DNA of 64,000 nt, taken from Bifidobacterium asteroides. GTDB lineage: Bacteria; Actinomycetota; Actinomycetes; Actinomycetales; Bifidobacteriaceae. The translations under genes and the position numbers were made by a program. Shown here in pieces: positions 1 through 64,000 of the stretch. The stretch is taken from assembly GCF_019469425.1 (NCBI RefSeq), contig NZ_CP048272.1, positions 682,001 to 746,000 of the forward strand, written 5' to 3'. How positions within the stretch are numbered: the first letter of the stretch is position 1; every line of letters starts with the position of its first letter. A model generated the notes under the pieces. The model saw only the letters and a list, made by a program, of their open reading frames with translations. It ran no database searches and was not told the origin of the DNA.

Positions 1-153
1 TACGGCTACCGGATCCTCCGCGACACGGAGGTCGACCCGCGCATCCTCGACTACCTGAAGATGAGCCCCAAGGTGCGCTACCGCGACACCTCCTACAGGA
101 TCCTGTACAACCACATCGTCAAACCCGACGGCACACGCCAGCAGCGGGTATAG
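1..153 (+). CDS. C-terminal fragment of an unrecognised protein
   Basis: An open frame enters from the left edge and ends at a TAG at 151-153, giving the last 50 residues of a protein. It is rich in Tyr, Arg and Asp and ends in DGTRQQRV. I do not recognise the family. The XRE-like gene at 245 follows in the same direction, so the two may belong to one accessory module. Only the tail can be seen, so no function is proposed. Confidence 0.5.
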   Translation, partial: YGYRILRDTEVDPRILDYLKMSPKVRYRDTSYRILYNHIVKPDGTRQQRV

Positions 154-244
154 CCGAACAGTCTCCCGGCCCCGCCCGTCATGGTATCCTTGAAAAAGAG
201 GAATGACAAACACCCCGCAACCTAGCGGGGCCGGGGAGGACACC

Positions 245-703
245 ATGGAAGCAGAGGGCCTGCTGCCACACAGCAAGGCGGCATTCGCAGCAGCACGCGA
301 AACCGTCGGCATCTCCCAGGCTATGCTCGCCACCCTCCTGCACATCAACCCCAAAACCGTCAAAAGCTGGGAATCACCCGACATACCAGCCATGCCCTCC
401 GCCAAAGCCTGGAACCTGATAACCAGCCTCATGACCCAGATCAACAGCTTCACCAGCCTCGCGCTCGCCGAAGCCGCATACGGACCCGTCGAACTGCTCA
501 TGGTGCGCGCCATCCGCAAGGACACGCAGGTCCAGATCGTCAACGCCCGCATCAGATCTGCAATGACCGCCCTGATCCACGCCGGAAGCCCCCCAAGCAT
601 CGACTACATCCCCATGCCCGAAGACACCACCCGCCTCGGCCTGGACATGACCGGCTTCATCCGCAGACCCCCACACCGCCACGACAAAACCCACCATCAA
701 TGA
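245..703 (+). CDS. XRE-like helix-turn-helix protein
   Basis: This is a protein of about 152 residues. Its N-terminal part (residues about 12-55) reads as a Cro/C1-type helix-turn-helix, with GISQAMLATLLHINPKTVKS as helix-turn-helix and a following Trp-Glu typical of the XRE fold. The rest is an Ala/Arg-rich helical region with no recognised domain. An in-frame ATG at 203 exists, but the ATG at 245 has a GGAGG about 5 bases upstream and is preferred. Genes of this kind usually regulate plasmid, phage or antirestriction modules, and it sits at the head of one here. The target is unknown. Confidence 0.7.
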   Translation: MEAEGLLPHSKAAFAAARETVGISQAMLATLLHINPKTVKSWESPDIPAMPSAKAWNLITSLMTQINSFTSLALAEAAYGPVELLMVRAIRKDTQVQIVNARIRSAMTALIHAGSPPSIDYIPMPEDTTRLGLDMTGFIRRPPHRHDKTHHQ

Positions 704-876
704 ACCCACCACCCCGGATACCCAGACTCGACAACAGCACACACCTGAAAAACCGCCGCCGATCGGCACAGCAGCCCCTGACGACCCACCCGGAAACGCG
801 CCCGGACAACACCATCCGACAAAGACACCACCCACCCGAAAGCCCCACAGACGCGGCCACCCCGCGCCACAACTGA
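700..876 (+). CDS. possible small Pro/Arg/His-rich protein, coupled to the upstream gene
   Basis: A 58-codon frame begins at an ATG that overlaps the stop of the XRE-like gene by four bases (ATGA), the usual arrangement for translational coupling. The predicted peptide is basic and proline-rich, with no recognisable domain and no Shine-Dalgarno sequence of its own. High-G+C DNA often gives such frames by chance, so this is a weak call that rests mainly on the overlap. Confidence 0.22.
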   Translation: MNPPPRIPRLDNSTHLKNRRRSAQQPLTTHPETRPDNTIRQRHHPPESPTDAATPRHN

Positions 877-932
877 AAACCACCGCCCCCAAAACGGGAC
901 CGGACCCGCCACAAGAAAAAAAGAACCACCCA

Positions 933-967
933 TGCCACAATAGATACCACCCACACAAAAAGGGGCA
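933..967 (+). promoter_or_regulatory. island promoter motif, copy 1 (extended -10)
   Basis: TGCCACAAT at 933-941 looks like an extended -10 box (TGn plus hexamer). It is followed by a GATAC and CCACCCACACAAAAA segment and an AGGGG ribosome-binding site. The same arrangement recurs at 3666 and, on the other strand, at 5048. It drives the ArdC-like remnant that starts about 30 bases downstream. Confidence 0.5.
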
Positions 968-972
968 GCACG

Positions 973-1320
973 ATCCACCAGAACAACACCGACACAACCA
1001 GCAAAACCAAACAAACCCGTACCACCTCCAACCAAGGAATAGCCGCGCTCGCAGAGAGCGGGCAACGGGACAGGATGCTGGACCGCCTGGCCGGGTTCCG
1101 GCCGTATTCGGCCCCCAACGTCCTGCTGATGCTCGCCCAGGCGCCCAAGGCGACGCGGGTCGCCGGCTGCCGCAAATGGCGGGAGATGGCCTGCTGTCCG
1201 TTGCCGAGCGTCTTCGGCATCTCCCGGACGGACCCTATCGAGGGGTTCGACCACCCCCCTGACGACGGAGCCGAAGATCGAGGGGATGTCGTCCCGATGA
1301 CCCATCGTCCGCTGCCCCCC
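973..1320 (+). pseudogene. ArdC-like antirestriction protein remnant (ssDNA-binding domain)
   Basis: The frame around 1033-1190 matches the N-terminal ssDNA-binding domain of ArdC/DUF1738 proteins: FRPYSAPNVLLMLAQAPKAT followed by RVAGCRKWREM. These plasmid proteins protect incoming single-stranded DNA. Right after this motif the sequence jumps to VFGISRTDP, which resembles the later VFDxSQT motif of the family, so an internal deletion is likely. No ATG precedes the domain in frame. The position that would hold the start, judged from the related leader at 3664-3706, has ATC at 973. The frame then runs into a 12-base C tract at 1315-1326. I read this as a dead remnant. Confidence 0.6.
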
Positions 1321-1326
1321 CCCCCC
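1315..1326. repeat. poly-C tract (12 bases)
   Basis: Twelve consecutive C residues lie at the 3' end of the ArdC-like remnant. It is one of three long C/G homopolymers in this island (others at 4202 and 5382). Such tracts are prone to slipped-strand length change. Confidence 0.9.
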
Positions 1327-1377
1327 GTGGATAGGGGCACGTCTGGCTGTCGACGTGGAGGGCCGGGCGGCCCGGCT

Positions 1378-1414
1378 AAAAGTGTAATGCAAAAGTGTAA
1401 TGCAAAAGTGGCAT
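1378..1414 (+). repeat. 13-bp direct repeats, candidate operator
   Basis: AAAAGTGTAATGC occurs twice in tandem (1378-1390 and 1391-1403), followed by a partial third copy (AAAAGTGGCAT). The repeats sit directly upstream of the two-gene cassette that starts at 1418, which encodes a protein with an RHH tail. RHH antitoxins commonly bind short direct repeats at their own promoter, so this is a reasonable autoregulatory operator. Confidence 0.55.
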
Positions 1415-1417
1415 ACT

Positions 1418-1807
1418 ATGGATATGAGCAGGAAAGACAAGGGACCGGCGTTCAGCGCCACGGATCGGCGCCACTTCAAGGAGCTCGACCTGGACGAGGA
1501 CAAGGCCCGGAGAATGGTGACGGACGCGGACGACGACCAGAGCATCCTATGGTCGGCCATCCCCGACCCGCGCGACACAGTCGTGCCGCCCATGCGCCAC
1601 TGGCGCCCGGTCCTGTTCCTGGTCTGCCACCTGCCGCCCGACGCCCTGAACCACCCTCTGGCGGAGGTCCTGCTGGGGCCGGACGAATACGGCCATCCCG
1701 AGGTCTTCCACCTGTACCGGCTCACCGACATCTGGCAGCGCTACTGGCTCGACCACGACCCGCAGGCCCCGGCCAAAATGAGACGCTGGGGCCGCCTGAA
1801 CGGATAG
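1418..1807 (+). CDS. unrecognised protein, first gene of a toxin-antitoxin-like pair
   Basis: This protein of about 129 residues has an acidic N-terminus and a central hydrophobic segment (PVLFLVCHLP) followed by an aromatic-rich tail. Starts are possible at 1400, 1418 and 1424, and none has a strong ribosome-binding site. I do not recognise the fold. It lies 9 bases upstream of the RHH-tailed gene at 1817 and behind 13-bp direct repeats. By order, size and the partner it could be the toxin of a toxin-first module, as in BrnTA, but it does not show the BrnT motif. The toxin role is inference from context only. Confidence 0.55.
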   Translation: MDMSRKDKGPAFSATDRRHFKELDLDEDKARRMVTDADDDQSILWSAIPDPRDTVVPPMRHWRPVLFLVCHLPPDALNHPLAEVLLGPDEYGHPEVFHLYRLTDIWQRYWLDHDPQAPAKMRRWGRLNG

Positions 1808-1816
1808 GAGAGACAC

Positions 1817-2179
1817 ATGACCAAGGACAGGGAATACGAACAATACAAGGACTACATGGCCCACCCCGAGCGGGACTTCCAAAGCCCGCCGCTTGCAGCC
1901 TGGACGGGGGAGGACGCGCACAGGCTGGGCCGCATGCTGGCCGACCCGGACACGGACTGGGACAGCATGGTCTCCACCATCCAAGGCCGCCCGTCCATGG
2001 ACCAAAGGCAGGAAGGACGGGCCGCAACCCGTCAACGCTCCATCCGGCTGCCCCGGGCCATGGACGAATACGTGGGAGCGGCCGTGCGCAGGGAAGGCCT
2101 GAAGAACGCCAGCGAGTACGTCAGACTGCTGATAAGCCGTGACGCCGCCCAGCACCAACACAAGAAAATCGCCGCATGA
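1817..2179 (+). CDS. RHH-tailed putative antitoxin/regulator
   Basis: The protein has 120 residues. The C-terminal third reads as a ribbon-helix-helix: a basic strand RQRSIRLPRAMDEYV, then helix VRREGLKNASEYVRLLI. This is the DNA-binding and dimerising fold of many antitoxins and of ParB-like partition proteins. The N-terminal 70 residues are acidic and could be the partner-binding part. It has GGAGAG a few bases before the ATG and follows the 1418 gene closely, so the two are one operon. An antitoxin role is inferred. Confidence 0.6.
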   Translation: MTKDREYEQYKDYMAHPERDFQSPPLAAWTGEDAHRLGRMLADPDTDWDSMVSTIQGRPSMDQRQEGRAATRQRSIRLPRAMDEYVGAAVRREGLKNASEYVRLLISRDAAQHQHKKIAA

Positions 2180-2352
2180 CTGAAAAGACAGGGAAACCCG
2201 AAACGGACCAGACTGCAACCGACAGGGAACCGACATAGTGAAACCAGACCCGAAGCGCCCTGACACCCAAAGGCAAACACGGCGCTGACAAATACCTCAC
2301 CGTCTTCGCCGACCTGATTCTGTGCGTACTCACCATCCGCTTCATCCTCGCC

Positions 2353-2874
2353 GTGGCCACGTTCGTCCGCATGGCCCTGACCATGCATCTACGCCAGAAC
2401 CTCGCCGCGGCCCCGGTCCTGCTGATCCTGATGGGACTCTTCGAGCTCGGCACGCTCCTGGTGGGCATACCACAGACCGACACAAAAACCACCACGGTAT
2501 CCGCCACCCACATCATCTACATCGAAACACTCATCTTCGCCCTGACGACACGACTGGGCCACCCGGATCCCACGCCATCGACAGCCTTCACATGCCTCAC
2601 ACTCCTCGGCATAGTCGAGGCGCTCGCCATGGCCGTGTTTTGTTGTGACGTCATCCGTGATCGGTTTGATGCCCGGCAGAACCGTTGGTGGCTTCGGACC
2701 GTCATCTACCCCATCATTGGCATCGTCTTCATCGTCGCCTATTGGGTCATGCCGGACCTGGCGGACCAGTCAGGCACGCTCGTCTACTCGCTCGCCATCA
2801 CGATCGTGGTCGTCAACTATCTGATGCAGCTGGTGAACGAGCGCCTAATCCCGCGCGAAGGGCCGTCCGTGTAG
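2353..2874 (+). CDS. small multi-pass membrane protein with uncertain start
   Basis: The frame encodes at least four hydrophobic segments: near residues 20-40, 50-70, 78-100 and two more after 115. The GTG at 2353 falls inside what looks like an earlier membrane helix (LILCVLTIRFILAVATFV), and the same frame stays open upstream to 2242. No ATG, GTG or TTG occurs there, only a CTG at 2260. The true N-terminus has therefore probably been lost or shifted, or a rare start is used. The protein resembles DUF2975-type membrane proteins in size and layout, but I cannot confirm the family. Confidence 0.5.
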   Translation: MATFVRMALTMHLRQNLAAAPVLLILMGLFELGTLLVGIPQTDTKTTTVSATHIIYIETLIFALTTRLGHPDPTPSTAFTCLTLLGIVEALAMAVFCCDVIRDRFDARQNRWWLRTVIYPIIGIVFIVAYWVMPDLADQSGTLVYSLAITIVVVNYLMQLVNERLIPREGPSV

Positions 2875-2895
2875 CTGCCACACTTTTATGTGTGC

Positions 2896-3386
2896 TCAGT
2901 TAAAGGTTCCCTGATAGAAGGAGAGTTCATAGGGGGATTTCCTCATTTGCTGCTGTCCCCAGCCAAGGTGCTTCACTGCAGCTCTGGCGATTAAGGTCTT
3001 TCTCTGATGTTGGTCCATTGGTGGATGTCGGTGTAGGTGGGTTTCATGTGTTGTTTCCGCGATGTCGTGGTAGTTGGTTGTTGGTTGTTGGTTGTTGGTG
3101 GTCCATTGGTATCCGTAGGCGGTGTGTTGTTGGCCTCTGAGTGTGGTGAGGATGCCGTGTTTGATGGTGGTGGTGCTGGTTCCTGGGCGGTGGCGTCTTT
3201 TGGGTGCCTGGTTGCGTGCGGCGAGTTGGGTGATGGCGGTTCGGTCGGTGCCGCTGGGGTTGCGGTAGCCGGATTCCCAGGATGAGACGGTCTTGACGCT
3301 GCATCCGAGCAGCTGGCCGAACTCCTGTTGGGTGAGGCGGAGTCGTTTCCGGATGTTCCTGATGTCCTATGGATGTAGGTGGGCAT
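2896..3386 (-). pseudogene. frameshifted XRE-type regulator
   Basis: Translated on the minus strand, the frame from about 3366 down to 2896 gives a clear Cro/C1 helix-turn-helix: RLTQQEFGQLLGCSVKTVSS followed by WESGYRNPSG. This frame has no start codon; it is closed upstream by TAG at 3367-3369. The likely start, an ATG at 3386 behind GGGAGG, reads MPTYIH in another frame and would join the domain after a shift of one base. A 7-bp tandem repeat lies inside the coding part at 3074-3101. I read it as a recently broken regulator. Confidence 0.55.
3074..3101. repeat. heptanucleotide tandem repeat (TTGGTTG, 3.6 to 4 units)
   Basis: TTGGTTG is repeated at 3074, 3081 and 3088, with a degenerate fourth unit at 3095. 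It lies within the frameshifted XRE gene. A gain or loss of one 7-base unit changes the reading frame. Confidence 0.8.
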
Positions 3387-3410
3387 GTGCGCATCCTCCC
3401 TTCAGTCTGC

Positions 3411-3419
3411 AATGTAGCA
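3411..3419 (-). promoter_or_regulatory. island promoter motif, copy 2 (weak match)
   Basis: On the minus strand TGCTACATT fits an extended -10 box. It lies about 25 bases before the ATG at 3386 of the broken XRE gene, with GGGAGG in between. The downstream part matches the other copies poorly. Confidence 0.35.
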
Positions 3420-3583
3420 CTCTTCATGGGGTGGCGCGGTGGAGCCGGGGGAGGGGACCGTGGATGGCCGGACCCGGACCGCCTGGCCGGCGGGATCGGA
3501 CCGCCTGGACGCGGTCCTGGTCGTACGGATCGGGGCCCGCGCGGATGCCGGCACACACACATGCACGGCCCTGTGCTCATGCT

Positions 3584-3637
3584 CATATGCATATGAAACC
3601 TTGTACAGATACGCATATGAGCATATGAGCATATGAG
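3584..3637. repeat. CATATG octamer array A
   Basis: CATATG occurs five times, at 3584, 3590, 3614, 3622 and 3630. The last three are spaced exactly 8 bases apart as CATATGAG units. The array sits between the broken XRE gene on the minus strand and the promoter of the 3704 frame on the plus strand. Similar arrays lie at 5724-5793 and 7127-7180. Evenly spaced 7- to 8-bp units are typical binding sites of RHH partition proteins or repressors, and such a protein is coded at 6247-6456. Confidence 0.6.
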
Positions 3638-3665
3638 AAGATGAGCAGATGATCATACAAGCCCA

Positions 3666-3699
3666 TGCCACAATGATACTACCCACACAAAAAAGGAGA
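3666..3699 (+). promoter_or_regulatory. island promoter motif, copy 3 (extended -10) and ribosome-binding site
   Basis: TGCCACAAT at 3666-3674 is followed by a GATAC and CTACCCACACAAAAAA segment and then AAGGAGAG before the ATG at 3704. Over about 35 bases it is nearly the same as the leader at 931-965. Confidence 0.5.
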
Positions 3700-3703
3700 G
3701 CTG

Positions 3704-4044
3704 ATGGCCGCATTGGCCGAAGCCCAATTCCGGATCTTCGCGAGCTCGCCGGCGGGGATCGGGTCCTGTGCAGCGCGGGCGGACACACCGTGGAGCGCAT
3801 GGAGAGGGCCGGGCTCATCCGCCGGCAGCCTCACCGCCCCCGAGAAGCGCGCCGTCCTCCTGGAACGGGCCTGCCCCGAGCGCGCCCGGCGCCGCCTCAT
3901 CCTCGACCGCGCCCGGTCCGTCGCCCTGCCTGCCGCAAGCAGCTTCACCCCTTCACCAGGGAGGGGCTCGCCCGCCTCGCCGGCACCCCCCCCGGCCGGG
4001 GGCGCGGGCTCCACGACCTGGGCTCCGGCCGGTCCGGACGCTGA
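3704..4044 (+). pseudogene. decayed DNA-binding-like gene
   Basis: The ATG at 3704 has an excellent ribosome-binding site (AAGGAGAG) and promoter motif. Its frame begins MAALAEAQFR and then turns to low-complexity sequence. The neighbouring frame picks up sensible protein at the same point (LRELAGGDRVLCSAGG, then HTVERMERAGLIRR, a winged-helix-like pattern) and runs to a stop at 4042-4044. One missing G near 3731 would join them. The later part looks degraded too. I call it a frameshifted gene of unknown family. Confidence 0.35.
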
Positions 4045-4201
4045 CCCGTGCGGGGACGCCCCTTCCCGGCCTGGGCCCCGGCGCCTTCGTCCGGATCCTC
4101 GGGTGCGCGGACCCCCCAGGCCGCCACCGTCCGGCGCGGAGCCCACCCGCCGGATCCCGCCAGACCCGGCCATCCTGCCCAGCCTCTCGAACCAAGCACG
4201 G

Positions 4202-4221
4202 CCCCCCCCCCCCCCCCCCCC
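4202..4221. repeat. poly-C tract (20 bases)
   Basis: Twenty consecutive C residues lie in a stretch (4045-4304) with no convincing gene, just downstream of the HTH-NUMOD1 gene on the minus strand. It is the longest homopolymer in the window. Confidence 0.9.
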
Positions 4222-4304
4222 AACTCCCCCTAATTCGACCCCCATGCCCCAAGACGCCCCGCTGCGCACCGGCCACGACCAACGGGCGCCACAAACACGC
4301 CCCA

Positions 4305-4904
4305 TCAGCCCGGCTGCACGCCGCCCCCGCCACCGACATCCACCCGCCGGGTCCGCTCCGCCCAATACTTCCACGCATACCCGTAGGCCGACCTGCGCTT
4401 CCCCCGACACGCATCACTGACATTGGCATGCGACGCCCTGGGAGCACCATGCCCCCTCAGCCAGCGCACCGCATCCTCCACGCTCCTGTACCTCGCCAGA
4501 ATCTCATGGTTGTCCGGATCAACCCGCACCACATCATGATTGGCATACGCCGACCGCATCCTGCCCCCCACCTGGACCGGCCGGCCACCGTCCCCGCCCC
4601 GCCACGCAGCACGAGCCCGCCGGTTCGACATCCCCCGATACTCGAAGAACGGCGACTCCGCCCGGGGATCATCCCCCACGAACAACAGCCGCTCGGACCC
4701 CACCCGCAGCACACGGGCAGCCAGAACCGCCTCAGCCAACGGCACACGACGACGAATATGGTTCTCCGCACGGGTCACCGCATCCCTGCTGGTGACCACG
4801 CCGCCCGCCAGATCATTCACAGCCGCGGCAAGCTCCGCCGCCGTGAGCCCGCGCTCGCGGCGCAGTCTCTTCAGACGGGTCCCGTAGTCGGTGTGTTCGC
4901 TCAT
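4305..4904 (-). CDS. helix-turn-helix protein with C-terminal NUMOD1-like domain
   Basis: The protein has 199 residues. Residues about 8-60 form a Cro/C1-type helix-turn-helix (RLKRLRRERGLTAAELAAAV). Residues about 130-182 match the NUMOD1 modular DNA-binding domain of homing endonucleases: ILARYRSVEDAVRWL, then ANVSDACRGKRRSAYGYAWK. No HNH or GIY-YIG nuclease motif is present. Two DNA-binding domains without a nuclease suggest a regulator, perhaps of phage or mobile-element origin. The start has GGAGG 4 bases before the ATG, and a promoter motif lies at 5040-5048. The tail is Gly-rich. Confidence 0.7.
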   Translation of the reverse strand: MSEHTDYGTRLKRLRRERGLTAAELAAAVNDLAGGVVTSRDAVTRAENHIRRRVPLAEAVLAARVLRVGSERLLFVGDDPRAESPFFEYRGMSNRRARAAWRGGDGGRPVQVGGRMRSAYANHDVVRVDPDNHEILARYRSVEDAVRWLRGHGAPRASHANVSDACRGKRRSAYGYAWKYWAERTRRVDVGGGGGVQPG

Positions 4905-5013
4905 GTCGCCTCCGTCGATGGTCCCTTCCGTGGCGCGCCCGGCTTTCCCCGGACGTCCGGCCGGGCCCCCTGCAGGCGGCTTTGGATCGGCCGGCGTCGC
5001 GCATTTGCTCGAC

Positions 5014-5048
5014 GCCTCCCATTATGTGTGAGTGGTATCATTGTAGCA
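5014..5048 (-). promoter_or_regulatory. island promoter motif, copy 4 (extended -10)
   Basis: On the minus strand TGCTACAAT (5048-5040) is an extended -10 box followed by a GATAC and CACTCACACA segment and GGGAGG. It matches the copies at 933 and 3666 and would drive the HTH-NUMOD1 gene, leaving a leader of about 120 bases that contains a short frame beginning at 5022 or 5004. Confidence 0.5.
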
Positions 5049-5085
5049 TTTTCCCCGGCCGCCGAGGATCAGTCCCCCGCCCCCT

Positions 5086-5429
5086 TCAGGCGGCCGGGGG
5101 GATGCCATGCACCCCCGCCGCCGCGGCCGTGCGCGGGCGGAGACTGTCGGCGCCCCGCAGGATCCCCCCGTCTTCAAGCATGGGGACGTTCAGGGTCCGG
5201 GCGCGCCAGTCCCTGAGGAGATGCAAGGGCCCTTTCCGCACCGGCCTTCCGCATCCGTCGAGGAGCACGGCCCAGGCGGTGATGCCCGTCAGCCCTGCCT
5301 CCCCCGTGGCCGGGGCGCATTCGTAGGCGTACTGGAAGTCACGGCATCCGATCGTCCTGCCGGTCTCCGGGTCCGTCAGGTCCCCCCCCCCCCCCCAGCC
5401 GGTCGCAGGTGGCGTCGTATCAGTTCCAT
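5086..5429 (-). CDS. unrecognised protein with in-frame poly-G tract; currently out of frame
   Basis: On the minus strand an ATG at 5429 has GAGGGGAGGGCT before it and codes MELIRRHLRPA, then enters 15 consecutive G residues (plus-strand C at 5382-5396). With 15 G the frame meets a TGA at once (5376-5378). In the frame reached by 13 or 16 G it continues without a stop for about 98 more residues (DLTDPETGRTIGCRDFQYAY onward) to a TGA at 5086. That downstream frame looks like real protein, with Cys, Trp and a balanced composition. This is the layout of a phase-variable contingency gene, here in the off state. The family is not recognised. Confidence 0.5.
5382..5396. repeat. poly-C/poly-G tract (15 bases) inside a coding region
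   Basis: Fifteen C residues on the plus strand are poly-G in the sense strand of the minus-strand gene at 5086-5429, eleven codons after its ATG. The tract length decides whether the gene is in frame. Confidence 0.9.
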
Positions 5430-5442
5430 AGCCCTCCCCTCG

Positions 5443-5685
5443 TCAATGGCTCCAGCGCACACCCCCATTGGGAATGTTTCCAGTGATTTCAATGCTCCAA
5501 GAGGTATCATCGACAGCAGAAAGGCAGTCCGGGTCGATTGGCTCGGGCTGCCGGAGGGGGAGTGGTCGGCCACGGCGGCCGTCCCCAGGAGGCGGGGGAA
5601 TGAGATGACGGCGGCCCCGCCGACTAAATGGCGAGCGCCGCAGGAGGCGGCACGGGGATGTCCGAGCGAGTCCCGGCCGCTCCAT
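5443..5685 (-). CDS. unrecognised small protein upstream of the poly-G gene
   Basis: A frame of about 80 residues ends with SIEITGNIPNGGVRWSH. Its stop lies 14 bases before the ATG of the poly-G gene, so the two would be one operon. The last 30 residues look like genuine protein; the first 40 are Arg/Pro-rich and less convincing. The start is uncertain (ATG 5685, or TTG 5691). CATATG array B lies just upstream of the operon. No family is recognised. Confidence 0.35.
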   Translation of the reverse strand: MERPGLARTSPCRLLRRSPFSRRGRRHLIPPPPGDGRRGRPLPLRQPEPIDPDCLSAVDDTSWSIEITGNIPNGGVRWSH

Positions 5686-5723
5686 AACCAACCCATGGAC
5701 AGATGGGAATATGCTGATATCAT

Positions 5724-5793
5724 CATATGTTCATATGCACATCTGAAGATATGACTGATGGCTGAGATGAAAACATGACCATATGACCATATG
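5724..5793. repeat. CATATG octamer array B
   Basis: CATATG occurs at 5724 and 5732 and again at 5780 and 5788, each pair spaced 8 bases apart, with degenerate units (AATATG, GATATG, ACATGA) between. The array lies between the poly-G operon and the end of the par operon, both on the minus strand. Confidence 0.55.
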
Positions 5794-5893
5794 TATGCCT
5801 TGCCTGCGCGAGCCGACGTCGGCATCGGCCATGCAGCAGCGGTGACGGCGCACCGGCCCCGCCGGAGGTTCGGCCGGGGCGGGGGAGGGCTGG

Positions 5894-6250
5894 TCAGTCC
5901 CGATGCGGGCGGTCGCGGAGCCTGATGATGGGGGAGGGGTGGTCTGCGTCCGGTGGGGTGACAGTGAAGAGCATATGGCCGGTCCGCGAACGGAGCGAGC
6001 GCGTGATGATGCCAGCGACCCTGCCCGGGTTGGTGCCGCTGGGCAGGGGCGGCCTGTCGTTGCGTGAGAGGAAGTCCTCGTAGATCTCCATGAGTCTGCC
6101 GGCGTCCTCGGGTCCCAGGGTGAGGCGGCTGATCGTGGGATGGGTGGTCATCCAGTCCCTGGCCACCTCCGGCAGCGTCCTGCCGCCCGTCTGGGGGTCA
6201 TGGCGTGTGCCGGGGTCGACGGGTGCAGGCGGGTCTGTGGGGTCGGTCAT
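5894..6250 (-). CDS. unrecognised third gene of the par operon
   Basis: This protein of 118 residues has a Pro/Asp-rich N-terminus and a helical middle (ARDWMTTHPTISRLTLGPED). It overlaps the RHH gene by 4 bases (ATGA), which indicates translational coupling. No known domain is seen. Its place after parA and an RHH gene suggests a role in partition, copy control or regulation of the element, but that rests on position only. Confidence 0.6.
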   Translation of the reverse strand: MTDPTDPPAPVDPGTRHDPQTGGRTLPEVARDWMTTHPTISRLTLGPEDAGRLMEIYEDFLSRNDRPPLPSGTNPGRVAGIITRSLRSRTGHMLFTVTPPDADHPSPIIRLRDRPHRD

Positions 6251-6456
6251 TGTCCCTCGTCCAGGTACTTTTCGAGGGCGTCGGCCACGAGGTCGCTCAT
6301 GGTGGAGTCGCGTTCGACGGCCGCGGTCTTCAGGCGGCGGATCATGCCTCTGCGCATCATGATGGTGGTCTGCACCTTGGGCTCCTTGCGGGTTTCGCCG
6401 TCCATGAGCGCTTCGTTGATGTTCTTCTTCTTGCCGCCTGTCATGAGTTTCTGCAT
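6247..6456 (-). CDS. RHH DNA-binding protein, ParB-like partner of ParA
   Basis: The protein has 69 residues. After a basic N-terminal tail (QKLMTGGKKKNINEAL) comes a ribbon-helix-helix: strand EPKVQTTIMMRRGMIRRLK, then a helix ending in MSDLVADALEKYLDE. Small RHH proteins coded just after a ParA ATPase are the centromere-binding partners of class Ib partition systems (ParG and omega types), and their flexible basic tail stimulates the ATPase. The parA stop is 9 bases upstream. The CATATG octamer arrays at 3584, 5724 and 7127 are good candidate binding sites. Binding itself is inferred. Confidence 0.7.
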   Translation of the reverse strand: MQKLMTGGKKKNINEALMDGETRKEPKVQTTIMMRRGMIRRLKTAAVERDSTMSDLVADALEKYLDEGQ

Positions 6457-6465
6457 GGGGGCTCC

Positions 6466-7067
6466 TTATTCCTTGATGTTGGGTAGTTCGAGCAGCTCTG
6501 AGGTGAATTCGATGAATCCGGAGTCCGTGGGCACCTGGTTGCCTCCGTTGCTGGCGTTGTGGACCGATTCGCGTTGGGGGATGAGGGTGTCGAATCGGGC
6601 CAGGTGCCTGCTTCCGATCAGGTCGATGGCCTGGCGGGTGCTCTTCTGCCGGGGGTTGGCGAAGTTGAGCAGGATGGCCCTGGGGGAGGCGAAGGAGTCG
6701 ACGGCAGCCAGGGTGCGTTCGGTGTCCAGGGATCCGGGCTTGGCGACGATCACGATGATGTCGGAGACCCGGTCGATGGCCTCGCTCATGGCGTTGCGGA
6801 TGTCCTGGGGCGTGTCGACAAGGAGGAAGTCGCAGTCGCGTGCGTCCTCCGGGTCGGTGATGTTCCTGGCGATGGCGGTCCTGACCGGGAAGGGGAGAGG
6901 GGTGCCGGCTTCCTTGGCGCGGCTGTTCCAGTCGTAGGCGCTGCCCCAGGGGTCCAGGTCCTTGACGATGACCCGGTAGCCTCGCCTGCTCAGCGCCAGG
7001 GCAGTCATGATGGTGGCCGTGGTCTTGCCGACGCCCCCTTCACGTTCGCGAATGTGATGACCTTCAG
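6466..7067 (-). pseudogene. parA: ParA-family partition ATPase, one-base frameshift in the Walker A motif
   Basis: From 7041 downward the frame reads GGVGKTTATIMTALALSRRG, the deviant Walker A motif of ParA, then DFLLVDTPQD (Walker B) and IIVIVAKPG. The N-terminal strand KVITFANVKG lies in another frame from 7067, because the C run at 7034-7038 has five bases where six would give KGGVGKTT. Restored, the protein has about 200 residues, normal for small ParA proteins. The start would be CTG at 7067, with GGAGG 5 bases before it. As read, only an ATG at 7008 without Walker A is usable. This could be a real lesion or a homopolymer read error. Confidence 0.7.
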
Positions 7068-7126
7068 GTTAGCCTCCGATCGGTTGCGGTCGTGCGCATG
7101 CGCGCATGCCTGCATGTTCCAGCGTC

Positions 7127-7180
7127 CATATGCTCACATGCTTCCGTATCCATACGTTCATATGACAGTATAGACATATG
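7127..7180. repeat. CATATG array C, upstream of parA
   Basis: CATATG occurs at 7127, 7159 and 7175, with related units (CACATG, CATACG) between. The region lies 60 to 115 bases before the parA start, the usual place of a partition centromere and operator. It is less regular than arrays A and B. Confidence 0.5.
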
Positions 7181-7510
7181 ATTAAGCACATGTGGCCTTT
7201 TAATGCCGACGGGCCGCCGCATCATGGGTCGTCATACCAGGGAGGGACGCCTTGCGGATCCTGATGGATACAGGATGATGCCACCCTTCACAGTGTGAGG
7301 GCCGGCGATCAACGGCATCAGTTCGTCTGGGCCGTGCCCGGAGCCAGACGCTGGAGCCGGGCCGCCCAGGCCTTTGCTTCTCACTGGCAGCTTCATTTAT
7401 GTTTCTTCGGATATGTGAAGGGGACGGCTGTTATGGTTGGCTCCAAGTAACGTCGGCGGGATGGGAGGCCTGCAAGCAACCGGTTCCGCAGGCACATTCT
7501 TTATATTCCA
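7181..7510. other. non-coding stretch; right part is the 3' flank of a duplicated module
   Basis: No supported gene is seen here. From about 7330 to 7510 the sequence is close to 10785-10972, in the same position downstream of the second surface-protein gene. The best-conserved part (7397-7510) is about 90% identical by eye and includes a potential hairpin with arms GTTACTTGG and CCAACCATAAC on the minus strand. Confidence 0.5.
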
Positions 7511-8548
7511 TTAGCCAATACCACACGAACCATCCGGATTACAACCATGATTACCTATCGGCTTATGATTCTGCACCCATTGGTTCCAATCGAATCCACC
7601 ACTTCCCCCGCTTTGCGGCGCTGCTGGTGCTGCGGGTGCGGGGGCTGCTGGCGCGGAGCCGCTGCCGTGGTTGTATGAGGGTCGGCGGGAGGGCGTGTAG
7701 CCTTGCCGCCCCCGACTAGTAGAGGGGGCCGGACGCTGCTGGGCGGGCGCCGGACGCCGGGCTGGCTGCCGGGCGGCCGGAGCCGCCTGGGCTGGCGGGG
7801 CAGCTTGGCTTTTCTGTTGGATGGACGTGTTCACCTGGTCGATGGCCGATTGCAGGGCTGCGGCCGCGTCCTGGTAGGTTTCCGTCTTGTCGTCTTTGAT
7901 GCTGCCGGCTTGGCTGATGGCCTGCTGCAGGCTGTCGCGGACGGCGTTGTCCGCTACTTTCCCGTCGGAGTCGCTTAAAAGCTTTGAAGCCTCGTCCTTC
8001 TTCGCGTTCAAGGCCGTCTTCGCATCATCCAGGCTTTTCGCATCACGGGAGGCCAGCACGGCTTTCGCGGCCTTGTCCAGGCTGCGGTAGACGTCCTCGG
8101 TCCTTTTCGCCTTGCCGGCCATGGCCTGCAGGTCGCCTGCGGGCATGGACGCCTGGCATTGGACGGCTTGCGGTTCGATATCCTCTGCGCTGCTCAGGGA
8201 CTTTTGCATGTCGTCCACCGTTTTCGGGTCTTTCACCTGGTCCTTCCGGATACCGGCCGTTTTACGATACCTGTTCAAGGCGGCCTGGGCCGACTTGACG
8301 CTGGACTGCATGGTCTCGACTGATTGCGTGCAGTCCGTCAAGGCGGATTCATGCTGATGGGACTCGTATACCTTCCAACCGACCAAACCGGCCGCGACCA
8401 GCACGGCCACCACGCCGGCTGACACCACAGGCGCCAACCACTTCGGGCGGGGTTTTTGTTTCCTGTCTGGCGGATTCTGGGACTCGAACATTGCAGGGTC
8501 ATTCACTTCCCCGACACCGGATTCCTGATCCTGGTTAGTCTTGCTCAT
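7511..8548 (-). CDS. membrane-anchored surface protein, copy 1
   Basis: The protein has 345 residues. A charged N-terminus of about 38 residues precedes one membrane helix (APVVSAGVVAVLVAAGLVGW), so most of the protein should be outside. Residues about 65-255 are a helical, Lys/Ala/Asp-rich region with two Cys. Then come a Pro/Ala/Gln-rich linker and a conserved tail GGFDWNQWVQNHKP with two Cys ending in SCGIG. The start at 8548 has AAGGGA before it; the frame extends further up without a better start. It is a paralogue of the protein at 10973-12073, with the middle and tail nearly identical. The role is unknown; a cell-wall or adhesion function is only a guess. Confidence 0.7.
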   Translation of the reverse strand: MSKTNQDQESGVGEVNDPAMFESQNPPDRKQKPRPKWLAPVVSAGVVAVLVAAGLVGWKVYESHQHESALTDCTQSVETMQSSVKSAQAALNRYRKTAGIRKDQVKDPKTVDDMQKSLSSAEDIEPQAVQCQASMPAGDLQAMAGKAKRTEDVYRSLDKAAKAVLASRDAKSLDDAKTALNAKKDEASKLLSDSDGKVADNAVRDSLQQAISQAGSIKDDKTETYQDAAAALQSAIDQVNTSIQQKSQAAPPAQAAPAARQPARRPAPAQQRPAPSTSRGRQGYTPSRRPSYNHGSGSAPAAPAPAAPAAPQSGGSGGFDWNQWVQNHKPIGNHGCNPDGSCGIG

Positions 8549-8623
8549 AAGTCCCTTTCTTCCGTAGCTCATTTGGAATGTCACACACTTGGCCCACAAG
8601 GCGGGAAGGAGCAAAGCTGTGGA

Positions 8624-8935
8624 TTACTGTTCGTCGCTCTGGATCAGCAGGCCAAAAAGGTGGGATAGCTTCATTGTCCTGTGCAGCTCCTCGGTCGACT
8701 GATACGTGTACCCGTGCCTTTCATGCCCGGACTTGACATTCCGCACCGTAAACCCGAGCTCCCTGGTTTTCCGACCCGCATGGTCTCTATGTGTTCCTCC
8801 TTGACCAGAGGGAACTGATAGTATCCCTCCAACGTTTTCCAGTCTACGCATATCCCCGTCGATCCCCAGCCTGCGTCCATTTTCCTCTACCTGAACCTGT
8901 CGACGGTTGTAGAGAAGGTTTATGCTGATCAGCAA
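8624..8935 (-). pseudogene. frameshifted unrecognised gene
   Basis: Two overlapping minus-strand frames each carry part of a sensible protein. One gives VDWKTLEGYYQFPLVKEEHI from about 8880; the other gives TRELGFTVRNVKSGHERHGY and runs to a stop at 8624. They would join by a one-base change near the AAAA run around 8772. The combined product is about 85 to 100 residues. I do not recognise the family. The gene lies upstream of surface protein copy 1 and has no counterpart next to copy 2. Confidence 0.35.
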
Positions 8936-10038
8936 GCCAGCACTTCAATATAGTGGCGGCAGAACGAGATCTATTCGTTTGTCGAATCATGGTCAATATA
9001 ACAGCGATTCGACGAAGGACGCATTATTCTTCCATTAGTCAGGCGAGAACTGACGGAATATCGAATACAACGATGTGAAAGCAGCGGAGGAATCGATCCG
9101 GGGGGGGTGGTGCAGGGCGGGTCGGAAGCGTGTTCTGCTCAGCGTGCTGATCTGGCGAATTATCTCGTACTGCGATCTTTGATGTTTTCGTTGAGGGTGA
9201 AGGGCAAGTCGGAATGTGCTGTTCCTTGTCTTGTCCATGCAACCAACCATCTGGTCTCCACTTTGGCAGCATTGATAAACGATCTGGTGATGAGGACCAT
9301 AAACAGCACGGGCGCGTTTTAAAGTCCACGGAGTCCGGGGGATCCAAGGAACCTCGCTCTTTCCTTATGCCTGAGCCACCAGAGTGCTCCGAATCGGGGT
9401 CGACGACTTCACCTTCCATTTGCCGTGTGTCATGCGTGCGTCTTGATCGAAGCAGCGCCCTGGGGAAGGTCTTAGACGGACTGGACCATACCTTCCATAA
9501 GATCGTCGTTAAGCATTGTCGGCATATCGTGCCAAAACACCGGATCCAGGTGGTCGGAAATCTCTTATACGCCCACCTGCCCGTATCGAAGGCGTCGCTG
9601 ACCGGCCAAATAGAACACCTCAAGAAAGAACGGGACAATCCGGATTGGACAATACCGAAGTTCGAACAGCTCCAAGATGCGTGAAGCTAGGTGGCGACCT
9701 GTCTCCGGGCCGCCCGGCCGCGTACGAACGTATGCTGCAGTACACCTTCAAGAGGCAATCCGCACCCTTGAAAATGCTTGCCGATATGCGTATGGGACTT
9801 GACCGAACAGCTCTTGTGCGCAGTTGATGCCTGCCGGAGCCAGGCTCAGCAGGCGTGGCAGGATGCATGCTCGGATAAGGTACCGTCCAGTGAATTTGGG
9901 ATGCATCATCTGAATTGCCAGATATGGATTATCCCAATGCGGCAGTTCATGCTGATGGCAAGTGATCTTCACAGGCGTGGCAGAATGGCATCATACTATG
10001 GGCAAGACTGCATGCTAAGTTCTGTTGCTACTGGCAAA
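8936..10038. other. long stretch without a confident gene
   Basis: About 9075-9400 repeats, in diverged form, the sequence at 12410-12720 next to the tRNA-Arg gene, and it holds no conserved frame. The part at 9430-9802 has two plus-strand frames with protein-like composition: one ending at 9684 (HLKKERDNPDWTIPKFEQLQ) and one of 41 residues from an ATG at 9677 (TYAAVHLQEAIRTLENACRY). They overlap by 8 bases and may be pieces of one decayed gene. Neither has a clear ribosome-binding site. Confidence 0.35.
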
Positions 10039-10070
10039 CCCCCTCCCTAAGCTGCAGCTTAGGGAGGGGG
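10039..10070. repeat. perfect 32-base palindrome
   Basis: Two 16-base arms (CCCCCTCCCTAAGCTG and its exact complement) meet without a loop, 23 bases before the ATG of the gene at 10094. No T-run follows, so a simple terminator is unlikely. It could be a protein-binding site or an RNA hairpin in the leader. Confidence 0.9.
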
Positions 10071-10093
10071 CACAATCCGATAAGGAGATCATC

Positions 10094-10681
10094 ATGGCAA
10101 ACGCCGCCGCTCAGGAACCCGATGCCGCGCAGGATCAGAGATACGACCCCTACATAGTTAAGGCGGCATGCTGGCTTGAAGACCACCATGCCGATAAGAA
10201 TACGGAGATGTTAACGCTGGCCTGCTGGGCCAAGGACCACGCAGACGGCTCGCACTGGGCAGCCGTGGCCCAGGACGGAAGCATAGTGGGTGAAGCCGAT
10301 CCGGTCAGAGACCACTCCGGCAATATCGTCGGCTACTGCACGACCCCAGAGACCTCAGAACGCTACCACCTGGACCTTAATACGGCCGCCGACCTGGCCA
10401 TTGGCGAGATACAGAGGGCTGTGGGCATGAATGTCGCCTGGGCGCACAGCGACGACCTGAGCGGCCCAGCCGGACCGATCGAGATGGATCGGTACGAACG
10501 GTACATGGACAGGTGGAAGCAAAGCCTAGAACAACAACCGACCCCGCATGAGTGCGGTAGAGCCAGGCGCGAAATGCAGGGGCTCGCTGCGCCGGTAGAG
10601 CTTCCGCCCCACACCCTGTCAACTTGGTTCAGGTCGATCATCGGACTGCTGCGTAAGTTCAGGGGCAAACAGCGCCCCTGA
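10094..10681 (+). CDS. unrecognised cytoplasmic protein between the two surface-protein modules
   Basis: The protein has 195 residues, is acidic and Trp-rich, and has no membrane segment or signal peptide. The start at 10094 has AAGGAG 8 bases before it. The first half alternates short strands and loops (SHWAAVAQDGSIVGEADPVR), which suggests a compact domain. The C-terminus is basic (LLRKFRGKQRP). I do not recognise the family. A perfect palindrome stands just upstream. Confidence 0.6.
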   Translation: MANAAAQEPDAAQDQRYDPYIVKAACWLEDHHADKNTEMLTLACWAKDHADGSHWAAVAQDGSIVGEADPVRDHSGNIVGYCTTPETSERYHLDLNTAADLAIGEIQRAVGMNVAWAHSDDLSGPAGPIEMDRYERYMDRWKQSLEQQPTPHECGRARREMQGLAAPVELPPHTLSTWFRSIIGLLRKFRGKQRP

Positions 10682-10972
10682 AAACGCTTGTCTACATCTA
10701 CTCTATATAGGTCGATTCTTGTTCTGTCTGGATCCCAACCATGATACGAGGATGGTGCCGTCACCAGCGAACGGTGACTGGTCGCCGACCTGCGCCATGC
10801 CCGGAGTAACAGGTCGGAGCCGACCGGCCCAGGCCTTTGCTTCTCCCGGCAGCTTCGTTTATGTTTTTTCGGATATGTGAAGGGGACAGCTGTTATGGTT
10901 GGCTCCAAGTAACGCCGGCGGGATGGGAGACCTGCAAGCAACCGGTCCCGCCGACACATTCTTTATATTCGG

Positions 10973-12073
10973 TTAGCCGATACCACAAACTCCAGCCGAA
11001 TTACAGGCTTCTCCATATGGTTTATGGTTCTGCACCCATTGGTTCCAATCGAATCCACCACTTCCTCCTTGTGGTGCTGCTGGTGCTGCTGGTGCTGCGG
11101 GGGCTGGCGCGGAGCTGCTGCCGTGGTTGTATGAGGGCTGGCGGGAGGGCGTGTAGCCTTGCTTCCCCCGACTAGTAGAGGGGGCCGGACGCTGCTGGGC
11201 GGGCGCCGGACGCCGGGCTGGCTGCCGGGTGGCCGGAGCCTGCGCCGCCTGGGCCTGCTGCTGGTCGGCTTGGTTTTTCTGTTGGATGGACGTGTTCACC
11301 TGGTCCATGGCCGACTGCAAGGCATCCGCCGCGTCCTGGTAGGTTTCCGCCTTGTCGCCTTTGATGCTGCCGGCTTGGCTGATGGCCTGCTGCAGGCTGT
11401 CGCGGACGGCGTTGTCCGCCACTTTCCCGTCGGAGTCGCTTAAAAGCGTTGAAGCCTCGTCCTTCTTCGCGTTCAAGGCCGCCTTCGCGTCCTCCAGGCT
11501 TTTCGCATCCCGGGAGGCCAGCACGGCCTTCGCAGCCTTGTCCAGGCTGCGGTAGACGTCGTCGCTCCTTTTCGCCTTGCCGGCCATGGCCTGCAGGTCG
11601 CCTGCGGACATAGACGCCTGGCATGTGAAGGCCTGGACCTGGGTGTGCTTGGCCTTCCCGACGGCCTTGGCCAGGTCTTTCACGGTCTTCGTGTCCTTGA
11701 CCTGGTCCTCTTTCACGGCGAAGGCCTGGAGGTAGGTGGAGGAGGCCGCTTCGGCCTGCTGCTCCGAATCTTTCACGGCGCGCACCTGCCGGGAGCACTG
11801 CGCCAGGGCCTGGTCGTGGCTCCTGTTCGAGGACGCCTTCCAAACGGCCAGGCCGGCCACGGCCAGCACGGCCACGGCCACCAGGATGATCGCCGGCGCC
11901 AGCCACTTGGGGCGGGGCCTGCCTGCCGGGCCCGAACCGCCTCCAGGCTCCTGGCCTGCCGCCGGCCCTATAGCCGGAGGCAGGCCATCCTCCTGCGGAG
12001 GCCGGCCGCCGGATCCATCAACATCAGCCAGGGTCCTAGTCTCCCCGTCATCGGGTGTGTGCTCCTCGTCCAT
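10973..12073 (-). CDS. membrane-anchored surface protein, copy 2
   Basis: The protein has 366 residues. A long acidic, Gly/Pro-rich N-terminus of about 60 residues comes before one membrane helix (APAIILVAVAVLAVAGLAVW). The helical outer region shares a block beginning ASMSAGDLQAMAGKAKRS with copy 1, almost unchanged. The proline-rich linker and the tail GGFDWNQWVQNHKPYGEACN ending in VCGIG also match copy 1. The N-terminal 140 residues differ much more than the rest, so the copies evolve unevenly or have recombined. Both copies have a nearly identical 3' flank of about 130 bases. Confidence 0.7.
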   Translation of the reverse strand: MDEEHTPDDGETRTLADVDGSGGRPPQEDGLPPAIGPAAGQEPGGGSGPAGRPRPKWLAPAIILVAVAVLAVAGLAVWKASSNRSHDQALAQCSRQVRAVKDSEQQAEAASSTYLQAFAVKEDQVKDTKTVKDLAKAVGKAKHTQVQAFTCQASMSAGDLQAMAGKAKRSDDVYRSLDKAAKAVLASRDAKSLEDAKAALNAKKDEASTLLSDSDGKVADNAVRDSLQQAISQAGSIKGDKAETYQDAADALQSAMDQVNTSIQQKNQADQQQAQAAQAPATRQPARRPAPAQQRPAPSTSRGKQGYTPSRQPSYNHGSSSAPAPAAPAAPAAPQGGSGGFDWNQWVQNHKPYGEACNSAGVCGIG

Positions 12074-12409
12074 GATTCCTCTTTCTTCTGTTGCCTATTT
12101 CCGAGTATTGCATGCTTCTTGCCCAAAGTAGGGGGGGTTGGATTCATGGATGCTTTCTGGCATATTTCGTATTCCCCTTGCTTCTTGCGGAGTCGGTCTG
12201 CTTCAATCGGGGGAAAGCAGGGGATGCGCCTAGAGCCTTGCATGCAGTTCGGCATGGAGGCGCGCCGCTCCGGTCCGTGCCTGTATTAGCACTTCTCCGG
12301 GGCTCCCTCGTTAAAGAGAGGATGGTTTTGAGCATTGTCGGTTTGGCTGTCATGTGCGGCGGCCACGAAATCGGCTTTGGTTTGTGAACTGCCATTTCGG
12401 CAGGTCACA

Positions 12410-12714
12410 AACAGCAGAGGAATCAATCCGGGGGGGTTGATGCAGGGCGGGTCGGAAGCGTGTTCTGCTCAGCGTGCTGATCTGGCGAATTATCTCGTAC
12501 TGCGGTCTTTGATGCTTCGTTGGCGGTGAAGGGCAAGTCGGAATGTGCTGTTCCTGGTATTGTCCATGTGGCCAACTGCCCCGGCACTGCTTCGGCAGCT
12601 CTTCCGGATGACTCGGTGCTGAAGACCATAAGCAAAATGGGCGCACTCCAAGGCTCGCAGAATCAAGTCGGAACCACGGAACCCAAGTATTTCCTCATAC
12701 CCGAACCGTCACAG
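12410..12714. repeat. second copy of the duplicated flank, abutting tRNA-Arg
   Basis: From the AGGAATCAATCC segment to the tRNA gene the sequence repeats 9080-9390. Identity is high to about 12570 and weaker after that. The frames in both copies do not agree, which argues against a coding role. In copy 1 the similarity fades where the tRNA begins in copy 2. Confidence 0.6.
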
Positions 12715-12787
12715 TGCCCCGGATGCGATTCGAACGCACGACACCTTCTTTAGGAGAGAAGTGCTCTATCCCCTGAGCTACCGGGGC
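12715..12787 (-). tRNA. tRNA-Arg (anticodon CCT)
   Basis: On the minus strand the gene starts GCCCCGG and folds into a full cloverleaf: 7-bp acceptor stem, D arm GCTC/GAGC, anticodon stem CTTCT/AGAAG with loop CTCCTAA, and a TTCGAAT T-loop. The loop gives anticodon CCT, which reads AGG. No CCA is encoded. tRNA-Arg genes are frequent integration sites, and the accessory island ends at this gene's 3' side. Confidence 0.97.
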
Positions 12788-12982
12788 AACGAAAACTACT
12801 GTACCACGAAGTGCGACTCGGGCAGGTCGCTGCTGTGCAGGCTAGGACCGTGCGCCTCCTGGAGAAGTTAGCCTCCCATCCATGCCCGCCGTACTGTCAT
12901 GGTTTACAATTGCTCAACGGTCGAGCTGGCTGTGTGTTCCTTGGAAGGGAGCTGAGCTGGCGATGATTAGCTGGAGGAAACC

Positions 12983-14008
12983 ATGGCGCAATTCAGACGG
13001 TCCTTCCTGGTGAAGCATGTCTTTGGGTGGACGGCTAGGCTGCTGGCGCTGGTCAGCTTGCTGGCCTTAGTGGCGCGTGCCTGCCCGGCATGGCTGTCAT
13101 CGATCCCATATCTGCCGGATCTGGCAGCGCTGACGCCCTGGTTCGTCCTTTTGGGTCTGCTGGCCCTGGTCCTGGCTCTGATGGCTTCACGATGGTTCAC
13201 GGCTTTGGTGCTTATAGCCGCCTTGGCCCTGAATGTCTACTGGCAGTACCCCTTCTATCAGGAAGGGTTCGAACTCAACGGGCAAGCTGATCGGCTCATA
13301 GCCCTTGAGCATCCCGACAGGTACGATGATGTGGCCCGGGTCATGACCCTGAACGTCTACAAGGGTCAGGCCGAAGCCGATCAGGTAGTCAAGACCGTCA
13401 GCGACAACCGGGTCGAAGTGCTGGCTTTGCAAGAGGTCAGCAAGGATTTTGTGTACCAGTTGCACAAGGCCGGCATCGACCGATATCTGCCGCACGAGCA
13501 GCTTTCCACATCTTCGAAGGAATATGCCAACGGTCTTTGGACGGCCGCGCCAATGCAGTCGCCATCAAAGGATGACGTGGGATCTCGTTCCTCCATGATG
13601 CCGGCGGCCAGCATCGACTTCGGCAGAGGCAAGACCAGCGTCAGGTTCGTCTCAGTCCATACCACCTCGCCGCAGCCGGGCAGCTGGAATGCCTGGCGAC
13701 GGAGCGTATCTGACCTGGGAACTCTGCGAAAGCATGACCACACCCGGTATGTGCTGATGGGAGATTTCAATGCTACCTATGACCATGCCGTTTTCCGAGA
13801 CATGCTGGGGGAGCGGTTCAGCGATGGGGCACGTCAGGCCGGACATGGCATGAGCATGACCTGGCCGGCCGACAAGGCCCCCCTGCCCAGGTTGGCGGCC
13901 ATCGATCATGTTGTAGTGGACCGTGACATCAGGGCCAGCCGGCTGCAGGCCATACCCATCGCAGGTTCGGATCACGCGGCTCTGCTGGCCACTCTGATGG
14001 TGGAGTAG
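12983..14008 (+). CDS. endonuclease/exonuclease/phosphatase family protein with N-terminal membrane helices
   Basis: The protein has 341 residues. Three hydrophobic helices fill residues about 10-90. A catalytic EEP domain follows, with the family motifs in order: TLNVYKGQ (about 121), LALQEV (the metal-binding Glu, about 149), MGDFNATYD (about 259), IDHVVVD (about 307) and SDHAAL (about 330). Enzymes of this fold cut phosphodiester bonds; membrane-anchored versions in actinobacteria face outward and their substrates are mostly unknown. The start has GGAGG upstream. It is the first core gene after the tRNA-Arg. Confidence 0.85.
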   Translation: MAQFRRSFLVKHVFGWTARLLALVSLLALVARACPAWLSSIPYLPDLAALTPWFVLLGLLALVLALMASRWFTALVLIAALALNVYWQYPFYQEGFELNGQADRLIALEHPDRYDDVARVMTLNVYKGQAEADQVVKTVSDNRVEVLALQEVSKDFVYQLHKAGIDRYLPHEQLSTSSKEYANGLWTAAPMQSPSKDDVGSRSSMMPAASIDFGRGKTSVRFVSVHTTSPQPGSWNAWRRSVSDLGTLRKHDHTRYVLMGDFNATYDHAVFRDMLGERFSDGARQAGHGMSMTWPADKAPLPRLAAIDHVVVDRDIRASRLQAIPIAGSDHAALLATLMVE

Positions 14009-14016
14009 CGGGCTTT

Positions 14017-14340
14017 TCAGCCTTCCAAGTTGGACTGGGTGCCAGCCTGTGCCCCAGCGCTGGCCTGTTCCTGTTGGGCGGCATCGAGCCTGGCCCTCAC
14101 CTGGCCCAGCAGTTCCTGGGCGCGCTTGGCCAGTGCCTCGCCGATCTCCCACTGACGCATGGAGGCATCCAGATCCAGGCCGCCGGCTTCCAGCGCTTGA
14201 ACCGCATGAATCAGCTGATCCCGGGCCTGCTCATAGGGCAATTTAGCGATGGTTTCGCGTTCCTTCTGGCTCAGGGCCGAGGCCAATACCGGCTGTTCCT
14301 TCGCTTTCTCCTGGGTCTGTTCTTCGTCGGTATCGCTCAT
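14017..14340 (-). CDS. xseB: exodeoxyribonuclease VII small subunit
   Basis: The protein has 107 residues. The core LPYEQARDQLIHAVQALEAG followed by LDLDASMRQWEIGEALAKRA is the XseB helical hairpin. The small subunit binds in several copies to XseA and is needed for cutting single-stranded DNA to oligonucleotides. The acidic N-terminal 28 residues and the Gln/Ala-rich tail extend beyond the usual 70-80 residues. It lies downstream of xseA on the same strand, 106 bases away. Confidence 0.93.
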   Translation of the reverse strand: MSDTDEEQTQEKAKEQPVLASALSQKERETIAKLPYEQARDQLIHAVQALEAGGLDLDASMRQWEIGEALAKRAQELLGQVRARLDAAQQEQASAGAQAGTQSNLEG

Positions 14341-14446
14341 GCCTGCTCCTCTTCTTGGCTGATTCTTATCCGATGCGTTATCCCAATTCCTGATGACGCA
14401 GATGCTTATCGCGGTTGATTATATGCGGCTGATTACGTCAAATCGG

Positions 14447-15757
14447 TCACTGCCCGTCGATGACCCTGGTCTCGATGCGTCCCTCTTTGACAGTCAGAGT
14501 CAGATCCTGATCGGCCTGAACCTGCTGGGGACTGATGACCACCTTCCCGTCCAGGGCCTGCACGACTGCATATCCGCGGTCCAGGGTGGACTGGGGAGAG
14601 AGGGCGGTCAGTGAAGATTGCAGCTTCTCGACGGTCAGGGAGGCATCATCAACGATCCGTCGCAGGGCTATGTCCAGTCGGACCAGAGACTCGTCGACCA
14701 GCCGTTGGGGCTTGTCCAGCATGGTCTGTGGCCTTGTCAGGCTGGGACGGTTGGCATATCCCTCAATCAAACGCGTCTCGCCTTCGACCATATTTTCGAT
14801 ACGTGCGTTTATGCGCATCCGGGCCTCCTGGATGATGCCCTCTTGCTCGACTAGGTCAGGCACCACCCGCTTGGCTGCGTCGGTTGGAGTAGAGGCGCGC
14901 AGATCTGCCGCCAGGTCGATCAGGGTCCAGTCATCCTCGTGGCCAATGGCCGAGACGATGGGGGTGGCGCAGGCTGCCGTGGCTCGGACCACGGACTCGT
15001 CCGAGAAGCCCAGCAGATCCTCGAAACTGCCGCCGCCTCTGGCTACAATAATCACATCCACAGCCGGATCAGCATCCAGCTTCTGGATGGCTTCGACCAC
15101 CTCGGGGGGGCACTGAGGGCCCTGGACGTGGGCGTGCACCACTGAGAATTCGATAGTGGGCCAGCGCAGACGGGCGTTGGTGATCACATCCCCCTCGGCC
15201 CTGGCCTTGGGTGCGCAAATCAGGCCGATGCGCCGGGGGAATTCTGGCAGGGGAACCTTGTTCTCCGCATCGAAGAGGCCCTCGCCCTTGAGCTTGCGCC
15301 TGAGCTGGTCGATCTGCTCTTTCAGGTCGCCGGTGCCTACACGTTTGATCCGGTCGGCCATAAAGCTCAAACGGGTTTGTTTAATCCACAGGTCAGGCCG
15401 CCCGTGGACTACCACCCGGTCGCCTTGGCGGAATTCCCGGGCCTGGGCGGCGAAGGCGCGGAATCCCATGACGTTGATGGAAATGTCCTCGAAGTTGTCG
15501 CGCAGGGTCAGGTATGCCGAACCTGTCCGGCGGGTGTTGATCTCCACGATCTGACCCTCCACCCAGGCTCCGGGCCAGCGGGCCACCGCGTCGTGGTACT
15601 TCTGGCTGAGCACACTGACCGGCCACGGGTCTTCCTCGGTGGTATCGCGCGCCAGGCGGGGCAGCTGATCAAGAGGTTTGGGGGCCAGTCCTGACGAGGA
15701 TGTGCCAGCCGCCGCACCCATTGACCCCTGCATGTTCGCATCCATGTATGCTCGCAT
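14447..15757 (-). CDS. xseA: exodeoxyribonuclease VII large subunit
   Basis: This is the catalytic subunit of exonuclease VII, which degrades single-stranded DNA from both ends. The chosen start (15757) has AGGAGG 6 bases before it and gives 436 residues, normal for the family; ATGs further up lack such a site. An N-terminal OB fold (about residues 45-145, with PWPVSVLSQKYHDAVARWPG leading in) precedes the nuclease core, which shows VARGGGSFEDL and the SAIGHE motif. It is followed by xseB, so the two subunits are coexpressed. Confidence 0.93.
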   Translation of the reverse strand: MRAYMDANMQGSMGAAAGTSSSGLAPKPLDQLPRLARDTTEEDPWPVSVLSQKYHDAVARWPGAWVEGQIVEINTRRTGSAYLTLRDNFEDISINVMGFRAFAAQAREFRQGDRVVVHGRPDLWIKQTRLSFMADRIKRVGTGDLKEQIDQLRRKLKGEGLFDAENKVPLPEFPRRIGLICAPKARAEGDVITNARLRWPTIEFSVVHAHVQGPQCPPEVVEAIQKLDADPAVDVIIVARGGGSFEDLLGFSDESVVRATAACATPIVSAIGHEDDWTLIDLAADLRASTPTDAAKRVVPDLVEQEGIIQEARMRINARIENMVEGETRLIEGYANRPSLTRPQTMLDKPQRLVDESLVRLDIALRRIVDDASLTVEKLQSSLTALSPQSTLDRGYAVVQALDGKVVISPQQVQADQDLTLTVKEGRIETRVIDGQ

Positions 15758-16225
15758 CTGATGCCTCCTGACCATCGGTTTCGCCAGCCTGACCAACTCC
15801 TCTGACATGCCTGTACAGGTGGTATTCGGGTTGGTCAGTGAAGGAAACGTTCTCTCAGGGTCTCTCAATACTGGGACAATTCCATATGCTCTGGAGGCTC
15901 TCTAGAGGCCCTCTGCCGGTTGCTCCTGAGCTGATTTCGCCGAGGGCACAGTGGCATTTCTTTCACTCGCTAGCAGGCTGGAACTGAGGCGAAAGCATGG
16001 AAGGCGAGGGTTGCAACCAACGCTTTGATGCACCTGCCCTAGTCTGCGGCTTACCTGCAGCAGAGGCGGTTTCCTGGCGGCTGTGTCAAAGGAGACAGCA
16101 CTGATTCCTGATATCGCAGAAGTTATTTACGTTCTGGCGGTAGCATAAATAGAGTAAGCCGGATATGGTGCGGTTCCTGCTTCTTGAACCCATCATGCGG
16201 CGGTCTCACGGATTGAGGTTGTTTC
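15758..16225. other. intergenic region between divergent xseA and the activase gene
   Basis: This region of 468 bases has no supported gene. It must hold the promoters of both divergent genes. I see no clear riboswitch or repeat; an A+T-rich stretch at 16120-16160 is the most promoter-like part on the activase side. Confidence 0.5.
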
Positions 16226-19200
16226 ATGTCTGATGGCGTCGACATAGCAGGTCGATATAAGGGCACAGGGCCGCGGGATCTCCTGCGTGTGGGCTTGGAC
16301 ATCGGCTCTACTACAGTCAAAGCCGTGGTTCTGGGCGCAGGCGACGGGCTGGATCAGGCGCTTTTCAATGACTATCGCCGTCATCATGCCAATGTGCGGC
16401 AGTGCGTGGCAGAACTGGTCACCGACATCAAGCTTTCCCTGTCGCGGGTTGGTTTGGCCGGCAATCCCATCAGTCTGGTGATCACCGGCTCGGGCGGGTT
16501 GGAGCTGGCCAGCCAGCTTCAGGCTGAATTCGCCCAGGAGGTAATTGCCGAGACCGAGGCCATCAACGCCACCTATCCAGAAGGGGATGTGATCATCGAG
16601 CTGGGCGGCGAAGATGCCAAAATCACCTATCTAAAGCCTACTCCGGAACAACGAATGAACGGGTCCTGCGCAGGCGGGACCGGTGCTTTCATCGATCAGA
16701 TGGCCACCCTGCTCAACACCGATGCTTCAGGGCTGAACGATATGGCCTCCAAATACAAGACTATTTATCCTATCGCCTCGCGCTGTGGGGTCTTCGCCAA
16801 GTCCGACCTCCAGCCCTTGATCAACGACGGAGCCGCTAAGGAGGATCTGGCTGCATCCATTTTCAACGCCGTTGCCACACAGACCATTTCCGGTCTGGCC
16901 TGTGGACGTCCCATCCGCGGCAACGTAATCTTTTTGGGCGGGCCCCTCTTCTTTATGAGCGAGCTCAGGGAAGCCTTTAAGCGGATTCTCCAGGACAGGG
17001 TAAGCCGCTATATCATTCCCGAGAATGCACACCTCTATGTGGCCTATGGTGCTGCCATCATGGCCGGTCGCCACGACCAGGATGACCAGGACAGCGCGGC
17101 GCAGGTCAAGACTGACTACTCGCCTGAGTCCGACGTGAACGACCCCTTCGGCCCGGCTTGGGGACTGGACCAGGCGGAGGTCGACAGGGCACGGTCCGGA
17201 AAGGCTCCGAGCCTGGACAAGATGGCTCTGCAGGATGCCATGCAGGATGGCCGCACCACCACCGTGGTGGACGGTGAAAATAAGGTTCCGGCGACCGAAA
17301 CCGCCAAGGATGCCAGCCAAAATCAAGACATGCACTTTGAACTGACCTCGCTGGATGGTGTCCTTTCGGCATTGAAGGGCTTGGAGAACATGCCCTCGAC
17401 GGCCAGAACGATCCGGCCGCTCTTCCTGAATGAAGACGAGCGCATGGAGTTCAACGACCGGCATGGGTCCCAGGTCATCCCTACTGGAGATCTGTCTGGG
17501 GCCAAGGGGCCGCATTTCCTGGGCATCGACGCGGGCAGCACGACCATCAAGGCCGTGCTGATCAATGACGACAAGACTATCGTCTGGTCCACTTATGGGG
17601 TGCATAAGGACAGCCCGCTGATCGCTGCCGCCAACATCGTCAAGGAGGTCAGGAAGTCCCTGCCGGAGGGCGCTTACATCGCCCGCGCCTGCGCTACTGG
17701 CTATGGTGAGGGTCTGGTCAAGGCCGGTCTGCATGTTGACGAGGGTGTGGTCGAAACAATGGCCCACTACCGGGCAGCCGAGGAGATCAGCCCCGGCGTC
17801 ACCTCGGTCATCGACATCGGCGGACAGGATATGAAGTACATTGCCGTCAACGATGGGGTCATTGATTCGATTTGCGTCAATGAGGCCTGCTCGGCAGGCT
17901 GCGGATCCTTCCTGCAGACCTTCGCCCAGTCCATGGGCATCAGCATCCAAGACTTCACCAAGCAGGCGCTGGCCTCCGAGGCCCCGACCGATCTGGGCTC
18001 CCGTTGCACGGTATTCATGAACTCCTCGGTCAAGCAGGCTCAGAAGGAGGGCGCATCCCCGGAGGATATCGCCGCCGGTCTTTGCTACTCGGTGGTCAGG
18101 AATGCCCTCTACAAGGTCATCAAGCTGCGTGACGCCAACGCTCTGGGGCCGGTGGTCGTTGTCCAGGGAGGGACCTTCCTCAATGATGCCGTTCTGCGGG
18201 CCTTCGAGCTCCTGACCGGCCGCAAGGTGACCAGGCCCAACATTGCTGGGCTCATGGGAGCCTATGGTGCTGCACTCACGGCCCGTATGCACTGCCCGCA
18301 GAATGAAGAGATCGAGGATCTGACTGTGGCCAGCTCTATCCTGGCAGGGGACGACTTGGATAACCTCTCCATGACCACCACCCACGATGTCTGCAAGCTC
18401 TGCCAGAACCACTGCAAGCTGACCATCACCGAATTCAAAGATGGCGGCCGCTATGTGACTGGGAACCGTTGCGAACGTGGCGGAGACAAGAACCGCAAGC
18501 GCTCCGACAGGCCTAACCTCTACGACTTCAAATACAAGCGGGCCTTCGCCTACCGCCGTCTGACCCCGGACAAGGCCACCAGGGGCGATATCGGCATTCC
18601 CCGTGTGCTCAACATGTACGAGGACTACCCCTTCTGGTTCACCCTGCTGACCTCATTGGGCTTCCGGGTCATGATCTCGGGGCGTTCCAACCATGAGCTC
18701 TTCGAGAGCGGGATGGAGTCCATCGCTTCCGAGAACATCTGCTACCCGGCCAAGCTGGTCCACGGGCATATCCACTCCCTGGTGGACAAGGGCATCAAGA
18801 CCATCTTCTATCCCTGCGTCACCTACGAGCAGGAGCTGGTTCCCGATACGGACAACCATTACAACTGCCCCATCGTGGCCAACTACCCGGTGGTGATCGA
18901 GGCCAACATGGCCGAGCTCAAGGAGAACGGTGTCCGCTTCATGCGGCCTTATTTCAACCTGTCCAACAAGGAGAAGATGGTCGAGCGGATCGTCAAGGTC
19001 TTCGACTGGGCCAAGGTGAGCGAGGAGGAGGCCCGGATCGCCGTTCAGGAGGCCTACAGGGAGGATGCCCGGTTCAAGGAGGACATCCGCCAGGAGGGGC
19101 TTCGCGCTCTGGCTTACATGCAGGAGTATGGGGTCAAAGGCGTGGTGCTGTCCGGACGCCCCTATCATGTGGATCCCGAGGTCAACCACGGCATTCCCGA

Positions 19201-21502
19201 AACCATCTGCTCCTTGGGCATGGCCGTACTCTCCGAGGACTCCATCTGCGAGCTGGACGTACATGACCTGCCTAAGCTGAGTGACTACATCATTCCAGCG
19301 GCAGGTGAGCGGGCGCTGGCCTCCAACAACCCCACGGCTGCCAAGTTCCGCAAGACCGTACCAAGCTTCGGTGACGATCATCAGAAGATGCCCTTGAGGG
19401 TGACCGACCAGTGGGCCTACCATTCCAGGCTTTACTCGGCAGCCAAGTTCGTCTCCGAGTATCCCGACCTGCAGCTGGTCCAGCTGGTCAGCTTTGGATG
19501 CGGTGTGGATGCCATCACCACCGACCAGGTCCAGGAGATTCTAGCCGACAAGGGCGATGTCTACACGCAGTTAAAGATCGACGAGGTCTCCAACCTGGGT
19601 GCAGCCAAGATCCGTCTGCGCTCGCTGAAGGCCGCCATGGACGAACGTCACCAGCGGGGTCTGGCCCAGGAGGACAGCGAAGACCAGGAGGAAGCCCCCG
19701 TTATGGAGCAGGCGCATGTGAAGGCCGGGGTCAAGGAAGTTGATTCGTTGCCTGACCTTGTTCAGGCGGAGGATCCATCTGATTCCCATGATTCTCAGGA
19801 ATCTCAAGAGTCTGCCAGCCATATTGCAGTAATGGATGCAGGTGCGTCTGACAAGCAGAAATCCGATGGGTTCCGGTCCACCAACGCGCAGAAAATCAAC
19901 CTATCTCAGCGCAAGGCCGACATTGTGGCTCTGGCCCGGTTCGTGGCCCTGCACGATAAGAGCGATCAGGGTCTGATAGGCCTTCATCCCATGGGCGTCA
20001 GGCCCATCCGGGAGGCCATGGCTTCGCAGCAGAAGAAGCAAGAAGCCGACAACCAAGGCAAGGATGTCCAGGCTAGCGGAGCCGCCGCCAAACCGACCCT
20101 GTCCAAGTACGCCACAGAGCATCGCTTCACCAAGGAGATGGGGCACAAATTCACAGTGGTGGCACCGCAGATGTCCCCTGTGCACTTCTCTCTCCTGGAG
20201 GCAGTCTTCTCCAGCGCTGACTACCACTTCGAGCTTCTGAAGCATGCCACGGCCGAAGACATCAACACCGGTGTCAAATACGTCAACAACGATGCCTGCT
20301 TCCCGGCCATCATCGTGGTGGGGCAGCTGGTCAACGCCTTCCTTTCCGGCAGGTTCGACCCGCACAAGTGCGCGGTCATCGTCACACAGACCGGCGGCAT
20401 GTGCAGGGCCACCAACTACTATGGTCTTCTGCGCAAGGCCCTGGCTGATGCGGGCTACGGCTATGTGCCGATTATCACGCTGAGCGTGCAGGGCTTCAAG
20501 GCCAATCCCGGCCTTCAGGTAACCCCGGCGTTGCTGCATCGTGCTGTCAAGGCCTTCTATCTGGGCGATGCCATGATCGAGTGCCTGCTCAGGGTCCGTC
20601 CCTACGAGCAGGAGCCAGGATCAGCCAACAGGCTCTACAAGCTTTGGGACACGATCTGCAAAGAGACCATCGAAAACCACGGGTATTCCAAGACTGCCAA
20701 GAAGGTCTACGGTCATGGGTATCTGCCTTACCGCACGCTGATGAAGAGGATGATCCGGGCTTTCGACCAGCTGCCGCTGCGCGATATTCCCCGCAAGCCT
20801 CGTGTGGGGGTAGTAGGCGAAATCCTGGTCAAGTACCATCCAGATGCCAACAACCATGTGGTCGACCTGATTGAGAGCCAGGGCTGCGAGGCCGTGCTCC
20901 CCGGTGTCTGTGACTTCATGGTCAACGGCATTTCAAACGCCGAATGGAACGAGGAGATGCTGGGCACAGGCGGCCGGGTGGGTGTCAAGAAGATCGTCCT
21001 GAAGGCGGCGGATGCCTACCGCGCCCCCATGATCGCCGGGTTCAAGGCCTCCCATGGGAAGTTCGACATTCCCGCCCATATCAGTGATCTGAGGGAAAAG
21101 GCCGCATCAGTCACCTCCCTGGGCGTTCAGGCTGGAGAGGGTTGGCTCCTGACCGGAGAGATCATTGAACTGATCCAGTCCGGCGCCCCCAACATCGTCT
21201 GCGCGCAACCCTTCGCCTGCCTGCCCAACCACGTGACAGGACGTGGCATGTTCGGCAAGATCCGTAGGACCTACCCTGAGGCCAACATCGTCTCGATCGA
21301 CTACGATCCCGGCGCATCGGAGGCCAACCAGCTCAATAGGATCAAGCTGATGATCGCCGCTGCCAAGAAGCCGGGCGACCAGCAAACACTCAGCCGGGAT
21401 CACAAGGATGCCGTGGAATCACAGCCTGCGGGATCGACCGGCCTGGATGCTGGGCAGGCAGCACCCGTCCAGGACGAAGAGAAGGTTCTGGAGAGTCTGT
21501 AG
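16226..21502 (+). CDS. giant acyl-CoA dehydratase activase fusion (BadF/BcrA ATPases plus HgdB-like part)
   Basis: The protein has 1758 residues. Two ASKHA ATPase domains follow each other: VGLDIGSTTVKAVVL at about 22 with GSCAGGTGAFID, and FLGIDAGSTTIKAVLI at about 430 with DIGGQDMKYIAV and EACSAGCGSFLQ. A Cys-rich strip (CKLCQNHCKL, about 721) leads to a DUF2229 domain (about 770-1000, ENICYPAKLVHGH). After an acidic linker, the region from about 1316 resembles the D-component of 2-hydroxyacyl-CoA dehydratases (NDACFPAIIVVGQLV, QTGGMCRATNYYG). Known activases use ATP and a 4Fe-4S cluster to inject an electron into a dehydratase. No separate dehydratase genes are nearby, so the substrate is unknown. 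Confidence 0.85.
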   Translation: MSDGVDIAGRYKGTGPRDLLRVGLDIGSTTVKAVVLGAGDGLDQALFNDYRRHHANVRQCVAELVTDIKLSLSRVGLAGNPISLVITGSGGLELASQLQAEFAQEVIAETEAINATYPEGDVIIELGGEDAKITYLKPTPEQRMNGSCAGGTGAFIDQMATLLNTDASGLNDMASKYKTIYPIASRCGVFAKSDLQPLINDGAAKEDLAASIFNAVATQTISGLACGRPIRGNVIFLGGPLFFMSELREAFKRILQDRVSRYIIPENAHLYVAYGAAIMAGRHDQDDQDSAAQVKTDYSPESDVNDPFGPAWGLDQAEVDRARSGKAPSLDKMALQDAMQDGRTTTVVDGENKVPATETAKDASQNQDMHFELTSLDGVLSALKGLENMPSTARTIRPLFLNEDERMEFNDRHGSQVIPTGDLSGAKGPHFLGIDAGSTTIKAVLINDDKTIVWSTYGVHKDSPLIAAANIVKEVRKSLPEGAYIARACATGYGEGLVKAGLHVDEGVVETMAHYRAAEEISPGVTSVIDIGGQDMKYIAVNDGVIDSICVNEACSAGCGSFLQTFAQSMGISIQDFTKQALASEAPTDLGSRCTVFMNSSVKQAQKEGASPEDIAAGLCYSVVRNALYKVIKLRDANALGPVVVVQGGTFLNDAVLRAFELLTGRKVTRPNIAGLMGAYGAALTARMHCPQNEEIEDLTVASSILAGDDLDNLSMTTTHDVCKLCQNHCKLTITEFKDGGRYVTGNRCERGGDKNRKRSDRPNLYDFKYKRAFAYRRLTPDKATRGDIGIPRVLNMYEDYPFWFTLLTSLGFRVMISGRSNHELFESGMESIASENICYPAKLVHGHIHSLVDKGIKTIFYPCVTYEQELVPDTDNHYNCPIVANYPVVIEANMAELKENGVRFMRPYFNLSNKEKMVERIVKVFDWAKVSEEEARIAVQEAYREDARFKEDIRQEGLRALAYMQEYGVKGVVLSGRPYHVDPEVNHGIPETICSLGMAVLSEDSICELDVHDLPKLSDYIIPAAGERALASNNPTAAKFRKTVPSFGDDHQKMPLRVTDQWAYHSRLYSAAKFVSEYPDLQLVQLVSFGCGVDAITTDQVQEILADKGDVYTQLKIDEVSNLGAAKIRLRSLKAAMDERHQRGLAQEDSEDQEEAPVMEQAHVKAGVKEVDSLPDLVQAEDPSDSHDSQESQESASHIAVMDAGASDKQKSDGFRSTNAQKINLSQRKADIVALARFVALHDKSDQGLIGLHPMGVRPIREAMASQQKKQEADNQGKDVQASGAAAKPTLSKYATEHRFTKEMGHKFTVVAPQMSPVHFSLLEAVFSSADYHFELLKHATAEDINTGVKYVNNDACFPAIIVVGQLVNAFLSGRFDPHKCAVIVTQTGGMCRATNYYGLLRKALADAGYGYVPIITLSVQGFKANPGLQVTPALLHRAVKAFYLGDAMIECLLRVRPYEQEPGSANRLYKLWDTICKETIENHGYSKTAKKVYGHGYLPYRTLMKRMIRAFDQLPLRDIPRKPRVGVVGEILVKYHPDANNHVVDLIESQGCEAVLPGVCDFMVNGISNAEWNEEMLGTGGRVGVKKIVLKAADAYRAPMIAGFKASHGKFDIPAHISDLREKAASVTSLGVQAGEGWLLTGEIIELIQSGAPNIVCAQPFACLPNHVTGRGMFGKIRRTYPEANIVSIDYDPGASEANQLNRIKLMIAAAKKPGDQQTLSRDHKDAVESQPAGSTGLDAGQAAPVQDEEKVLESL

Positions 21503-21587
21503 ATGCCAGGTTGAGGCCGGCGTCTGGAGCTAACGCAGCGGCCTCGGAACTGCTGGACTACGAAGATCAAGGAAAGAGGGGTTTACC

Positions 21588-22241
21588 ATGATCAGCCGCG
21601 AGGAAATCAAGGCTCTGCTGGACACCGACCAGATCTACATTGCCGATACGCCTGAAATGAAGCAGGTTCAGGACGCCCAGCAGGATTTGGTCTTCGAGTT
21701 CAATGCCTGCCGTCCCAGCCAGGCGGAGAAAAAACAGGACCTTTGCAAAAAGATGTTCGGCTCCTTTGGCCAAGGCAGCTGGATTGAGGGACCAGTGCGG
21801 GCCAACTGGGCCTGCAACACCTACTGGGGGAGCAAATGCTACGCCAACTTCAACCTGGTTCTGGTTGACGATGGACGCATTGACATAGGCGACCACACCA
21901 TGTTCGGACCCAATGTCACCATCGTCACCACCGGGCACACCATTCGCCCCGATATACGTGCCTATGGAACGCCCCAGTTCTCGGCCCCGGTCAGCATAGG
22001 CAGGAATGTGTGGATCGGCGCAGGCGCCATCATCATGCCAGGAGTGTCCATCGGAGGCAACACGGTCATCGGGGCAGGGTCCCTGGTCACCAAGGACATC
22101 CCCGCCGACGTGGTTGCCTACGGCCACCCCTGCAAGGTCGTCCGTCCCATCAACGACCGCGATTATGAATACTTCTGGAGGGATCGCCGATATCAGGCGC
22201 CTTATGATGCCAAACCCTTCAGGATGGAGGAAGAGGGCTGA
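21588..22241 (+). CDS. hexapeptide-repeat acetyltransferase (maltose/galactoside O-acetyltransferase type)
   Basis: The protein has 217 residues. The N-terminal part matches the Mac domain of sugar acetyltransferases, and the core is a left-handed beta-helix with repeats such as GRNVWIGAGAIIMPGVSIGG. The catalytic His is in TTGHTI. Such enzymes transfer acetyl from acetyl-CoA to sugars like maltose or galactosides, probably to vent unusable sugar. An AAAGAGGGG site precedes the ATG. It ends convergent with the TetR gene, sharing a terminator hairpin. Confidence 0.85.
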   Translation: MISREEIKALLDTDQIYIADTPEMKQVQDAQQDLVFEFNACRPSQAEKKQDLCKKMFGSFGQGSWIEGPVRANWACNTYWGSKCYANFNLVLVDDGRIDIGDHTMFGPNVTIVTTGHTIRPDIRAYGTPQFSAPVSIGRNVWIGAGAIIMPGVSIGGNTVIGAGSLVTKDIPADVVAYGHPCKVVRPINDRDYEYFWRDRRYQAPYDAKPFRMEEEG

Positions 22242-22292
22242 CTTCTCGGATGTCCCTTCCGGCTGCTCCGGCATTGTCTGGGAAGACTGCCG

Positions 22293-22320
22293 CCGCTGAG
22301 CAGCCTGCGCTGTTCAGCGG
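22293..22320. terminator. bidirectional terminator hairpin
   Basis: CCGCTGAGCAG and CTGTTCAGCGG form an 11-bp stem with one G-T pair and a 6-base loop. It lies between the convergent acetyltransferase and TetR genes and includes the TetR stop codon. Confidence 0.6.
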
Positions 22321-22931
22321 TACCCATCCCAGAGCGGCAAGGGGAAAAGCAAGTCTTTGAACAGGTTCCATTCCTGGACATAGTCGATTTTCGGCTCCCG
22401 CAGCAATCGTATTTGTATGCCGTCCATGACTTCCACGCTCATCCTGACGCTGTTTTGCATGTCTCTGGACCAATCCATGCCGTCGGGGAGCGCCCAGGGG
22501 AAACGGGAATAATGCTCCCACACTTCTTCTGGCCTGCGAAGAAAATAGTCATGCAAAGGATGGTTGGCGGAGATGGCCTCGGTTTCCAGGACCGTATATA
22601 GCTGAGTAAGTTCAGGCTGGCTCGCGTTGTGAGCAACCAGATAGTCAAAATAGGCCGGAAGATGTGGATGATCGGGGTCGGACCCGGGCAGGCCTGTCTG
22701 TACGAATTCCTCCGGGGTGCCATTGACGTCATAAAGGTCCGTGATCAGGAGAGATAGCAGGCCTTCCTTGCTGCCGACATAATGGAGAACGCCCGGCTGT
22801 GACATCCCCACCATGTCAGCGACATCTTTGAGCGATATGCCGTTGTATCCGTGTTGGCTGATGAGGTGGGCGGCGGCCTGTGTGATTTCCGCACGTCTCG
22901 CCTCAGGTGATTTTCTGGTTCGGCTCGCCAT
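22314..22931 (-). CDS. TetR-family transcriptional regulator
   Basis: The protein has 205 residues. Residues about 10-55 form the TetR DNA-binding domain (RRAEITQAAAHLISQHGYNG, with helix-turn-helix DVADMVGMSQPGVLHYVGSK). The C-terminal part is the ligand-binding and dimerising bundle with no family-specific motif seen. It is divergent from the sugar transporter gene at 23230, 298 bases away. A perfect palindrome over that gene's promoter (23139-23158) is a good operator candidate. It likely represses the MFS-GH30-GH42-GH3 genes until a sugar ligand appears, which is inferred from position. Confidence 0.88.
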   Translation of the reverse strand: MASRTRKSPEARRAEITQAAAHLISQHGYNGISLKDVADMVGMSQPGVLHYVGSKEGLLSLLITDLYDVNGTPEEFVQTGLPGSDPDHPHLPAYFDYLVAHNASQPELTQLYTVLETEAISANHPLHDYFLRRPEEVWEHYSRFPWALPDGMDWSRDMQNSVRMSVEVMDGIQIRLLREPKIDYVQEWNLFKDLLFPLPLWDGYR

Positions 22932-23115
22932 GTCCTGGTCTTATGGCTCCTTTCCGCAGTTCTTGGGTGTTCTGCTGCTGGTTGTTTGATACTTATGGTA
23001 CATGGGGCTCGGATTCGTAACAGTGATCAGGGTATGGCGCAACCGGGTTACGACTCAGACAGGTAAAAGAAAAAGAAGTCAACAGGCACTCGAAGATGTG
23101 CATTCAGTCGCTGAC

Positions 23116-23158
23116 TTGACATTTATATCGAGTAACTGTTAGATATATAATTATCTAA
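23116..23158 (+). promoter_or_regulatory. sugar-locus promoter with overlapping palindromic operator
   Basis: TTGACA at 23116-23121 is a consensus -35 box. Seventeen bases on comes TTAGAT, and slightly beyond it TATAAT. Both lie in the palindrome TTAGATA-tataat-TATCTAA (23139-23158), two perfect 7-bp arms. A repressor bound there would block RNA polymerase. The divergent TetR gene is the obvious partner. Confidence 0.65.
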
Positions 23159-23229
23159 TGCTTGGTAGATACGGTTGTCTGCCTGCATTGGACGTGTCAG
23201 AGAAGACTAACAATAGAGAGGTCGACACT

Positions 23230-24564
23230 ATGAGCGACTCAGCAGCCCCGGGGTTGGGGGATTCTGAACTTCTGCAGGCGCATAAGGCAGCTTTGGCCGC
23301 TGCCGACAAGGACCCCATGCTCTCGCCCGAGACAGGTAAGCCGGTACCCAAAAAGACCCTGTTTCGGTTTGGGGCGAGCTTCCTGGCTTTCGGCATTCTG
23401 TGGATGTCAGGCCTGGGAATCGTCAGCATCGTCTTGCTTCCCGAGCATCTCAAGCAGGTTCCAGGCATCGCTCCCGAGGCGCTGATGGGCGTAGTCAATG
23501 CTTGTACTGCCGTGGCTTCGCTGGTCTCCAACCTACTCTTTGGGAACTTCTCTGATCGCAGCCGTTCCCGGTACGGGCGTCGAACACCGTGGGTCCTGGG
23601 CGGCGCAGTCCTGGGTGGTGTGACCCTGTTCCTGACGGGCATGACCACCAACCCGGTTCTGCTCACTATCGTGTATTGCCTTTGCATGTTCGGTCTGAAC
23701 TGCATGATCGCCCCTATGGTGGCCATCCTGTCCGACCGTGTGCCATCCGGTGTGCGCGGAACCCTGTCCGCCTTCTATGGAGCAGGCTCTACCATCGGTT
23801 CGCCTATCGGCTCTCTGATCGGCGCGGCCTTGGTGACCCGTATGTTCACTGGCTTCGTTCTAGCCGGCGTGCTCATGTTCCTGGGTGGTGTCGTGGCGAT
23901 TCTGATCATGCCCAGGGAAGGTTCGGCTGCTTATCTGCCCAAGGATGAGGGCACTCTCATGGACGTGCTCAAGTCTTTCCAGCCTCCGCGCTTCCATGGA
24001 GCCCACGACTTCTATAAGGCCTTCGTTGGAAGGCTCTGCATGCTGCTGAGCTATCAGATGATCTCCGCCTATCAGCTCTATATCGTCGAAAAGTATGTGG
24101 GTCAAACTGTAACCCAGGCAGCCGCAACCATTTCGGTTATGTCCGTCATCACCATGGTGGTATCTCTGCTGGGTTCTTTGGTCTCCGGCCCGATTTCGGA
24201 TTTGATCGGACGGCGCAAGGTGCCGGTGGTCATCGCCTCCGTTCTCTTTGCTATTGGCATCGCTATGCCCTGGATCAGCCCCACGGTCATGGGCATGTAC
24301 CTGTACGCCGGCATCGCCGGGTTCGGGTATGGAGTCTATTCTTCCGTCGACCAGGCCCTCAATGTCGACGTTCTGCCCAGCAAGGAGGAGGCCGGCAAAG
24401 ATCTGGGCATCCTCAACCTGGCCACCACACTGGGGCAGATGGCCGGTCCTTTGGTCATGTCCTTCATCACGCTGAACTGGGGCTATGCGGCGGCCTTCCC
24501 AACGGCCATCGCCTTCGCCCTGCTGGGATGCGTCTTTATCCTGATGATCAGAAACGTCAAGTGA
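23230..24564 (+). CDS. MFS sugar transporter
   Basis: The protein has 444 residues and about 12 membrane helices. The first loop motif SDRSRSRYGRRTPWVLGG resembles those of sucrose and glycoside-pentoside-hexuronide type carriers, which move sugars with a cation. The start at 23230 (GAGAGG about 8 bases before) is preferred over an ATG at 23158, which lies inside the operator palindrome. The GH30, GH42 and GH3 genes follow on the same strand with gaps of 51, 33 and 70 bases, so it probably imports their oligosaccharide substrate or products. Confidence 0.85.
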   Translation: MSDSAAPGLGDSELLQAHKAALAAADKDPMLSPETGKPVPKKTLFRFGASFLAFGILWMSGLGIVSIVLLPEHLKQVPGIAPEALMGVVNACTAVASLVSNLLFGNFSDRSRSRYGRRTPWVLGGAVLGGVTLFLTGMTTNPVLLTIVYCLCMFGLNCMIAPMVAILSDRVPSGVRGTLSAFYGAGSTIGSPIGSLIGAALVTRMFTGFVLAGVLMFLGGVVAILIMPREGSAAYLPKDEGTLMDVLKSFQPPRFHGAHDFYKAFVGRLCMLLSYQMISAYQLYIVEKYVGQTVTQAAATISVMSVITMVVSLLGSLVSGPISDLIGRRKVPVVIASVLFAIGIAMPWISPTVMGMYLYAGIAGFGYGVYSSVDQALNVDVLPSKEEAGKDLGILNLATTLGQMAGPLVMSFITLNWGYAAAFPTAIAFALLGCVFILMIRNVK

Positions 24565-24615
24565 CACCGGCCTGTCTGGACATACAGGAAAACCATACAA
24601 AGGAGCAGAAGATAA

Positions 24616-25971
24616 ATGAACAGAAATGCAGAACCAATCTGGGTGGCAACCACTCGCGAGCAAGCCATGCAGGAACATCCCTTGGCGCTTTCTGCCTTGG
24701 AGTCATCGGCCGATCTGGAGTGGACCGGCGACAGGCTGCAGGCCCTCAGAGGGTTTGGCGGCTGCTTCAATGAGCTGGGGTGGCTGCCCTTGCAGGAGCT
24801 GGGGGAGGAGGAACGTGAGAGGATCATCCGTGAGCTCTTCAGCCCGGACGAGCTGAATCTGACCTTCAACAGGACACCGGTGGGTGCCAACGACTTTGCT
24901 GCGAATTGGTACAGCTACGACGAGACCGACGGCGACTATGACCTGAAGCATTTCAGTGTCGACCACGACGAGCAGACCCTGATTCCATACATCCGACAGG
25001 CGCAGAAGTATCAACCGAACATGGGCCTCTTCGCCAGCCCCTGGAGTCCACCCACCTGGATGAAACGGCCCAAGGTCTACAATTTCGGGCGAATCGACAT
25101 GAGCGAGCGCAATCTATCCGCATATGCCCGCTATCTTCTGCGATACGTGCGCGAGTATGATTCCCGTGGCATTCATGTCGACCAGCTGCATGTGCAGAAC
25201 GAGGTCTTCGCGGATCAGAAGTTCCCCTCCTGCCTTTGGTCCAGCGAGGATATGCGCATCTTCATCCGCGACTATCTGGGCCCCCTCTTCGCCAAAGAGG
25301 CGCCGGACACGGCCATCTTCCTGGGGACCCTCAATGGTCCCGAGGATATGAAATTCGGCCCCCAAGGCATGATCCTGGAAAACTACAACCGTTACGTGGA
25401 CAACATTCTCTTTGACGATGACTGCCGCAAGTACATTGCCGGCATCGGCTACCAGTGGGCTGGCCAGCATGTCATCGAGCGCACCCACAATTCATGGCCC
25501 GAGATCGAGCTGGAACAGACCGAGTCCGAATGCGGCATGGGCGGCAACTCCTGGGAGTACGCCGAATACGTCTTCTCACTGGTCAATCGGTATCTTCGGG
25601 CTGGAGCCACCTGCTACACCTACTGGAACATGGTCCTGGGCCAGGGCATATCCACCTGGGGCTGGCGGCAGAATTCTCTCTTCTCCATCGACACCACCAC
25701 CGGCCAGATCAGCCGGAATCCCGAGTACTACGTCATGCGTCATTACTCGCACTATGTGCGCCCAGGCGCTCGCCAGCTGGATACACGCGGCCATTTCAGT
25801 TCCATGGCCACAGCCTTCGAAAATCCTGATGGATCGGTCGTTGTCGTGGCTCAGAACGCCCTGGATCGCGCCATGCCCTTCTCCTTCTCCGGGCCGGGAG
25901 GGGATAGCGAAGGGAACCATGGTTTCCAGGCAACCCTGGAGCCGCGGTCCTTTAACACCTTCGTTCTATGA
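24616..25971 (+). CDS. GH30-family glycoside hydrolase
   Basis: The protein has 451 residues and no signal peptide, so it acts on imported oligosaccharides. It shows a (beta/alpha)8 barrel of GH30 type with RGFGGCFNELGW near the N-terminus, the acid/base in HVQNEV (Glu196) and the nucleophile in QTESECG (probably Glu303). The short beta-sandwich typical of the family ends the protein (SVVVVAQNALDRAMPFSFSG). GH30 members act on beta-glucosides, xylans or beta-1,6-galactans; the subfamily cannot be settled by eye. The GH42 and GH3 partners point to beta-galactose or beta-glucose linkages. Confidence 0.88.
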   Translation: MNRNAEPIWVATTREQAMQEHPLALSALESSADLEWTGDRLQALRGFGGCFNELGWLPLQELGEEERERIIRELFSPDELNLTFNRTPVGANDFAANWYSYDETDGDYDLKHFSVDHDEQTLIPYIRQAQKYQPNMGLFASPWSPPTWMKRPKVYNFGRIDMSERNLSAYARYLLRYVREYDSRGIHVDQLHVQNEVFADQKFPSCLWSSEDMRIFIRDYLGPLFAKEAPDTAIFLGTLNGPEDMKFGPQGMILENYNRYVDNILFDDDCRKYIAGIGYQWAGQHVIERTHNSWPEIELEQTESECGMGGNSWEYAEYVFSLVNRYLRAGATCYTYWNMVLGQGISTWGWRQNSLFSIDTTTGQISRNPEYYVMRHYSHYVRPGARQLDTRGHFSSMATAFENPDGSVVVVAQNALDRAMPFSFSGPGGDSEGNHGFQATLEPRSFNTFVL

Positions 25972-26004
25972 ATCGAGTCTCGTAGATTAAGATTGGAGTC
26001 CATC

Positions 26005-28119
26005 ATGTCAGACAATGCGGTCCGAGCCAAAGACCACTCAGCTTCGCCAGGCATCACGCGCCTTCCAGACAGGCTCATCTTCGGCTGCGCCTACTACGAT
26101 GAATACATGCCCTATGAGCGGGTGGACAAGGACATGTCCATGATGAAGTCCGCCGGCATTACCACCATCCGTATCGCTGAATCCACCTGGAGCACCTTGG
26201 AGCCCCAGCCTGGCGCATTCGACTTCAGCCATGTGGACCGGGTTCTGGATGCTGCGGAACGCTTCGGCATCCAGGTCATCGTGGGCACGCCCACCTATGC
26301 CGTCCCCGCCTGGCTGGTAGCCATGCACCCGGATGTTCTAGCGGACACCCCTGATGGTCCCAATCGGTATGGCGCTCGCCAGATCATGGACATCGTCAAC
26401 CCTTCCTACCGGTACTACGGCGAGCGTGTCATCCGCAGGCTTATAAGCCATGTGGCTGACAACCAACAGGTGATCGGCTACCAGGTCGACAACGAAACCA
26501 AGTACTACGATTGCGTATCGCCCGACATGCAGCGGCTCTTCGTCAAGGATTTGCGACAGCGTTTTGATGACGATCTGGACCGTCTCAATGCGGCCTTTGG
26601 ACTGGACTACTGGTCCAACAGGATCGACTCCTGGGAGGACTTTCCCGATCTGACCGGGACCATCAACGCATCCCTTGGTTCCGCATTCGACCGCTTCCGT
26701 CGAAGCCAGGTCAGCCGCTACTTGGCCTGGCAGGCTGGCATTGTGCGCGAATACGCTCGCGAGGACCAGTTCGTCACCCACAACTTCGATTTCGATTGGG
26801 GTCCGGGCTGGTCATACGGCGTTCAGCCGGCTGTCGATCATTTCGAAGCGGCCGGATGCTTGGACATGGCCGGTGTGGACATCTACCATCCCACTGAGGA
26901 TGACCTGACCGGCAAGGAGATCGCCTTCGGCGGGGACATGACCCGCAGCCTGAAGCGTGGCGCCAACTACCTGGTTCTGGAAACTGAAGCCCAGGGACAG
27001 AACGGCTGGCTGCCCTACCCGGGCCAGCTGCGACTGCAGGCATACAGCCATCTGGCCTCGGGTGCTGACGGGGTCATGTACTGGCACTGGCATTCCATCC
27101 ACAACTCCTTCGAGACCTACTGGAAGGGTCTGCTTTCGCAGGATATGGAGCCCAACCCCACCTATGAGGAGGCTGGCCAATTCGGCAGGCAGATAGCGCA
27201 GAAGGGTGTGGGGGAGCGTCTGATCAACCTTCAAAAGCGCAACAAGGTCGCCATCATGGTGGGCAACGACTCCCTGACCGCTTTGGACTGGTTCTCCCTG
27301 GAGACTGGCTTCCCCCGTCAACAGGGGCAGATCTCCTACAACGATGTGGTCAGACGGGTCTACGACGCCCTCTTCGAGCTCAACATCGAGTGCGATTTCA
27401 TCAGCGACAAGGCTGACCGGTCCCAGCTGGAGGCTTACGCCATGGTCCTGGTTCCTGCCCTCTACAGCAGCAATGAGGATACGCTGAGGACCCTTGCCGA
27501 TTACGTTTATCGGGGAGGTCATCTGGTGGCCACGCTGCGTTCCTTCGTGGCGGACGAGAACCTTAAGGTTTGGCACGACAAGGCTCCGCACCTGCTGACC
27601 GACGTGTTCGGCATCGACTACAACCAGTTCACCCGTCCCGGCAAGGGGCTGACCCTGGATCTGCGTGGGGCCGACCAGGACGGGCCGGCCTGTCAGGGGC
27701 TGATCGAACTGTTGAACCCGCGCCCCGGCACCCAGGTCCTGGCCTCCTATGACCACCCGGTCTGGAAGCGGTATGCGGCTGTGACCCGTCATGAATACGG
27801 CCACGGCAGCGCGGAGTGGCTCGGCACTTTGCCCTCGGCCCAGGGCATGCGGCTCCTGCTTTCGGATGCGGCAGATGCGGCTGGCCTGAACAGTCCTGCC
27901 CGGGACCTGGCTGGCCTGGTCACGGTGCGTGAGGGCACCAACGCCCTGGGAGAGCAGGTCACCTACCTGCTCAATTATTCATCCAAGGAGGTCGGATTGG
28001 ACGCACCCTACGGAGGGCATCTGCTGGTGGCTGACGGGCAGGCAGATCCTCAGGTTCATATCGACCAGGGCCAGCCCATGACCATCGGACCCTGGGACCT
28101 GGCAATCATCGTTCGATAG
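26005..28119 (+). CDS. GH42-family beta-galactosidase
   Basis: The protein has 704 residues. The N-terminal barrel carries the family start (FGCAYYDEYMPYERVDKDMS), the acid/base in YQVDNETKYY (Glu164) and the nucleophile in LVLETEAQGQ (one of Glu326 and Glu328). The trimerisation domain (about 395-600) and a small C-terminal domain follow. It lacks a signal peptide. Bifidobacterial GH42 enzymes release galactose from beta-galactosides such as galacto-oligosaccharides and plant galactans. The start at 26005 is preferred over a TTG at 25993 that overlaps the GGAG ribosome-binding site. Confidence 0.92.
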   Translation: MSDNAVRAKDHSASPGITRLPDRLIFGCAYYDEYMPYERVDKDMSMMKSAGITTIRIAESTWSTLEPQPGAFDFSHVDRVLDAAERFGIQVIVGTPTYAVPAWLVAMHPDVLADTPDGPNRYGARQIMDIVNPSYRYYGERVIRRLISHVADNQQVIGYQVDNETKYYDCVSPDMQRLFVKDLRQRFDDDLDRLNAAFGLDYWSNRIDSWEDFPDLTGTINASLGSAFDRFRRSQVSRYLAWQAGIVREYAREDQFVTHNFDFDWGPGWSYGVQPAVDHFEAAGCLDMAGVDIYHPTEDDLTGKEIAFGGDMTRSLKRGANYLVLETEAQGQNGWLPYPGQLRLQAYSHLASGADGVMYWHWHSIHNSFETYWKGLLSQDMEPNPTYEEAGQFGRQIAQKGVGERLINLQKRNKVAIMVGNDSLTALDWFSLETGFPRQQGQISYNDVVRRVYDALFELNIECDFISDKADRSQLEAYAMVLVPALYSSNEDTLRTLADYVYRGGHLVATLRSFVADENLKVWHDKAPHLLTDVFGIDYNQFTRPGKGLTLDLRGADQDGPACQGLIELLNPRPGTQVLASYDHPVWKRYAAVTRHEYGHGSAEWLGTLPSAQGMRLLLSDAADAAGLNSPARDLAGLVTVREGTNALGEQVTYLLNYSSKEVGLDAPYGGHLLVADGQADPQVHIDQGQPMTIGPWDLAIIVR

Positions 28120-28189
28120 GCCGGCTTCAGACTGACCGAACGCAAATACATGAGTGGATTAGTGTTCAGTAAGAAAGGAAGGTGCCCAG

Positions 28190-30493
28190 ATGGCATCAAG
28201 GAAGTTGGCAGAGGGCCTACCCTACCGCAATCCCGGCCTGAGCCTGGATGAGCGAGTGGCCGACCTGCTGGGCCGGATGACCCGGGAGGAGAAGGTGGGC
28301 CAGATGATGCAGCTGGATGCCCGCCAAGGGGTGGACGAGGAGGTGATGGATCAACACGCCGGGTCTCTGCTGCATGTCTCTCCGAAGAACATGATCATGG
28401 CTGACAAGGCCGTCCATCGCACTCGTCTGGGCATCCCCCTGCTGATTGGCGACGACTGCATCCACGGCCACTCCTTCTTCCATGGAGCAACCATCTTTCC
28501 CGAGCAGCTAGGCATGGCGGCCTCCTTTGACCCTGAACTGGTCCAGCGGATGGGGCGGGCCACAGCCCAGGAGGTCGCTACAACAGGCGTCCACTGGACC
28601 TTCTCTCCAGTGCTTTGCATTGCCAGGGACACCCGTTGGGGACGGGTGGATGAGACCTTCGGCGAGGACCCCTTCTTGATCGGCGAAATGGCCTCGGCCA
28701 TGGTGCGCGGCTACCAGGGCGGATCAGCCATGACCGGGACCCTGCCCAAGGATGCCGTGCTGGCCACGGCCAAGCACTTCGCCGGTTACTCCGAGACCCA
28801 AGGCGGGCGCGACGCCTCCGAGGCCGACCTCTCGCACCGCAAGCTGCTCTCCTGGTTCCTGCCGCCCTTCGAGCGCTTGGCCAAGGAGGGTGTGGCCACC
28901 TTCATGCTGGGCTACGAGTCCATTGACGGGGTTCCGGTCACCATCAACAACTGGCTGCTCAACGACGTGCTGCGTGGGGAGTGGGGCTACCAGGGCACCC
29001 TGATCACGGACTGGGACAACGTGGGCCGGATGGTCTGGGAACAGAAGGTGCAGCCCGACTACACCAGCGCAGCCGCGGCTGCTGTCAAGGCTGGCAATGA
29101 TCTGGTTATGACCACGCCCGGCTTCTACCAGGGAGCCTTGGATGCACTGGATGCCGGGCTGTTGCGCGAGGAGGACCTTGACCGGGCGGTCAAGCGCATC
29201 CTGGCCCTGAAATTCCGCATGGGGCTCTTCGAGGATCCGCGTCTGCCCAGCCCCGGGGCCCAGGAGGCGGTCATCAACTCACCGGAGCACCAGGAACTCA
29301 ACCTCCAGGTGGCCCAGGAGTCGGCAGTTCTTTTGAAGAACGACGGCATCCTGCCCCTGTTCGGTGGGGTGGGTGCCGATGGCCGCCCTGGTGATGATTC
29401 AGCGCATAGCATCGCCTTGGTGGGTCCGTTGATCGACGACGCCCAGAACCAGCTTGGGGACTGGGCCGGCGGCTCGGGTCAGTGCGATTGGATCAAGGAC
29501 CAGCCGCGGGAGATGATCTCGACCGTGGCCGACGGTCTGCGCAAGGAGCTGCCTGAAAACTGGCAGCTCAACTGTGAGCAGGGCGTCGACGTGCTCCGTC
29601 TGATCGACGACCCGGCGGGCGAGCTTTTCCCCGACGGCCAGCCCAGGCCCAAGGTGGCTGCTCCGGCCAGGATCGATCAGGGCCGCTTCGACAGGGCCAT
29701 TGAATTGGCTGGGCAAAGCGACTTGGTGGTGGCTGTGGTCGGCGACGTGGTCCAGCTGGTGGGCGAGGGCCGTTCGACTGCCACCCTGGAGCTCTACGGT
29801 CCTCAGCGCGATCTGCTGGATGCCCTGGCGCAGACGGGCAAGCCCATGGTCATCGTGCTCATGTCTTCCAAGCCGCTGATCCTGCCCCCGTCTGCACAGT
29901 CGGCCAGAGCTCTGATCTGGCAGCCCGACCCGGGCATGCAGGGCGGTCGTGCTTTGGCCAGGATTCTCACCGGCAAGGTTGAGCCTACAGGCAGACTGCC
30001 CATCACCTTTCCCAGACATGCCGGTCAGCTGCCGGTCTACTACAACCAGATCCGCGGCCAGCATGGTGATCGCTATGCCGACCTGACCCAGGAACCGGCC
30101 TTCGCCTTCGGCCAGGGGATGGGCTACACCACCTTCGTCTACGGAAAGCCCCAGGTTGATGGACCCGATGCCGTCGGCCCCAAGGACACGGTCAGGGTGA
30201 ATGTAGACCTGACCAACACCGGTCAGCGATCAGGCACCGAGGTGGTCCAGGTCTATATCAGCGACCTGGTGACCTCCGTCAGCTGGGCTGACCGCGAGCT
30301 CAAGGCCTTCCAAAGGATTCAACTGGATCCAGGGCAGACCCGGAAGGTGGTTTTCGATCTACCGGTGTCCGAGTGGACCCTGGTCGATGCCGACTGCCGC
30401 CGCAGGGTCGAGCCTGGCCAGTTCGAGGTGTTGGTGGGATCCTCCTCGTGCAGGGAAGATCTGCAGGCCGTGACGGTGACCGTGGTGGGCTGA
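28190..30493 (+). CDS. GH3-family beta-glycosidase
   Basis: The protein has 767 residues. An N-terminal barrel with KHFAGY and GGRDASEAD carries the nucleophile Asp274 in LITDWDN. An (alpha/beta)6 sandwich follows, and the C-terminal 130 residues are a fibronectin-III-like domain (NTGQRSGTEVVQVYISD). It is cytoplasmic by sequence. GH3 enzymes remove terminal beta-glucose or beta-xylose. AAGGAAGG precedes the ATG. It is the last gene of the GH30-GH42-GH3 group. Confidence 0.92.
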   Translation: MASRKLAEGLPYRNPGLSLDERVADLLGRMTREEKVGQMMQLDARQGVDEEVMDQHAGSLLHVSPKNMIMADKAVHRTRLGIPLLIGDDCIHGHSFFHGATIFPEQLGMAASFDPELVQRMGRATAQEVATTGVHWTFSPVLCIARDTRWGRVDETFGEDPFLIGEMASAMVRGYQGGSAMTGTLPKDAVLATAKHFAGYSETQGGRDASEADLSHRKLLSWFLPPFERLAKEGVATFMLGYESIDGVPVTINNWLLNDVLRGEWGYQGTLITDWDNVGRMVWEQKVQPDYTSAAAAAVKAGNDLVMTTPGFYQGALDALDAGLLREEDLDRAVKRILALKFRMGLFEDPRLPSPGAQEAVINSPEHQELNLQVAQESAVLLKNDGILPLFGGVGADGRPGDDSAHSIALVGPLIDDAQNQLGDWAGGSGQCDWIKDQPREMISTVADGLRKELPENWQLNCEQGVDVLRLIDDPAGELFPDGQPRPKVAAPARIDQGRFDRAIELAGQSDLVVAVVGDVVQLVGEGRSTATLELYGPQRDLLDALAQTGKPMVIVLMSSKPLILPPSAQSARALIWQPDPGMQGGRALARILTGKVEPTGRLPITFPRHAGQLPVYYNQIRGQHGDRYADLTQEPAFAFGQGMGYTTFVYGKPQVDGPDAVGPKDTVRVNVDLTNTGQRSGTEVVQVYISDLVTSVSWADRELKAFQRIQLDPGQTRKVVFDLPVSEWTLVDADCRRRVEPGQFEVLVGSSSCREDLQAVTVTVVG

Positions 30494-30604
30494 GCCTGCG
30501 ATCGACTGGGTTGGAGGCAGTCGGATGGTCGACTGTCATCCGGTTGCGGCGGGACCCTTGGGGTGTTGGTTGCCCAGGGCCCTCGCCCGCCCTACCATTG
30601 CAGT

Positions 30605-31879
30605 ATGAGCAAAAGCGTAGGCGCTGGGTATGCGCACCTGTTGACGGTCCCCAATCCGCGGCATGTGTCCAGCCTGGTCGACTACTTTACACGAGGTTCC
30701 AAACCGCAGGCCCAGTGGCGGTTCGGCATTGAGATCGAGCATCTGCCAGTGCGCAACGACGGGTCCGATGCCCCGGTTTCCTATGAGGGGGAGCGGGGCA
30801 TCGAAGCTTTGCTGTCGGCCTTGGAACCCCGCTACGACGGCCATAAAGAATACCGTGAGGATGGTCATCTGGTCGGCCTGAGCAGGCCGGGCTGCGTGGT
30901 CTCCCTGGAGCCCGGGAGCCAGGTGGAGTGCTCCTTGGGCGTAGTGCGGGACAGCCGAGAATTCGAGGACCTTTACCGACGTTTCCGTGCCGAGGTCGAC
31001 CCTATTGCCGAGCGGCTGGGGTTTCGTCTGGTTGAGTACGGGTATCGTCCTGCTGGCTCCTACGCGGATGTGGGCGTCAATCCCAAGGAACGCTATGCGG
31101 TCATGAACACCTATCTGGGTCGCATCGGCCAGTGCGGGCCCATGATGATGCGCAGCACCGCCTCCACCCAGATCAGCATCGACTATCAGGACGAGGACGA
31201 CGCCATCGCCAAGATCCGTCTGGGCACGGCTATCGGCCCCGTTTTGGCCTACTTCTTCCGCAACACCCCTATCTTCGAGGGCGAGCCCAACCGCATGCCC
31301 CTGCGACGTCAGCGGATCTGGGACTGGCTTGACCCCCAGCGCACAGGTCTGATCCCGGGGCTGTTCGATGACGGCTTCGGCTGGGAGGACTATGCCGTGG
31401 ACCTGCTGTCCACCCCGCTGATGGTGGCCGATGTCTCCCACACCCCGGAGGTGGAGGGGCCGCAAGGGCATCAGGTCTTCATCGCCTGGCATGAAAACGC
31501 CGGGGAGATCTATCCTGACCGTCGGCTCAACGACGCCGAGATAGCGCACATCCTGACCACCCACTTCAATGACGTTCGCCTAAAGAACTACATCGAGCTC
31601 AGGCACTGGGATTCCCTGCCCATGAAACGCGCCAGCCGACTTGTGGAAGTCGTCGGCGGCATTTTCTATGATCCGGCACGCTTTGCTCGGCTTGTCCGGT
31701 TCTTGGACGGGGTGGCCGAGGAGGATGTGCTTCAAGCCAAGGCCGAACTTCAGGTCCGTGACGGACAGGCCAGCCCCTATGGCCGCTCCCTGGATTTCTG
31801 GCGGCAGGCCCTGGGTGCCGAGGACACCCTGGAAGGCCTGCCGGGCGATCCCAGACATCCTGATCTCTTCCAGCTTTGA
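30605..31879 (+). CDS. GCS2-family glutamate-cysteine ligase-like protein
   Basis: The protein has 424 residues. FGIEIEHLPV near residue 41, EPGSQVECS and RSTASTQISIDY match the GCS2 fold that joins glutamate to an amine using ATP, as in gamma-glutamylcysteine formation. In actinobacteria homologues also serve in ergothioneine synthesis (EgtA), but no other egt or gsh gene is nearby. There is no Shine-Dalgarno sequence. TACCAT (30593-30598) stands 6 bases before the ATG, which suggests a leaderless transcript. Confidence 0.82.
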   Translation: MSKSVGAGYAHLLTVPNPRHVSSLVDYFTRGSKPQAQWRFGIEIEHLPVRNDGSDAPVSYEGERGIEALLSALEPRYDGHKEYREDGHLVGLSRPGCVVSLEPGSQVECSLGVVRDSREFEDLYRRFRAEVDPIAERLGFRLVEYGYRPAGSYADVGVNPKERYAVMNTYLGRIGQCGPMMMRSTASTQISIDYQDEDDAIAKIRLGTAIGPVLAYFFRNTPIFEGEPNRMPLRRQRIWDWLDPQRTGLIPGLFDDGFGWEDYAVDLLSTPLMVADVSHTPEVEGPQGHQVFIAWHENAGEIYPDRRLNDAEIAHILTTHFNDVRLKNYIELRHWDSLPMKRASRLVEVVGGIFYDPARFARLVRFLDGVAEEDVLQAKAELQVRDGQASPYGRSLDFWRQALGAEDTLEGLPGDPRHPDLFQL

Positions 31880-31926
31880 CGGCTGTATCGTTATGCGAAA
31901 GGATGGGGCCGGTTTCCTGAGGATGG

Positions 31927-31932
31927 TATATT
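31927..31932 (+). promoter_or_regulatory. probable -10 box for the ileS leader
   Basis: TATATT stands about 7 bases before the predicted start of the T-box leader. No clear -35 box is seen. Confidence 0.4.
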
Positions 31933-31938
31933 CTGGTC

Positions 31939-32125
31939 ACCAATGGGCTTTGATCCGTCATCAGCGGGGAGTCCTCGGAAGAACGGGAACGCCCTGCGGC
32001 GTTCCTCAGTAGAACCGACGGGTGGGCCCGCACAGCCCAGACAAGCGGTCCGGCAGGGGTCATTGGCCGGGCAAGCGAGGTGGTACCGCGGTGGGCCTAC
32101 GGGCCCCTCGTCCTCGGTATGGCGA
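31939..32125 (+). promoter_or_regulatory. T-box riboswitch controlling ileS
   Basis: The leader contains the T-box core AGGTGGTACCGCG (32078-32090), whose TGGT bulge pairs with the tRNA acceptor end. Upstream, an ATC triplet at 31960-31962 in a short stem I fits an isoleucine specifier. No terminator with a T-run follows. Instead, CCTCGTCCTCGG (32106-32117) can pair with the GCGAGGAG ribosome-binding site (32138-32145). This is the ultrashort, translation-controlling type known from actinobacterial ileS: uncharged tRNA-Ile would free the ribosome-binding site. Confidence 0.9.
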
Positions 32126-32153
32126 CATGAACGACCAGCGAGGAGCGTGAACG

Positions 32154-35100
32154 GTGAAACAGGCCACTGATACCTCAGATAAGACAAGTCGGGACGGGGA
32201 AGTTTATCCCAAGGCGGTGGTGGACCCTGCTCTCGACAAGGTGAAGCCCAATCCCTCCTTCCCTCGGATGGAGGAGTCGGTCCTGGACTATTGGGACCAT
32301 GACGATACTTTCAATAAGTCGGTGGAGCGTCGCCCTTCCGGCGATCATGCCGACAATGAGTTCGTCTTCTTCGACGGCCCGCCCTTCGCCAACGGCTTGC
32401 CTCACTATGGACACCTGCTGACCGGCTATGTCAAGGATGTCATTCCTCGCTACCAGACCATGAAAGGCCACAAGGTCAACCGTGTCTTCGGCTGGGACAC
32501 CCATGGTCTGCCCGCCGAGTTGGAAGCCCAGCGCGAGCTTGGTATCGACAGCGTGGATCAGATTGAGCAGATGGGCATCGAGAAGTTCAATGACGCCTGC
32601 CGCGCATCGGTGCTCAAGTACACCAGCGAGTGGAAGGATTACGTCCATCGTCAGGCCCGCTGGGTGGACTTCGATCACGGATACAAGACCCTGGATGTTT
32701 CCTACATGGAGTCGGTCATGTGGGCCTTCAAGACCCTCTACGAGAAGGGCCTGGCTTATAAGGGGCACCGGGTGCTGCCATACTGCTGGAAGGATCAGAC
32801 GCCGCTGTCCAACCACGAGCTGCGCATGGATGCCGATGTCTACCAGGACCGGCAGGACACCACCGTCTCCGTGGCCGTCAAGCTCAGGGACGAGGACGCC
32901 TATGCGGTCTTCTGGACTACTACTCCCTGGACCGTCCCTACCAACCTGGCCATCGTGGTCGGCGCTGGCATCGAGTACTCGGAAGTCAGCCCGGTGTCTG
33001 GGCCATTCGCCGGCAAGCGCTTCTACATCGCCACGGCCCGCTTGGGCGATTACGCCAAGCAGCTGGGGGAGGACTACCAGGTGGTCCGCACCCTCAAGGG
33101 GTCCCAGATGGAGGGCTGGCGGTACTGGCCGGTCTTTCCCTACTTTGCCGGAGAGCAGGCCGAATCAGAGGGTGGCACCCCCGGCCCCAATGCCTATACC
33201 ATCTACATGGCTGACTACGTCGACACTGTGGAGGGCACCGGCCTGGTCCACCAGGCTCCCTATGGCGAGGATGATATGAACACCCTGAACGCCAAGGGCA
33301 TCCGCAGCGTGGACGTCCTCGATGCCGGGGCCGTTTTCACCGAGCAGTGCCCCGACTACCAAGGCATGCAGGCCTTCGATGCCAACATGCCTATTATTCG
33401 CAACCTGCGCGCAGGGGACGGTCCCCTGGCCCGGATCCCCGCCGAGCACCGGGCCATCCTCTTCCAGGAGAAGAGCTACGTCCACTCCTACCCCCACTGC
33501 TGGCGTTGCGGCACTCCGCTGATCTACAAGCCGGTCTCCAGCTGGTTCGTCTCCGTAACCAAGATCAAGGACCGCCTTCTGGAACTCAACCAGCAGATCA
33601 ACTGGATCCCCGAGAATGTCAAGGACGGCCAGTTCGGCAAGTGGCTGGCCAATGCCCGTGACTGGTCCATCTCCCGCAATAGGTTCTGGGGCTCGCCCAT
33701 CCCGGTCTGGGTTTCTGACGATCCCAAGTACCCTCGGGTGGATGTTTACGGGTCACTGGAGGAGCTCAAGCAGGACTTCGGCCGCTACCCGACCGACGAA
33801 AAGGGGCAGATCAACATGCACCGGCCCTGGATCGATCAGCTGACCAGGCCCAACCCTGACGATCCGACCGGCAAGTCCACCATGCACAGGATCACTGATG
33901 TGCTGGACTGCTGGTTCGAGTCAGGCTCCATGCCCTTCGCCCAATTCCACTACCCCTTCGAAAACAAGCAGTATTTCGAGGACCGGGATCCCTGTGATTT
34001 TGTGGTCGAGTACATCGGTCAGACCCGCGGCTGGTTCTACACCATGCACATCATGTCCACGGCCCTCTTCGATAAGCCGGCCTTCAAGAACGTGATCTGC
34101 CATGGCATCGTCCTGGGCTCCGACGGCCAGAAGATGAGCAAGCACCTGCGCAACTATCCGGATGTGAATGAGGTTTTCGACAAGTACGGATCCGATGCCA
34201 TGCGCTGGTTCCTGATGAGCTCGTCCATCCTGCGCGGCGGCAACCTGGTCGTCACCGCCGAGGGCATCCGTGACACGGTCCGTCAGGTTATGCTGCCGGT
34301 CTGGAGCTCCTACTACTTCTACACGCTCTACGCCAACGCGGCCAATATGGGAGCCGGCTACCAGGCCCAGGCGCTGACACCGGACCGGGTGGCGAGTCTG
34401 CCGGAGATGGACCGCTTCCTGCTGGCGCGGACCCGCCGGCTGATCCAGTCGGTGCAGAAGGCCCTGGACGACTTCGCCGTCTCGGATGCCTGCGATGCGG
34501 TGACCGACTTCATCGATGTACTGACCAACTGGTACATTCGCAACAATCGCGACCGTTTCTGGAGTGAGGACCACCAGGCCTTCGACACCCTTTATACGGT
34601 CTTGGAGGCCTTCGCCCGCGTTCTGGCCCCTCTGGCGCCCATGGAAGCCGAGCAGATCTGGCGTGGTCTGACCGGTGGGGAGTCGGTCCATCTGGCCGAC
34701 TGGCCCTTCCTGGCCGATGAGTCCACCGGACAAGAGACCGAACTGGGGCAGGTCCTGCGTGATGATCCTGCCCTGGTAGCTGCCATGGAGAAGGTTCGCG
34801 AGGTGGTTTCGGCCACCCTGGCCCTGCGCAAGGCCGAGCAGATCCGCGTCCGCCAGCCGCTGTCCCGGTTGACCGTGGTGGTTCGCGACCCCGATGCGGC
34901 CCGTTCTTACGTGGACGTGCTCAAGTCGGAGCTGAACATCAAGAATGTGGAATTCTGCACCCTGGACCAGGCCGGCCAGCACGGCCTGCGAATCATCCAC
35001 GATCTGAAGGTCAACGCCCGTGCGGCTGGGCCTCGGCTGGGCAAGCAGGTTCAGTTCGTCATCAAGGCTTCCAAGCAGGGCGACTGGTCCGAGCAGGACG

Positions 35101-35498
35101 GGCACGTGGTCGTCGCTACCCCCGACGGATCGGTGGCCCTGAAGCCAGGCGAATACGAGCTGGACAACCGGATCGAGCAGGAGGATGGCTCCCAGGCCGA
35201 CAGATCGGCCTCTGCAGCCCTGCCCACCGGTGGCTTCGTCATTCTCGACACCCAGCTGGACGACGACCTCCTGGCCGAGGGCTATGCCCGAGATCTGATC
35301 CGCCAGGTTCAGGATGCCCGGAAGACTGCCGGTTTGGACATTGCTGATCGAATCCGGCTGACCCTGACCTTGCCCGGGGAGGATGCCCCCAAGGCCCAGC
35401 AGTTCAGCGACCTGATCGCTCGCGAGACCCTGGCCACCAATCTGACCGTCAATGTTGGCGATCTGGACCAGCCGCAGGTCGACCTGGTCAAGGCCTGA
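32154..35498 (+). CDS. ileS: isoleucyl-tRNA synthetase
   Basis: The protein has 1114 residues and charges tRNA-Ile. The class I signatures are PHYGHLLTGY (HIGH, about residue 84) and KMSKHLRN (KMSKS, about 659). Between them lies the editing domain with TTTPWTVPTNLAI, and the tail holds the anticodon-binding helices. The length fits the long eukaryote-like IleRS type found in many actinobacteria. The start is GTG at 32154, 8 bases after GAGGAG, under T-box control. A strong terminator follows. Confidence 0.97.
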   Translation: MKQATDTSDKTSRDGEVYPKAVVDPALDKVKPNPSFPRMEESVLDYWDHDDTFNKSVERRPSGDHADNEFVFFDGPPFANGLPHYGHLLTGYVKDVIPRYQTMKGHKVNRVFGWDTHGLPAELEAQRELGIDSVDQIEQMGIEKFNDACRASVLKYTSEWKDYVHRQARWVDFDHGYKTLDVSYMESVMWAFKTLYEKGLAYKGHRVLPYCWKDQTPLSNHELRMDADVYQDRQDTTVSVAVKLRDEDAYAVFWTTTPWTVPTNLAIVVGAGIEYSEVSPVSGPFAGKRFYIATARLGDYAKQLGEDYQVVRTLKGSQMEGWRYWPVFPYFAGEQAESEGGTPGPNAYTIYMADYVDTVEGTGLVHQAPYGEDDMNTLNAKGIRSVDVLDAGAVFTEQCPDYQGMQAFDANMPIIRNLRAGDGPLARIPAEHRAILFQEKSYVHSYPHCWRCGTPLIYKPVSSWFVSVTKIKDRLLELNQQINWIPENVKDGQFGKWLANARDWSISRNRFWGSPIPVWVSDDPKYPRVDVYGSLEELKQDFGRYPTDEKGQINMHRPWIDQLTRPNPDDPTGKSTMHRITDVLDCWFESGSMPFAQFHYPFENKQYFEDRDPCDFVVEYIGQTRGWFYTMHIMSTALFDKPAFKNVICHGIVLGSDGQKMSKHLRNYPDVNEVFDKYGSDAMRWFLMSSSILRGGNLVVTAEGIRDTVRQVMLPVWSSYYFYTLYANAANMGAGYQAQALTPDRVASLPEMDRFLLARTRRLIQSVQKALDDFAVSDACDAVTDFIDVLTNWYIRNNRDRFWSEDHQAFDTLYTVLEAFARVLAPLAPMEAEQIWRGLTGGESVHLADWPFLADESTGQETELGQVLRDDPALVAAMEKVREVVSATLALRKAEQIRVRQPLSRLTVVVRDPDAARSYVDVLKSELNIKNVEFCTLDQAGQHGLRIIHDLKVNARAAGPRLGKQVQFVIKASKQGDWSEQDGHVVVATPDGSVALKPGEYELDNRIEQEDGSQADRSASAALPTGGFVILDTQLDDDLLAEGYARDLIRQVQDARKTAGLDIADRIRLTLTLPGEDAPKAQQFSDLIARETLATNLTVNVGDLDQPQVDLVKA

Positions 35499-35508
35499 TC
35501 CTAGTTGC

Positions 35509-35548
35509 ACAAAGGGGTTCCATCCTGCATCAGATGGAAACCCTTTGT
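35509..35548 (+). terminator. terminator after ileS
   Basis: ACAAAGGGGTTCCATC and GATGGAAACCCTTTGT form a 16-bp stem with one G-T pair and an 8-base loop, starting 11 bases after the ileS stop. It also serves the convergent aldo/keto reductase gene. Confidence 0.75.
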
Positions 35549-35583
35549 GATGCGTCCTGCCGGGCGTGATACCCGGCTGCCGA

Positions 35584-36531
35584 TCAGCCCTTGACCTTGT
35601 CGCTGACCTGGTCCAGGGTCTGCATATCCTGGTCGCTCAGTTCCAGATGGGCGGCGGCCAGAAGGGCCGGCAACTGTTCCGGGGTGCGTGCAGAAGCGAT
35701 GGGGGCTGCGATTCCAGGCCTGTGGTTGAGCCAGGCCAGGGCTACGGTGGCCAGTTCAACATCGTGGGCCTTGGCGATGCCGTCCATGGCGGCGACCACA
35801 TCCAGCCCCTCCTGGGTGAAGAAGTCCTTGACCATGCCCTCGCGCTGCTTGCCCTTGAGGTCGTCCATGGTACGGTACTTGCCCGTCAAGAAGCCCGAAG
35901 CCAGCGAGAAGTAGGGGAAGACCGCCAGATTCTCGTCCCTGGCGACCTGCATGAGGCCATCCTCATAGGTCCTGCGGTAGACCAGATTGTACTGGGGCTC
36001 CAAGGCCACCGGCAGGGTCAGGCCCTCCTGGCGCGCTATCCTGAACCATTCGCGGATCCGGTCAGGTGTGTAGTTGGACAGGCCGATGGTCCGGACCTTG
36101 CCCTCCTTGACCAGCTTGTCGAAGGCTGCCGCGGTCTCCTCCAAGGGGGTGGAGCTGTCGTCGAAGTGGGCGTAGTAGAGGTCGATCACATCCAGGCCCA
36201 GCCTGAGCAGGGAGGCATCGGCAGCGGCCTCGATGTTCTTGGCTGAAAGACCAGAGTACTGGGGGTGTTGGCTGACCTTGGTGGCCACCAGGACCTTGTT
36301 GCGGTTGCCGTTCTTGGCCAGCCAGCGGCCCAGGACGATCTCGGATTCGCCGCCGGAGTGGCCGGGGGCCCAGGCCGAGTAGACGTCAGCTGTGTCGATC
36401 AGGTTGCCTCCGGCTTCTGTGTAGGCGTCCAGGACCTGATCAGACTCTGATTCGTCACTGGTCCATCCGAAGGTGTTGCCGCCCAGAACCAGGGGGAAGA
36501 TTTCGGTGTCGATGCCGCGTAGTTTTGCCAT
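35584..36531 (-). CDS. aldo/keto reductase
   Basis: The protein has 315 residues in a (beta/alpha)8 barrel. The catalytic residues are visible: Asp and Tyr in DTADVYSAW, Lys in VATKVSQ and His in YYAHFDD. The NADP-binding end carries APIASARTPEQL. Such enzymes reduce aldehydes or ketones with NADPH; the substrate cannot be read from the sequence. The start at 36531 has AAAGG at a good distance; the ATG at 36537 is too close to it. Confidence 0.9.
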   Translation of the reverse strand: MAKLRGIDTEIFPLVLGGNTFGWTSDESESDQVLDAYTEAGGNLIDTADVYSAWAPGHSGGESEIVLGRWLAKNGNRNKVLVATKVSQHPQYSGLSAKNIEAAADASLLRLGLDVIDLYYAHFDDSSTPLEETAAAFDKLVKEGKVRTIGLSNYTPDRIREWFRIARQEGLTLPVALEPQYNLVYRRTYEDGLMQVARDENLAVFPYFSLASGFLTGKYRTMDDLKGKQREGMVKDFFTQEGLDVVAAMDGIAKAHDVELATVALAWLNHRPGIAAPIASARTPEQLPALLAAAHLELSDQDMQTLDQVSDKVKG

Positions 36532-36698
36532 ATTCATCCTTTCGGGTTGAAGCCTTGTCAGGCCGAGTCTATTACCGTTCCAGGCGCCAGAACGGATTAT
36601 TCAGATGTGTGCCTCATGTATAGTGATGGAGGGGAGGCCGGAATGGTGCGGTTTTCAGGTCCGACATCCAAGGGTTTTAAGCTCGAAGGAGAACACTC

Positions 36699-37667
36699 AT
36701 GCATTTAGACATTGCCATTGCGGTCGCCGTGTTGGTCCTGGCGCTGATCATCTTCCTCTCGGGAATCTTCGTGGTGCCCCAGCAGCAGGCGGACATCATT
36801 GAGCGCTTTGGCAAGTACCACCGGGTGGCGCAGGCGGGCATCCACGCCAAAATTCCCCTGGTGGACCGGATAGCGGCCAAGACCAACCTGCGCGTCAACC
36901 AGCTGAACGTCAAGCTGGAGACCAAGACCAAGGATAATGTCTTCGTCACCGTGGAGGTCTCCGCACAGTTCCGGGTGGAGGCGGCCAATGTGGTTACGGC
37001 CTACTATGAGCTGGTCGATCCGGCAGGCCAGCTGCGCTCCTATATGGAGGATGCCCTCAGGTCGGCCATTCCCTCCCTGAGCCTGGATGATGCCTTCGCG
37101 CGCAAGGACGACATCGCCTCCGATGTGCAGCAGACCGTGGGCCAGGAGATGCAGCGCTTCGGATTTTCGGTCATCAAGACCTTGGTCACCGCCATCGACC
37201 CCTCCGCCCAGGTCAAACAGGCCATGGACTCCATCAACGCGGCCCAGCGCGAAAAGGAGGCTACCCGTGAACGTGCCGAGGCCCGCCGGATCGAGATTGA
37301 GACGCAGGCCAAGGCGGATGCCGAGAAGACCAGGATGCAGGGCGAGGGCCAAGCCAACTACCGGCGGGAGATCGCCAATGGCATTGTGGATCAGATCAAC
37401 AGTCTGCGGGCCGTGGGCATGGATATCGATGCCGTCAACAACGTGGTGCTCTTCAACCAGTATCTTGATGTGATGCGCTCGTTGGCCGAGTCTGACAATG
37501 CCAAGACCCTGGTCCTTCCGGCGGCGACCCCCGGCGGGTACAACGAGCTCTTCAACCAGATGACCGCAGCGCTGATGACCGCCCAGAGCAGCCAGGGGAG
37601 TGAGGATCCTCGCCACGGCCGCAAGAGCGCAGGCACAGAGGGCGGGACTGAGACGCCGGTTCTGTAA
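36699..37667 (+). CDS. SPFH/band-7 membrane protein (stomatin-like)
   Basis: The protein has 322 residues. One N-terminal membrane helix (AIAVAVLVLALIIFLSGIFV) is followed by the SPFH domain (VPQQQADIIERFGKYHRVAQ to about 190) and an Ala/Glu/Arg-rich coiled coil (about 175-235). These proteins form oligomers in membrane microdomains and often guard membrane proteases. The usual NfeD partner is not next to it. AAGGAG precedes the ATG. Confidence 0.92.
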   Translation: MHLDIAIAVAVLVLALIIFLSGIFVVPQQQADIIERFGKYHRVAQAGIHAKIPLVDRIAAKTNLRVNQLNVKLETKTKDNVFVTVEVSAQFRVEAANVVTAYYELVDPAGQLRSYMEDALRSAIPSLSLDDAFARKDDIASDVQQTVGQEMQRFGFSVIKTLVTAIDPSAQVKQAMDSINAAQREKEATRERAEARRIEIETQAKADAEKTRMQGEGQANYRREIANGIVDQINSLRAVGMDIDAVNNVVLFNQYLDVMRSLAESDNAKTLVLPAATPGGYNELFNQMTAALMTAQSSQGSEDPRHGRKSAGTEGGTETPVL

Positions 37668-37689
37668 GGTCTTGTCCCAAAGAAGCAAT

Positions 37690-37713
37690 CCCCGCATGCC
37701 AAATCATGCGGGG
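37690..37713. terminator. bidirectional terminator
   Basis: CCCCGCATG and CATGCGGGG form a perfect 9-bp stem with a 6-base loop between the convergent SPFH and patatin genes. Confidence 0.7.
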
Positions 37714-37720
37714 TCGGGGT

Positions 37721-38572
37721 TCAACTTTTCAGGAAGTCGGCTATGGCCTCGGCGGCTCGATAGCCCTTGTCGTACATGGCGTTTAGACCCTTGAGCGACT
37801 TGCTGAGCGTGGTCAGCCCACACAGGCTGTCCGGGGCCAGGATGAGCGCCTGGCCCTCCTTTTCGGCTTGCTTGGCCAGCGCCACCTCGTCGTTGTAGGT
37901 GCGGTAGCGCTCCATTAGGCGCTCGCCGGCCGCCGGATAGGTCCTCGACAGGATTCGGGCCGGCAGGACATCCTTCTTCTGCTCACGCAGAATGTCCCTC
38001 TGGCGTGTCAGGACAAGGACGATGCGTTCATAGCCCTCGTCCATGGCCTTGCGGATCGGGACCGGGTCAGCGATGCCGCCGTCCAGATAGGGCACGCCAT
38101 CGATCATGTATGGCTTATTGGCCACCGGCACGCTGGATGAGGCCTTGAGTATGTCATAGTTGTCCTGGGCCAGGTCGGACTTGTCAAAGTAGGCCGTGGA
38201 TCCGTCAGTGGCCTTGCAGGCCACTACAGTGAACAGGGCCGGGTTGGCCTTCAAAGCTTGGTAATCCAGCGGGTATTCTCCGTCATGGGCCGACAGTTTG
38301 CCATAGACGTAGTCCAAGTCGACAAAGGCGTGCTTGGTCAGGAAGTTGCTCACGCTTGCGTACTCCTTACGCGAGGAGTAGACGGTGTAGAAGCGGTAGC
38401 AGCGTCTGAGCTGGCCCGACAGGAAGGAGGCCAGATTGGCGCTGCCGGCCGAGATCCCATAGCAGTGGTCGAAGGCGATGCCCTGCTCCATGCAGCGGTC
38501 GAAGACGCCGGCGCCGAAGATGGACCGGTAACCGCCGCCTACGTCAATGACGGCTGTTCTTTTGCGTGCCAT
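37721..38572 (-). CDS. patatin-like phospholipase
   Basis: The protein has 283 residues. The oxyanion motif GGGYRSIFGAGV, the nucleophile Ser in GISAGS and the catalytic Asp in LDGGIADP are all present, so a working Ser-Asp dyad lipase is expected, acting on lipid acyl esters. It matches the bacterial YjjU/RssA-like group. The start at 38572 has GAGG before it; a TTG at 38593 is an alternative. No signal peptide is seen. Confidence 0.9.
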   Translation of the reverse strand: MARKRTAVIDVGGGYRSIFGAGVFDRCMEQGIAFDHCYGISAGSANLASFLSGQLRRCYRFYTVYSSRKEYASVSNFLTKHAFVDLDYVYGKLSAHDGEYPLDYQALKANPALFTVVACKATDGSTAYFDKSDLAQDNYDILKASSSVPVANKPYMIDGVPYLDGGIADPVPIRKAMDEGYERIVLVLTRQRDILREQKKDVLPARILSRTYPAAGERLMERYRTYNDEVALAKQAEKEGQALILAPDSLCGLTTLSKSLKGLNAMYDKGYRAAEAIADFLKS

Positions 38573-38639
38573 GGGCACCTCGATTCCTGACAAATTCCTC
38601 CCTTGATGACAGCTTATGCGTGAACGTTGGACAAGCCGT

Positions 38640-39425
38640 TCAGGGGCGGCAGGAGGCCAGTAGCCGCTTGGACAGATCCAGCATGGCTGGCGAGGGATCA
38701 GAGTTGGCGATCTCTACTCTGCCGGGGCCGGGGTCCGGGTTGAGGGCATCGGCTTGGGCCAGCAGATCCTTGAGGTGGCGGGCTGTTCCCGGGTTGCCGT
38801 CAATCAGTGCCAGGCCTGGCGGGCAGATGCGGGCGATGGACTTGCGGAAGAAGACGAAGTGGGTGCAGCCCAGGACCAGGGCATCCAGGTTCTGCAGATC
38901 GTAGGGGTCCAAGTAACGGTGCAGAGTGGCATCGACCAGGGTCTGGTCATTTAGCCTGTCAGACTCCACAATGGTCACCAGGTCTGGGCAGGGCTGGGTA
39001 AGGATGGTGTGCCTGCCGGAGAACCGTGCCATCAGGCGCGAGAACTTGGCCTCTTTCAAGGTCAGCGGGGTGGCAGTGACCAGAACCCGCTGAGGTCGGC
39101 CTCCACCGCGCGTACAAGCCAGTTTCAAGGCCGGCTCCATGCCGATGACAGGGACCGGATAGCGCTGGCGCATCTGATCAACGCAGACGCTGGTGGCGGT
39201 GTTGCAGGCGATGACCATGGCCTTGACGCTCTGGTCCATGAACCGGTCGCCGATGACCTGGCAGCGCTTGGCAATCCGGTCCGGCTCCTTGGTGCCGTAG
39301 GGGGCGTAGGCGGAATCTCCGAAGTAGAGCAGACTTTCTTGGGGCAGAAGGTTCTGAATGGCTGCGGTGACGCTCAGACCGCCGAGCCCGGAGTCGAAGA
39401 TCCCGATCGGTGCATCTGATGCCAT
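38640..39425 (-). CDS. murI: glutamate racemase
   Basis: The protein has 261 residues and makes D-glutamate for peptidoglycan. The two catalytic cysteines are in ACNTATS and LGCTHFVF, and the N-terminus IGIFDSGLGGLSV is the family signature. AAAGGAG lies before the ATG. It is divergent from dapF, another cell-wall precursor gene. Confidence 0.96.
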   Translation of the reverse strand: MASDAPIGIFDSGLGGLSVTAAIQNLLPQESLLYFGDSAYAPYGTKEPDRIAKRCQVIGDRFMDQSVKAMVIACNTATSVCVDQMRQRYPVPVIGMEPALKLACTRGGGRPQRVLVTATPLTLKEAKFSRLMARFSGRHTILTQPCPDLVTIVESDRLNDQTLVDATLHRYLDPYDLQNLDALVLGCTHFVFFRKSIARICPPGLALIDGNPGTARHLKDLLAQADALNPDPGPGRVEIANSDPSPAMLDLSKRLLASCRP

Positions 39426-39492
39426 GTGATCTGCTCCTTTCGCAGCCGAAAAACCAGCCTAGCCTGTCGCCGAAGGGCCGTACCCTACAAGC

Positions 39493-40458
39493 ATGAGTAT
39501 TCCCCGGACTGTTTACAAAATGCAAGCCACCGGCAACGATTTCGTGGTCTACGCCGATCCCCGGGGGGATCTGGAACCTACGGCCGACCAGGTGCGGTGG
39601 CTGTGTGACCGGCATTTCGGGGTCGGAGCCGACGGGGTGATTCGGCTGACCCACCCGGCCGATGTCAGCGACTTGGACCAGGCGCAGGTGGATGCTTGTG
39701 ACCGTTTCGGCTGTCAGTGGTTCATGGACTACCGCAACGCGGACGGATCACTGGCGCAGATGTGCGGCAACGGGACGCGGGCTATCACCCTCTTCGCTCA
39801 GAAGCAGGGGCTGACGCCAACTATGGAGGGGTCCTCCTTCCTGCTGGGGACCCGAGCCGGGGTCAAGCGGATTGTCTCGTGCAGTCCGATGAAGTGCGAT
39901 GGCGAGCATGTGTTCATGGTCAAGGTCGGGGCCTGGCGGATGGGGCCGGTGGGGCAACAGCTGATTGACGGCGGCGCCCTAGGAGGCTCGGCTCCTGGCA
40001 CCATGGTGGATATGGGCAATCCCCACGCAGTCGTTCTGACGGCAGTCGCTGCCGAGTTGGAGGCCAGCGGGTTGCCGGGGACCGTGGCCGACCTGCTGGC
40101 CAGGACCGATCTGCCTGATCCGGGCGATCTGGACCTGTCGGCCCCGCCGCGAGTCAGGCCCGGGCTTGCCGAGGGGCAGAATGTGGAATTCCTGCGTCTG
40201 GATGCCCTGGATGCCGACAATGGCAGCGGTCGGGCGACCATGAGGGTTTATGAGCGAGGCGTGGGCGAGACCCTGTCCTGCGGGACGGGCCTATGCGCCA
40301 GCGGCGTGCTGCTGCGAGCCCTGACTGGAGTCGATCATTGGACCATCCATGTGGGCGGGGGCTGTCTGAAGGTGGATGTGGATCCGCAGGATGTGTGGCT
40401 GACCGGACCGGCCAGAATGGTCGCCCGTCTGACCCTGGAGCACGTGCCAGGCTGCTGA
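39493..40458 (+). CDS. dapF: diaminopimelate epimerase
   Basis: The protein has 321 residues and converts LL- to meso-diaminopimelate for lysine and, in many bacteria, peptidoglycan. Both catalytic cysteines are seen, in QMCGNGTRA and SCGTGLCASG. The N-terminus KMQATGNDFVVYADP is typical. TACCCT stands 6 bases before the ATG and there is no Shine-Dalgarno sequence, so the transcript is probably leaderless. Confidence 0.96.
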   Translation: MSIPRTVYKMQATGNDFVVYADPRGDLEPTADQVRWLCDRHFGVGADGVIRLTHPADVSDLDQAQVDACDRFGCQWFMDYRNADGSLAQMCGNGTRAITLFAQKQGLTPTMEGSSFLLGTRAGVKRIVSCSPMKCDGEHVFMVKVGAWRMGPVGQQLIDGGALGGSAPGTMVDMGNPHAVVLTAVAAELEASGLPGTVADLLARTDLPDPGDLDLSAPPRVRPGLAEGQNVEFLRLDALDADNGSGRATMRVYERGVGETLSCGTGLCASGVLLRALTGVDHWTIHVGGGCLKVDVDPQDVWLTGPARMVARLTLEHVPGC

Positions 40459-41067
40459 TCAGCCGAAGAGGGCAGAGCCTTCCACAGCCAAGACGATGGT
40501 TGCCAAGGCAACCAGCCAGATCAGATCGACCATCAGATCGAAGTGCCGCTGGTAGTAGATCTGCAGCCATCCCGACCTCTTGCGCGGAAGACCCTGCTGG
40601 GTCACCGTGGCGTGGCTGAAAGCCATGAATTGCAGGCTGGTGGCGAAGGTCATGACCAGGCACCAAGGGCATAGGGCGTGGATGACGAAGAGCGACTGGG
40701 TGAACAGCCAGAGCGCATAGGCCAGAGCGGCGAGCGAGGCCAGCCAGGTCCCTGTTGCCAGCAGCGCGGGCATCTTGATCCGGCAAAGGCCCACAACGGC
40801 CAGCGTCAGAAAGACGGATTCAGCGATCAGTCCAAGGAAGGCATTGGGAACCGGCAGGGTGCCCAGACGAAACAGCTCGGCCTGGGGTGAGTGGGCCACA
40901 GCTGAGCAGGAGACCACTGAGTTGATGTCACAGCTGAGCTGGCCCTGAGGGTGACGTGCCAGCTGCAGGGTTTCCGCTGACAGAACCAGGCTGGCGTAGA
41001 GGGTTGCAAGTGAGGCCAGGGCGGCAATCAGATAGCTGGAAGGGGCTGAAGAGGTCGATTCACTCAT
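40459..41067 (-). CDS. vitamin K epoxide reductase (VKOR) family protein
   Basis: The protein has about 202 residues with four to five membrane helices. The paired cysteines of the family are seen, in SCDINSVVSCSAV and in the CPWC redox motif. VKOR recycles the oxidant for disulfide bond formation in secreted proteins, passing electrons to quinone. No DsbA-like partner is next to it. The start is uncertain: ATGs at 41067 and 41076 or a GTG at 41121. It ends directly after dapF, convergent with it. Confidence 0.9.
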   Translation of the reverse strand: MSESTSSAPSSYLIAALASLATLYASLVLSAETLQLARHPQGQLSCDINSVVSCSAVAHSPQAELFRLGTLPVPNAFLGLIAESVFLTLAVVGLCRIKMPALLATGTWLASLAALAYALWLFTQSLFVIHALCPWCLVMTFATSLQFMAFSHATVTQQGLPRKRSGWLQIYYQRHFDLMVDLIWLVALATIVLAVEGSALFG

Positions 41068-41138
41068 GGGGTCCATCACCTCAATGGCTGGGGAGGTTCT
41101 CTGGGACAGGAACGCGTTCACGAGTTTAGGATGGAGGC

Positions 41139-42026
41139 ATGACGCATGAGGATACTGCCACGGTTTCCGGGTGGGATCTGCACTGCCACACCGTGTTCTC
41201 GGACGGCACCGTGACGCCCAGGGGGATGGTCGAGCAGGCGCAGCAGCTGGGTCTGGAAGGTTTGGCCATCACCGACCATGACACCAATGCGGGCTGGGAT
41301 CAGGCCCGTCAGGTTGCCCAAAACTTGGGGATGCCACTGTTGCCGGGCACTGAAATCACCGCGCAGGATGGTCGTGTCTCGGTTCACATGCTGGCCTACC
41401 TCTATGATCCGGAGGATCCGGTCATCGCCAGGCTCTTTGCCAAGACCAGGGAGGCCAGGCTGGCTAGAACCAGGACCATGGTCGAGCAGATTTCCCGAGA
41501 TTATCCGATCACCTGGCAAAATGTGCTGGACCAGGTCAAGGAGGGATCGAAGACAACGGTGGGCCGTCCGCATATTGCCGACGCTCTGGTAAAGGCCGGT
41601 GTCTATGCCGACCGCAGCCAGGCTTTCGCCGGGGTCTGCTCCTCCAGAAGCGCCTACTACCTCCCCACGCCCTCGCCGACCACCCACCAGGTGCTGGCAG
41701 CCGTTAACCATGCGGGGGGCGTTTTGGTCATTGCTCACCCGGGTGCGGTCAGCCGCAATCCCGTCCTGCTTTCCGACCAGCAGATCGCCGCGCTGGCCAG
41801 AAAGGGCCTGGGAGGCTTGGAGGTCTGGCACCGGGACAATCCGCCCGAGCAGCGTCGACGGCTGTTGGCTCTGGCTCAGCGCTGGGGGTTGCTGGTGACC
41901 GGCGGATCGGACTGGCACGGCCAAGGCAAACCCAATCACATGGGGGAGAACAGCACCAGCGACGAGGTGGTGGCCCGAATCGTGGACAGGGCCCGGGGGA
42001 GCCATCCGGTGGCCTGGAAGGGTTAA
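41139..42026 (+). CDS. PHP-domain metal-dependent phosphoesterase
   Basis: The protein has 295 residues. The metal-binding PHP motifs appear in order: DLHCHTVFSDGT (about 13), ITDHDT (about 44), GTEIT (about 70), IAHPGA (about 202) and GSDWHG (about 259). Homologues hydrolyse nucleoside 3',5'-bisphosphates or act as 5'-3' oligonucleotide exonucleases (YciV/RnaseAM type). TGGAGG precedes the ATG. Confidence 0.9.
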   Translation: MTHEDTATVSGWDLHCHTVFSDGTVTPRGMVEQAQQLGLEGLAITDHDTNAGWDQARQVAQNLGMPLLPGTEITAQDGRVSVHMLAYLYDPEDPVIARLFAKTREARLARTRTMVEQISRDYPITWQNVLDQVKEGSKTTVGRPHIADALVKAGVYADRSQAFAGVCSSRSAYYLPTPSPTTHQVLAAVNHAGGVLVIAHPGAVSRNPVLLSDQQIAALARKGLGGLEVWHRDNPPEQRRRLLALAQRWGLLVTGGSDWHGQGKPNHMGENSTSDEVVARIVDRARGSHPVAWKG

Positions 42027-42037
42027 CGGATACGAAT

Positions 42038-42074
42038 CGGGGGCGGTCGGACCACAAGGATCCTGCCGCCCCCG
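42038..42074. terminator. bidirectional terminator
   Basis: CGGGGGCGG and CCGCCCCCG form a 9-bp stem with a 19-base loop between the convergent PHP and DUF3107 genes. Confidence 0.5.
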
Positions 42075-42090
42075 TCAGGCGATCACAGCC

Positions 42091-42330
42091 TCAGTCGGAG
42101 GAGCCTCCCAGAACGCCGAAGCCCACAGGATGGGTGGTGTCGGAACCAACCACTGCGTAGCCTAGCGACTCCTTGGGAACGATGATGTGCCGACCCTTGT
42201 CGTCCACCAAATCGATGGGTCCGCCCTCGTTCAGTGCCTGGGCGATGTGGGCAGCCACCTCGTCCGCCTTGGCGTTGGTGCTGAAGCTGACCGTGCGGGC
42301 CACATTTTTGATGCCGAATTCGATATCCAT
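42091..42330 (-). CDS. DUF3107 family protein
   Basis: The protein has 79 residues and starts IEFGIKNVARTVSFST; it ends FGVLGGSSD. Small DUF3107 proteins are nearly restricted to actinobacteria and their function is not known. GGAGG stands 5 bases before the chosen ATG; the longer upstream frame is not needed. The gene downstream codes a phosphotransferase-like protein on the other side of the promoter region. Confidence 0.9.
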   Translation of the reverse strand: MDIEFGIKNVARTVSFSTNAKADEVAAHIAQALNEGGPIDLVDDKGRHIIVPKESLGYAVVGSDTTHPVGFGVLGGSSD

Positions 42331-42419
42331 CGTTACCTCCAAGGTTTTTCTCCGTCGCCCAGACCTGCCGGTCCACGGATCTTCCGGTCTCATTATTCGC
42401 TGACCCTGGTGATTACGCT

Positions 42420-44048
42420 CTAAGCGTCCTCGTGGGGCTCCTCCTGGGGAGAGCTCGTCTCTGGCGGCGATGCCGATGCTTGTCCGTCTGTGGTGAGTGT
42501 GGGGATCTGCTCGGGCAGAGGTTTTCTGGGAAGGACGATGGTCTCTGTCTGATCGTTTGCAAGAGCCTGAGTTGACGAAGCATCATGCGGCTGGGAAACG
42601 GCGTCTCCTGAATCAGCGGCGTTCGAGGGCTGGTCATCTCCGGACGAGTGGCTTATTGCAGCCTGCGAATCCGCTTCGCCATCTGCATCCCCGTCGCTGG
42701 GGGCTGGGTTGCCGATGCCGCGGAAGTGATCGCTCAGGCCTGAGTCTTCGTCTTGGGCAGCAGGAGCAACAGCTGACTGCTTGCGTTGATCGTCACTGCC
42801 AAGGTCTGTGCTCTGGCCCTGCCCAATGGGCTTATTCCTGGCATCGGAGTGCCCCATGGCGGTCTGGGCCACAGCCAGATCAGCCATTTCCGCCCTGTTG
42901 ATGGCGATGGTGGCTGAGCTTTCATCGGACGCTTCTGTCGGGGCGGGGTCCGGTTCTGGTGTCGGATTCTCCAGCAGCTCGGCTACAGAGGGGGCTTCAG
43001 CATTATCGTCGCCCAGCAGGGTGCCTACGGTGATGGTGGAGGGTGCACCGGCAGGTGACGGACTTGGCGTCTGCTCCTGGCGACGGGTGCGCTGGACCTG
43101 CTCATGATCGCCTAGCTGCTGGGCCAGGCGCTCAACCTGGGCTTTGAATTGGATGATCCGTTCGTTGTCCGCATGATCCAGGGCGGTGATGAAGTCGCCC
43201 ACCTGCTCCATCTGCAGCCAGAGGTTGGCTCGGAGCATGATCAGGTCGTCCAGCCGAGCCCCCATCATCCTGCCGTAGGCTGCAATGACTGCATTGCGGC
43301 GGGATCCGTCCAGCTTGGCGAAGATCCAGGCCAGATCACGGGCAGGATCGTTGACCTGCATATCCTGCCAGCCGTAGAGTCCGCTCAGCCCGGAGCCTGC
43401 ATAGAGCAGGTCTCCATCGGAGAAGCCTCCGTGCACGGTGCAGGTTTCAAAGGACCAGAGTCCGTCGGTCGCCACGATGGAGGCCCAGGAATCGGTGATT
43501 TCCTTGGGCACGTGGCCATCCATGCGCAGCCGCTTGATCCATCCCCGCAGTTGGGCTGCGATTTGAGCGGTGGAGAAGACCGGATATCCGTGGGTTTTCA
43601 GAAAATCAGGACGCACCCGGTGGATGGCGCCGATGGCGGTGCCTGCGGCGGTGCATTCGTTCAAGGTCAGCAGATGAAGGGGACGGATTCGGCCTGGGCA
43701 GTGGGTCATGACGGCAACAGCGGTGGTGCCGGTCGGACTATCGGCCCTCTCCCCGGGCTGGTAGGCCAATATGCGCTCGACCCGGAAGCCCGTGGCCGCT
43801 ATCTCTTTGGCATCGGCCAGGGCCTGAGCCGCCTTGACCCGAGCGGCCAGCCGACGTTTGCCGGCCTCCGAGCTGGTGGCCCAGACGTCGTAGACGTTGC
43901 CGGTTGCATCCTGGACCACGGCGCAGTCCACGCCCTGTGTACGGTCCAGGCTGCTGAGCTGGTCGCAGTCCCGCGCACCGGTCATGGGCACCTCGGGCAT
44001 GGTGGCCGATGCCAGGGCGGCCAGGGTCAGCTTCGTTCGTTCACTCAC
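42420..44048 (-). CDS. phosphotransferase-like (aminoglycoside phosphotransferase fold) protein with long disordered tail
   Basis: The protein has about 542 residues. Residues 1-340 look like the APH kinase fold common in actinobacteria: a substrate loop with TVHGGFSDGDLLYAGSGLSG and a metal site YGWQDMQVNDPARDLAWIFA. The usual HGD is here HGG, so kinase activity is doubtful. From about residue 350 to the end it is acidic and Ser/Gln/Pro-rich and should be disordered. The GTG at 44048 is chosen because the kinase fold starts right after it. The divergent neighbour is a UvrD-type helicase, the usual partner of such genes in actinobacteria. Confidence 0.75.
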   Translation of the reverse strand: MSERTKLTLAALASATMPEVPMTGARDCDQLSSLDRTQGVDCAVVQDATGNVYDVWATSSEAGKRRLAARVKAAQALADAKEIAATGFRVERILAYQPGERADSPTGTTAVAVMTHCPGRIRPLHLLTLNECTAAGTAIGAIHRVRPDFLKTHGYPVFSTAQIAAQLRGWIKRLRMDGHVPKEITDSWASIVATDGLWSFETCTVHGGFSDGDLLYAGSGLSGLYGWQDMQVNDPARDLAWIFAKLDGSRRNAVIAAYGRMMGARLDDLIMLRANLWLQMEQVGDFITALDHADNERIIQFKAQVERLAQQLGDHEQVQRTRRQEQTPSPSPAGAPSTITVGTLLGDDNAEAPSVAELLENPTPEPDPAPTEASDESSATIAINRAEMADLAVAQTAMGHSDARNKPIGQGQSTDLGSDDQRKQSAVAPAAQDEDSGLSDHFRGIGNPAPSDGDADGEADSQAAISHSSGDDQPSNAADSGDAVSQPHDASSTQALANDQTETIVLPRKPLPEQIPTLTTDGQASASPPETSSPQEEPHEDA

Positions 44049-44151
44049 ACCCTCAAGGATAATACAAGGACTGTTGTGGATACGGTTGCCCACTAGACCA
44101 CATGGGCACGCCGCCGCCGGTTCCGGTACCGGCCTTTGACACAATGGGGGT

Positions 44152-45642
44152 GTGCATGAGGATGAGGAACGATTGCTGGAGGGTCTGGATCCAGCCCAGC
44201 GGCAGGCGGCTAGCGTGCTTGACGGGCCTGTGCGGATTGTCGCGGGGGCCGGGGCTGGCAAGACCAGGACCATCACCCGGCGGATGGCCTATGCCTGTGC
44301 CAGCGGCAGCTGGGAGCCCTCCAGAACCTTGGCAGTTACCTTTTCGGCCCGTGCCGCAGCCGAGATGCGTGATCGTCTGACCAAGCTTGGCGTGTCGGCC
44401 TCCCTGCAGGCGGCGACCTTCCATTCGGCGGCCCTGCAACAGCTCAGACGGGTCTGGCCCCAGGTCAGCGGGACCTACCCTCCCGATCTGATTGAGGATG
44501 TGGGTCCTCTGGTGTCCTCCTCCTACCAGAGGGTCTGCGGGCAGGAGGCCGACCCGGGCCAGGTCAGGGACCTGACGGCGGAGATCAATTGGGCCAAGGT
44601 GGGGCTGATTGCCCCTCAGGACTACGTTCGTGTCTGCGCGGCCAGTCACCGTCTGCCGCCGGCCGGTCTGGAGGCCGATCGAATGGCCGACCTGTACACG
44701 GTCTTCGAGAGCTCCAAGGCCGCCCATAATCAGATGGACTTCAATGATATCCTCCTGCTGGTCTGCCACATATTGGAGGAAGACGGCCAGGCTGCTGCAG
44801 ATATTCGAGACCGAATCGGCTGGCTGACCGTGGACGAATACCAGGATGTCTCGCCCCTGCAGCACCGGCTGCTCAAGCTCTGGCTCAACGGCAGGCAGAA
44901 CCTCTGTGTGGTGGGGGACCCAGCCCAGACCATCTACTCCTTTGCTGGAGCCACTTCCTACTATCTGCTGAACTTCCCCCAGGAATTCCCCGGCATTAAG
45001 GCAGATTTGGATCTGTCCACCGATTACCGGTCCACGGGTAGGGTAGTCCATTACGCCAACGGCATTCTGGCGCGCTCGCCGGTGCGTGACGACTATCTGA
45101 AGCTGGCCTCGGCCCGTCAGGCGGGCAGCAGGGTCGCGATGACACGTTATGAGGACGATGGCGATGAGGCTGGAGCCGTGGCCTCCCGCATATCCTCCAT
45201 GATTCGGAAGGGGGCGCGGCCCGGCCAGTTTGCAATCCTGACCCGGATCAATGCCCAGCAGACCCTGATCTGCCGTGCCCTGCACGAACGCGGAATCGGC
45301 TATCGGGTGCGTACCGAGTCGGGCTGGCAGAACCAGTCGGTCGATCTGAGCAGGCAGGAAGTACTGGAACAGCTTGAGGGCGGCATGGGCCAGGGGAGGG
45401 TCACGGTCTCTACTATTCACGCTGCCAAGGGATTGGAGTTCGCTCATGTCTTCATTGTTGGCTGCGCCGAGGGGCTGATTCCCTTTGGCTCACCGCCGGA
45501 AGGAGATGCCCTGGAGGAGGAGCGCCGCCTCATGTACGTAGGGGTGACCCGAGCAGAGGACACCCTGCATCTTTCCTACGCGGAGCACAAGGATGGCAGC
45601 GCCTTCGTCCGACGCACCCCCAGCCGGTTCATTCACCGCTGA
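44152..45642 (+). CDS. UvrD/Rep-type superfamily I DNA helicase
   Basis: The protein has 496 residues. Helicase motifs are complete: Walker A GAGAGKTRTITRRM (motif I), VTFSARAAAEMRDR (Ia), LTVDEYQDVSPLQ (II), VVGDPAQTIYSF (III), VSTIHAAKGLEFAHV (V) and MYVGVTRAEDTLHL (VI). It unwinds DNA in repair. It is shorter than UvrD or PcrA (about 720) and closer in size to the core of mycobacterial UvrD2, without an HRDC domain. CACAAT lies 6 bases before the GTG start, so it is probably leaderless. Confidence 0.93.
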   Translation: MHEDEERLLEGLDPAQRQAASVLDGPVRIVAGAGAGKTRTITRRMAYACASGSWEPSRTLAVTFSARAAAEMRDRLTKLGVSASLQAATFHSAALQQLRRVWPQVSGTYPPDLIEDVGPLVSSSYQRVCGQEADPGQVRDLTAEINWAKVGLIAPQDYVRVCAASHRLPPAGLEADRMADLYTVFESSKAAHNQMDFNDILLLVCHILEEDGQAAADIRDRIGWLTVDEYQDVSPLQHRLLKLWLNGRQNLCVVGDPAQTIYSFAGATSYYLLNFPQEFPGIKADLDLSTDYRSTGRVVHYANGILARSPVRDDYLKLASARQAGSRVAMTRYEDDGDEAGAVASRISSMIRKGARPGQFAILTRINAQQTLICRALHERGIGYRVRTESGWQNQSVDLSRQEVLEQLEGGMGQGRVTVSTIHAAKGLEFAHVFIVGCAEGLIPFGSPPEGDALEEERRLMYVGVTRAEDTLHLSYAEHKDGSAFVRRTPSRFIHR

Positions 45643-45678
45643 GGACCAACGTCTCGTCCATCGGAACGTAGGGGGTGT

Positions 45679-47295
45679 TCAGTCCTGGCTGCTGTCAGGA
45701 TCTCTCCTGTCTGAGTCATCCTGGTCCGGGTTGCTGTCGCGGGTGCTCTTCTGGTCGCCCGGAGCCTCGTGGCCTGAATGTTCCTGGTCATTTGCAGCGT
45801 GGGAATCAGAAGCTCCGGAGTCTGCGGAGGCGGTCGAATCGACAGAGGAATCCTTTTCCTCGGCATTCAATAGTTTGTCCAGCTCGGCATCCCAGTCCAC
45901 CGAGGGAGCGGAAGTGGCGGCCTTCTGCTCGGATTGCCCGTCTGCAGATGTAGATGCTCCGCCCTGACCGCCTTCGACCTTAACAGGCAGCGAAGGCAGC
46001 AGATCAGGATGGGACCAGTGACTGTCACGGCCTTGGATTCCCTCCTCTGCGGTGATGCGCTCCCAAAGGTCGGCGGCCTCTCGTAGCTGCTTGGGATGAA
46101 GATGCAGGCCCAGCAGGGACTCAAAGGTCTGTTCAGCCGGCCCTCCCACGGCACGCTCGCGTCGTGTCATCTCCCGCAGCTGCTCCAGGTGGGGCAGGTG
46201 GGCCATGCCGGCGTTCCAGACCACGCAATCCACCCAGCCATCCACCAGGGCCAGCAGGTCGCCCAGGCTGTGCAGGGCCTCTTTCTGCTCAGGGGTATCC
46301 TCAATGCCGACATTGCTGAGGTTGATGGCGCCAGCGATCGATTCGGGGTTGATTTGCTCAGCGTCGCGCAGCTGATCCTCCACAGCGTCCAGGTCGATAG
46401 AGACTCCCCGGGCATACTTGCCGATCAGGGCCTCGAAGCGCGGCATCAGCCAGGGGACGGCAGCGTAGAGCCGGGCGTGGGCGGCTTCCTTGAGGGCCAT
46501 GTAGCGGGTGACCTCGTCCAGATCCAGCTGCAGGGATTTGGCGTAGGCCTTGATGTTCTGAGGTATGAGGGCTCCGGCGGGGTTCTTTAGCAACGGTATG
46601 CCCTGGTCGAATCCTCCGCGCACCTCCTTGGCCAGCTCGCCGGCGGCCTGACCCAGCTGCATGGCGAATGAGGTGTTCCCCAGCAGCCTCATCAGCGTGG
46701 TCGGATCCTTGAGGTTGTCAGGCAAGGGGATGGGCACAGGTCCGGCGAACATCCCCGAAATCTCACCCTGGTCGAAACCTTGGAAGCGCTGGCTTATGAC
46801 GGAGGTCAAGGCCTCGCTGACCGCCTGGGCCACCGGCGAGGCGAACTGAACCCAAGCGTCTATGCTGCCCTCGATCCATCCTGCACGGGTCAAGGCTTCG
46901 GTTTGGCCTGGGGCGGGGTCAAAGGCGCAGACGGTGTCCAGCCAGAGGTTGGCTTCGCTCATGACTCGGGCCACCCGGTCGCTGTCCTCGGCTGTGACAG
47001 CGGTGTCGGACTGGTCGGCCCTGGTGCGCCCCAGGGCGATGTTCTTGGCCAGCGCGACGTTGATGGGCCCCTGGTCAGCCTGGGCCTGCATGTCAGCCGG
47101 AGTGTTCAGTCCTCCAGCCGTGAAAGCCTGAATCAGGGCCTGGACTTCGGCGGGTTTGGGCAGCTGTTCGGCTCCCTGGGCAGCCATCTGGGAGCGGATG
47201 GACTCAGGCAGCTGAGAGAACTGACTCCAAGCCAGCTCGCCCTGCACCGGGCCGAAGCACTCAATGAGCCATTGGTGGATTGCATTCTCGTCCAT
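45679..47295 (-). CDS. DUF2342 zinc-metalloprotease-like protein
   Basis: The protein has about 538 residues. The stretch RYMALKEAAHARLYAAVPWL matches the conserved helix of DUF2342 (zinc-dependent metalloprotease-like, often labelled F420-associated), and GVSIDLDAVEDQ and WVDCVVWNA fit later parts of the family. The last 100 residues are acidic and disordered. The start is uncertain: ATG 47295 sits where the domain begins, and ATG 47370 lies 5 bases after a TATTAT box and could be a leaderless start that adds 25 residues. Confidence 0.8.
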   Translation of the reverse strand: MDENAIHQWLIECFGPVQGELAWSQFSQLPESIRSQMAAQGAEQLPKPAEVQALIQAFTAGGLNTPADMQAQADQGPINVALAKNIALGRTRADQSDTAVTAEDSDRVARVMSEANLWLDTVCAFDPAPGQTEALTRAGWIEGSIDAWVQFASPVAQAVSEALTSVISQRFQGFDQGEISGMFAGPVPIPLPDNLKDPTTLMRLLGNTSFAMQLGQAAGELAKEVRGGFDQGIPLLKNPAGALIPQNIKAYAKSLQLDLDEVTRYMALKEAAHARLYAAVPWLMPRFEALIGKYARGVSIDLDAVEDQLRDAEQINPESIAGAINLSNVGIEDTPEQKEALHSLGDLLALVDGWVDCVVWNAGMAHLPHLEQLREMTRRERAVGGPAEQTFESLLGLHLHPKQLREAADLWERITAEEGIQGRDSHWSHPDLLPSLPVKVEGGQGGASTSADGQSEQKAATSAPSVDWDAELDKLLNAEEKDSSVDSTASADSGASDSHAANDQEHSGHEAPGDQKSTRDSNPDQDDSDRRDPDSSQD

Positions 47296-47375
47296 TGCTT
47301 TGTTTCCAGTCCTCGCCAAGGCAGGTCGCCCGCCGCTTAGGTTGACGTCTGCCGGGATTATCGTCTTCATCAACC

Positions 47376-47381
47376 ATAATA
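47376..47381. promoter_or_regulatory. overlapping divergent -10 boxes
   Basis: ATAATA at 47376-47381 reads as TATTAT on the minus strand (5 bases before ATG 47370), and CATAAT overlaps it on the plus strand (before ATG 47390). The DUF2342 and Lon-like genes would compete for polymerase here. Confidence 0.45.
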
Positions 47382-47389
47382 TTGGAGCT

Positions 47390-48256
47390 ATGACACTTCC
47401 GCACGGGAAATCGGATCACTGCGCCACAGGCGCACCCGAAAGGCAAATCGGGACACTTGGCGGACCCACCCGCAAAATGCTGGTCGGCGGTCTTTTGGTC
47501 ATTCTGGCCCTCTTGGTGCTTTTCCTCCCTTCGCCCTACACCATTGAGACGCCCGGCCCCACCCAGGATGTGCTGGGAAGTTCAAAAGGATCACCAGTCA
47601 TCAAGGTGAAGGGTGGTCAGGTCCATCGTGACAAGGGCAGGCTGCTGATGACCACGGTCAATGCCCGCGGAATCCCCGGCTACCCGGCCTCAAATCTGGA
47701 TGCCCTGGTGGGCTGGGCCGACCCTCACGCCACGGTGCTTCCCCAAGAGGCCGTGGTGCCTCCCGGACAAAGCGTGGAGGAGTACAAGCGCCAGGAGCAG
47801 GGCGATATGCACGGCTCCCAGAAGGCTGCCTCGGCCCAGGCTCTGGCCTTCCTCAAGACTCGTGGATATGACGTATCAGGCCTGCAGTTCAGCATGAGGG
47901 TGGCCGACATAGGCGGCCCTTCGGCCGGACTCATGTATACCCTGGGGGCCATCGACAAGATCACCCCCGAGCAGGAGACCGGTGGCCTGACCATTGCCGG
48001 GACCGGCACCATGGATGAGAAAGGGCGAGTCGGGGCCATCGGCGGCATTCAGCTGAAGATGCTGGGGGCCAGACGGGACGGCGCCGCCTGGTTCCTGGCC
48101 CCAGCCGCCAACTGCTCACAGGTGGCAGGCCATGTGCCCAAAGGACTGCGCGACGTGCGGGTGTCCACCCTGGATGAGGCCTACAAGGCCCTGGTGGCCA
48201 TCGGCCATGGCCAGGGGGAGGTGCTGCCCCGCTGCATGGCCGCCAAGGGCAGGTAA
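47390..48256 (+). CDS. secreted Lon-like serine protease (YlbL type)
   Basis: The protein has 288 residues. One membrane helix (KMLVGGLLVILALLVLFLPS) anchors it, so the catalytic part faces outward. The Lon-type dyad is seen: Ser in GGPSAGLMYTLG and Lys in the GGIQLKMLGAR stretch after TGTMDEKGRVGAI. In YlbL proteins a PDZ domain separates the N-terminal part from the protease; here the sequence passes almost directly from SQKAASAQALAFLKTRGYDV to the protease, so the PDZ domain seems to be missing. The ATG at 47390 has GGAG before it. Confidence 0.85.
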   Translation: MTLPHGKSDHCATGAPERQIGTLGGPTRKMLVGGLLVILALLVLFLPSPYTIETPGPTQDVLGSSKGSPVIKVKGGQVHRDKGRLLMTTVNARGIPGYPASNLDALVGWADPHATVLPQEAVVPPGQSVEEYKRQEQGDMHGSQKAASAQALAFLKTRGYDVSGLQFSMRVADIGGPSAGLMYTLGAIDKITPEQETGGLTIAGTGTMDEKGRVGAIGGIQLKMLGARRDGAAWFLAPAANCSQVAGHVPKGLRDVRVSTLDEAYKALVAIGHGQGEVLPRCMAAKGR

Positions 48257-48307
48257 GACAAGGCCGGTCCGATTGGTGAATTCCGGCAGTCTTGTTATGC
48301 TGAAGCC

Positions 48308-48724
48308 GTGGCTGAGACTACAACCTATACAGCGGAAGAGTTCGGTTTTCATCCCGGCGATATCGTCCAGGAATGGATGTGGGACGACGATGTCGACGAC
48401 GGGATCCGGACTAGGATCGAGGATCTGACCGGCGAAGAGCTGGTGGACGAGGACTATGACGCAGCCGTGGATGGGGTCATCATCTGGTGGCGGGACGGTG
48501 ATGCCGAGGACGATCTGGCGGATACCATCATGGATGCCTCGGCCATGGTCAACAAGGGCGCACCTTTCTGGGTGCTGACTCCCAAACCCGGCAGACCTGG
48601 AGCTTCGGCGCCAGGGGTCGTCTCCAATGCGGCCAAGACTGCGGGCATGAACGCCCTGATGCCCACCACCGTCAGCAAGGATTGGAACGCCACCCAGCTG
48701 CGGGCTTTCGGCAAGGGCAAGTAA
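48308..48724 (+). CDS. DUF3052 family protein
   Basis: The protein has 138 residues. TGEELVDEDYDAAVDGVIIW and WVLTPKPGRPG match DUF3052, an actinobacterial family of unknown function. The start is GTG with TATGCT 6 bases before it and no Shine-Dalgarno, so leaderless expression is likely. Confidence 0.88.
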   Translation: MAETTTYTAEEFGFHPGDIVQEWMWDDDVDDGIRTRIEDLTGEELVDEDYDAAVDGVIIWWRDGDAEDDLADTIMDASAMVNKGAPFWVLTPKPGRPGASAPGVVSNAAKTAGMNALMPTTVSKDWNATQLRAFGKGK

Positions 48725-48776
48725 GACTCCTGGCTGTAACGGTACCTGCGTCGGCTCGACATATCGCATAAGCGCC

Positions 48777-48833
48777 AATGAACGAGGTGGCGGGCATCAG
48801 GATCAAACATGCCCACCACCTCCTTGTCGTTCA
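48777..48833. terminator. long imperfect hairpin between convergent genes
   Basis: Arms running ATGAACGA-GGTGGCGGGCAT and ATGCCCACCACC-TCGTTCAT pair over 20 bp with a 6-base bulge. It lies between the DUF3052 gene and the convergent exporter gene and is the likely shared terminator. Confidence 0.5.
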
Positions 48834-48871
48834 TGAGGAATTCCCGGAGGAATCCGTCTGGACAACGGCCC

Positions 48872-50416
48872 TTACTGCTCGCCATCCTCAGCAACGGCAG
48901 GAGCCACCGTCGTGGCCTTGTTCTGATATTCGGCCAGCAGCGTGCGCGAGCGGATATCGCAGAGGTTGGCCACCAAGGCGATTATCAGGATGACCAGGCC
49001 CACCAGGAAGATCCAATGCAGGCCGTCGAAGACGATGGTGCGGGCCGGTCCCAGCAGGCGAGAGGGGATGCTCCCTGCTGTGGCCGGGTTGATCATGCTG
49101 TTCATCATGTCTTCGGTCAGCCCCTTATGCTGGGGCACCTCGCGGGCGATGACCGTGTTCATGACGATGCCGAAGATAGAGACCATCAGGGTCTGCCCTA
49201 GGGAACGGGCCAGTGTGTTGAAGCTGGTCGAGGCGCCCACATCACCTGCTGGCACCACGCTCTGGGCGGTGATGGTCGAGGTGGTGATGGTCAGGCCGAA
49301 GCCGAAGCCGACCACGGCGGAAATGACCAGAAAGACCCAGTAGGCGGTGGCCTGTGGGACGGCTATGTAACAGACGCAGGCTGTCAGGATGAAGGCCAGG
49401 CCGATATTGGTGGCCCGGTGCGGCGGGTGGTGCATGGTCAGAGGTCCGGCCAGGTAGGCGCCCAGGAGCCAAAGAATGGAAGAGGGGGTGACCACAAAAC
49501 CGCCCAGGGAGGGGTTCATTCCCAGAACAGACTGCATCCAGATGGGCATGTAGGTGTCGAAGCCCATGAGGAATCCGGCCACCAGGAGCATGCAGATGTT
49601 CTGGATGACGAAGGTCCTGATCCGAAAGAGTCGCAGGGGCAGGATGGGATCTTCCTGGCGGCCCTCGACATGAAGAAGCAGGGCAAAGGTGACCACGGTG
49701 GCCGCAATCAGAACCAAGGTGATCCGCGCATCGCCCGCCGATCCCAGGCTCTGCAGGCCGAGCATCAGGCAGATCAGGCAGATGCTGAGCAGCCCGATGC
49801 CGATGTAGTCGACGCGGGTTTTACGCGCCTGGATATGTTCGCTCAGGAAGAGCTGGATCATGATGATGACCAGCAGGCCGATGGGCACGTTGATGGCGAA
49901 GACCCAGTGCCAGCTTATCTGCTGGACGATGAAGCCTCCCAGCAGGGGGGCGATGATGGAGGCGATACCCCAGGCCGAACCGTTCAGACCGATCATGCCC
50001 GCCCGCTTGTCCAGGGGATAGATGTCGGCCAGAACCGTGTATGTCAGCGGCTGGATGGCGCCTGCCCCCAAGCCCTGCAGAAAACGCGCGCTGATCAGCT
50101 GGGGCATGGATTGGGAAAGGGCGCACAGGGTGGACCCGATCACGAAGACCAGCAGGCCGATGGTCAGCAGCGGCTTGCGGCCGAAGCGGTCCGAAAGCTT
50201 GCCGTAGATGGGTGTGGTGACCGCCGTCATGAGCAGATAGATGGAGTAGACCCAGTTCATGATGGACAGCCCATGCAGGTCCCCGATGATGGTGGGCATG
50301 GCGGTGGAGACGATGGTCCCCTCGATGGCCGTCATGAAGGTGGCAATAAAGACCGCCACTGTCACCAAGGTGCGGTTGGTCTTTCTGCCACTGCCTGTAT
50401 CGACTGTCTGTGACAA
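48872..50416 (-). CDS. MFS drug exporter, DHA2 (14-TM) family
   Basis: The protein has 514 residues with about 14 membrane helices. Motif A reads GKLSDRFGRKPLL and motif C lies near LGGFIVQQISWHWVFAINVP, both typical of EmrB/QacA-type proton-driven exporters. The substrate is unknown. The start is TTG with AGGGGG upstream. The last 20 residues are a cytoplasmic tail. Confidence 0.88.
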   Translation of the reverse strand: MSQTVDTGSGRKTNRTLVTVAVFIATFMTAIEGTIVSTAMPTIIGDLHGLSIMNWVYSIYLLMTAVTTPIYGKLSDRFGRKPLLTIGLLVFVIGSTLCALSQSMPQLISARFLQGLGAGAIQPLTYTVLADIYPLDKRAGMIGLNGSAWGIASIIAPLLGGFIVQQISWHWVFAINVPIGLLVIIMIQLFLSEHIQARKTRVDYIGIGLLSICLICLMLGLQSLGSAGDARITLVLIAATVVTFALLLHVEGRQEDPILPLRLFRIRTFVIQNICMLLVAGFLMGFDTYMPIWMQSVLGMNPSLGGFVVTPSSILWLLGAYLAGPLTMHHPPHRATNIGLAFILTACVCYIAVPQATAYWVFLVISAVVGFGFGLTITTSTITAQSVVPAGDVGASTSFNTLARSLGQTLMVSIFGIVMNTVIAREVPQHKGLTEDMMNSMINPATAGSIPSRLLGPARTIVFDGLHWIFLVGLVILIIALVANLCDIRSRTLLAEYQNKATTVAPAVAEDGEQ

Positions 50417-50544
50417 TCCGAACCCCCTCTTATGCGGTATATACGGTGTGTTTCTCTTCTTTTGCGGGCAAGGCCCGAATTCCTAGAGGATTATAGCCGC
50501 ACCTTGCGGCCTTGTCACCGTGTATTCTGCTAAGGTAGTGTGCT

Positions 50545-50618
50545 GGTCCCGTGGCTCAGTTGGTTAGAGCGCCACCTTTACACGGTGGATGTCCCCGGTT
50601 CGAGTCCGGGCGGGACCA
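50545..50618 (+). tRNA. tRNA-Val (anticodon TAC)
   Basis: The gene folds into a full cloverleaf: acceptor GGTCCCG/CGGGACC, D arm, anticodon stem CCACC/GGTGG with loop TTTACAC, and TTCGAGT T-loop. The anticodon TAC reads GTA and probably other GTN codons. CCA is not fully encoded. Confidence 0.97.
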
Positions 50619-50718
50619 CAGGGGTTTTAGGGGTGTGTGCCCGAAGTTGCGTCTTAGCGCTCACGTAGAATCGATGCACGAAGATCGTTGGCAAGAAAGG
50701 TCAGGAGGTCGATGCCTG

Positions 50719-52482
50719 ATGTCAGCTAAGCCTGATGCCCGTGGAACCGAGGCGACCATCGCGCGCTCGGGCAAGCGCAAGTGGGGATATGACACCAAGC
50801 AGGTTGATGCTTTCTTGGAGCGGGCTCACTCACTCTATGAGAGCCAGGACCCCGATCTTACCCAGGAGGAGATAGCCAACGCCTCCTTTGACCTGTGCAA
50901 GAACGGTTATATCATCACCCAGGTGGATGCTGCCCTCTCACGGCTGGAAAGGGTGATTTCCGACAGGCAGACCAGTCTGGAGATAGCCCGGGTGGGCGTG
51001 GATGGCTGGACGACTAGAATGGTCAGTTTGCAATCAGAGCTGACCGCTCATGCCGGCAGACCCTCGGGCAGCGTCTTCAAGCGCGGGGATCCCGGCATGC
51101 CCTCATACGACTGCAAGCAGGTGGAGCGGCTGATCGAGCAGGTCCTCAACAAGACTTCTGATCAGCTCAACCTGCATGAGGGACGGAAGACCGACTCAGG
51201 CAAGTCGAAGAACACCGACATCACGGCTGACCGCGTCTCCAACGTCATCTTCACCCAGCGGCGGGGGCCCAAGGGCTATGACGAGCGCCAGGTGGACTTC
51301 TTCCTGGCCAAGGCCGTCGAGCTTCTGGAGCAGCTGGAGTCCTTTGCCAGGGTCAGCGAGAGGGCCAAGAGAGCAAGCGTTAATGCAACGGCTCCAGCTG
51401 CTGTTTCTGGGCACTCGCAGCTTGCCGGGCAGAACCCTTCAGTTTCGGGCGTTCAGCCGCTGATCGGACAGAGCCAGGCACCAGCCTGGAGCATTCCCGA
51501 TGATTCTGCTGTCGCGAGCGACAAGGGCAGCCAGGACGATTTCGCTCAACTGCACCAGGCGGAGCGGGCTATCTTTGAGGCGCCGGCCGCCAGCACGCAG
51601 ACAACGCCTACAGCACCGACGGCGCAACCCAACAGTTCGCTGAGTGCTCTGGCTTCGACCGTCAACCAGCGACTGACTCAGGAAGGCGCTGGGGTAGCCT
51701 CAGCAGCATCGGCGGCAGCTGTTCCTGCCTCTTCCACAGCCAGGTCGGCCTCCTCAGCAGGAGTGAGTGGCGGAGCCCCTGTTGGCTCTGCCAATCCCAC
51801 CCCTGCCAATCCTTTTGTCTCCGGTCAACAGGAATCGGTCATGCCCGCCTCCGTGCCGCCCGCGGCTGCACAGCCGGCCTCTGCGCCAACCAGCCACACT
51901 CCTGCGGCTCCCACATCAGCGTCAGCAGCACCCGCGTCGGCTGCGCAATCCGTGCCATTCAACTCGGTGGCCGCTTCTTCGCCTTCCCCCGCACCACAGA
52001 CTCCTGAGCCTGCGGTATTCCAGCCGACCTCTTCGGCACCCACGGCCTCCACTCCGCCTACTTCGGCAGGGAACGCTTTCGTCCCCTCCACGAGGCCGGA
52101 ATCGCCAGTGTCTCCCTCAACGGCAGGTGCTGACACTGACGGCTCATCCATGCCGGGATCCGCCTCAATCATCTCCTCGCCCTTCGTCGATGGTCCTCTG
52201 GGCGCAGGCGGGCCCTTGGGCAGCTATGGGGAACCCTCGCCAGCAGCGCCTGAGGCCCATGAGCGGTCCTGGGCTGAAACAGCCGGAAGCAGCACGGATA
52301 CGCCCGACTGGGCCAAGCCCCGTTATTCGCAAAACACGCAGGGCAATAAGCAGGACAAGGATCCGGATTCCTACCTGGCCTCCCTGCTCAACCAGGATCT
52401 GCCCAAGATGGATTTGGACATTCCTGATATTGCTTTCCCGGCCTTCGGTGACGAGGGGGAGCAGGATAAAGGCGGTCGATGA
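50719..52482 (+). CDS. DivIVA-domain protein with long disordered tail
   Basis: The protein has 587 residues. Three short DivIVA-like repeats are seen: KWGYDTKQVDAFLERAHSLY (about 21), MPSYDCKQVERLIEQVLNK (about 127) and KGYDERQVDFFLAKAVELLE (about 185). Such segments bind curved membrane at poles and septa. From about 220 onward it is rich in Ala, Ser, Pro and Thr and should be disordered, ending in a conserved-looking acidic segment (SYLASLLNQDLPKMDLDIPD). The ATG at 50719 follows AGGAGG. Its stop overlaps the dxr start (ATGA), so they are one operon. Confidence 0.8.
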   Translation: MSAKPDARGTEATIARSGKRKWGYDTKQVDAFLERAHSLYESQDPDLTQEEIANASFDLCKNGYIITQVDAALSRLERVISDRQTSLEIARVGVDGWTTRMVSLQSELTAHAGRPSGSVFKRGDPGMPSYDCKQVERLIEQVLNKTSDQLNLHEGRKTDSGKSKNTDITADRVSNVIFTQRRGPKGYDERQVDFFLAKAVELLEQLESFARVSERAKRASVNATAPAAVSGHSQLAGQNPSVSGVQPLIGQSQAPAWSIPDDSAVASDKGSQDDFAQLHQAERAIFEAPAASTQTTPTAPTAQPNSSLSALASTVNQRLTQEGAGVASAASAAAVPASSTARSASSAGVSGGAPVGSANPTPANPFVSGQQESVMPASVPPAAAQPASAPTSHTPAAPTSASAAPASAAQSVPFNSVAASSPSPAPQTPEPAVFQPTSSAPTASTPPTSAGNAFVPSTRPESPVSPSTAGADTDGSSMPGSASIISSPFVDGPLGAGGPLGSYGEPSPAAPEAHERSWAETAGSSTDTPDWAKPRYSQNTQGNKQDKDPDSYLASLLNQDLPKMDLDIPDIAFPAFGDEGEQDKGGR

Positions 52483-53762
52483 GTCATTTGGAAACAATGA
52501 ATGCAGGCAGTGAAGGCAGGCAGGCTGGTTTGTCGGTCGAGCATGAGCGCATCTTGTCGGATTGGTCGCCCAGGGACGATGCCGGCCAGTCTCGCAGTCT
52601 GGTCATCCTGGGATCCACAGGATCCATTGGCACTCAGGCTTTGGATCTGATCAGTCGTCATAGGGACCGGTTCCAAGTGACTGGATTGGCCGCTGGCGGC
52701 GCGCATGTCGAACTGCTGGCCCGCCAAGCTCGCGATTTTGGCGTGACCCGTCTTGCTCTGGCCGACAAGGCCCAGGTTCCGGCTCTGCAGCAGGCTCTCG
52801 AGGCTCTGGAGTTGACTGGCATCCAGGTAGAGGCAGGCATGGATGCGGTCCAGGCTCTGGCCGGTTCCGGCAGTGACTTGGTCCTCAATGGCATTACCGG
52901 TTCAGTTGGTCTGCGTCCGTCTATTGCAGCCCTGCAGGCCGGATCCCAGCTGGCTCTGGCCAACAAGGAGTCCGTTGTGGCCGGAGGCCATCTGCTCTTT
53001 GACGCCGAGATAAGGCCGGGCCAGATCAACCCTGTCGACTCCGAGCATTCGGCCATCTGGCAGTCTCTGCGTTCGGGGCAGCATGGAGAGGTGGCCCGTC
53101 TGGTGGTCACTGCCTCAGGGGGTCCCTTCCGGGGTTGGAGCAGCCAAGCCATGCGCGAGGTCACCCCTGAACAGGCCCTGAACCATCCGACCTGGTCCAT
53201 GGGTCCGGTGGTCACCATCAACTCCTCCACCATGGTCAACAAGGGTCTAGAGGTCATCGAGGCCAGTCGGCTCTTCCGGATCGAGCCCGAGCGGATCACC
53301 GTGGTGGTCCACCCCCAGTCTGTGGTCCACTCGATGGTCCAATTCCAGGACGGGGCCACCATAAGCCAGGCTTCGCCACCTGATATGCGTCTGCCAATCG
53401 CCCTAGGCCTGTCGGCGCCCGTCCGTCTTGACCATGTGGCTGCGGCCTGCGACTGGTCCAAGGCCAGCACTTGGACTTTCGAGCCCTTGGATGACCAGGC
53501 TTTCCCGGCGGTCAATCTGGCCAGGCGGGCTCTAGGGAGCTGCGAGCCCATGACAGCGGTCTTTAATGCCGCCAACGAGCAGGCGGTCCGGGGCTTCCTG
53601 GATCATCAGCTGCCTTACCTGGGCATCGTCGAAACCATCCGTTCAGTCATGGATGCCATGGAAACGCATCTTCCGGGAACATTCACATCCGTGGAGGTAA
53701 TGGAGCAAGTCGAGCATGAGGCACGCCAAAGGGCCGATGCTTTGATAGACATAACAGCGTGA
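52479..53762 (+). CDS. dxr: 1-deoxy-D-xylulose 5-phosphate reductoisomerase
   Basis: The protein has 427 residues and makes MEP, the second step of the non-mevalonate isoprenoid pathway, using NADPH. It shows the nucleotide site [15 protein letters not shown] (about 44), NKESVVAGG, the metal and substrate sites DSEHSAIWQ and VTASGGPF, and [15 protein letters not shown]. About 35 extra residues precede the domain. It overlaps its neighbours by 4 bases on each side (ATGA and GTGA), so translation is coupled. Confidence 0.96.
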
Positions 53763-54988
53763 GTAGCATTCCCAAGACCGAACAGCCAGCACCCTCCCAA
53801 GGGTTCCGCAAGACAGGCGAGCAGGCCATCAGCCAGACTCCGCTCCACCCTCGTCGCCGCTCCCGTCGGATCATGGTGGGGCCTGTGCCGGTCGGCGGAG
53901 GCGCTCCCATTTCGGTGCAGTCCATGACCAACACGGTCACCGCTGACATCAATGCGACCTTGCAGCAGATCGCCGAGCTGGCCGCAGCTGGATGCGATAT
54001 CGTACGGGTGGCTGTGCCCAGCCAGGATGATGCCGACGCGCTTCCCATCATTGCGAAGAAGTCACCTATACCGGTCATCGCCGACATTCACTTCCAGAGC
54101 AAGTATGTCTTTCAGGCCATCGATGCGGGTTGTGCAGCTGTCAGGGTCAACCCGGGCAATATCCGAAAGTTCGACCAGGTCGGCCCAGAAATCTGCAAGG
54201 CCGCCACGGATGCGGGCGTTTCCCTGCGTATCGGGGTAAACGCCGGCAGCCTGGACAAGGACATCTACGCCCGCTACGGCGGCCCCACCCCCGAGGCCTT
54301 GGTCGCTTCGGCCTTGAAAGAGGCCCACATGTTCGAGGATGTGGGCTTCCGCGACTTCAAGATCTCCGTCAAGCACCACGATCCTGTGACAACGGTCCAG
54401 ACCTACCGGCTCCTGGCTTCCAAGGGCGACTGGCCCCTGCACCTGGGCGTGACCGAGGCCGGCCCCTCCTGGCAGGGGACCATCAAGTCCTGCCTGGCCT
54501 TTGGCGCGCTCCTGGCCGAGGGCATCGGCGACACCATCCGTGTCTCCCTGTCCGCACCGCCTGTGGAAGAGGTCAAGGTGGGCTGCAAGATTCTGGAATA
54601 CCTGGGTCTACGCCAGCGCCACTTCGACATCATCTCCTGCCCCTCCTGCGGCAGGGCCCAGGTGGATGTGATCGAGCTGGCCAAGGAAGTCACCGAGGGT
54701 CTCAAGGACATCACCGCTCCCATCAGGGTGGCTGTCATGGGCTGCATCGTCAACGGGCCAGGCGAGGCCAGGGAGGCCGACCTTGGGGTGGCTTCGGGCA
54801 ACGGCAAGGGCCAGATCATCATCAAGGGCAAGGTGGTTCAGACCGTCCCTGAGGACCAAATCGTCCCCACGCTGCTGGAGCGGGCCAAGGAAATCGCCGC
54901 CCGGATGGATGCAAAGGCGGCGGTCCAGGGTGAAACCCTGCCGGAGGCAGGGCCCATGGTGGTTCCGGTCACCGGCCGTGCCAGCTGA
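53759..54988 (+). CDS. ispG: 4-hydroxy-3-methylbut-2-enyl diphosphate synthase (flavodoxin)
   Basis: The protein has 409 residues and catalyses the penultimate step of the non-mevalonate pathway with a 4Fe-4S cluster. The cluster cysteines are seen in SCPSCGRAQ and [10 protein letters not shown]. The barrel carries [15 protein letters not shown] and [10 protein letters not shown]. The start is GTG, overlapping the dxr stop. In many actinobacteria a site-2 protease gene (rseP) lies between dxr and ispG; here none does. Confidence 0.96.
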
Positions 54989-55029
54989 GCGCATAGGCAC
55001 CATCCTCGCCACCGGTTACAATGGCCGTC

Positions 55030-56742
55030 GTGTCCCAAGAGGTTGAGCGTTCCCTCCCCGCAAGTCGGTGGAGCAGGGTCAGGCGGCTGATGACCAGCCT
55101 GCCTGTCTTCGTGATTCTCATGGGTCTGCTGGCTTCTGTCTCACACCTGACCGCCGTTCCCTGGAAATACGAACCAGTGGATCAGAATTTCCCCACACTG
55201 ACTCCGGACACCGCGGTCACTTTTGACTGGCCTGCCGGGGTTGCCAGGGATACCGTGGGGCAGTACCAGGTCGAATCCCGTCACCAGGAACTGAGCATGG
55301 AAAGGCCCGCCACTGGCGAGCGCCAACGTATTCGGATTCTGATTCGTGCTCCTCAGGGGGCTTCCGGCCATCGGCCGGCTGTAGTCTTCATGCATGGCGC
55401 CGGTTATGGCACATGCGACAACTCCTTCGGGGACGTGGCCCGGTCCATGGCCTCTGCTGGCTTCGTCACTGCCGTGCTGGACAAGCCGGTCTGGTCAACC
55501 ACGGATGCCGACCGGGACTATCCCGCTTCGGCCAGGGCCTACGAGCGGGTTGCCAATTTGCTGCGCGACCGGGATGATGTGGATGCATCCAAGGTGGGCA
55601 TCTATGCCACCAGCGAGAGCACTTGGATCGCCGCCATGCTGCTGACCATGGACCACCGCATAGCCTTCCAGATCCTGCTGAGCCCAATGGTCTATTCCCC
55701 GCGGCACGCCATGGGCTTCTTCGTGGCCCAGGACTTCGCTATTGCCGGGGCCAACCAGGGCTACCAGTCGGTGGTCCGTCGGCTCTTCAGCACCGATGCC
55801 TCCCTCTTGGGACTGAACAATCTGGATATCGACCCTACTGACCGCTACACCTACGCCATTCCCACCCTGCTGGCCTATGGGGCCAAGGATGTCATGACCG
55901 CCCAGGTGGAGGGCGTGCAGCGCGTGCTCTCCAAAGCTCATGCCTCCGGCAATGAGAACGTCACTGTGCGTTCCTATCCGGTCTCCAACCATGTGCTGCG
56001 GCTGGGGGATGAGGCCCGGACCGGCACGCCCCTGGCCGACCACTACCAGCAGGACATGATCGACTGGGCGGTGGGCCAGGCCCATGGCCTGCACCAGACC
56101 AGCCCTAGCGTGGGCGGGGCCACCATCCATCAGTCCATCGCCGTGCCCACTGATCTGAGGGGGCGGCGCTCGCTGACTATTTATATGCTGGTCCTGCACC
56201 TGCTGACCCTGGTGCTATTGCTGGCGGCCCTGGCCATGGCCCTGGCGGCCGGTCTGATGAAACTGTTCCGTCTGCGCCGCCGCAAGGACCCGGTCCTGGG
56301 CTTCAGCCATGGCTTCGGCGGCACCTTGGCAACCATCACCGGCACCACTATGGCCACCCTGGTCCTTTTCGGAGCCGGTCTGGGCCAGGTCATCATGGCG
56401 GTGGTACGTCTGGGCTGGGGCGGCGTGCCCGACCAGGCTGGGGTCAGCTACTGGAGCTGGCCGGTCATCCAAGTGGTCTGCGCCTTGGTCATCTGGGCCT
56501 GGTCACGCACCTTCGCCCGCATGGTCGAAGTAGCCTCCCTGAGGGGACTGGACCGGTTGCCCGACCAGGTCCGCACAAGCAAGGCCGGCGGCCCCAGTCT
56601 TCGGCAGCAGATGCGGAACATGGACCCCAGGCCTGTACTGGCCTCCACCCGCTTTGGCGTTGCCCTCTTCATCGTCACCACCCTGGCCATGTTCGGGGTC
56701 CTGCTGATCTTCGCTTTCTGGGGCCTGTTCATCTACCAATGA
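55030..56742 (+). CDS. alpha/beta hydrolase with N- and C-terminal membrane helices
   Basis: The protein has about 570 residues. One membrane helix (LPVFVILMGLLASVSHLT) precedes an outward alpha/beta hydrolase domain with FMHGAGYGTCDNS, the nucleophile elbow YATSESTWIAAML, and a later Asp and His (YGAKDVM, SNHVLRLGD). Three to four membrane helices follow from about 375 to the end. The substrate is unknown. TACAAT (55017-55022) stands 7 bases before the GTG at 55030, which suggests a leaderless start there; the ATG at 55021 overlaps that box. Confidence 0.75.
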   Translation: MSQEVERSLPASRWSRVRRLMTSLPVFVILMGLLASVSHLTAVPWKYEPVDQNFPTLTPDTAVTFDWPAGVARDTVGQYQVESRHQELSMERPATGERQRIRILIRAPQGASGHRPAVVFMHGAGYGTCDNSFGDVARSMASAGFVTAVLDKPVWSTTDADRDYPASARAYERVANLLRDRDDVDASKVGIYATSESTWIAAMLLTMDHRIAFQILLSPMVYSPRHAMGFFVAQDFAIAGANQGYQSVVRRLFSTDASLLGLNNLDIDPTDRYTYAIPTLLAYGAKDVMTAQVEGVQRVLSKAHASGNENVTVRSYPVSNHVLRLGDEARTGTPLADHYQQDMIDWAVGQAHGLHQTSPSVGGATIHQSIAVPTDLRGRRSLTIYMLVLHLLTLVLLLAALAMALAAGLMKLFRLRRRKDPVLGFSHGFGGTLATITGTTMATLVLFGAGLGQVIMAVVRLGWGGVPDQAGVSYWSWPVIQVVCALVIWAWSRTFARMVEVASLRGLDRLPDQVRTSKAGGPSLRQQMRNMDPRPVLASTRFGVALFIVTTLAMFGVLLIFAFWGLFIYQ

Positions 56743-56757
56743 AAGGACGGGACCGTC

Positions 56758-57480
56758 GTGGCCATCTATCGTGACGAGGGCCTGGTCCTCAGAACGGTCA
56801 AATTGGGCGAGGCCGACCGAATTGTCACCATTCTGACCAGGGGACACGGCAAGGTCAGGGCCGTAGCCAAAGGGGTGCGACGGACCAAGTCCCGCTTCGG
56901 CGCCCGGCTGGAGCCATTCATGCGTGACGACCTGCTTATCTCCCGTGGTCGCAACTTGGACATCGTCTCCCAGGCGGCCTGCACAGCTCCCTATGCGGAT
57001 GCCATATGCGCCGACTATGACCTCTACGCCAACGGGGGCGTCATGCTTGAGACCGCCGACAAGCTGGTGGTGGGCGAGCACGAGCCGGCTCCGGAGCAAT
57101 ACCGTCTGCTGGTCTCCGCCCTGGCCAGTCTGGCAGGTCACCGGCATGGCCCCCGTGACATCGGCGCCTCATACTTGCTGCGCTCCCTGGCGCTGGCTGG
57201 CTGGCGGCCCCGGCTGGATTCCTGCATCGTCTGCGGGCGGACCGACCAGCTGACCCACTTTTCGGTGCCCGGAGGCGGGGTGGTCTGCAGTCGGGACAGG
57301 CCTACTGACGCTGTGGCGGTAGATCCAGCCACCCTGGCACGCTTCCGGGCGTTGAGCAGCGGGGACTGGCCCAAGCTGGACGGCAAGGGTTCTATCCCCC
57401 TCTGCGATGGTCTTGTCGAGAAATGGGGCGAATATTACCTGGAGCGGCCCATCAGATCTCTGCGGCTATTAGATTCGTGA
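56758..57480 (+). CDS. recO: DNA repair protein RecO
   Basis: The protein has 240 residues. The N-terminal OB fold begins YRDEGLVLRTVKLGEADRIV, and the C-terminal part has paired cysteines (SCIVCGR and GVVCSRD) of the zinc-binding site. RecO loads RecA onto single-stranded gaps with RecR. The start is GTG with GAAAGGACGG before it. It is followed by uppS 3 bases later, a common actinobacterial pair. Confidence 0.93.
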   Translation: MAIYRDEGLVLRTVKLGEADRIVTILTRGHGKVRAVAKGVRRTKSRFGARLEPFMRDDLLISRGRNLDIVSQAACTAPYADAICADYDLYANGGVMLETADKLVVGEHEPAPEQYRLLVSALASLAGHRHGPRDIGASYLLRSLALAGWRPRLDSCIVCGRTDQLTHFSVPGGGVVCSRDRPTDAVAVDPATLARFRALSSGDWPKLDGKGSIPLCDGLVEKWGEYYLERPIRSLRLLDS

Positions 57481-57483
57481 AGC

Positions 57484-58278
57484 ATGAGCTTTGACCCCGT
57501 CGACTACACCTCCCTGAATGTGCCTGCAGCCCCCTTCTCCGATCCCGCGCGTATCCCGCAGTTTCCCAAGGGTTCAGTCCCTCGTCATCTGGGTGTGATC
57601 ATGGACGGCAATGGCCGCTGGGCCAAGCAGAGGGGCATGGAGCGCACCCAGGGTCACCGGGCTGCCGAGCCGGTGGTCTTCGACACCATAGCCGGGGCCA
57701 TTGAGGCTGGGGTCCGCTACCTGAGCCTGTACACCTTCTCCACGGAGAACTGGAAACGCTCGCCGGCTGAGGTCCGTTTTCTGATGGGCTTCTCCAGGGA
57801 TATCATCCATCGGCGAGTGGCCCAGATGGACGACTGGGGAGTGCGCGTGCGCTGGGCGGGTCGTAGGCCCCGGCTCTGGAAGTCGGTCATTGACGAGCTG
57901 GAGGCGGCCATGGAGCGCACCCGCCACAACACCAGGATTGATGTGATCTTCTGCATCAACTACGGGGGCAGGGCTGAGCTTGCCGATGCAGCCACTGACA
58001 TCGCCCGGGAGGTGGCGGCCGGGCAAATCAAGGGCTCCAAGGTGACTGAAAAGATGATCGCCCAGCACCTCTACAACCCCGACATACCGGACTGCGACCT
58101 GGTTCTGCGCACCTCAGGGGAGCAACGCACCTCCAACTTCCTGCCCTGGCAGGCGGCATACGCGGAGCTGGAATTCGTGTCCGAGCTCTTCCCTGACTGC
58201 GGGCGCGAGGTGCTCTGGCGGGCCATCGACGATTACATCCACAGGGACAGGCGCTTCGGCGGCGTGGAAAATGGCTGA
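57484..58278 (+). CDS. uppS: isoprenyl transferase (undecaprenyl diphosphate synthase type)
   Basis: The protein has 264 residues. The cis-prenyltransferase signatures are complete: GVIMDGNGRWAKQRG with the catalytic Asp (about 39), YTFSTENWKR, and RTSGEQRTSNFLPWQ near the end. It extends isoprenyl chains to make the lipid carrier for cell-wall sugars. It shares the operon with dxr and ispG, which supply its precursors. Confidence 0.95.
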   Translation: MSFDPVDYTSLNVPAAPFSDPARIPQFPKGSVPRHLGVIMDGNGRWAKQRGMERTQGHRAAEPVVFDTIAGAIEAGVRYLSLYTFSTENWKRSPAEVRFLMGFSRDIIHRRVAQMDDWGVRVRWAGRRPRLWKSVIDELEAAMERTRHNTRIDVIFCINYGGRAELADAATDIAREVAAGQIKGSKVTEKMIAQHLYNPDIPDCDLVLRTSGEQRTSNFLPWQAAYAELEFVSELFPDCGREVLWRAIDDYIHRDRRFGGVENG

Positions 58279-58443
58279 GGAAACAGCCACTCCCATTATG
58301 CGAAGGCAGCCATAGTCGTCCGAATTTACATGTCTGAGCACTCTCGCAATGCCCTTGAAAGGTAGTATGTGTCTTATCACAGCGGAGCAACTCATGGCCG
58401 CTGTGGAAATCAGGGCAGCAAACTGAGCAAAGGAGCGACAGGC

Positions 58444-59874
58444 GTGGACGACAAGCAACGCATCATGCAGATCATCGATGACAAGTCACAGGAGTTCATC
58501 GAGGCTGCCGACCATATTTGGGGTACTCCCGAGACAAGGTTTGCCGTGAAGGAGTCGGTCCAGCAGCACTACAAGGTGCTGCAGCAGGAGGGCTTTGGCA
58601 TCGAGAAGGGCGTTGGCCATATGGATTATGCCTACGTGGCGACCTGGGGCTCGGGCCGTCCTGTGATCGGCATCACTGGCGAATACGATGCCCTGGGAGG
58701 CCTCAGCCAGGTGGCTGATCTGGGTGAACACAAGCCCTTGGTCGAAGGCGGCAACGGGCAAGGCTGCGGCCACAACATTCTGGGTATGGCAGCCGTCGCG
58801 GCAGGCGTGGGCATCAAGACCTTCATGGAGGAAAAAGGCCTCAAGGGGACCATCAAGGTCTTCGGCTGCCCTGCTGAGGAGTCGGGCTATGGCAAGGCCT
58901 TCATGGCCAGGGACGGGGTTTTCGACGGGCTGGATCTGGCCCTGTCCTGGCATCCCTCGGACGTGACCCAGGCCTGGGGCTCCTCCAGCCTGGCAGTTCT
59001 GCAGGCCTACTTCGACTTCACCGGCGTGCCAGCGCACGCGGCTGCGGCCCCTGAGCTGGGCCGGAGCGCCTTGGATGCTGCGGAGCTGATGAACGTGGGG
59101 GTGCAATTCCTGCGTGAACACATGATCGATGAGGCCCGTGTGCACTACGCCTTTATCGACGCAGGCGGCGAGTCGGCCAATGTGGTGCAGTCCCACGCCC
59201 GTCTTTACTACTTCGTACGTGCCCCCAGGATGGATCAGGCTCAGGATCTGTTCAAGCGTGTGGTGAAGATCGCCCAGGGTGCGGCCCTGATGACCGAGAC
59301 CCAGGTCAAGGAGGAGTTCGACGCGGCTTGCTACAACTTCATTCCCAACCATCCGCTGACCGAGGCCATAGACAGGAACTTGGACGTCGTCGGCCCCCTG
59401 CCCCTGGACCAGCAGGAGTTGGACTACGAACGCCGTTACACCGACACGGTTTCCGAGGCCGGCAAGCAGAGGGTGCTCAGCCGCACCAAGGCAGCCTTCC
59501 CGGATCTTCCGGAGGAGGAAGTCCGGAAGATGGCCGAGTCCACCATGGCCCTGAAGAAGTATCCGCTGGCCTTCACCGATACGGCATCGGGGTCCACCGA
59601 CGTTGGCGATGTCAGTTGGCAGACGCCCACCGCCCAGTTCAGCGGCGGGTTCGAGCCCCAGGGAACCTCACCACACTCCTGGCAATGGGCGGCCAACGGC
59701 AAGTCCTCGGTGGCCCACAAGGGTCTGCTTGCGGCGGGCAAGACCCTGGCTTTGACCGCTTATGATGCGTTTACCAACCCGGCCCTGGTAAAGGCCGCCA
59801 AGGAGGACTTCAGCAAGACATTCGCCGGCCAGGAGTACAAGGTTGTCATCCCTGACGATGTGATGCCTCACTGA
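58444..59874 (+). CDS. M20-family amidohydrolase (AbgB-like)
   Basis: The protein has 476 residues. It shows the M20 metal site (ITGEYDALGGLSQ, then GQGCGHNILG), GCPAEESGYGKAFM, and a lid domain with FTGVPAHAAAAPELGRSALD. The family includes aminobenzoyl-glutamate and amino-acyl amide hydrolases (AbgB type, usually about 480 residues). The GTG start follows AAAGGAGC; a frame extending to 58369 lacks one. The MFS gene 88 bases downstream may transport its substrate. Confidence 0.88.
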   Translation: MDDKQRIMQIIDDKSQEFIEAADHIWGTPETRFAVKESVQQHYKVLQQEGFGIEKGVGHMDYAYVATWGSGRPVIGITGEYDALGGLSQVADLGEHKPLVEGGNGQGCGHNILGMAAVAAGVGIKTFMEEKGLKGTIKVFGCPAEESGYGKAFMARDGVFDGLDLALSWHPSDVTQAWGSSSLAVLQAYFDFTGVPAHAAAAPELGRSALDAAELMNVGVQFLREHMIDEARVHYAFIDAGGESANVVQSHARLYYFVRAPRMDQAQDLFKRVVKIAQGAALMTETQVKEEFDAACYNFIPNHPLTEAIDRNLDVVGPLPLDQQELDYERRYTDTVSEAGKQRVLSRTKAAFPDLPEEEVRKMAESTMALKKYPLAFTDTASGSTDVGDVSWQTPTAQFSGGFEPQGTSPHSWQWAANGKSSVAHKGLLAAGKTLALTAYDAFTNPALVKAAKEDFSKTFAGQEYKVVIPDDVMPH

Positions 59875-59962
59875 CTTGCTATTCGGCTGCCGCCGGGCCC
59901 TGTGATCTTTGTGGATCGAATCGCCCAGCGGCGGTTGGCTTCGACTGAAGGATGACAGACCA

Positions 59963-61159
59963 ATGGCAATCAAGCTATCTTCAAAAACGGCGAGCGGAAC
60001 GCTGATCTTCTCCCTGATGGCCGGTTACTCGATCGTGTACATGGACAAGAACATGATCTCGACCGCCATCATCCCAATCTCTGAGCAGTTCCACCTTGAC
60101 TCGGGGCAGACAGGCATCATCATGTCGGCCTTCTTCCTGGGCTATTCGCTCATGCAGATACCCAGCGGATGGCTGGCCGACCGGCTTGGGGCCAAGCGGG
60201 TGCTGATGGCCTCCATGATCATCATCGGTCTGTTCAGCTACCTATTTGGCCTGGCCAATGGTCTGGTCTTCTTCATCATCGTCCGGTTCTTCGCTGGCAT
60301 GGGCCACGGCGGCTACCCGCCCTCCTGTTCCAAGTCGATTGCGGAGAACTTTCCCCAGGAACGGCGCACCTTCGTACAGTCGCTGATTCTGTCGACCTCG
60401 GGTATCGGCGGCATCATGGCTTTCATCTTGGGCGCCAACCTGGTCGCCATCAACTGGCATCTGGCATACGGCGTGCTGGGCACTCTCTATCTGATGGCCT
60501 TTGCCTGCATTCTGATCTTCGTGCCCTCCAAGCCCCGCCAGCCCGAGGTTGACCAGAAGCCCGGAGCCAAGGGGGCAGGGTTCCTCGAGATCCTGAAGAA
60601 TCGGAACGTACTGGTCCTCTTCGCGGCCATGCTTCTGCTCAACATCCTCCTGTACGGCAATATCTCTTGGATGCCCACCTTCATAAGAAACACCTTCGGT
60701 CTCTCGATTGGTCAGGCGGGCATCCTGCTGGCGGTCAATGCGATCTTCACGACCGTCGCCACCATCTATGCCGGTCGGTTGCTCTCGAAGCTCTTCCTAG
60801 GCAGGGAGAAGGTGGCCATCCTGGGCGCGGGGGTAATCAGTGCCGTCCTGGTCGTCTGCTTTGTCTTCTCGCGCAACATTTGGCTCTCCCTCCTGCTGCT
60901 GATTCTGGTCTCCTGCGTCTCCGTGGTCGCCTTCACCGGCATCTTCACCTGGCCGCACAAGATCATGGACCCGCACATTATCGGCTCCGCCATCGGCATC
61001 ATCAATACCGGCGGCACCTTGGGCGGATTCCTGGCTCCCATGATCATCGGCTACCTGGTCAAGGCCGCCGGCGGCTCCTTCGTTGGAGCCTTCCTCTTCA
61101 TGGGTGCGGCGGCCATCGCCTCCGGGCTGATGGCTCTGCTGGTCAAGGTCGGCGAGTAA
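59963..61159 (+). CDS. MFS transporter (anion:cation symporter type)
   Basis: The protein has 398 residues and 12 membrane helices. Motif A GWLADRLGAKRVLMASMI lies between helices 2 and 3, and the start IVYMDKNMISTAIIPISEQF is like ACS-family organic anion carriers. It follows the M20 amidohydrolase on the same strand. The ATG at 59963 has AAGGA upstream; a GTG at 59909 is an alternative. Confidence 0.85.
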   Translation: MAIKLSSKTASGTLIFSLMAGYSIVYMDKNMISTAIIPISEQFHLDSGQTGIIMSAFFLGYSLMQIPSGWLADRLGAKRVLMASMIIIGLFSYLFGLANGLVFFIIVRFFAGMGHGGYPPSCSKSIAENFPQERRTFVQSLILSTSGIGGIMAFILGANLVAINWHLAYGVLGTLYLMAFACILIFVPSKPRQPEVDQKPGAKGAGFLEILKNRNVLVLFAAMLLLNILLYGNISWMPTFIRNTFGLSIGQAGILLAVNAIFTTVATIYAGRLLSKLFLGREKVAILGAGVISAVLVVCFVFSRNIWLSLLLLILVSCVSVVAFTGIFTWPHKIMDPHIIGSAIGIINTGGTLGGFLAPMIIGYLVKAAGGSFVGAFLFMGAAAIASGLMALLVKVGE

Positions 61160-61316
61160 AGCCCAGGCCGGATCGGTCTGATCAATGCCTTCCGGTTTCG
61201 AAGATCAGCCGTCTGTGACCATGGCAAGGAGTCACGGTCAAAGGACCGGCACTCCTTCTAGGATCTCCGATTTTTTGGTGCTGATTATGGATGCTTGAAA
61301 GTGTCGCTTGCTAGAC

Positions 61317-61358
61317 GAAGGGCCCGCCCCCTGAGCGATTTCAGGTGGCGGGCCCTTC
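61317..61358. terminator. bidirectional terminator
   Basis: GAAGGGCCCGCC and GGCGGGCCCTTC form a perfect 12-bp stem with an 18-base loop between the convergent MFS and GH32 genes. Confidence 0.7.
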
Positions 61359-61381
61359 CCATGACGACTAGGGGAGCAGGA

Positions 61382-62905
61382 TCAGCGATCCGGCTGCTCC
61401 CAGATGGTGCCCAGTCTGGCGATCGAGAGGGAGTCGATCCGGGCCTTGCCCTCGCCGGATTCGGCGATCAGGCGGATGCCCCGCGGTCCTTCGGCGGGGA
61501 AGGAGTAGGATGACATGATCTCCAGCCCGTCGTTGACGACGACCTCGATCGAGCCTCTGTCCACGATGATGCGCAGCTTGAGCTTGCCCGAGGACTTGTC
61601 GACGGGAGCAGTGCGATAGCCCCGGTCCCCGTAGGTGTTGCAGTGGCGGTCGAGCACCACGCGGCTCAGCTGGTCGTCATAGCAGACAAGCGTATGATCG
61701 CCGGATTGTGTCCTGTGGATCTCCAGACCGATGCGTTCGGCTTGGGACTTGTTCAGATCGATCTCCATATTGATGTCAGCGGTCTGCGCGTCGTCCACCA
61801 GGTCCTGGCTGCCGTTGACCCCCAGCTCGATGGGACCGAAGTCCTGCTGGTCCCGGTCCAGGTTGGAGAACTCGCGTACTGGCAGGCAGCGCAGATGATC
61901 ACCGGCCAGGGTGACCTCGCGGGGTACGGTGAACTGGCCGCACCAGCCATCCTCCTGCATGGGGATGGGCTCGGTGAAGGGGCTCATCCAGCCGAAGACC
62001 AATCGGCGGCCGTCAGGGGCTTGGAAGGTCTGCGGCGCATAAAAGTTATGGCCGTCATCCCAAAGGTGGAATTCAGTCTCCTGATGGAAGTCGCCGCCGG
62101 GCTGCCAGCTGCCGATCACGTAGCCTGCGTTGTTGTGGTTGCGGGCTTCGAACCCATGGGGCTTCAGGCCCATGGCCGAGTAGCAGATCACCCACTTGTC
62201 CTCCAGGGGGAACATGTCGGGGCATTCCAGCATGAAGACCTCGGGGTCGGGGTGCTGATATATCACCTGGTCGAAGGTCCAGTGCTCCATGTCATTTGAG
62301 GTATACATCCAGATCTCGCCGCGATGGGCGGGGGTGCTGACTCCGAAGACCATGTACCAGAGCTCGCCCATCTTCCACACCTTGGGATCGCGGAAGTGCA
62401 GGATCTTGTCGTCGGGGCAGGGGATGACAAGCCCCTTCTTTTCGAAGTGGATGCCGTCGGAGGAGACAGCCATGCACTGCTCCTGGAGGTTGCCGTCATC
62501 ATCGTTGATCCCATTGCGCCAGCGGTGACCGGTGTAGTAGATGGTCAGACGGCCGTCGTCGCCCACCACGGCCGATCCGGAGAAGACTCCGTCCTTCTCG
62601 ACCTCGAGTGTGGGCGCCATTGCCAGGGGCTCGCGCCGCCAGGTGACCAGGTCGGCGCTGGACACATGCCCCCAGTGCATGTTTCCCCACACGTTCCCAT
62701 AGGGGTTGAGCTGGAAGTAGGCATGATAGCGCCCCTTGTAGTAGCTCAGGCCGTTTGGGTCGTTGATCCATCCGGCCTTGGAGGCGATGTGACACTGGGG
62801 ATACCAGCGGTCGTTTCGGGTGGCGAAGAGCCGATCGATGCTCTTCTGGGCCTTCTCCAGCTGAGCGCTCATATCGGTGTTTTTCTTGGTTGCTGACTGG
62901 TTCAT
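61382..62905 (-). CDS. GH32 beta-fructosidase (sucrose/fructo-oligosaccharide hydrolase)
   Basis: The protein has 507 residues and no signal peptide. The five-blade catalytic domain carries all three acidic motifs: WINDPNG (nucleophile Asp49), FRDPKVW (Asp173) and LECPDMF (acid/base Glu227). A beta-sandwich domain follows (about 370-500). It splits sucrose or short fructans taken up by the transporter coded next to it. AAAGGAT lies before the ATG. Confidence 0.94.
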   Translation of the reverse strand: MNQSATKKNTDMSAQLEKAQKSIDRLFATRNDRWYPQCHIASKAGWINDPNGLSYYKGRYHAYFQLNPYGNVWGNMHWGHVSSADLVTWRREPLAMAPTLEVEKDGVFSGSAVVGDDGRLTIYYTGHRWRNGINDDDGNLQEQCMAVSSDGIHFEKKGLVIPCPDDKILHFRDPKVWKMGELWYMVFGVSTPAHRGEIWMYTSNDMEHWTFDQVIYQHPDPEVFMLECPDMFPLEDKWVICYSAMGLKPHGFEARNHNNAGYVIGSWQPGGDFHQETEFHLWDDGHNFYAPQTFQAPDGRRLVFGWMSPFTEPIPMQEDGWCGQFTVPREVTLAGDHLRCLPVREFSNLDRDQQDFGPIELGVNGSQDLVDDAQTADINMEIDLNKSQAERIGLEIHRTQSGDHTLVCYDDQLSRVVLDRHCNTYGDRGYRTAPVDKSSGKLKLRIIVDRGSIEVVVNDGLEIMSSYSFPAEGPRGIRLIAESGEGKARIDSLSIARLGTIWEQPDR

Positions 62906-62955
62906 CCTTGAATCCTTTCGGGTTGGAGGGGTGCTGATTATGGTTGACGTGGGGA

Positions 62956-64000
62956 TCAGCCTTGGGTCACGGCGGACTTCTGCGAATCCCTGATGAAGGG
63001 ATCGCCGTCAACCTGCTGATCGTCGCGCTTGAGCACGAAGATGCCGTAAATCAGGGCGACCAGCACCACCAATGAAATGGTGTAGAAAGTGACCCGATCG
63101 CCGGCGCGATCGTGGAGCATGCCCAGCGGGATGGACAGGACTACCTGGCCGACCTGGGAGGCAATCTGGAAGCCCACCATGTAAAGGGTGGCGGACAGCT
63201 TGGGGTTGAAGTGCAGTGTGAAGTAGCGGAAGGCCGGCAGGCTGAAGAGCGGGACTTCGATGGAGTGGAAGAGCTTGACGATGGAGACCATGACCGGGTC
63301 GTGGAAGAAGCCGCACAGGCCAATTCTGGCGAACATGACCGTAGCGCCCAGCAGCAGGGAGTTGCGGACGCCGATCTTGCGCATGATGACGGGGACGACG
63401 CCCATCATGGCCGATTCCAGGAAGACCTGGAAGGAGTTGAGGATGCCGTAGACCTGGTTGCCCAACTGCGGCGTGGCAAAGAGGTTGGCGTAGTAAGTGG
63501 GAAACATCTGCTGGTCGAAGACTGTGTAGAAGGTGTTGGTGAAGATCATGAAGACGATCAGCAGCCAGAGGGCCGGCATGCCCAGTACGTGGAGCATGTC
63601 TCTCAGTGAAGGCTGGGATTTTTCGCCGTCAGGGGTCGATTCGCGGTGGATCTCTTCGCGCTGCTCGTCAGGGATCCAGAAGGCGTAGACCAGCAGCATG
63701 CACAGGCCGAAGACGGAACCCAGCCAGAAGTTGATCATGGGGTTGATATTGAAGACGAAGCCGGCGATCAGCGCCACGATGGCGTAGCCGAAGGAGCCCC
63801 AGGCACGGGACTGTCCGTATTCGAAGCCGAACTTGCGGGAGTAACGTTCGGTGATGGCTTCGATCAGTGAACAGCCGGACATGAAGCCAGCAGAGAGGAC
63901 AATGGCGCCCAGCATGGCGCCCAGCATCATGTTGCTGCGCATAAGCGGCGCATAGATGAATTGGACGAAGGGCCCGACCAGGGCGGCAATGGCGGCGATG
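62956..64000 (-). CDS. oligosaccharide:H+ symporter (LacY/CscB type), 5' end outside the window
   Basis: The frame runs off the right edge; about 348 C-terminal residues are visible with some ten membrane helices. RKFGFEYGQSRAWGSFGYAI is a strong signature of the OHS family of lactose, sucrose and raffinose permeases. It lies 50 bases upstream of the GH32 gene on the same strand, so a sucrose or fructo-oligosaccharide substrate is most likely. The upstream ATG at 63942 is internal, because the open frame and hydrophobic sequence continue to the edge. Confidence 0.9.
   Translation of the reverse strand, partial: IAAIAALVGPFVQFIYAPLMRSNMMLGAMLGAIVLSAGFMSGCSLIEAITERYSRKFGFEYGQSRAWGSFGYAIVALIAGFVFNINPMINFWLGSVFGLCMLLVYAFWIPDEQREEIHRESTPDGEKSQPSLRDMLHVLGMPALWLLIVFMIFTNTFYTVFDQQMFPTYYANLFATPQLGNQVYGILNSFQVFLESAMMGVVPVIMRKIGVRNSLLLGATVMFARIGLCGFFHDPVMVSIVKLFHSIEVPLFSLPAFRYFTLHFNPKLSATLYMVGFQIASQVGQVVLSIPLGMLHDRAGDRVTFYTISLVVLVALIYGIFVLKRDDQQVDGDPFIRDSQKSAVTQG

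Follow-up and report, generated by a model that had tools for sequence, protein, structure and literature searches.

A length-variable poly-G tract among partition-type genes of Bifidobacterium asteroides

Described G-tract switches, partition systems and the 15-G locus

Host-adapted pathogens carry simple-sequence contingency loci, in which slipped-strand events in poly-G tracts give rise to phase variation. The 15-G locus examined in the present study has in common with these loci a tract near the 5' end and the logic by which tract length sets the reading frame, but differs from them in that neither an ON allele nor a conserved protein behind the tract was found. Within bifidobacteria, replication slippage in G-tracts controls two pilus clusters of B. 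breve in an ON/OFF manner (Penno et al. 2022, PMC9187656). That paper tabulates tracts of 8-13 G in five bifidobacterial species, mentions further G-tracts of strain UCC2003 without listing them, and warns that annotated G-tract lengths may deviate from measured ones. A preliminary description of the present locus had called slipped-strand phase variation little described in bifidobacteria; given its demonstration in the B. breve pilus genes (PMC9187656), poly-G slippage was already known in this group and the statement cannot be upheld.

Several features link the locus to the UCC2003 genes bbr_0113 and bbr_1889 (PMC9187656), which also have an intragenic G-tract separating a downstream frame from a short upstream frame that supplies start codon and ribosome site, are OFF in the annotated genome, and are plastic in tract length. 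The two cases differ in what the tract separates: in UCC2003, a pilin of a sortase cluster has its Sec signal and its LPXTG motif divided between the two separated frames, and the tabulated tracts measure 8-13 G (PMC9187656), whereas the present locus has 15 or 17 G, a leader of 11 codons and an orphan frame of 97 residues. The combination of sortase cluster, Sec signal and LPXTG pilin that characterises the Bifidobacterium pilus tracts was not found at the 15-G locus, nor was any other surface feature, and no sortase or pilin was detected among six proteins of the region scanned with Pfam.

The genes surrounding the tract invite a second comparison, with the partition system of pSM19035, in which contiguous 7-bp repeats that extend over several promoters are the binding sites of a ribbon-helix-helix (RHH) ParB (PMC9499535). 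This delta/omega-type system resembles the present region in combining a ParA, a small RHH protein and short repeats placed before several transcription units. It differs in the repeat, 7-bp WATCACW as opposed to the 8-bp CATATGNN found here, and in that the region described here is chromosomal and has a broken ParA.

Tract, leader and downstream frame

The window, i.e. the whole stretch of DNA analysed (64,000 nucleotides), comprises bases 682001-746000 of a one-contig 2.23-Mb genome. The features at the tract, in window coordinates, are the following:

5443..5685, minus strand: upstream open reading frame P0002, counted from its first ATG, a doubtful gene whose stop lies 13 bases before the leader ATG
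5432..5441, minus strand: putative ribosome-binding site, a purine-rich GAGGGGAGGG read directly from the sequence
5376..5429, minus strand: leader reading frame, MELIRRHLRPAGGGGGT followed by TGA, with 11 codons ahead of the tract
5382..5396, minus strand: homopolymer of exactly 15 G (C on the plus strand), read directly
5086..5379, minus strand: downstream frame P0001, 97 residues plus stop, an orphan

From its ATG at 5429, the leader runs through 11 codons, the 15 G and one further codon to its stop; the G residues begin at leader codon 12 and form a homopolymer near the 5' end that decides the frame. The layout given in the preliminary description was accurate in both respects, as a minus-strand leader of 11 codons with a ribosome site does enter 15 G and stop (one codon past the tract), and the frame that 13 or 16 G would give, described as open for about 98 residues, extends over 97 residues to the stop at 5086. 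P0001 joins the leader frame only with 13, 16 and so forth G. Two other connections were considered and rejected, namely that of P0001 to P0002, which share a frame at 15 G with a TGA intervening at 5443, and that of the downstream frame to the third upstream frame at the 17 G of the relative described below. As read from the sequences of the window and of this relative, neither alternative upstream frame has an ATG, GTG or TTG available after its last stop and ahead of the tract.

The 15-G run is beyond chance expectation in the window, for which 0.0018 G or C runs of at least 15 are expected assuming independent bases and 0.0033 assuming first-order dependence. The genome as a whole contains at least 31 separate tracts of ten or more G and, among the matches listed, the 15-G tract is the third longest, exceeded by a run of 20 at 4202-4221 and by one of 16.

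The GC content of P0001 at the three codon positions is 0.71, 0.61 and 0.88, and its codon score of 0.13 bits per codon is the highest among the six frames and comparable with that of the adjoining helix-turn-helix (HTH) gene (0.15). Scores as low were obtained for 5 of 121 real-gene chunks and scores as high for 6 of 84 open off-frame chunks, which makes coding likely, not proven; P0001 probably is, or was, a gene. Neither P0001 nor P0002 had a match in Pfam, NCBIfam or PHROGs. Homologues of P0001 were found in two of 27 genomes of the genus, its own and Bifidobacterium sp. B4142, and a scan of genome contigs returned a single locus, that of B4142; none was found in plasmids or in viral contigs, and the 20-base left flank of the tract had 0 matches in the latter. 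An order-level search gave matches at E ≤ 0.01 in 14 of 396 genomes, its own included and B4142 not among them. All 13 non-self matches were rejected as chance, the seven that were aligned being weak, and the sole other order match below 0.001 (L042, 5.8e-5) is antisense to a quinone-oxidoreductase-like open reading frame according to our own reading of the sequence. A phage match (Microbacterium phage Gack, E = 0.3) was likewise rejected, since it overlaps two annotated genes without sharing the reading frame of either. Searches of plasmids and phages with the 3.8-kb region as a whole returned one record each, covering 2-3% of the query. The searches for homologues of the downstream frame yielded the B4142 copy and nothing credible beyond it, and in B4142 the frame is not joined to the leader either.

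Bifidobacterium sp. B4142 is the nearest named relative found, with 97 differences from window 3500-7299 in 3775 aligned bases. Its tract consists of 17 G at the same place (L035:4982-4998) and, as 17 is neither 13 nor 16, the copies in B4142 and in the window are both OFF relative to the leader. The tract length in this relative demonstrated plasticity (15 versus 17 G), and the comparison produced no genome with the joined ON frame (0/2, in a comparison of two genomes only). By simple arithmetic, two OFF states in two genomes are expected in 44% of cases if one of the three frames of a switch is ON. The tract slips in length, and slippage, as opposed to another process, would account for the difference between 15 and 17 G.

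Conservation is uneven across the locus. The leader and ribosome-site stretch (5397-5445) has no differences from B4142 in 49 positions, and in the downstream frame of B4142 a deletion of 7 bases net causes a second shift beyond residue 65, outside any tract of 8 or more. The 65 comparable P0001 codons before this shift contain four nonsynonymous substitutions and one synonymous (pN/pS 1.45). The probability of at least four nonsynonymous substitutions among five is 0.0018 at a ratio of 0.06 (the value behind a lipoprotein tract of this genome), 0.26 at a ratio of 0.45 and 0.60 under neutrality. The five substitutions argue against strong constraint on P0001 and are compatible with moderate constraint, precisely because there are just five of them. 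On these few data, the B4142 shift and the four-to-one changes, the downstream frame does not behave as the intact and selected frame of a contingency locus.

Neighbouring partition-type genes, repeat arrays and G-tracts

The tract lies among a set of genes and repeats suggestive of a partition element, the main features of which are:

3584..3635, no strand assigned: five CATATG copies (8-bp array)
4202..4221, minus strand: second G-tract, 20 G, beyond the HTH gene; the B4142 counterpart is just G5-A-G-C-G4
4305..4904, minus strand: putative DNA-binding protein of 199 aa, with an HTH N-terminus and a weak HNH-endonuclease-family match at the C-terminus
5724..5793, no strand assigned: array of 8-bp CATATGNN-like repeats upstream of the tract unit
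5894..6250, minus strand: open reading frame of 118 aa overlapping the end of the RHH gene, no family match
6247..6456, minus strand: RHH (Arc-like) protein of 69 aa, candidate RHH-type ParB
6466..7067, minus strand: ParA-family partition ATPase, broken, with the Walker A region out of frame
7127..7180, no strand assigned: three spaced CATATG copies upstream of parA, without an exact adjacent pair

The ParA assignment is based on matches to NF041546 (E = 2.4e-17; 63 bits, under the cutoff of 180) and phrog_164 (E = 1.6e-13). Its Walker A region (7024-7067, minus strand), which when intact we take to be KGGVGKTT-like, is out of frame in both the window genome and B4142, and the presumed start codon is CTG in the window and ATA in B4142. 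The 69-aa RHH protein matched the Arc-like phrog_2639 (E = 1.8e-06) and, under the cutoff, Pfam RHH_10 (E = 0.0006). Of the hallmarks of type Ib partition, the region therefore has a ParA-family ATPase and a small RHH protein beside parA, and lacks an intact Walker A. The 199-aa protein just missed the cutoff of 27 for HTH_31 (26.6 bits) and matched phrog_20162 (E = 0.00031); compared with B4142 its gene has five nonsynonymous and four synonymous substitutions (ratio 0.45). The upstream gene that the preliminary description took to be coupled to the tract gene is doubtful, since the codon score of P0002 is negative (-0.29 per codon; -0.03 over its last 35 codons); in the B4142 copy a TAG occurs three codons earlier.

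The CATATG array reported to precede the operon is real. The CATATGNNCATATG pair occurs four times in the genome, each time within the arrays of this element (window 3614-3635 and 5724-5793), and its reversed control 0 times; the array at 3584-3635 includes an 8-bp stretch absent in B4142. Given its likeness to the pSM19035 system, we read the CATATG array as a candidate centromere or operator of a decayed partition system rather than as part of a phase switch. A separate motif, ATGCYACAATGATACYACY, is located upstream of the HTH gene (5031-5049, minus strand), with a similar copy at 3665-3683 (plus strand) and a related one at 929-964, and these motifs are possibly a shared operator. Further along the window, two paralogous open reading frames (7511-8614 and 10973-12073, minus strand) encode a hydrophobic segment, Ala/Pro-rich tails and a Cys-containing C-terminus; that at 10973-12073 matched the NCBIfam PspA model far under the cutoff (E = 1.1e-4) and had no PHROG match.

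Tracts of ten or more are present at five sites of the stretch syntenic between the two genomes (window 136-9078), with lengths of 12 (at 1315-1326, the third run in the window), 15 and 20 in the window and 17, 14 and 14 in B4142. Only one of the five sites, that with 15 and 17 G, is common to both: B4142 has no long tract at the sites of the window's 20 and 12, and has its two 14s where the window has 6 and 8. No listed G/C tract of the genome is longer than the 20-run; neither it nor the 12-run is mentioned in the preliminary description. A wider comparison, among the matches listed, covered 24 loci of the window genome plus the initial 9 kb of the window on one side and 20 loci of B4142 plus L035 on the other. 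For at least six homologous pairs, the tract reaches nine or more in the window genome as well as in B4142, and the six compared all differ in length (11/10, 13/15, 12/15, 11/14, 11/12 and 15/17, window genome/B4142), the 11/14 and 11/12 pairs having changes adjoining the tract as well. Poly-G length change is general in these genomes, and a suggestive tract layout alone is therefore no evidence of a switch.

Selected switches versus drifting tracts

Outside the window, seven of the tracts examined stand ahead of a frame at least 300 codons long. Three of these were dropped as unclear: at 137276 the ABC transporter domain is encoded well beyond the tract, the frame at 258633 had no match in Pfam, and at 839485 the tract is close to the start of a ROK protein or ahead of it. 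By our own reading, the remaining four (305263, 835475, 2084822 and 333187) have a short signal-peptide-like or lipoprotein-like frame before the tract. At 305263-305275 (L101), 13 G directly follow the lipobox cysteine of an SBP_bac_1 lipoprotein, which is out of frame; homologues have 12 G (G022) and 14 G (G010), and the gene is OFF in all three genomes, with a downstream frame of 509 codons that is intact in all three (pN/pS 0.043-0.088). The Peripla_BP_4 sugar-binding-type lipoprotein at 835475-835488 (L103) is OFF with 14 G, yielding 36 residues from the ATG, and its homologue in G020 is ON with 15 G (373 residues; pN/pS 0.035 behind the tract). Conversely, an RCC1-repeat protein with a signal-like leader at 333187-333199 (L102) is ON with 13 G (689 residues from the ATG), and its B4142 homologue is OFF with 15 G (67 residues). 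The fourth, a further SBP_bac_1 lipoprotein at 2084822-2084835 (L105), has 14 G a short way past the lipobox region and is in frame. We regard the lipoprotein at 305263 as a strong candidate for phase-variable nutrient uptake; no report of phase-variable solute-binding proteins in bifidobacteria was found among the titles and abstract openings of the open-licence papers listed. We rate the loci at 305263, 333187 and 835475 as better switches than the 15-G locus, which has no intact downstream frame that is either constrained or found both ON and OFF.

The explanation that we consider the most probable, with moderate confidence, is that the 15 G form a tract prone to slippage in a gene of a decaying element, drifting in length and not maintained as a selected ON/OFF switch. 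This gene, a small orphan with the run just inside its 5' end, would be part of a plasmid-type partition element that is carried on the chromosome and decaying. Slippage would have altered the tract to 15 G in the window and 17 G in B4142, placing the gene out of frame in both, its function having presumably been lost before or together with tract drift. In the absence of selection for ON cells, the gene would be in the course of being lost, and its tract would drift. We count in favour of decay the 15/17 length difference beside an unchanged leader-side flank, the OFF state of both genomes, the second B4142 frameshift, the pN/pS of 1.45, the broken ParA and the single tract site of five in common, together with the contrast to the two solute-binding lipoproteins (pN/pS 0.035-0.088 behind their tracts). 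Counted against it are the unchanged leader and ribosome-site stretch (0/49 differences), the retention in both genomes of this tract alone among the five local sites, and the coding-like composition of P0001 (GC3 0.88). The textbook slipped-strand layout seen at the outset thus holds for the arrangement itself and for its 15/17 plasticity, and falls short in that no ON genome, wider homologue, intact B4142 frame or constraint, as judged from five substitutions, was found.

Functional phase variation is less likely than such drift. According to this alternative, which we rate as rather unlikely, slippage through 13 or 16 G lets some cells make the joined product, which is about 114 residues long, and the OFF state of the two genomes is coincidental. 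The layout, the difference between 15 and 17 G and the conserved leader are all consistent with a working gene, as is the presence in the same genome of convincing switches of the same build (835475, OFF/ON; 333187, ON/OFF), and the SBP_bac_1 lipoprotein at 305263 is OFF in three of three genomes though strongly constrained. These points are countered by the absence of an ON genome, the orphan nature of the frame, its second shift in B4142, the lack of visible constraint and the decaying neighbourhood. A more elaborate and distinctly improbable variant is that the partition element itself carries a contingency gene, the orphan being placed under the centromere-like CATATG array and switched by the poly-G, such that one function of the element would vary stochastically among host cells.

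Also improbable is a miscall of tract lengths in one strain or in both, where the tract would actually measure 16 G (or 13) and the gene would simply be in frame. In its favour, each assembly is one base off 16, and PMC9187656 warns about annotated versus measured G-tract lengths. The assemblies deviate from 16 in opposite directions, however, and the second B4142 frameshift is outside any tract of 8 or more. Long homopolymers can cause transcriptional slippage or ribosomal frameshifting, and a product might be made in this way from the OFF sequence; we consider this very unlikely, as the downstream frame is without visible constraint. That the 97-residue frame was never a gene and is merely a by-product of high GC would fit the equal scores of 6 of 84 open off-frame chunks and the want of a credible homologue beyond B4142, but is hardly tenable for a frame that ranks first of six, with a GC3 of 0.88 and a score of 0.13 against 0.15 for the HTH gene.

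The 15-G locus helps to separate selected contingency loci from drift. A single genome has tracts before intact genes that differ between ON and OFF from one species to another, before constrained lipoproteins and in decaying DNA, and a striking tract layout is insufficient on its own for calling a switch. Should the tracts of the lipoproteins be borne out, phase variation in bifidobacteria would extend beyond pili to nutrient uptake.
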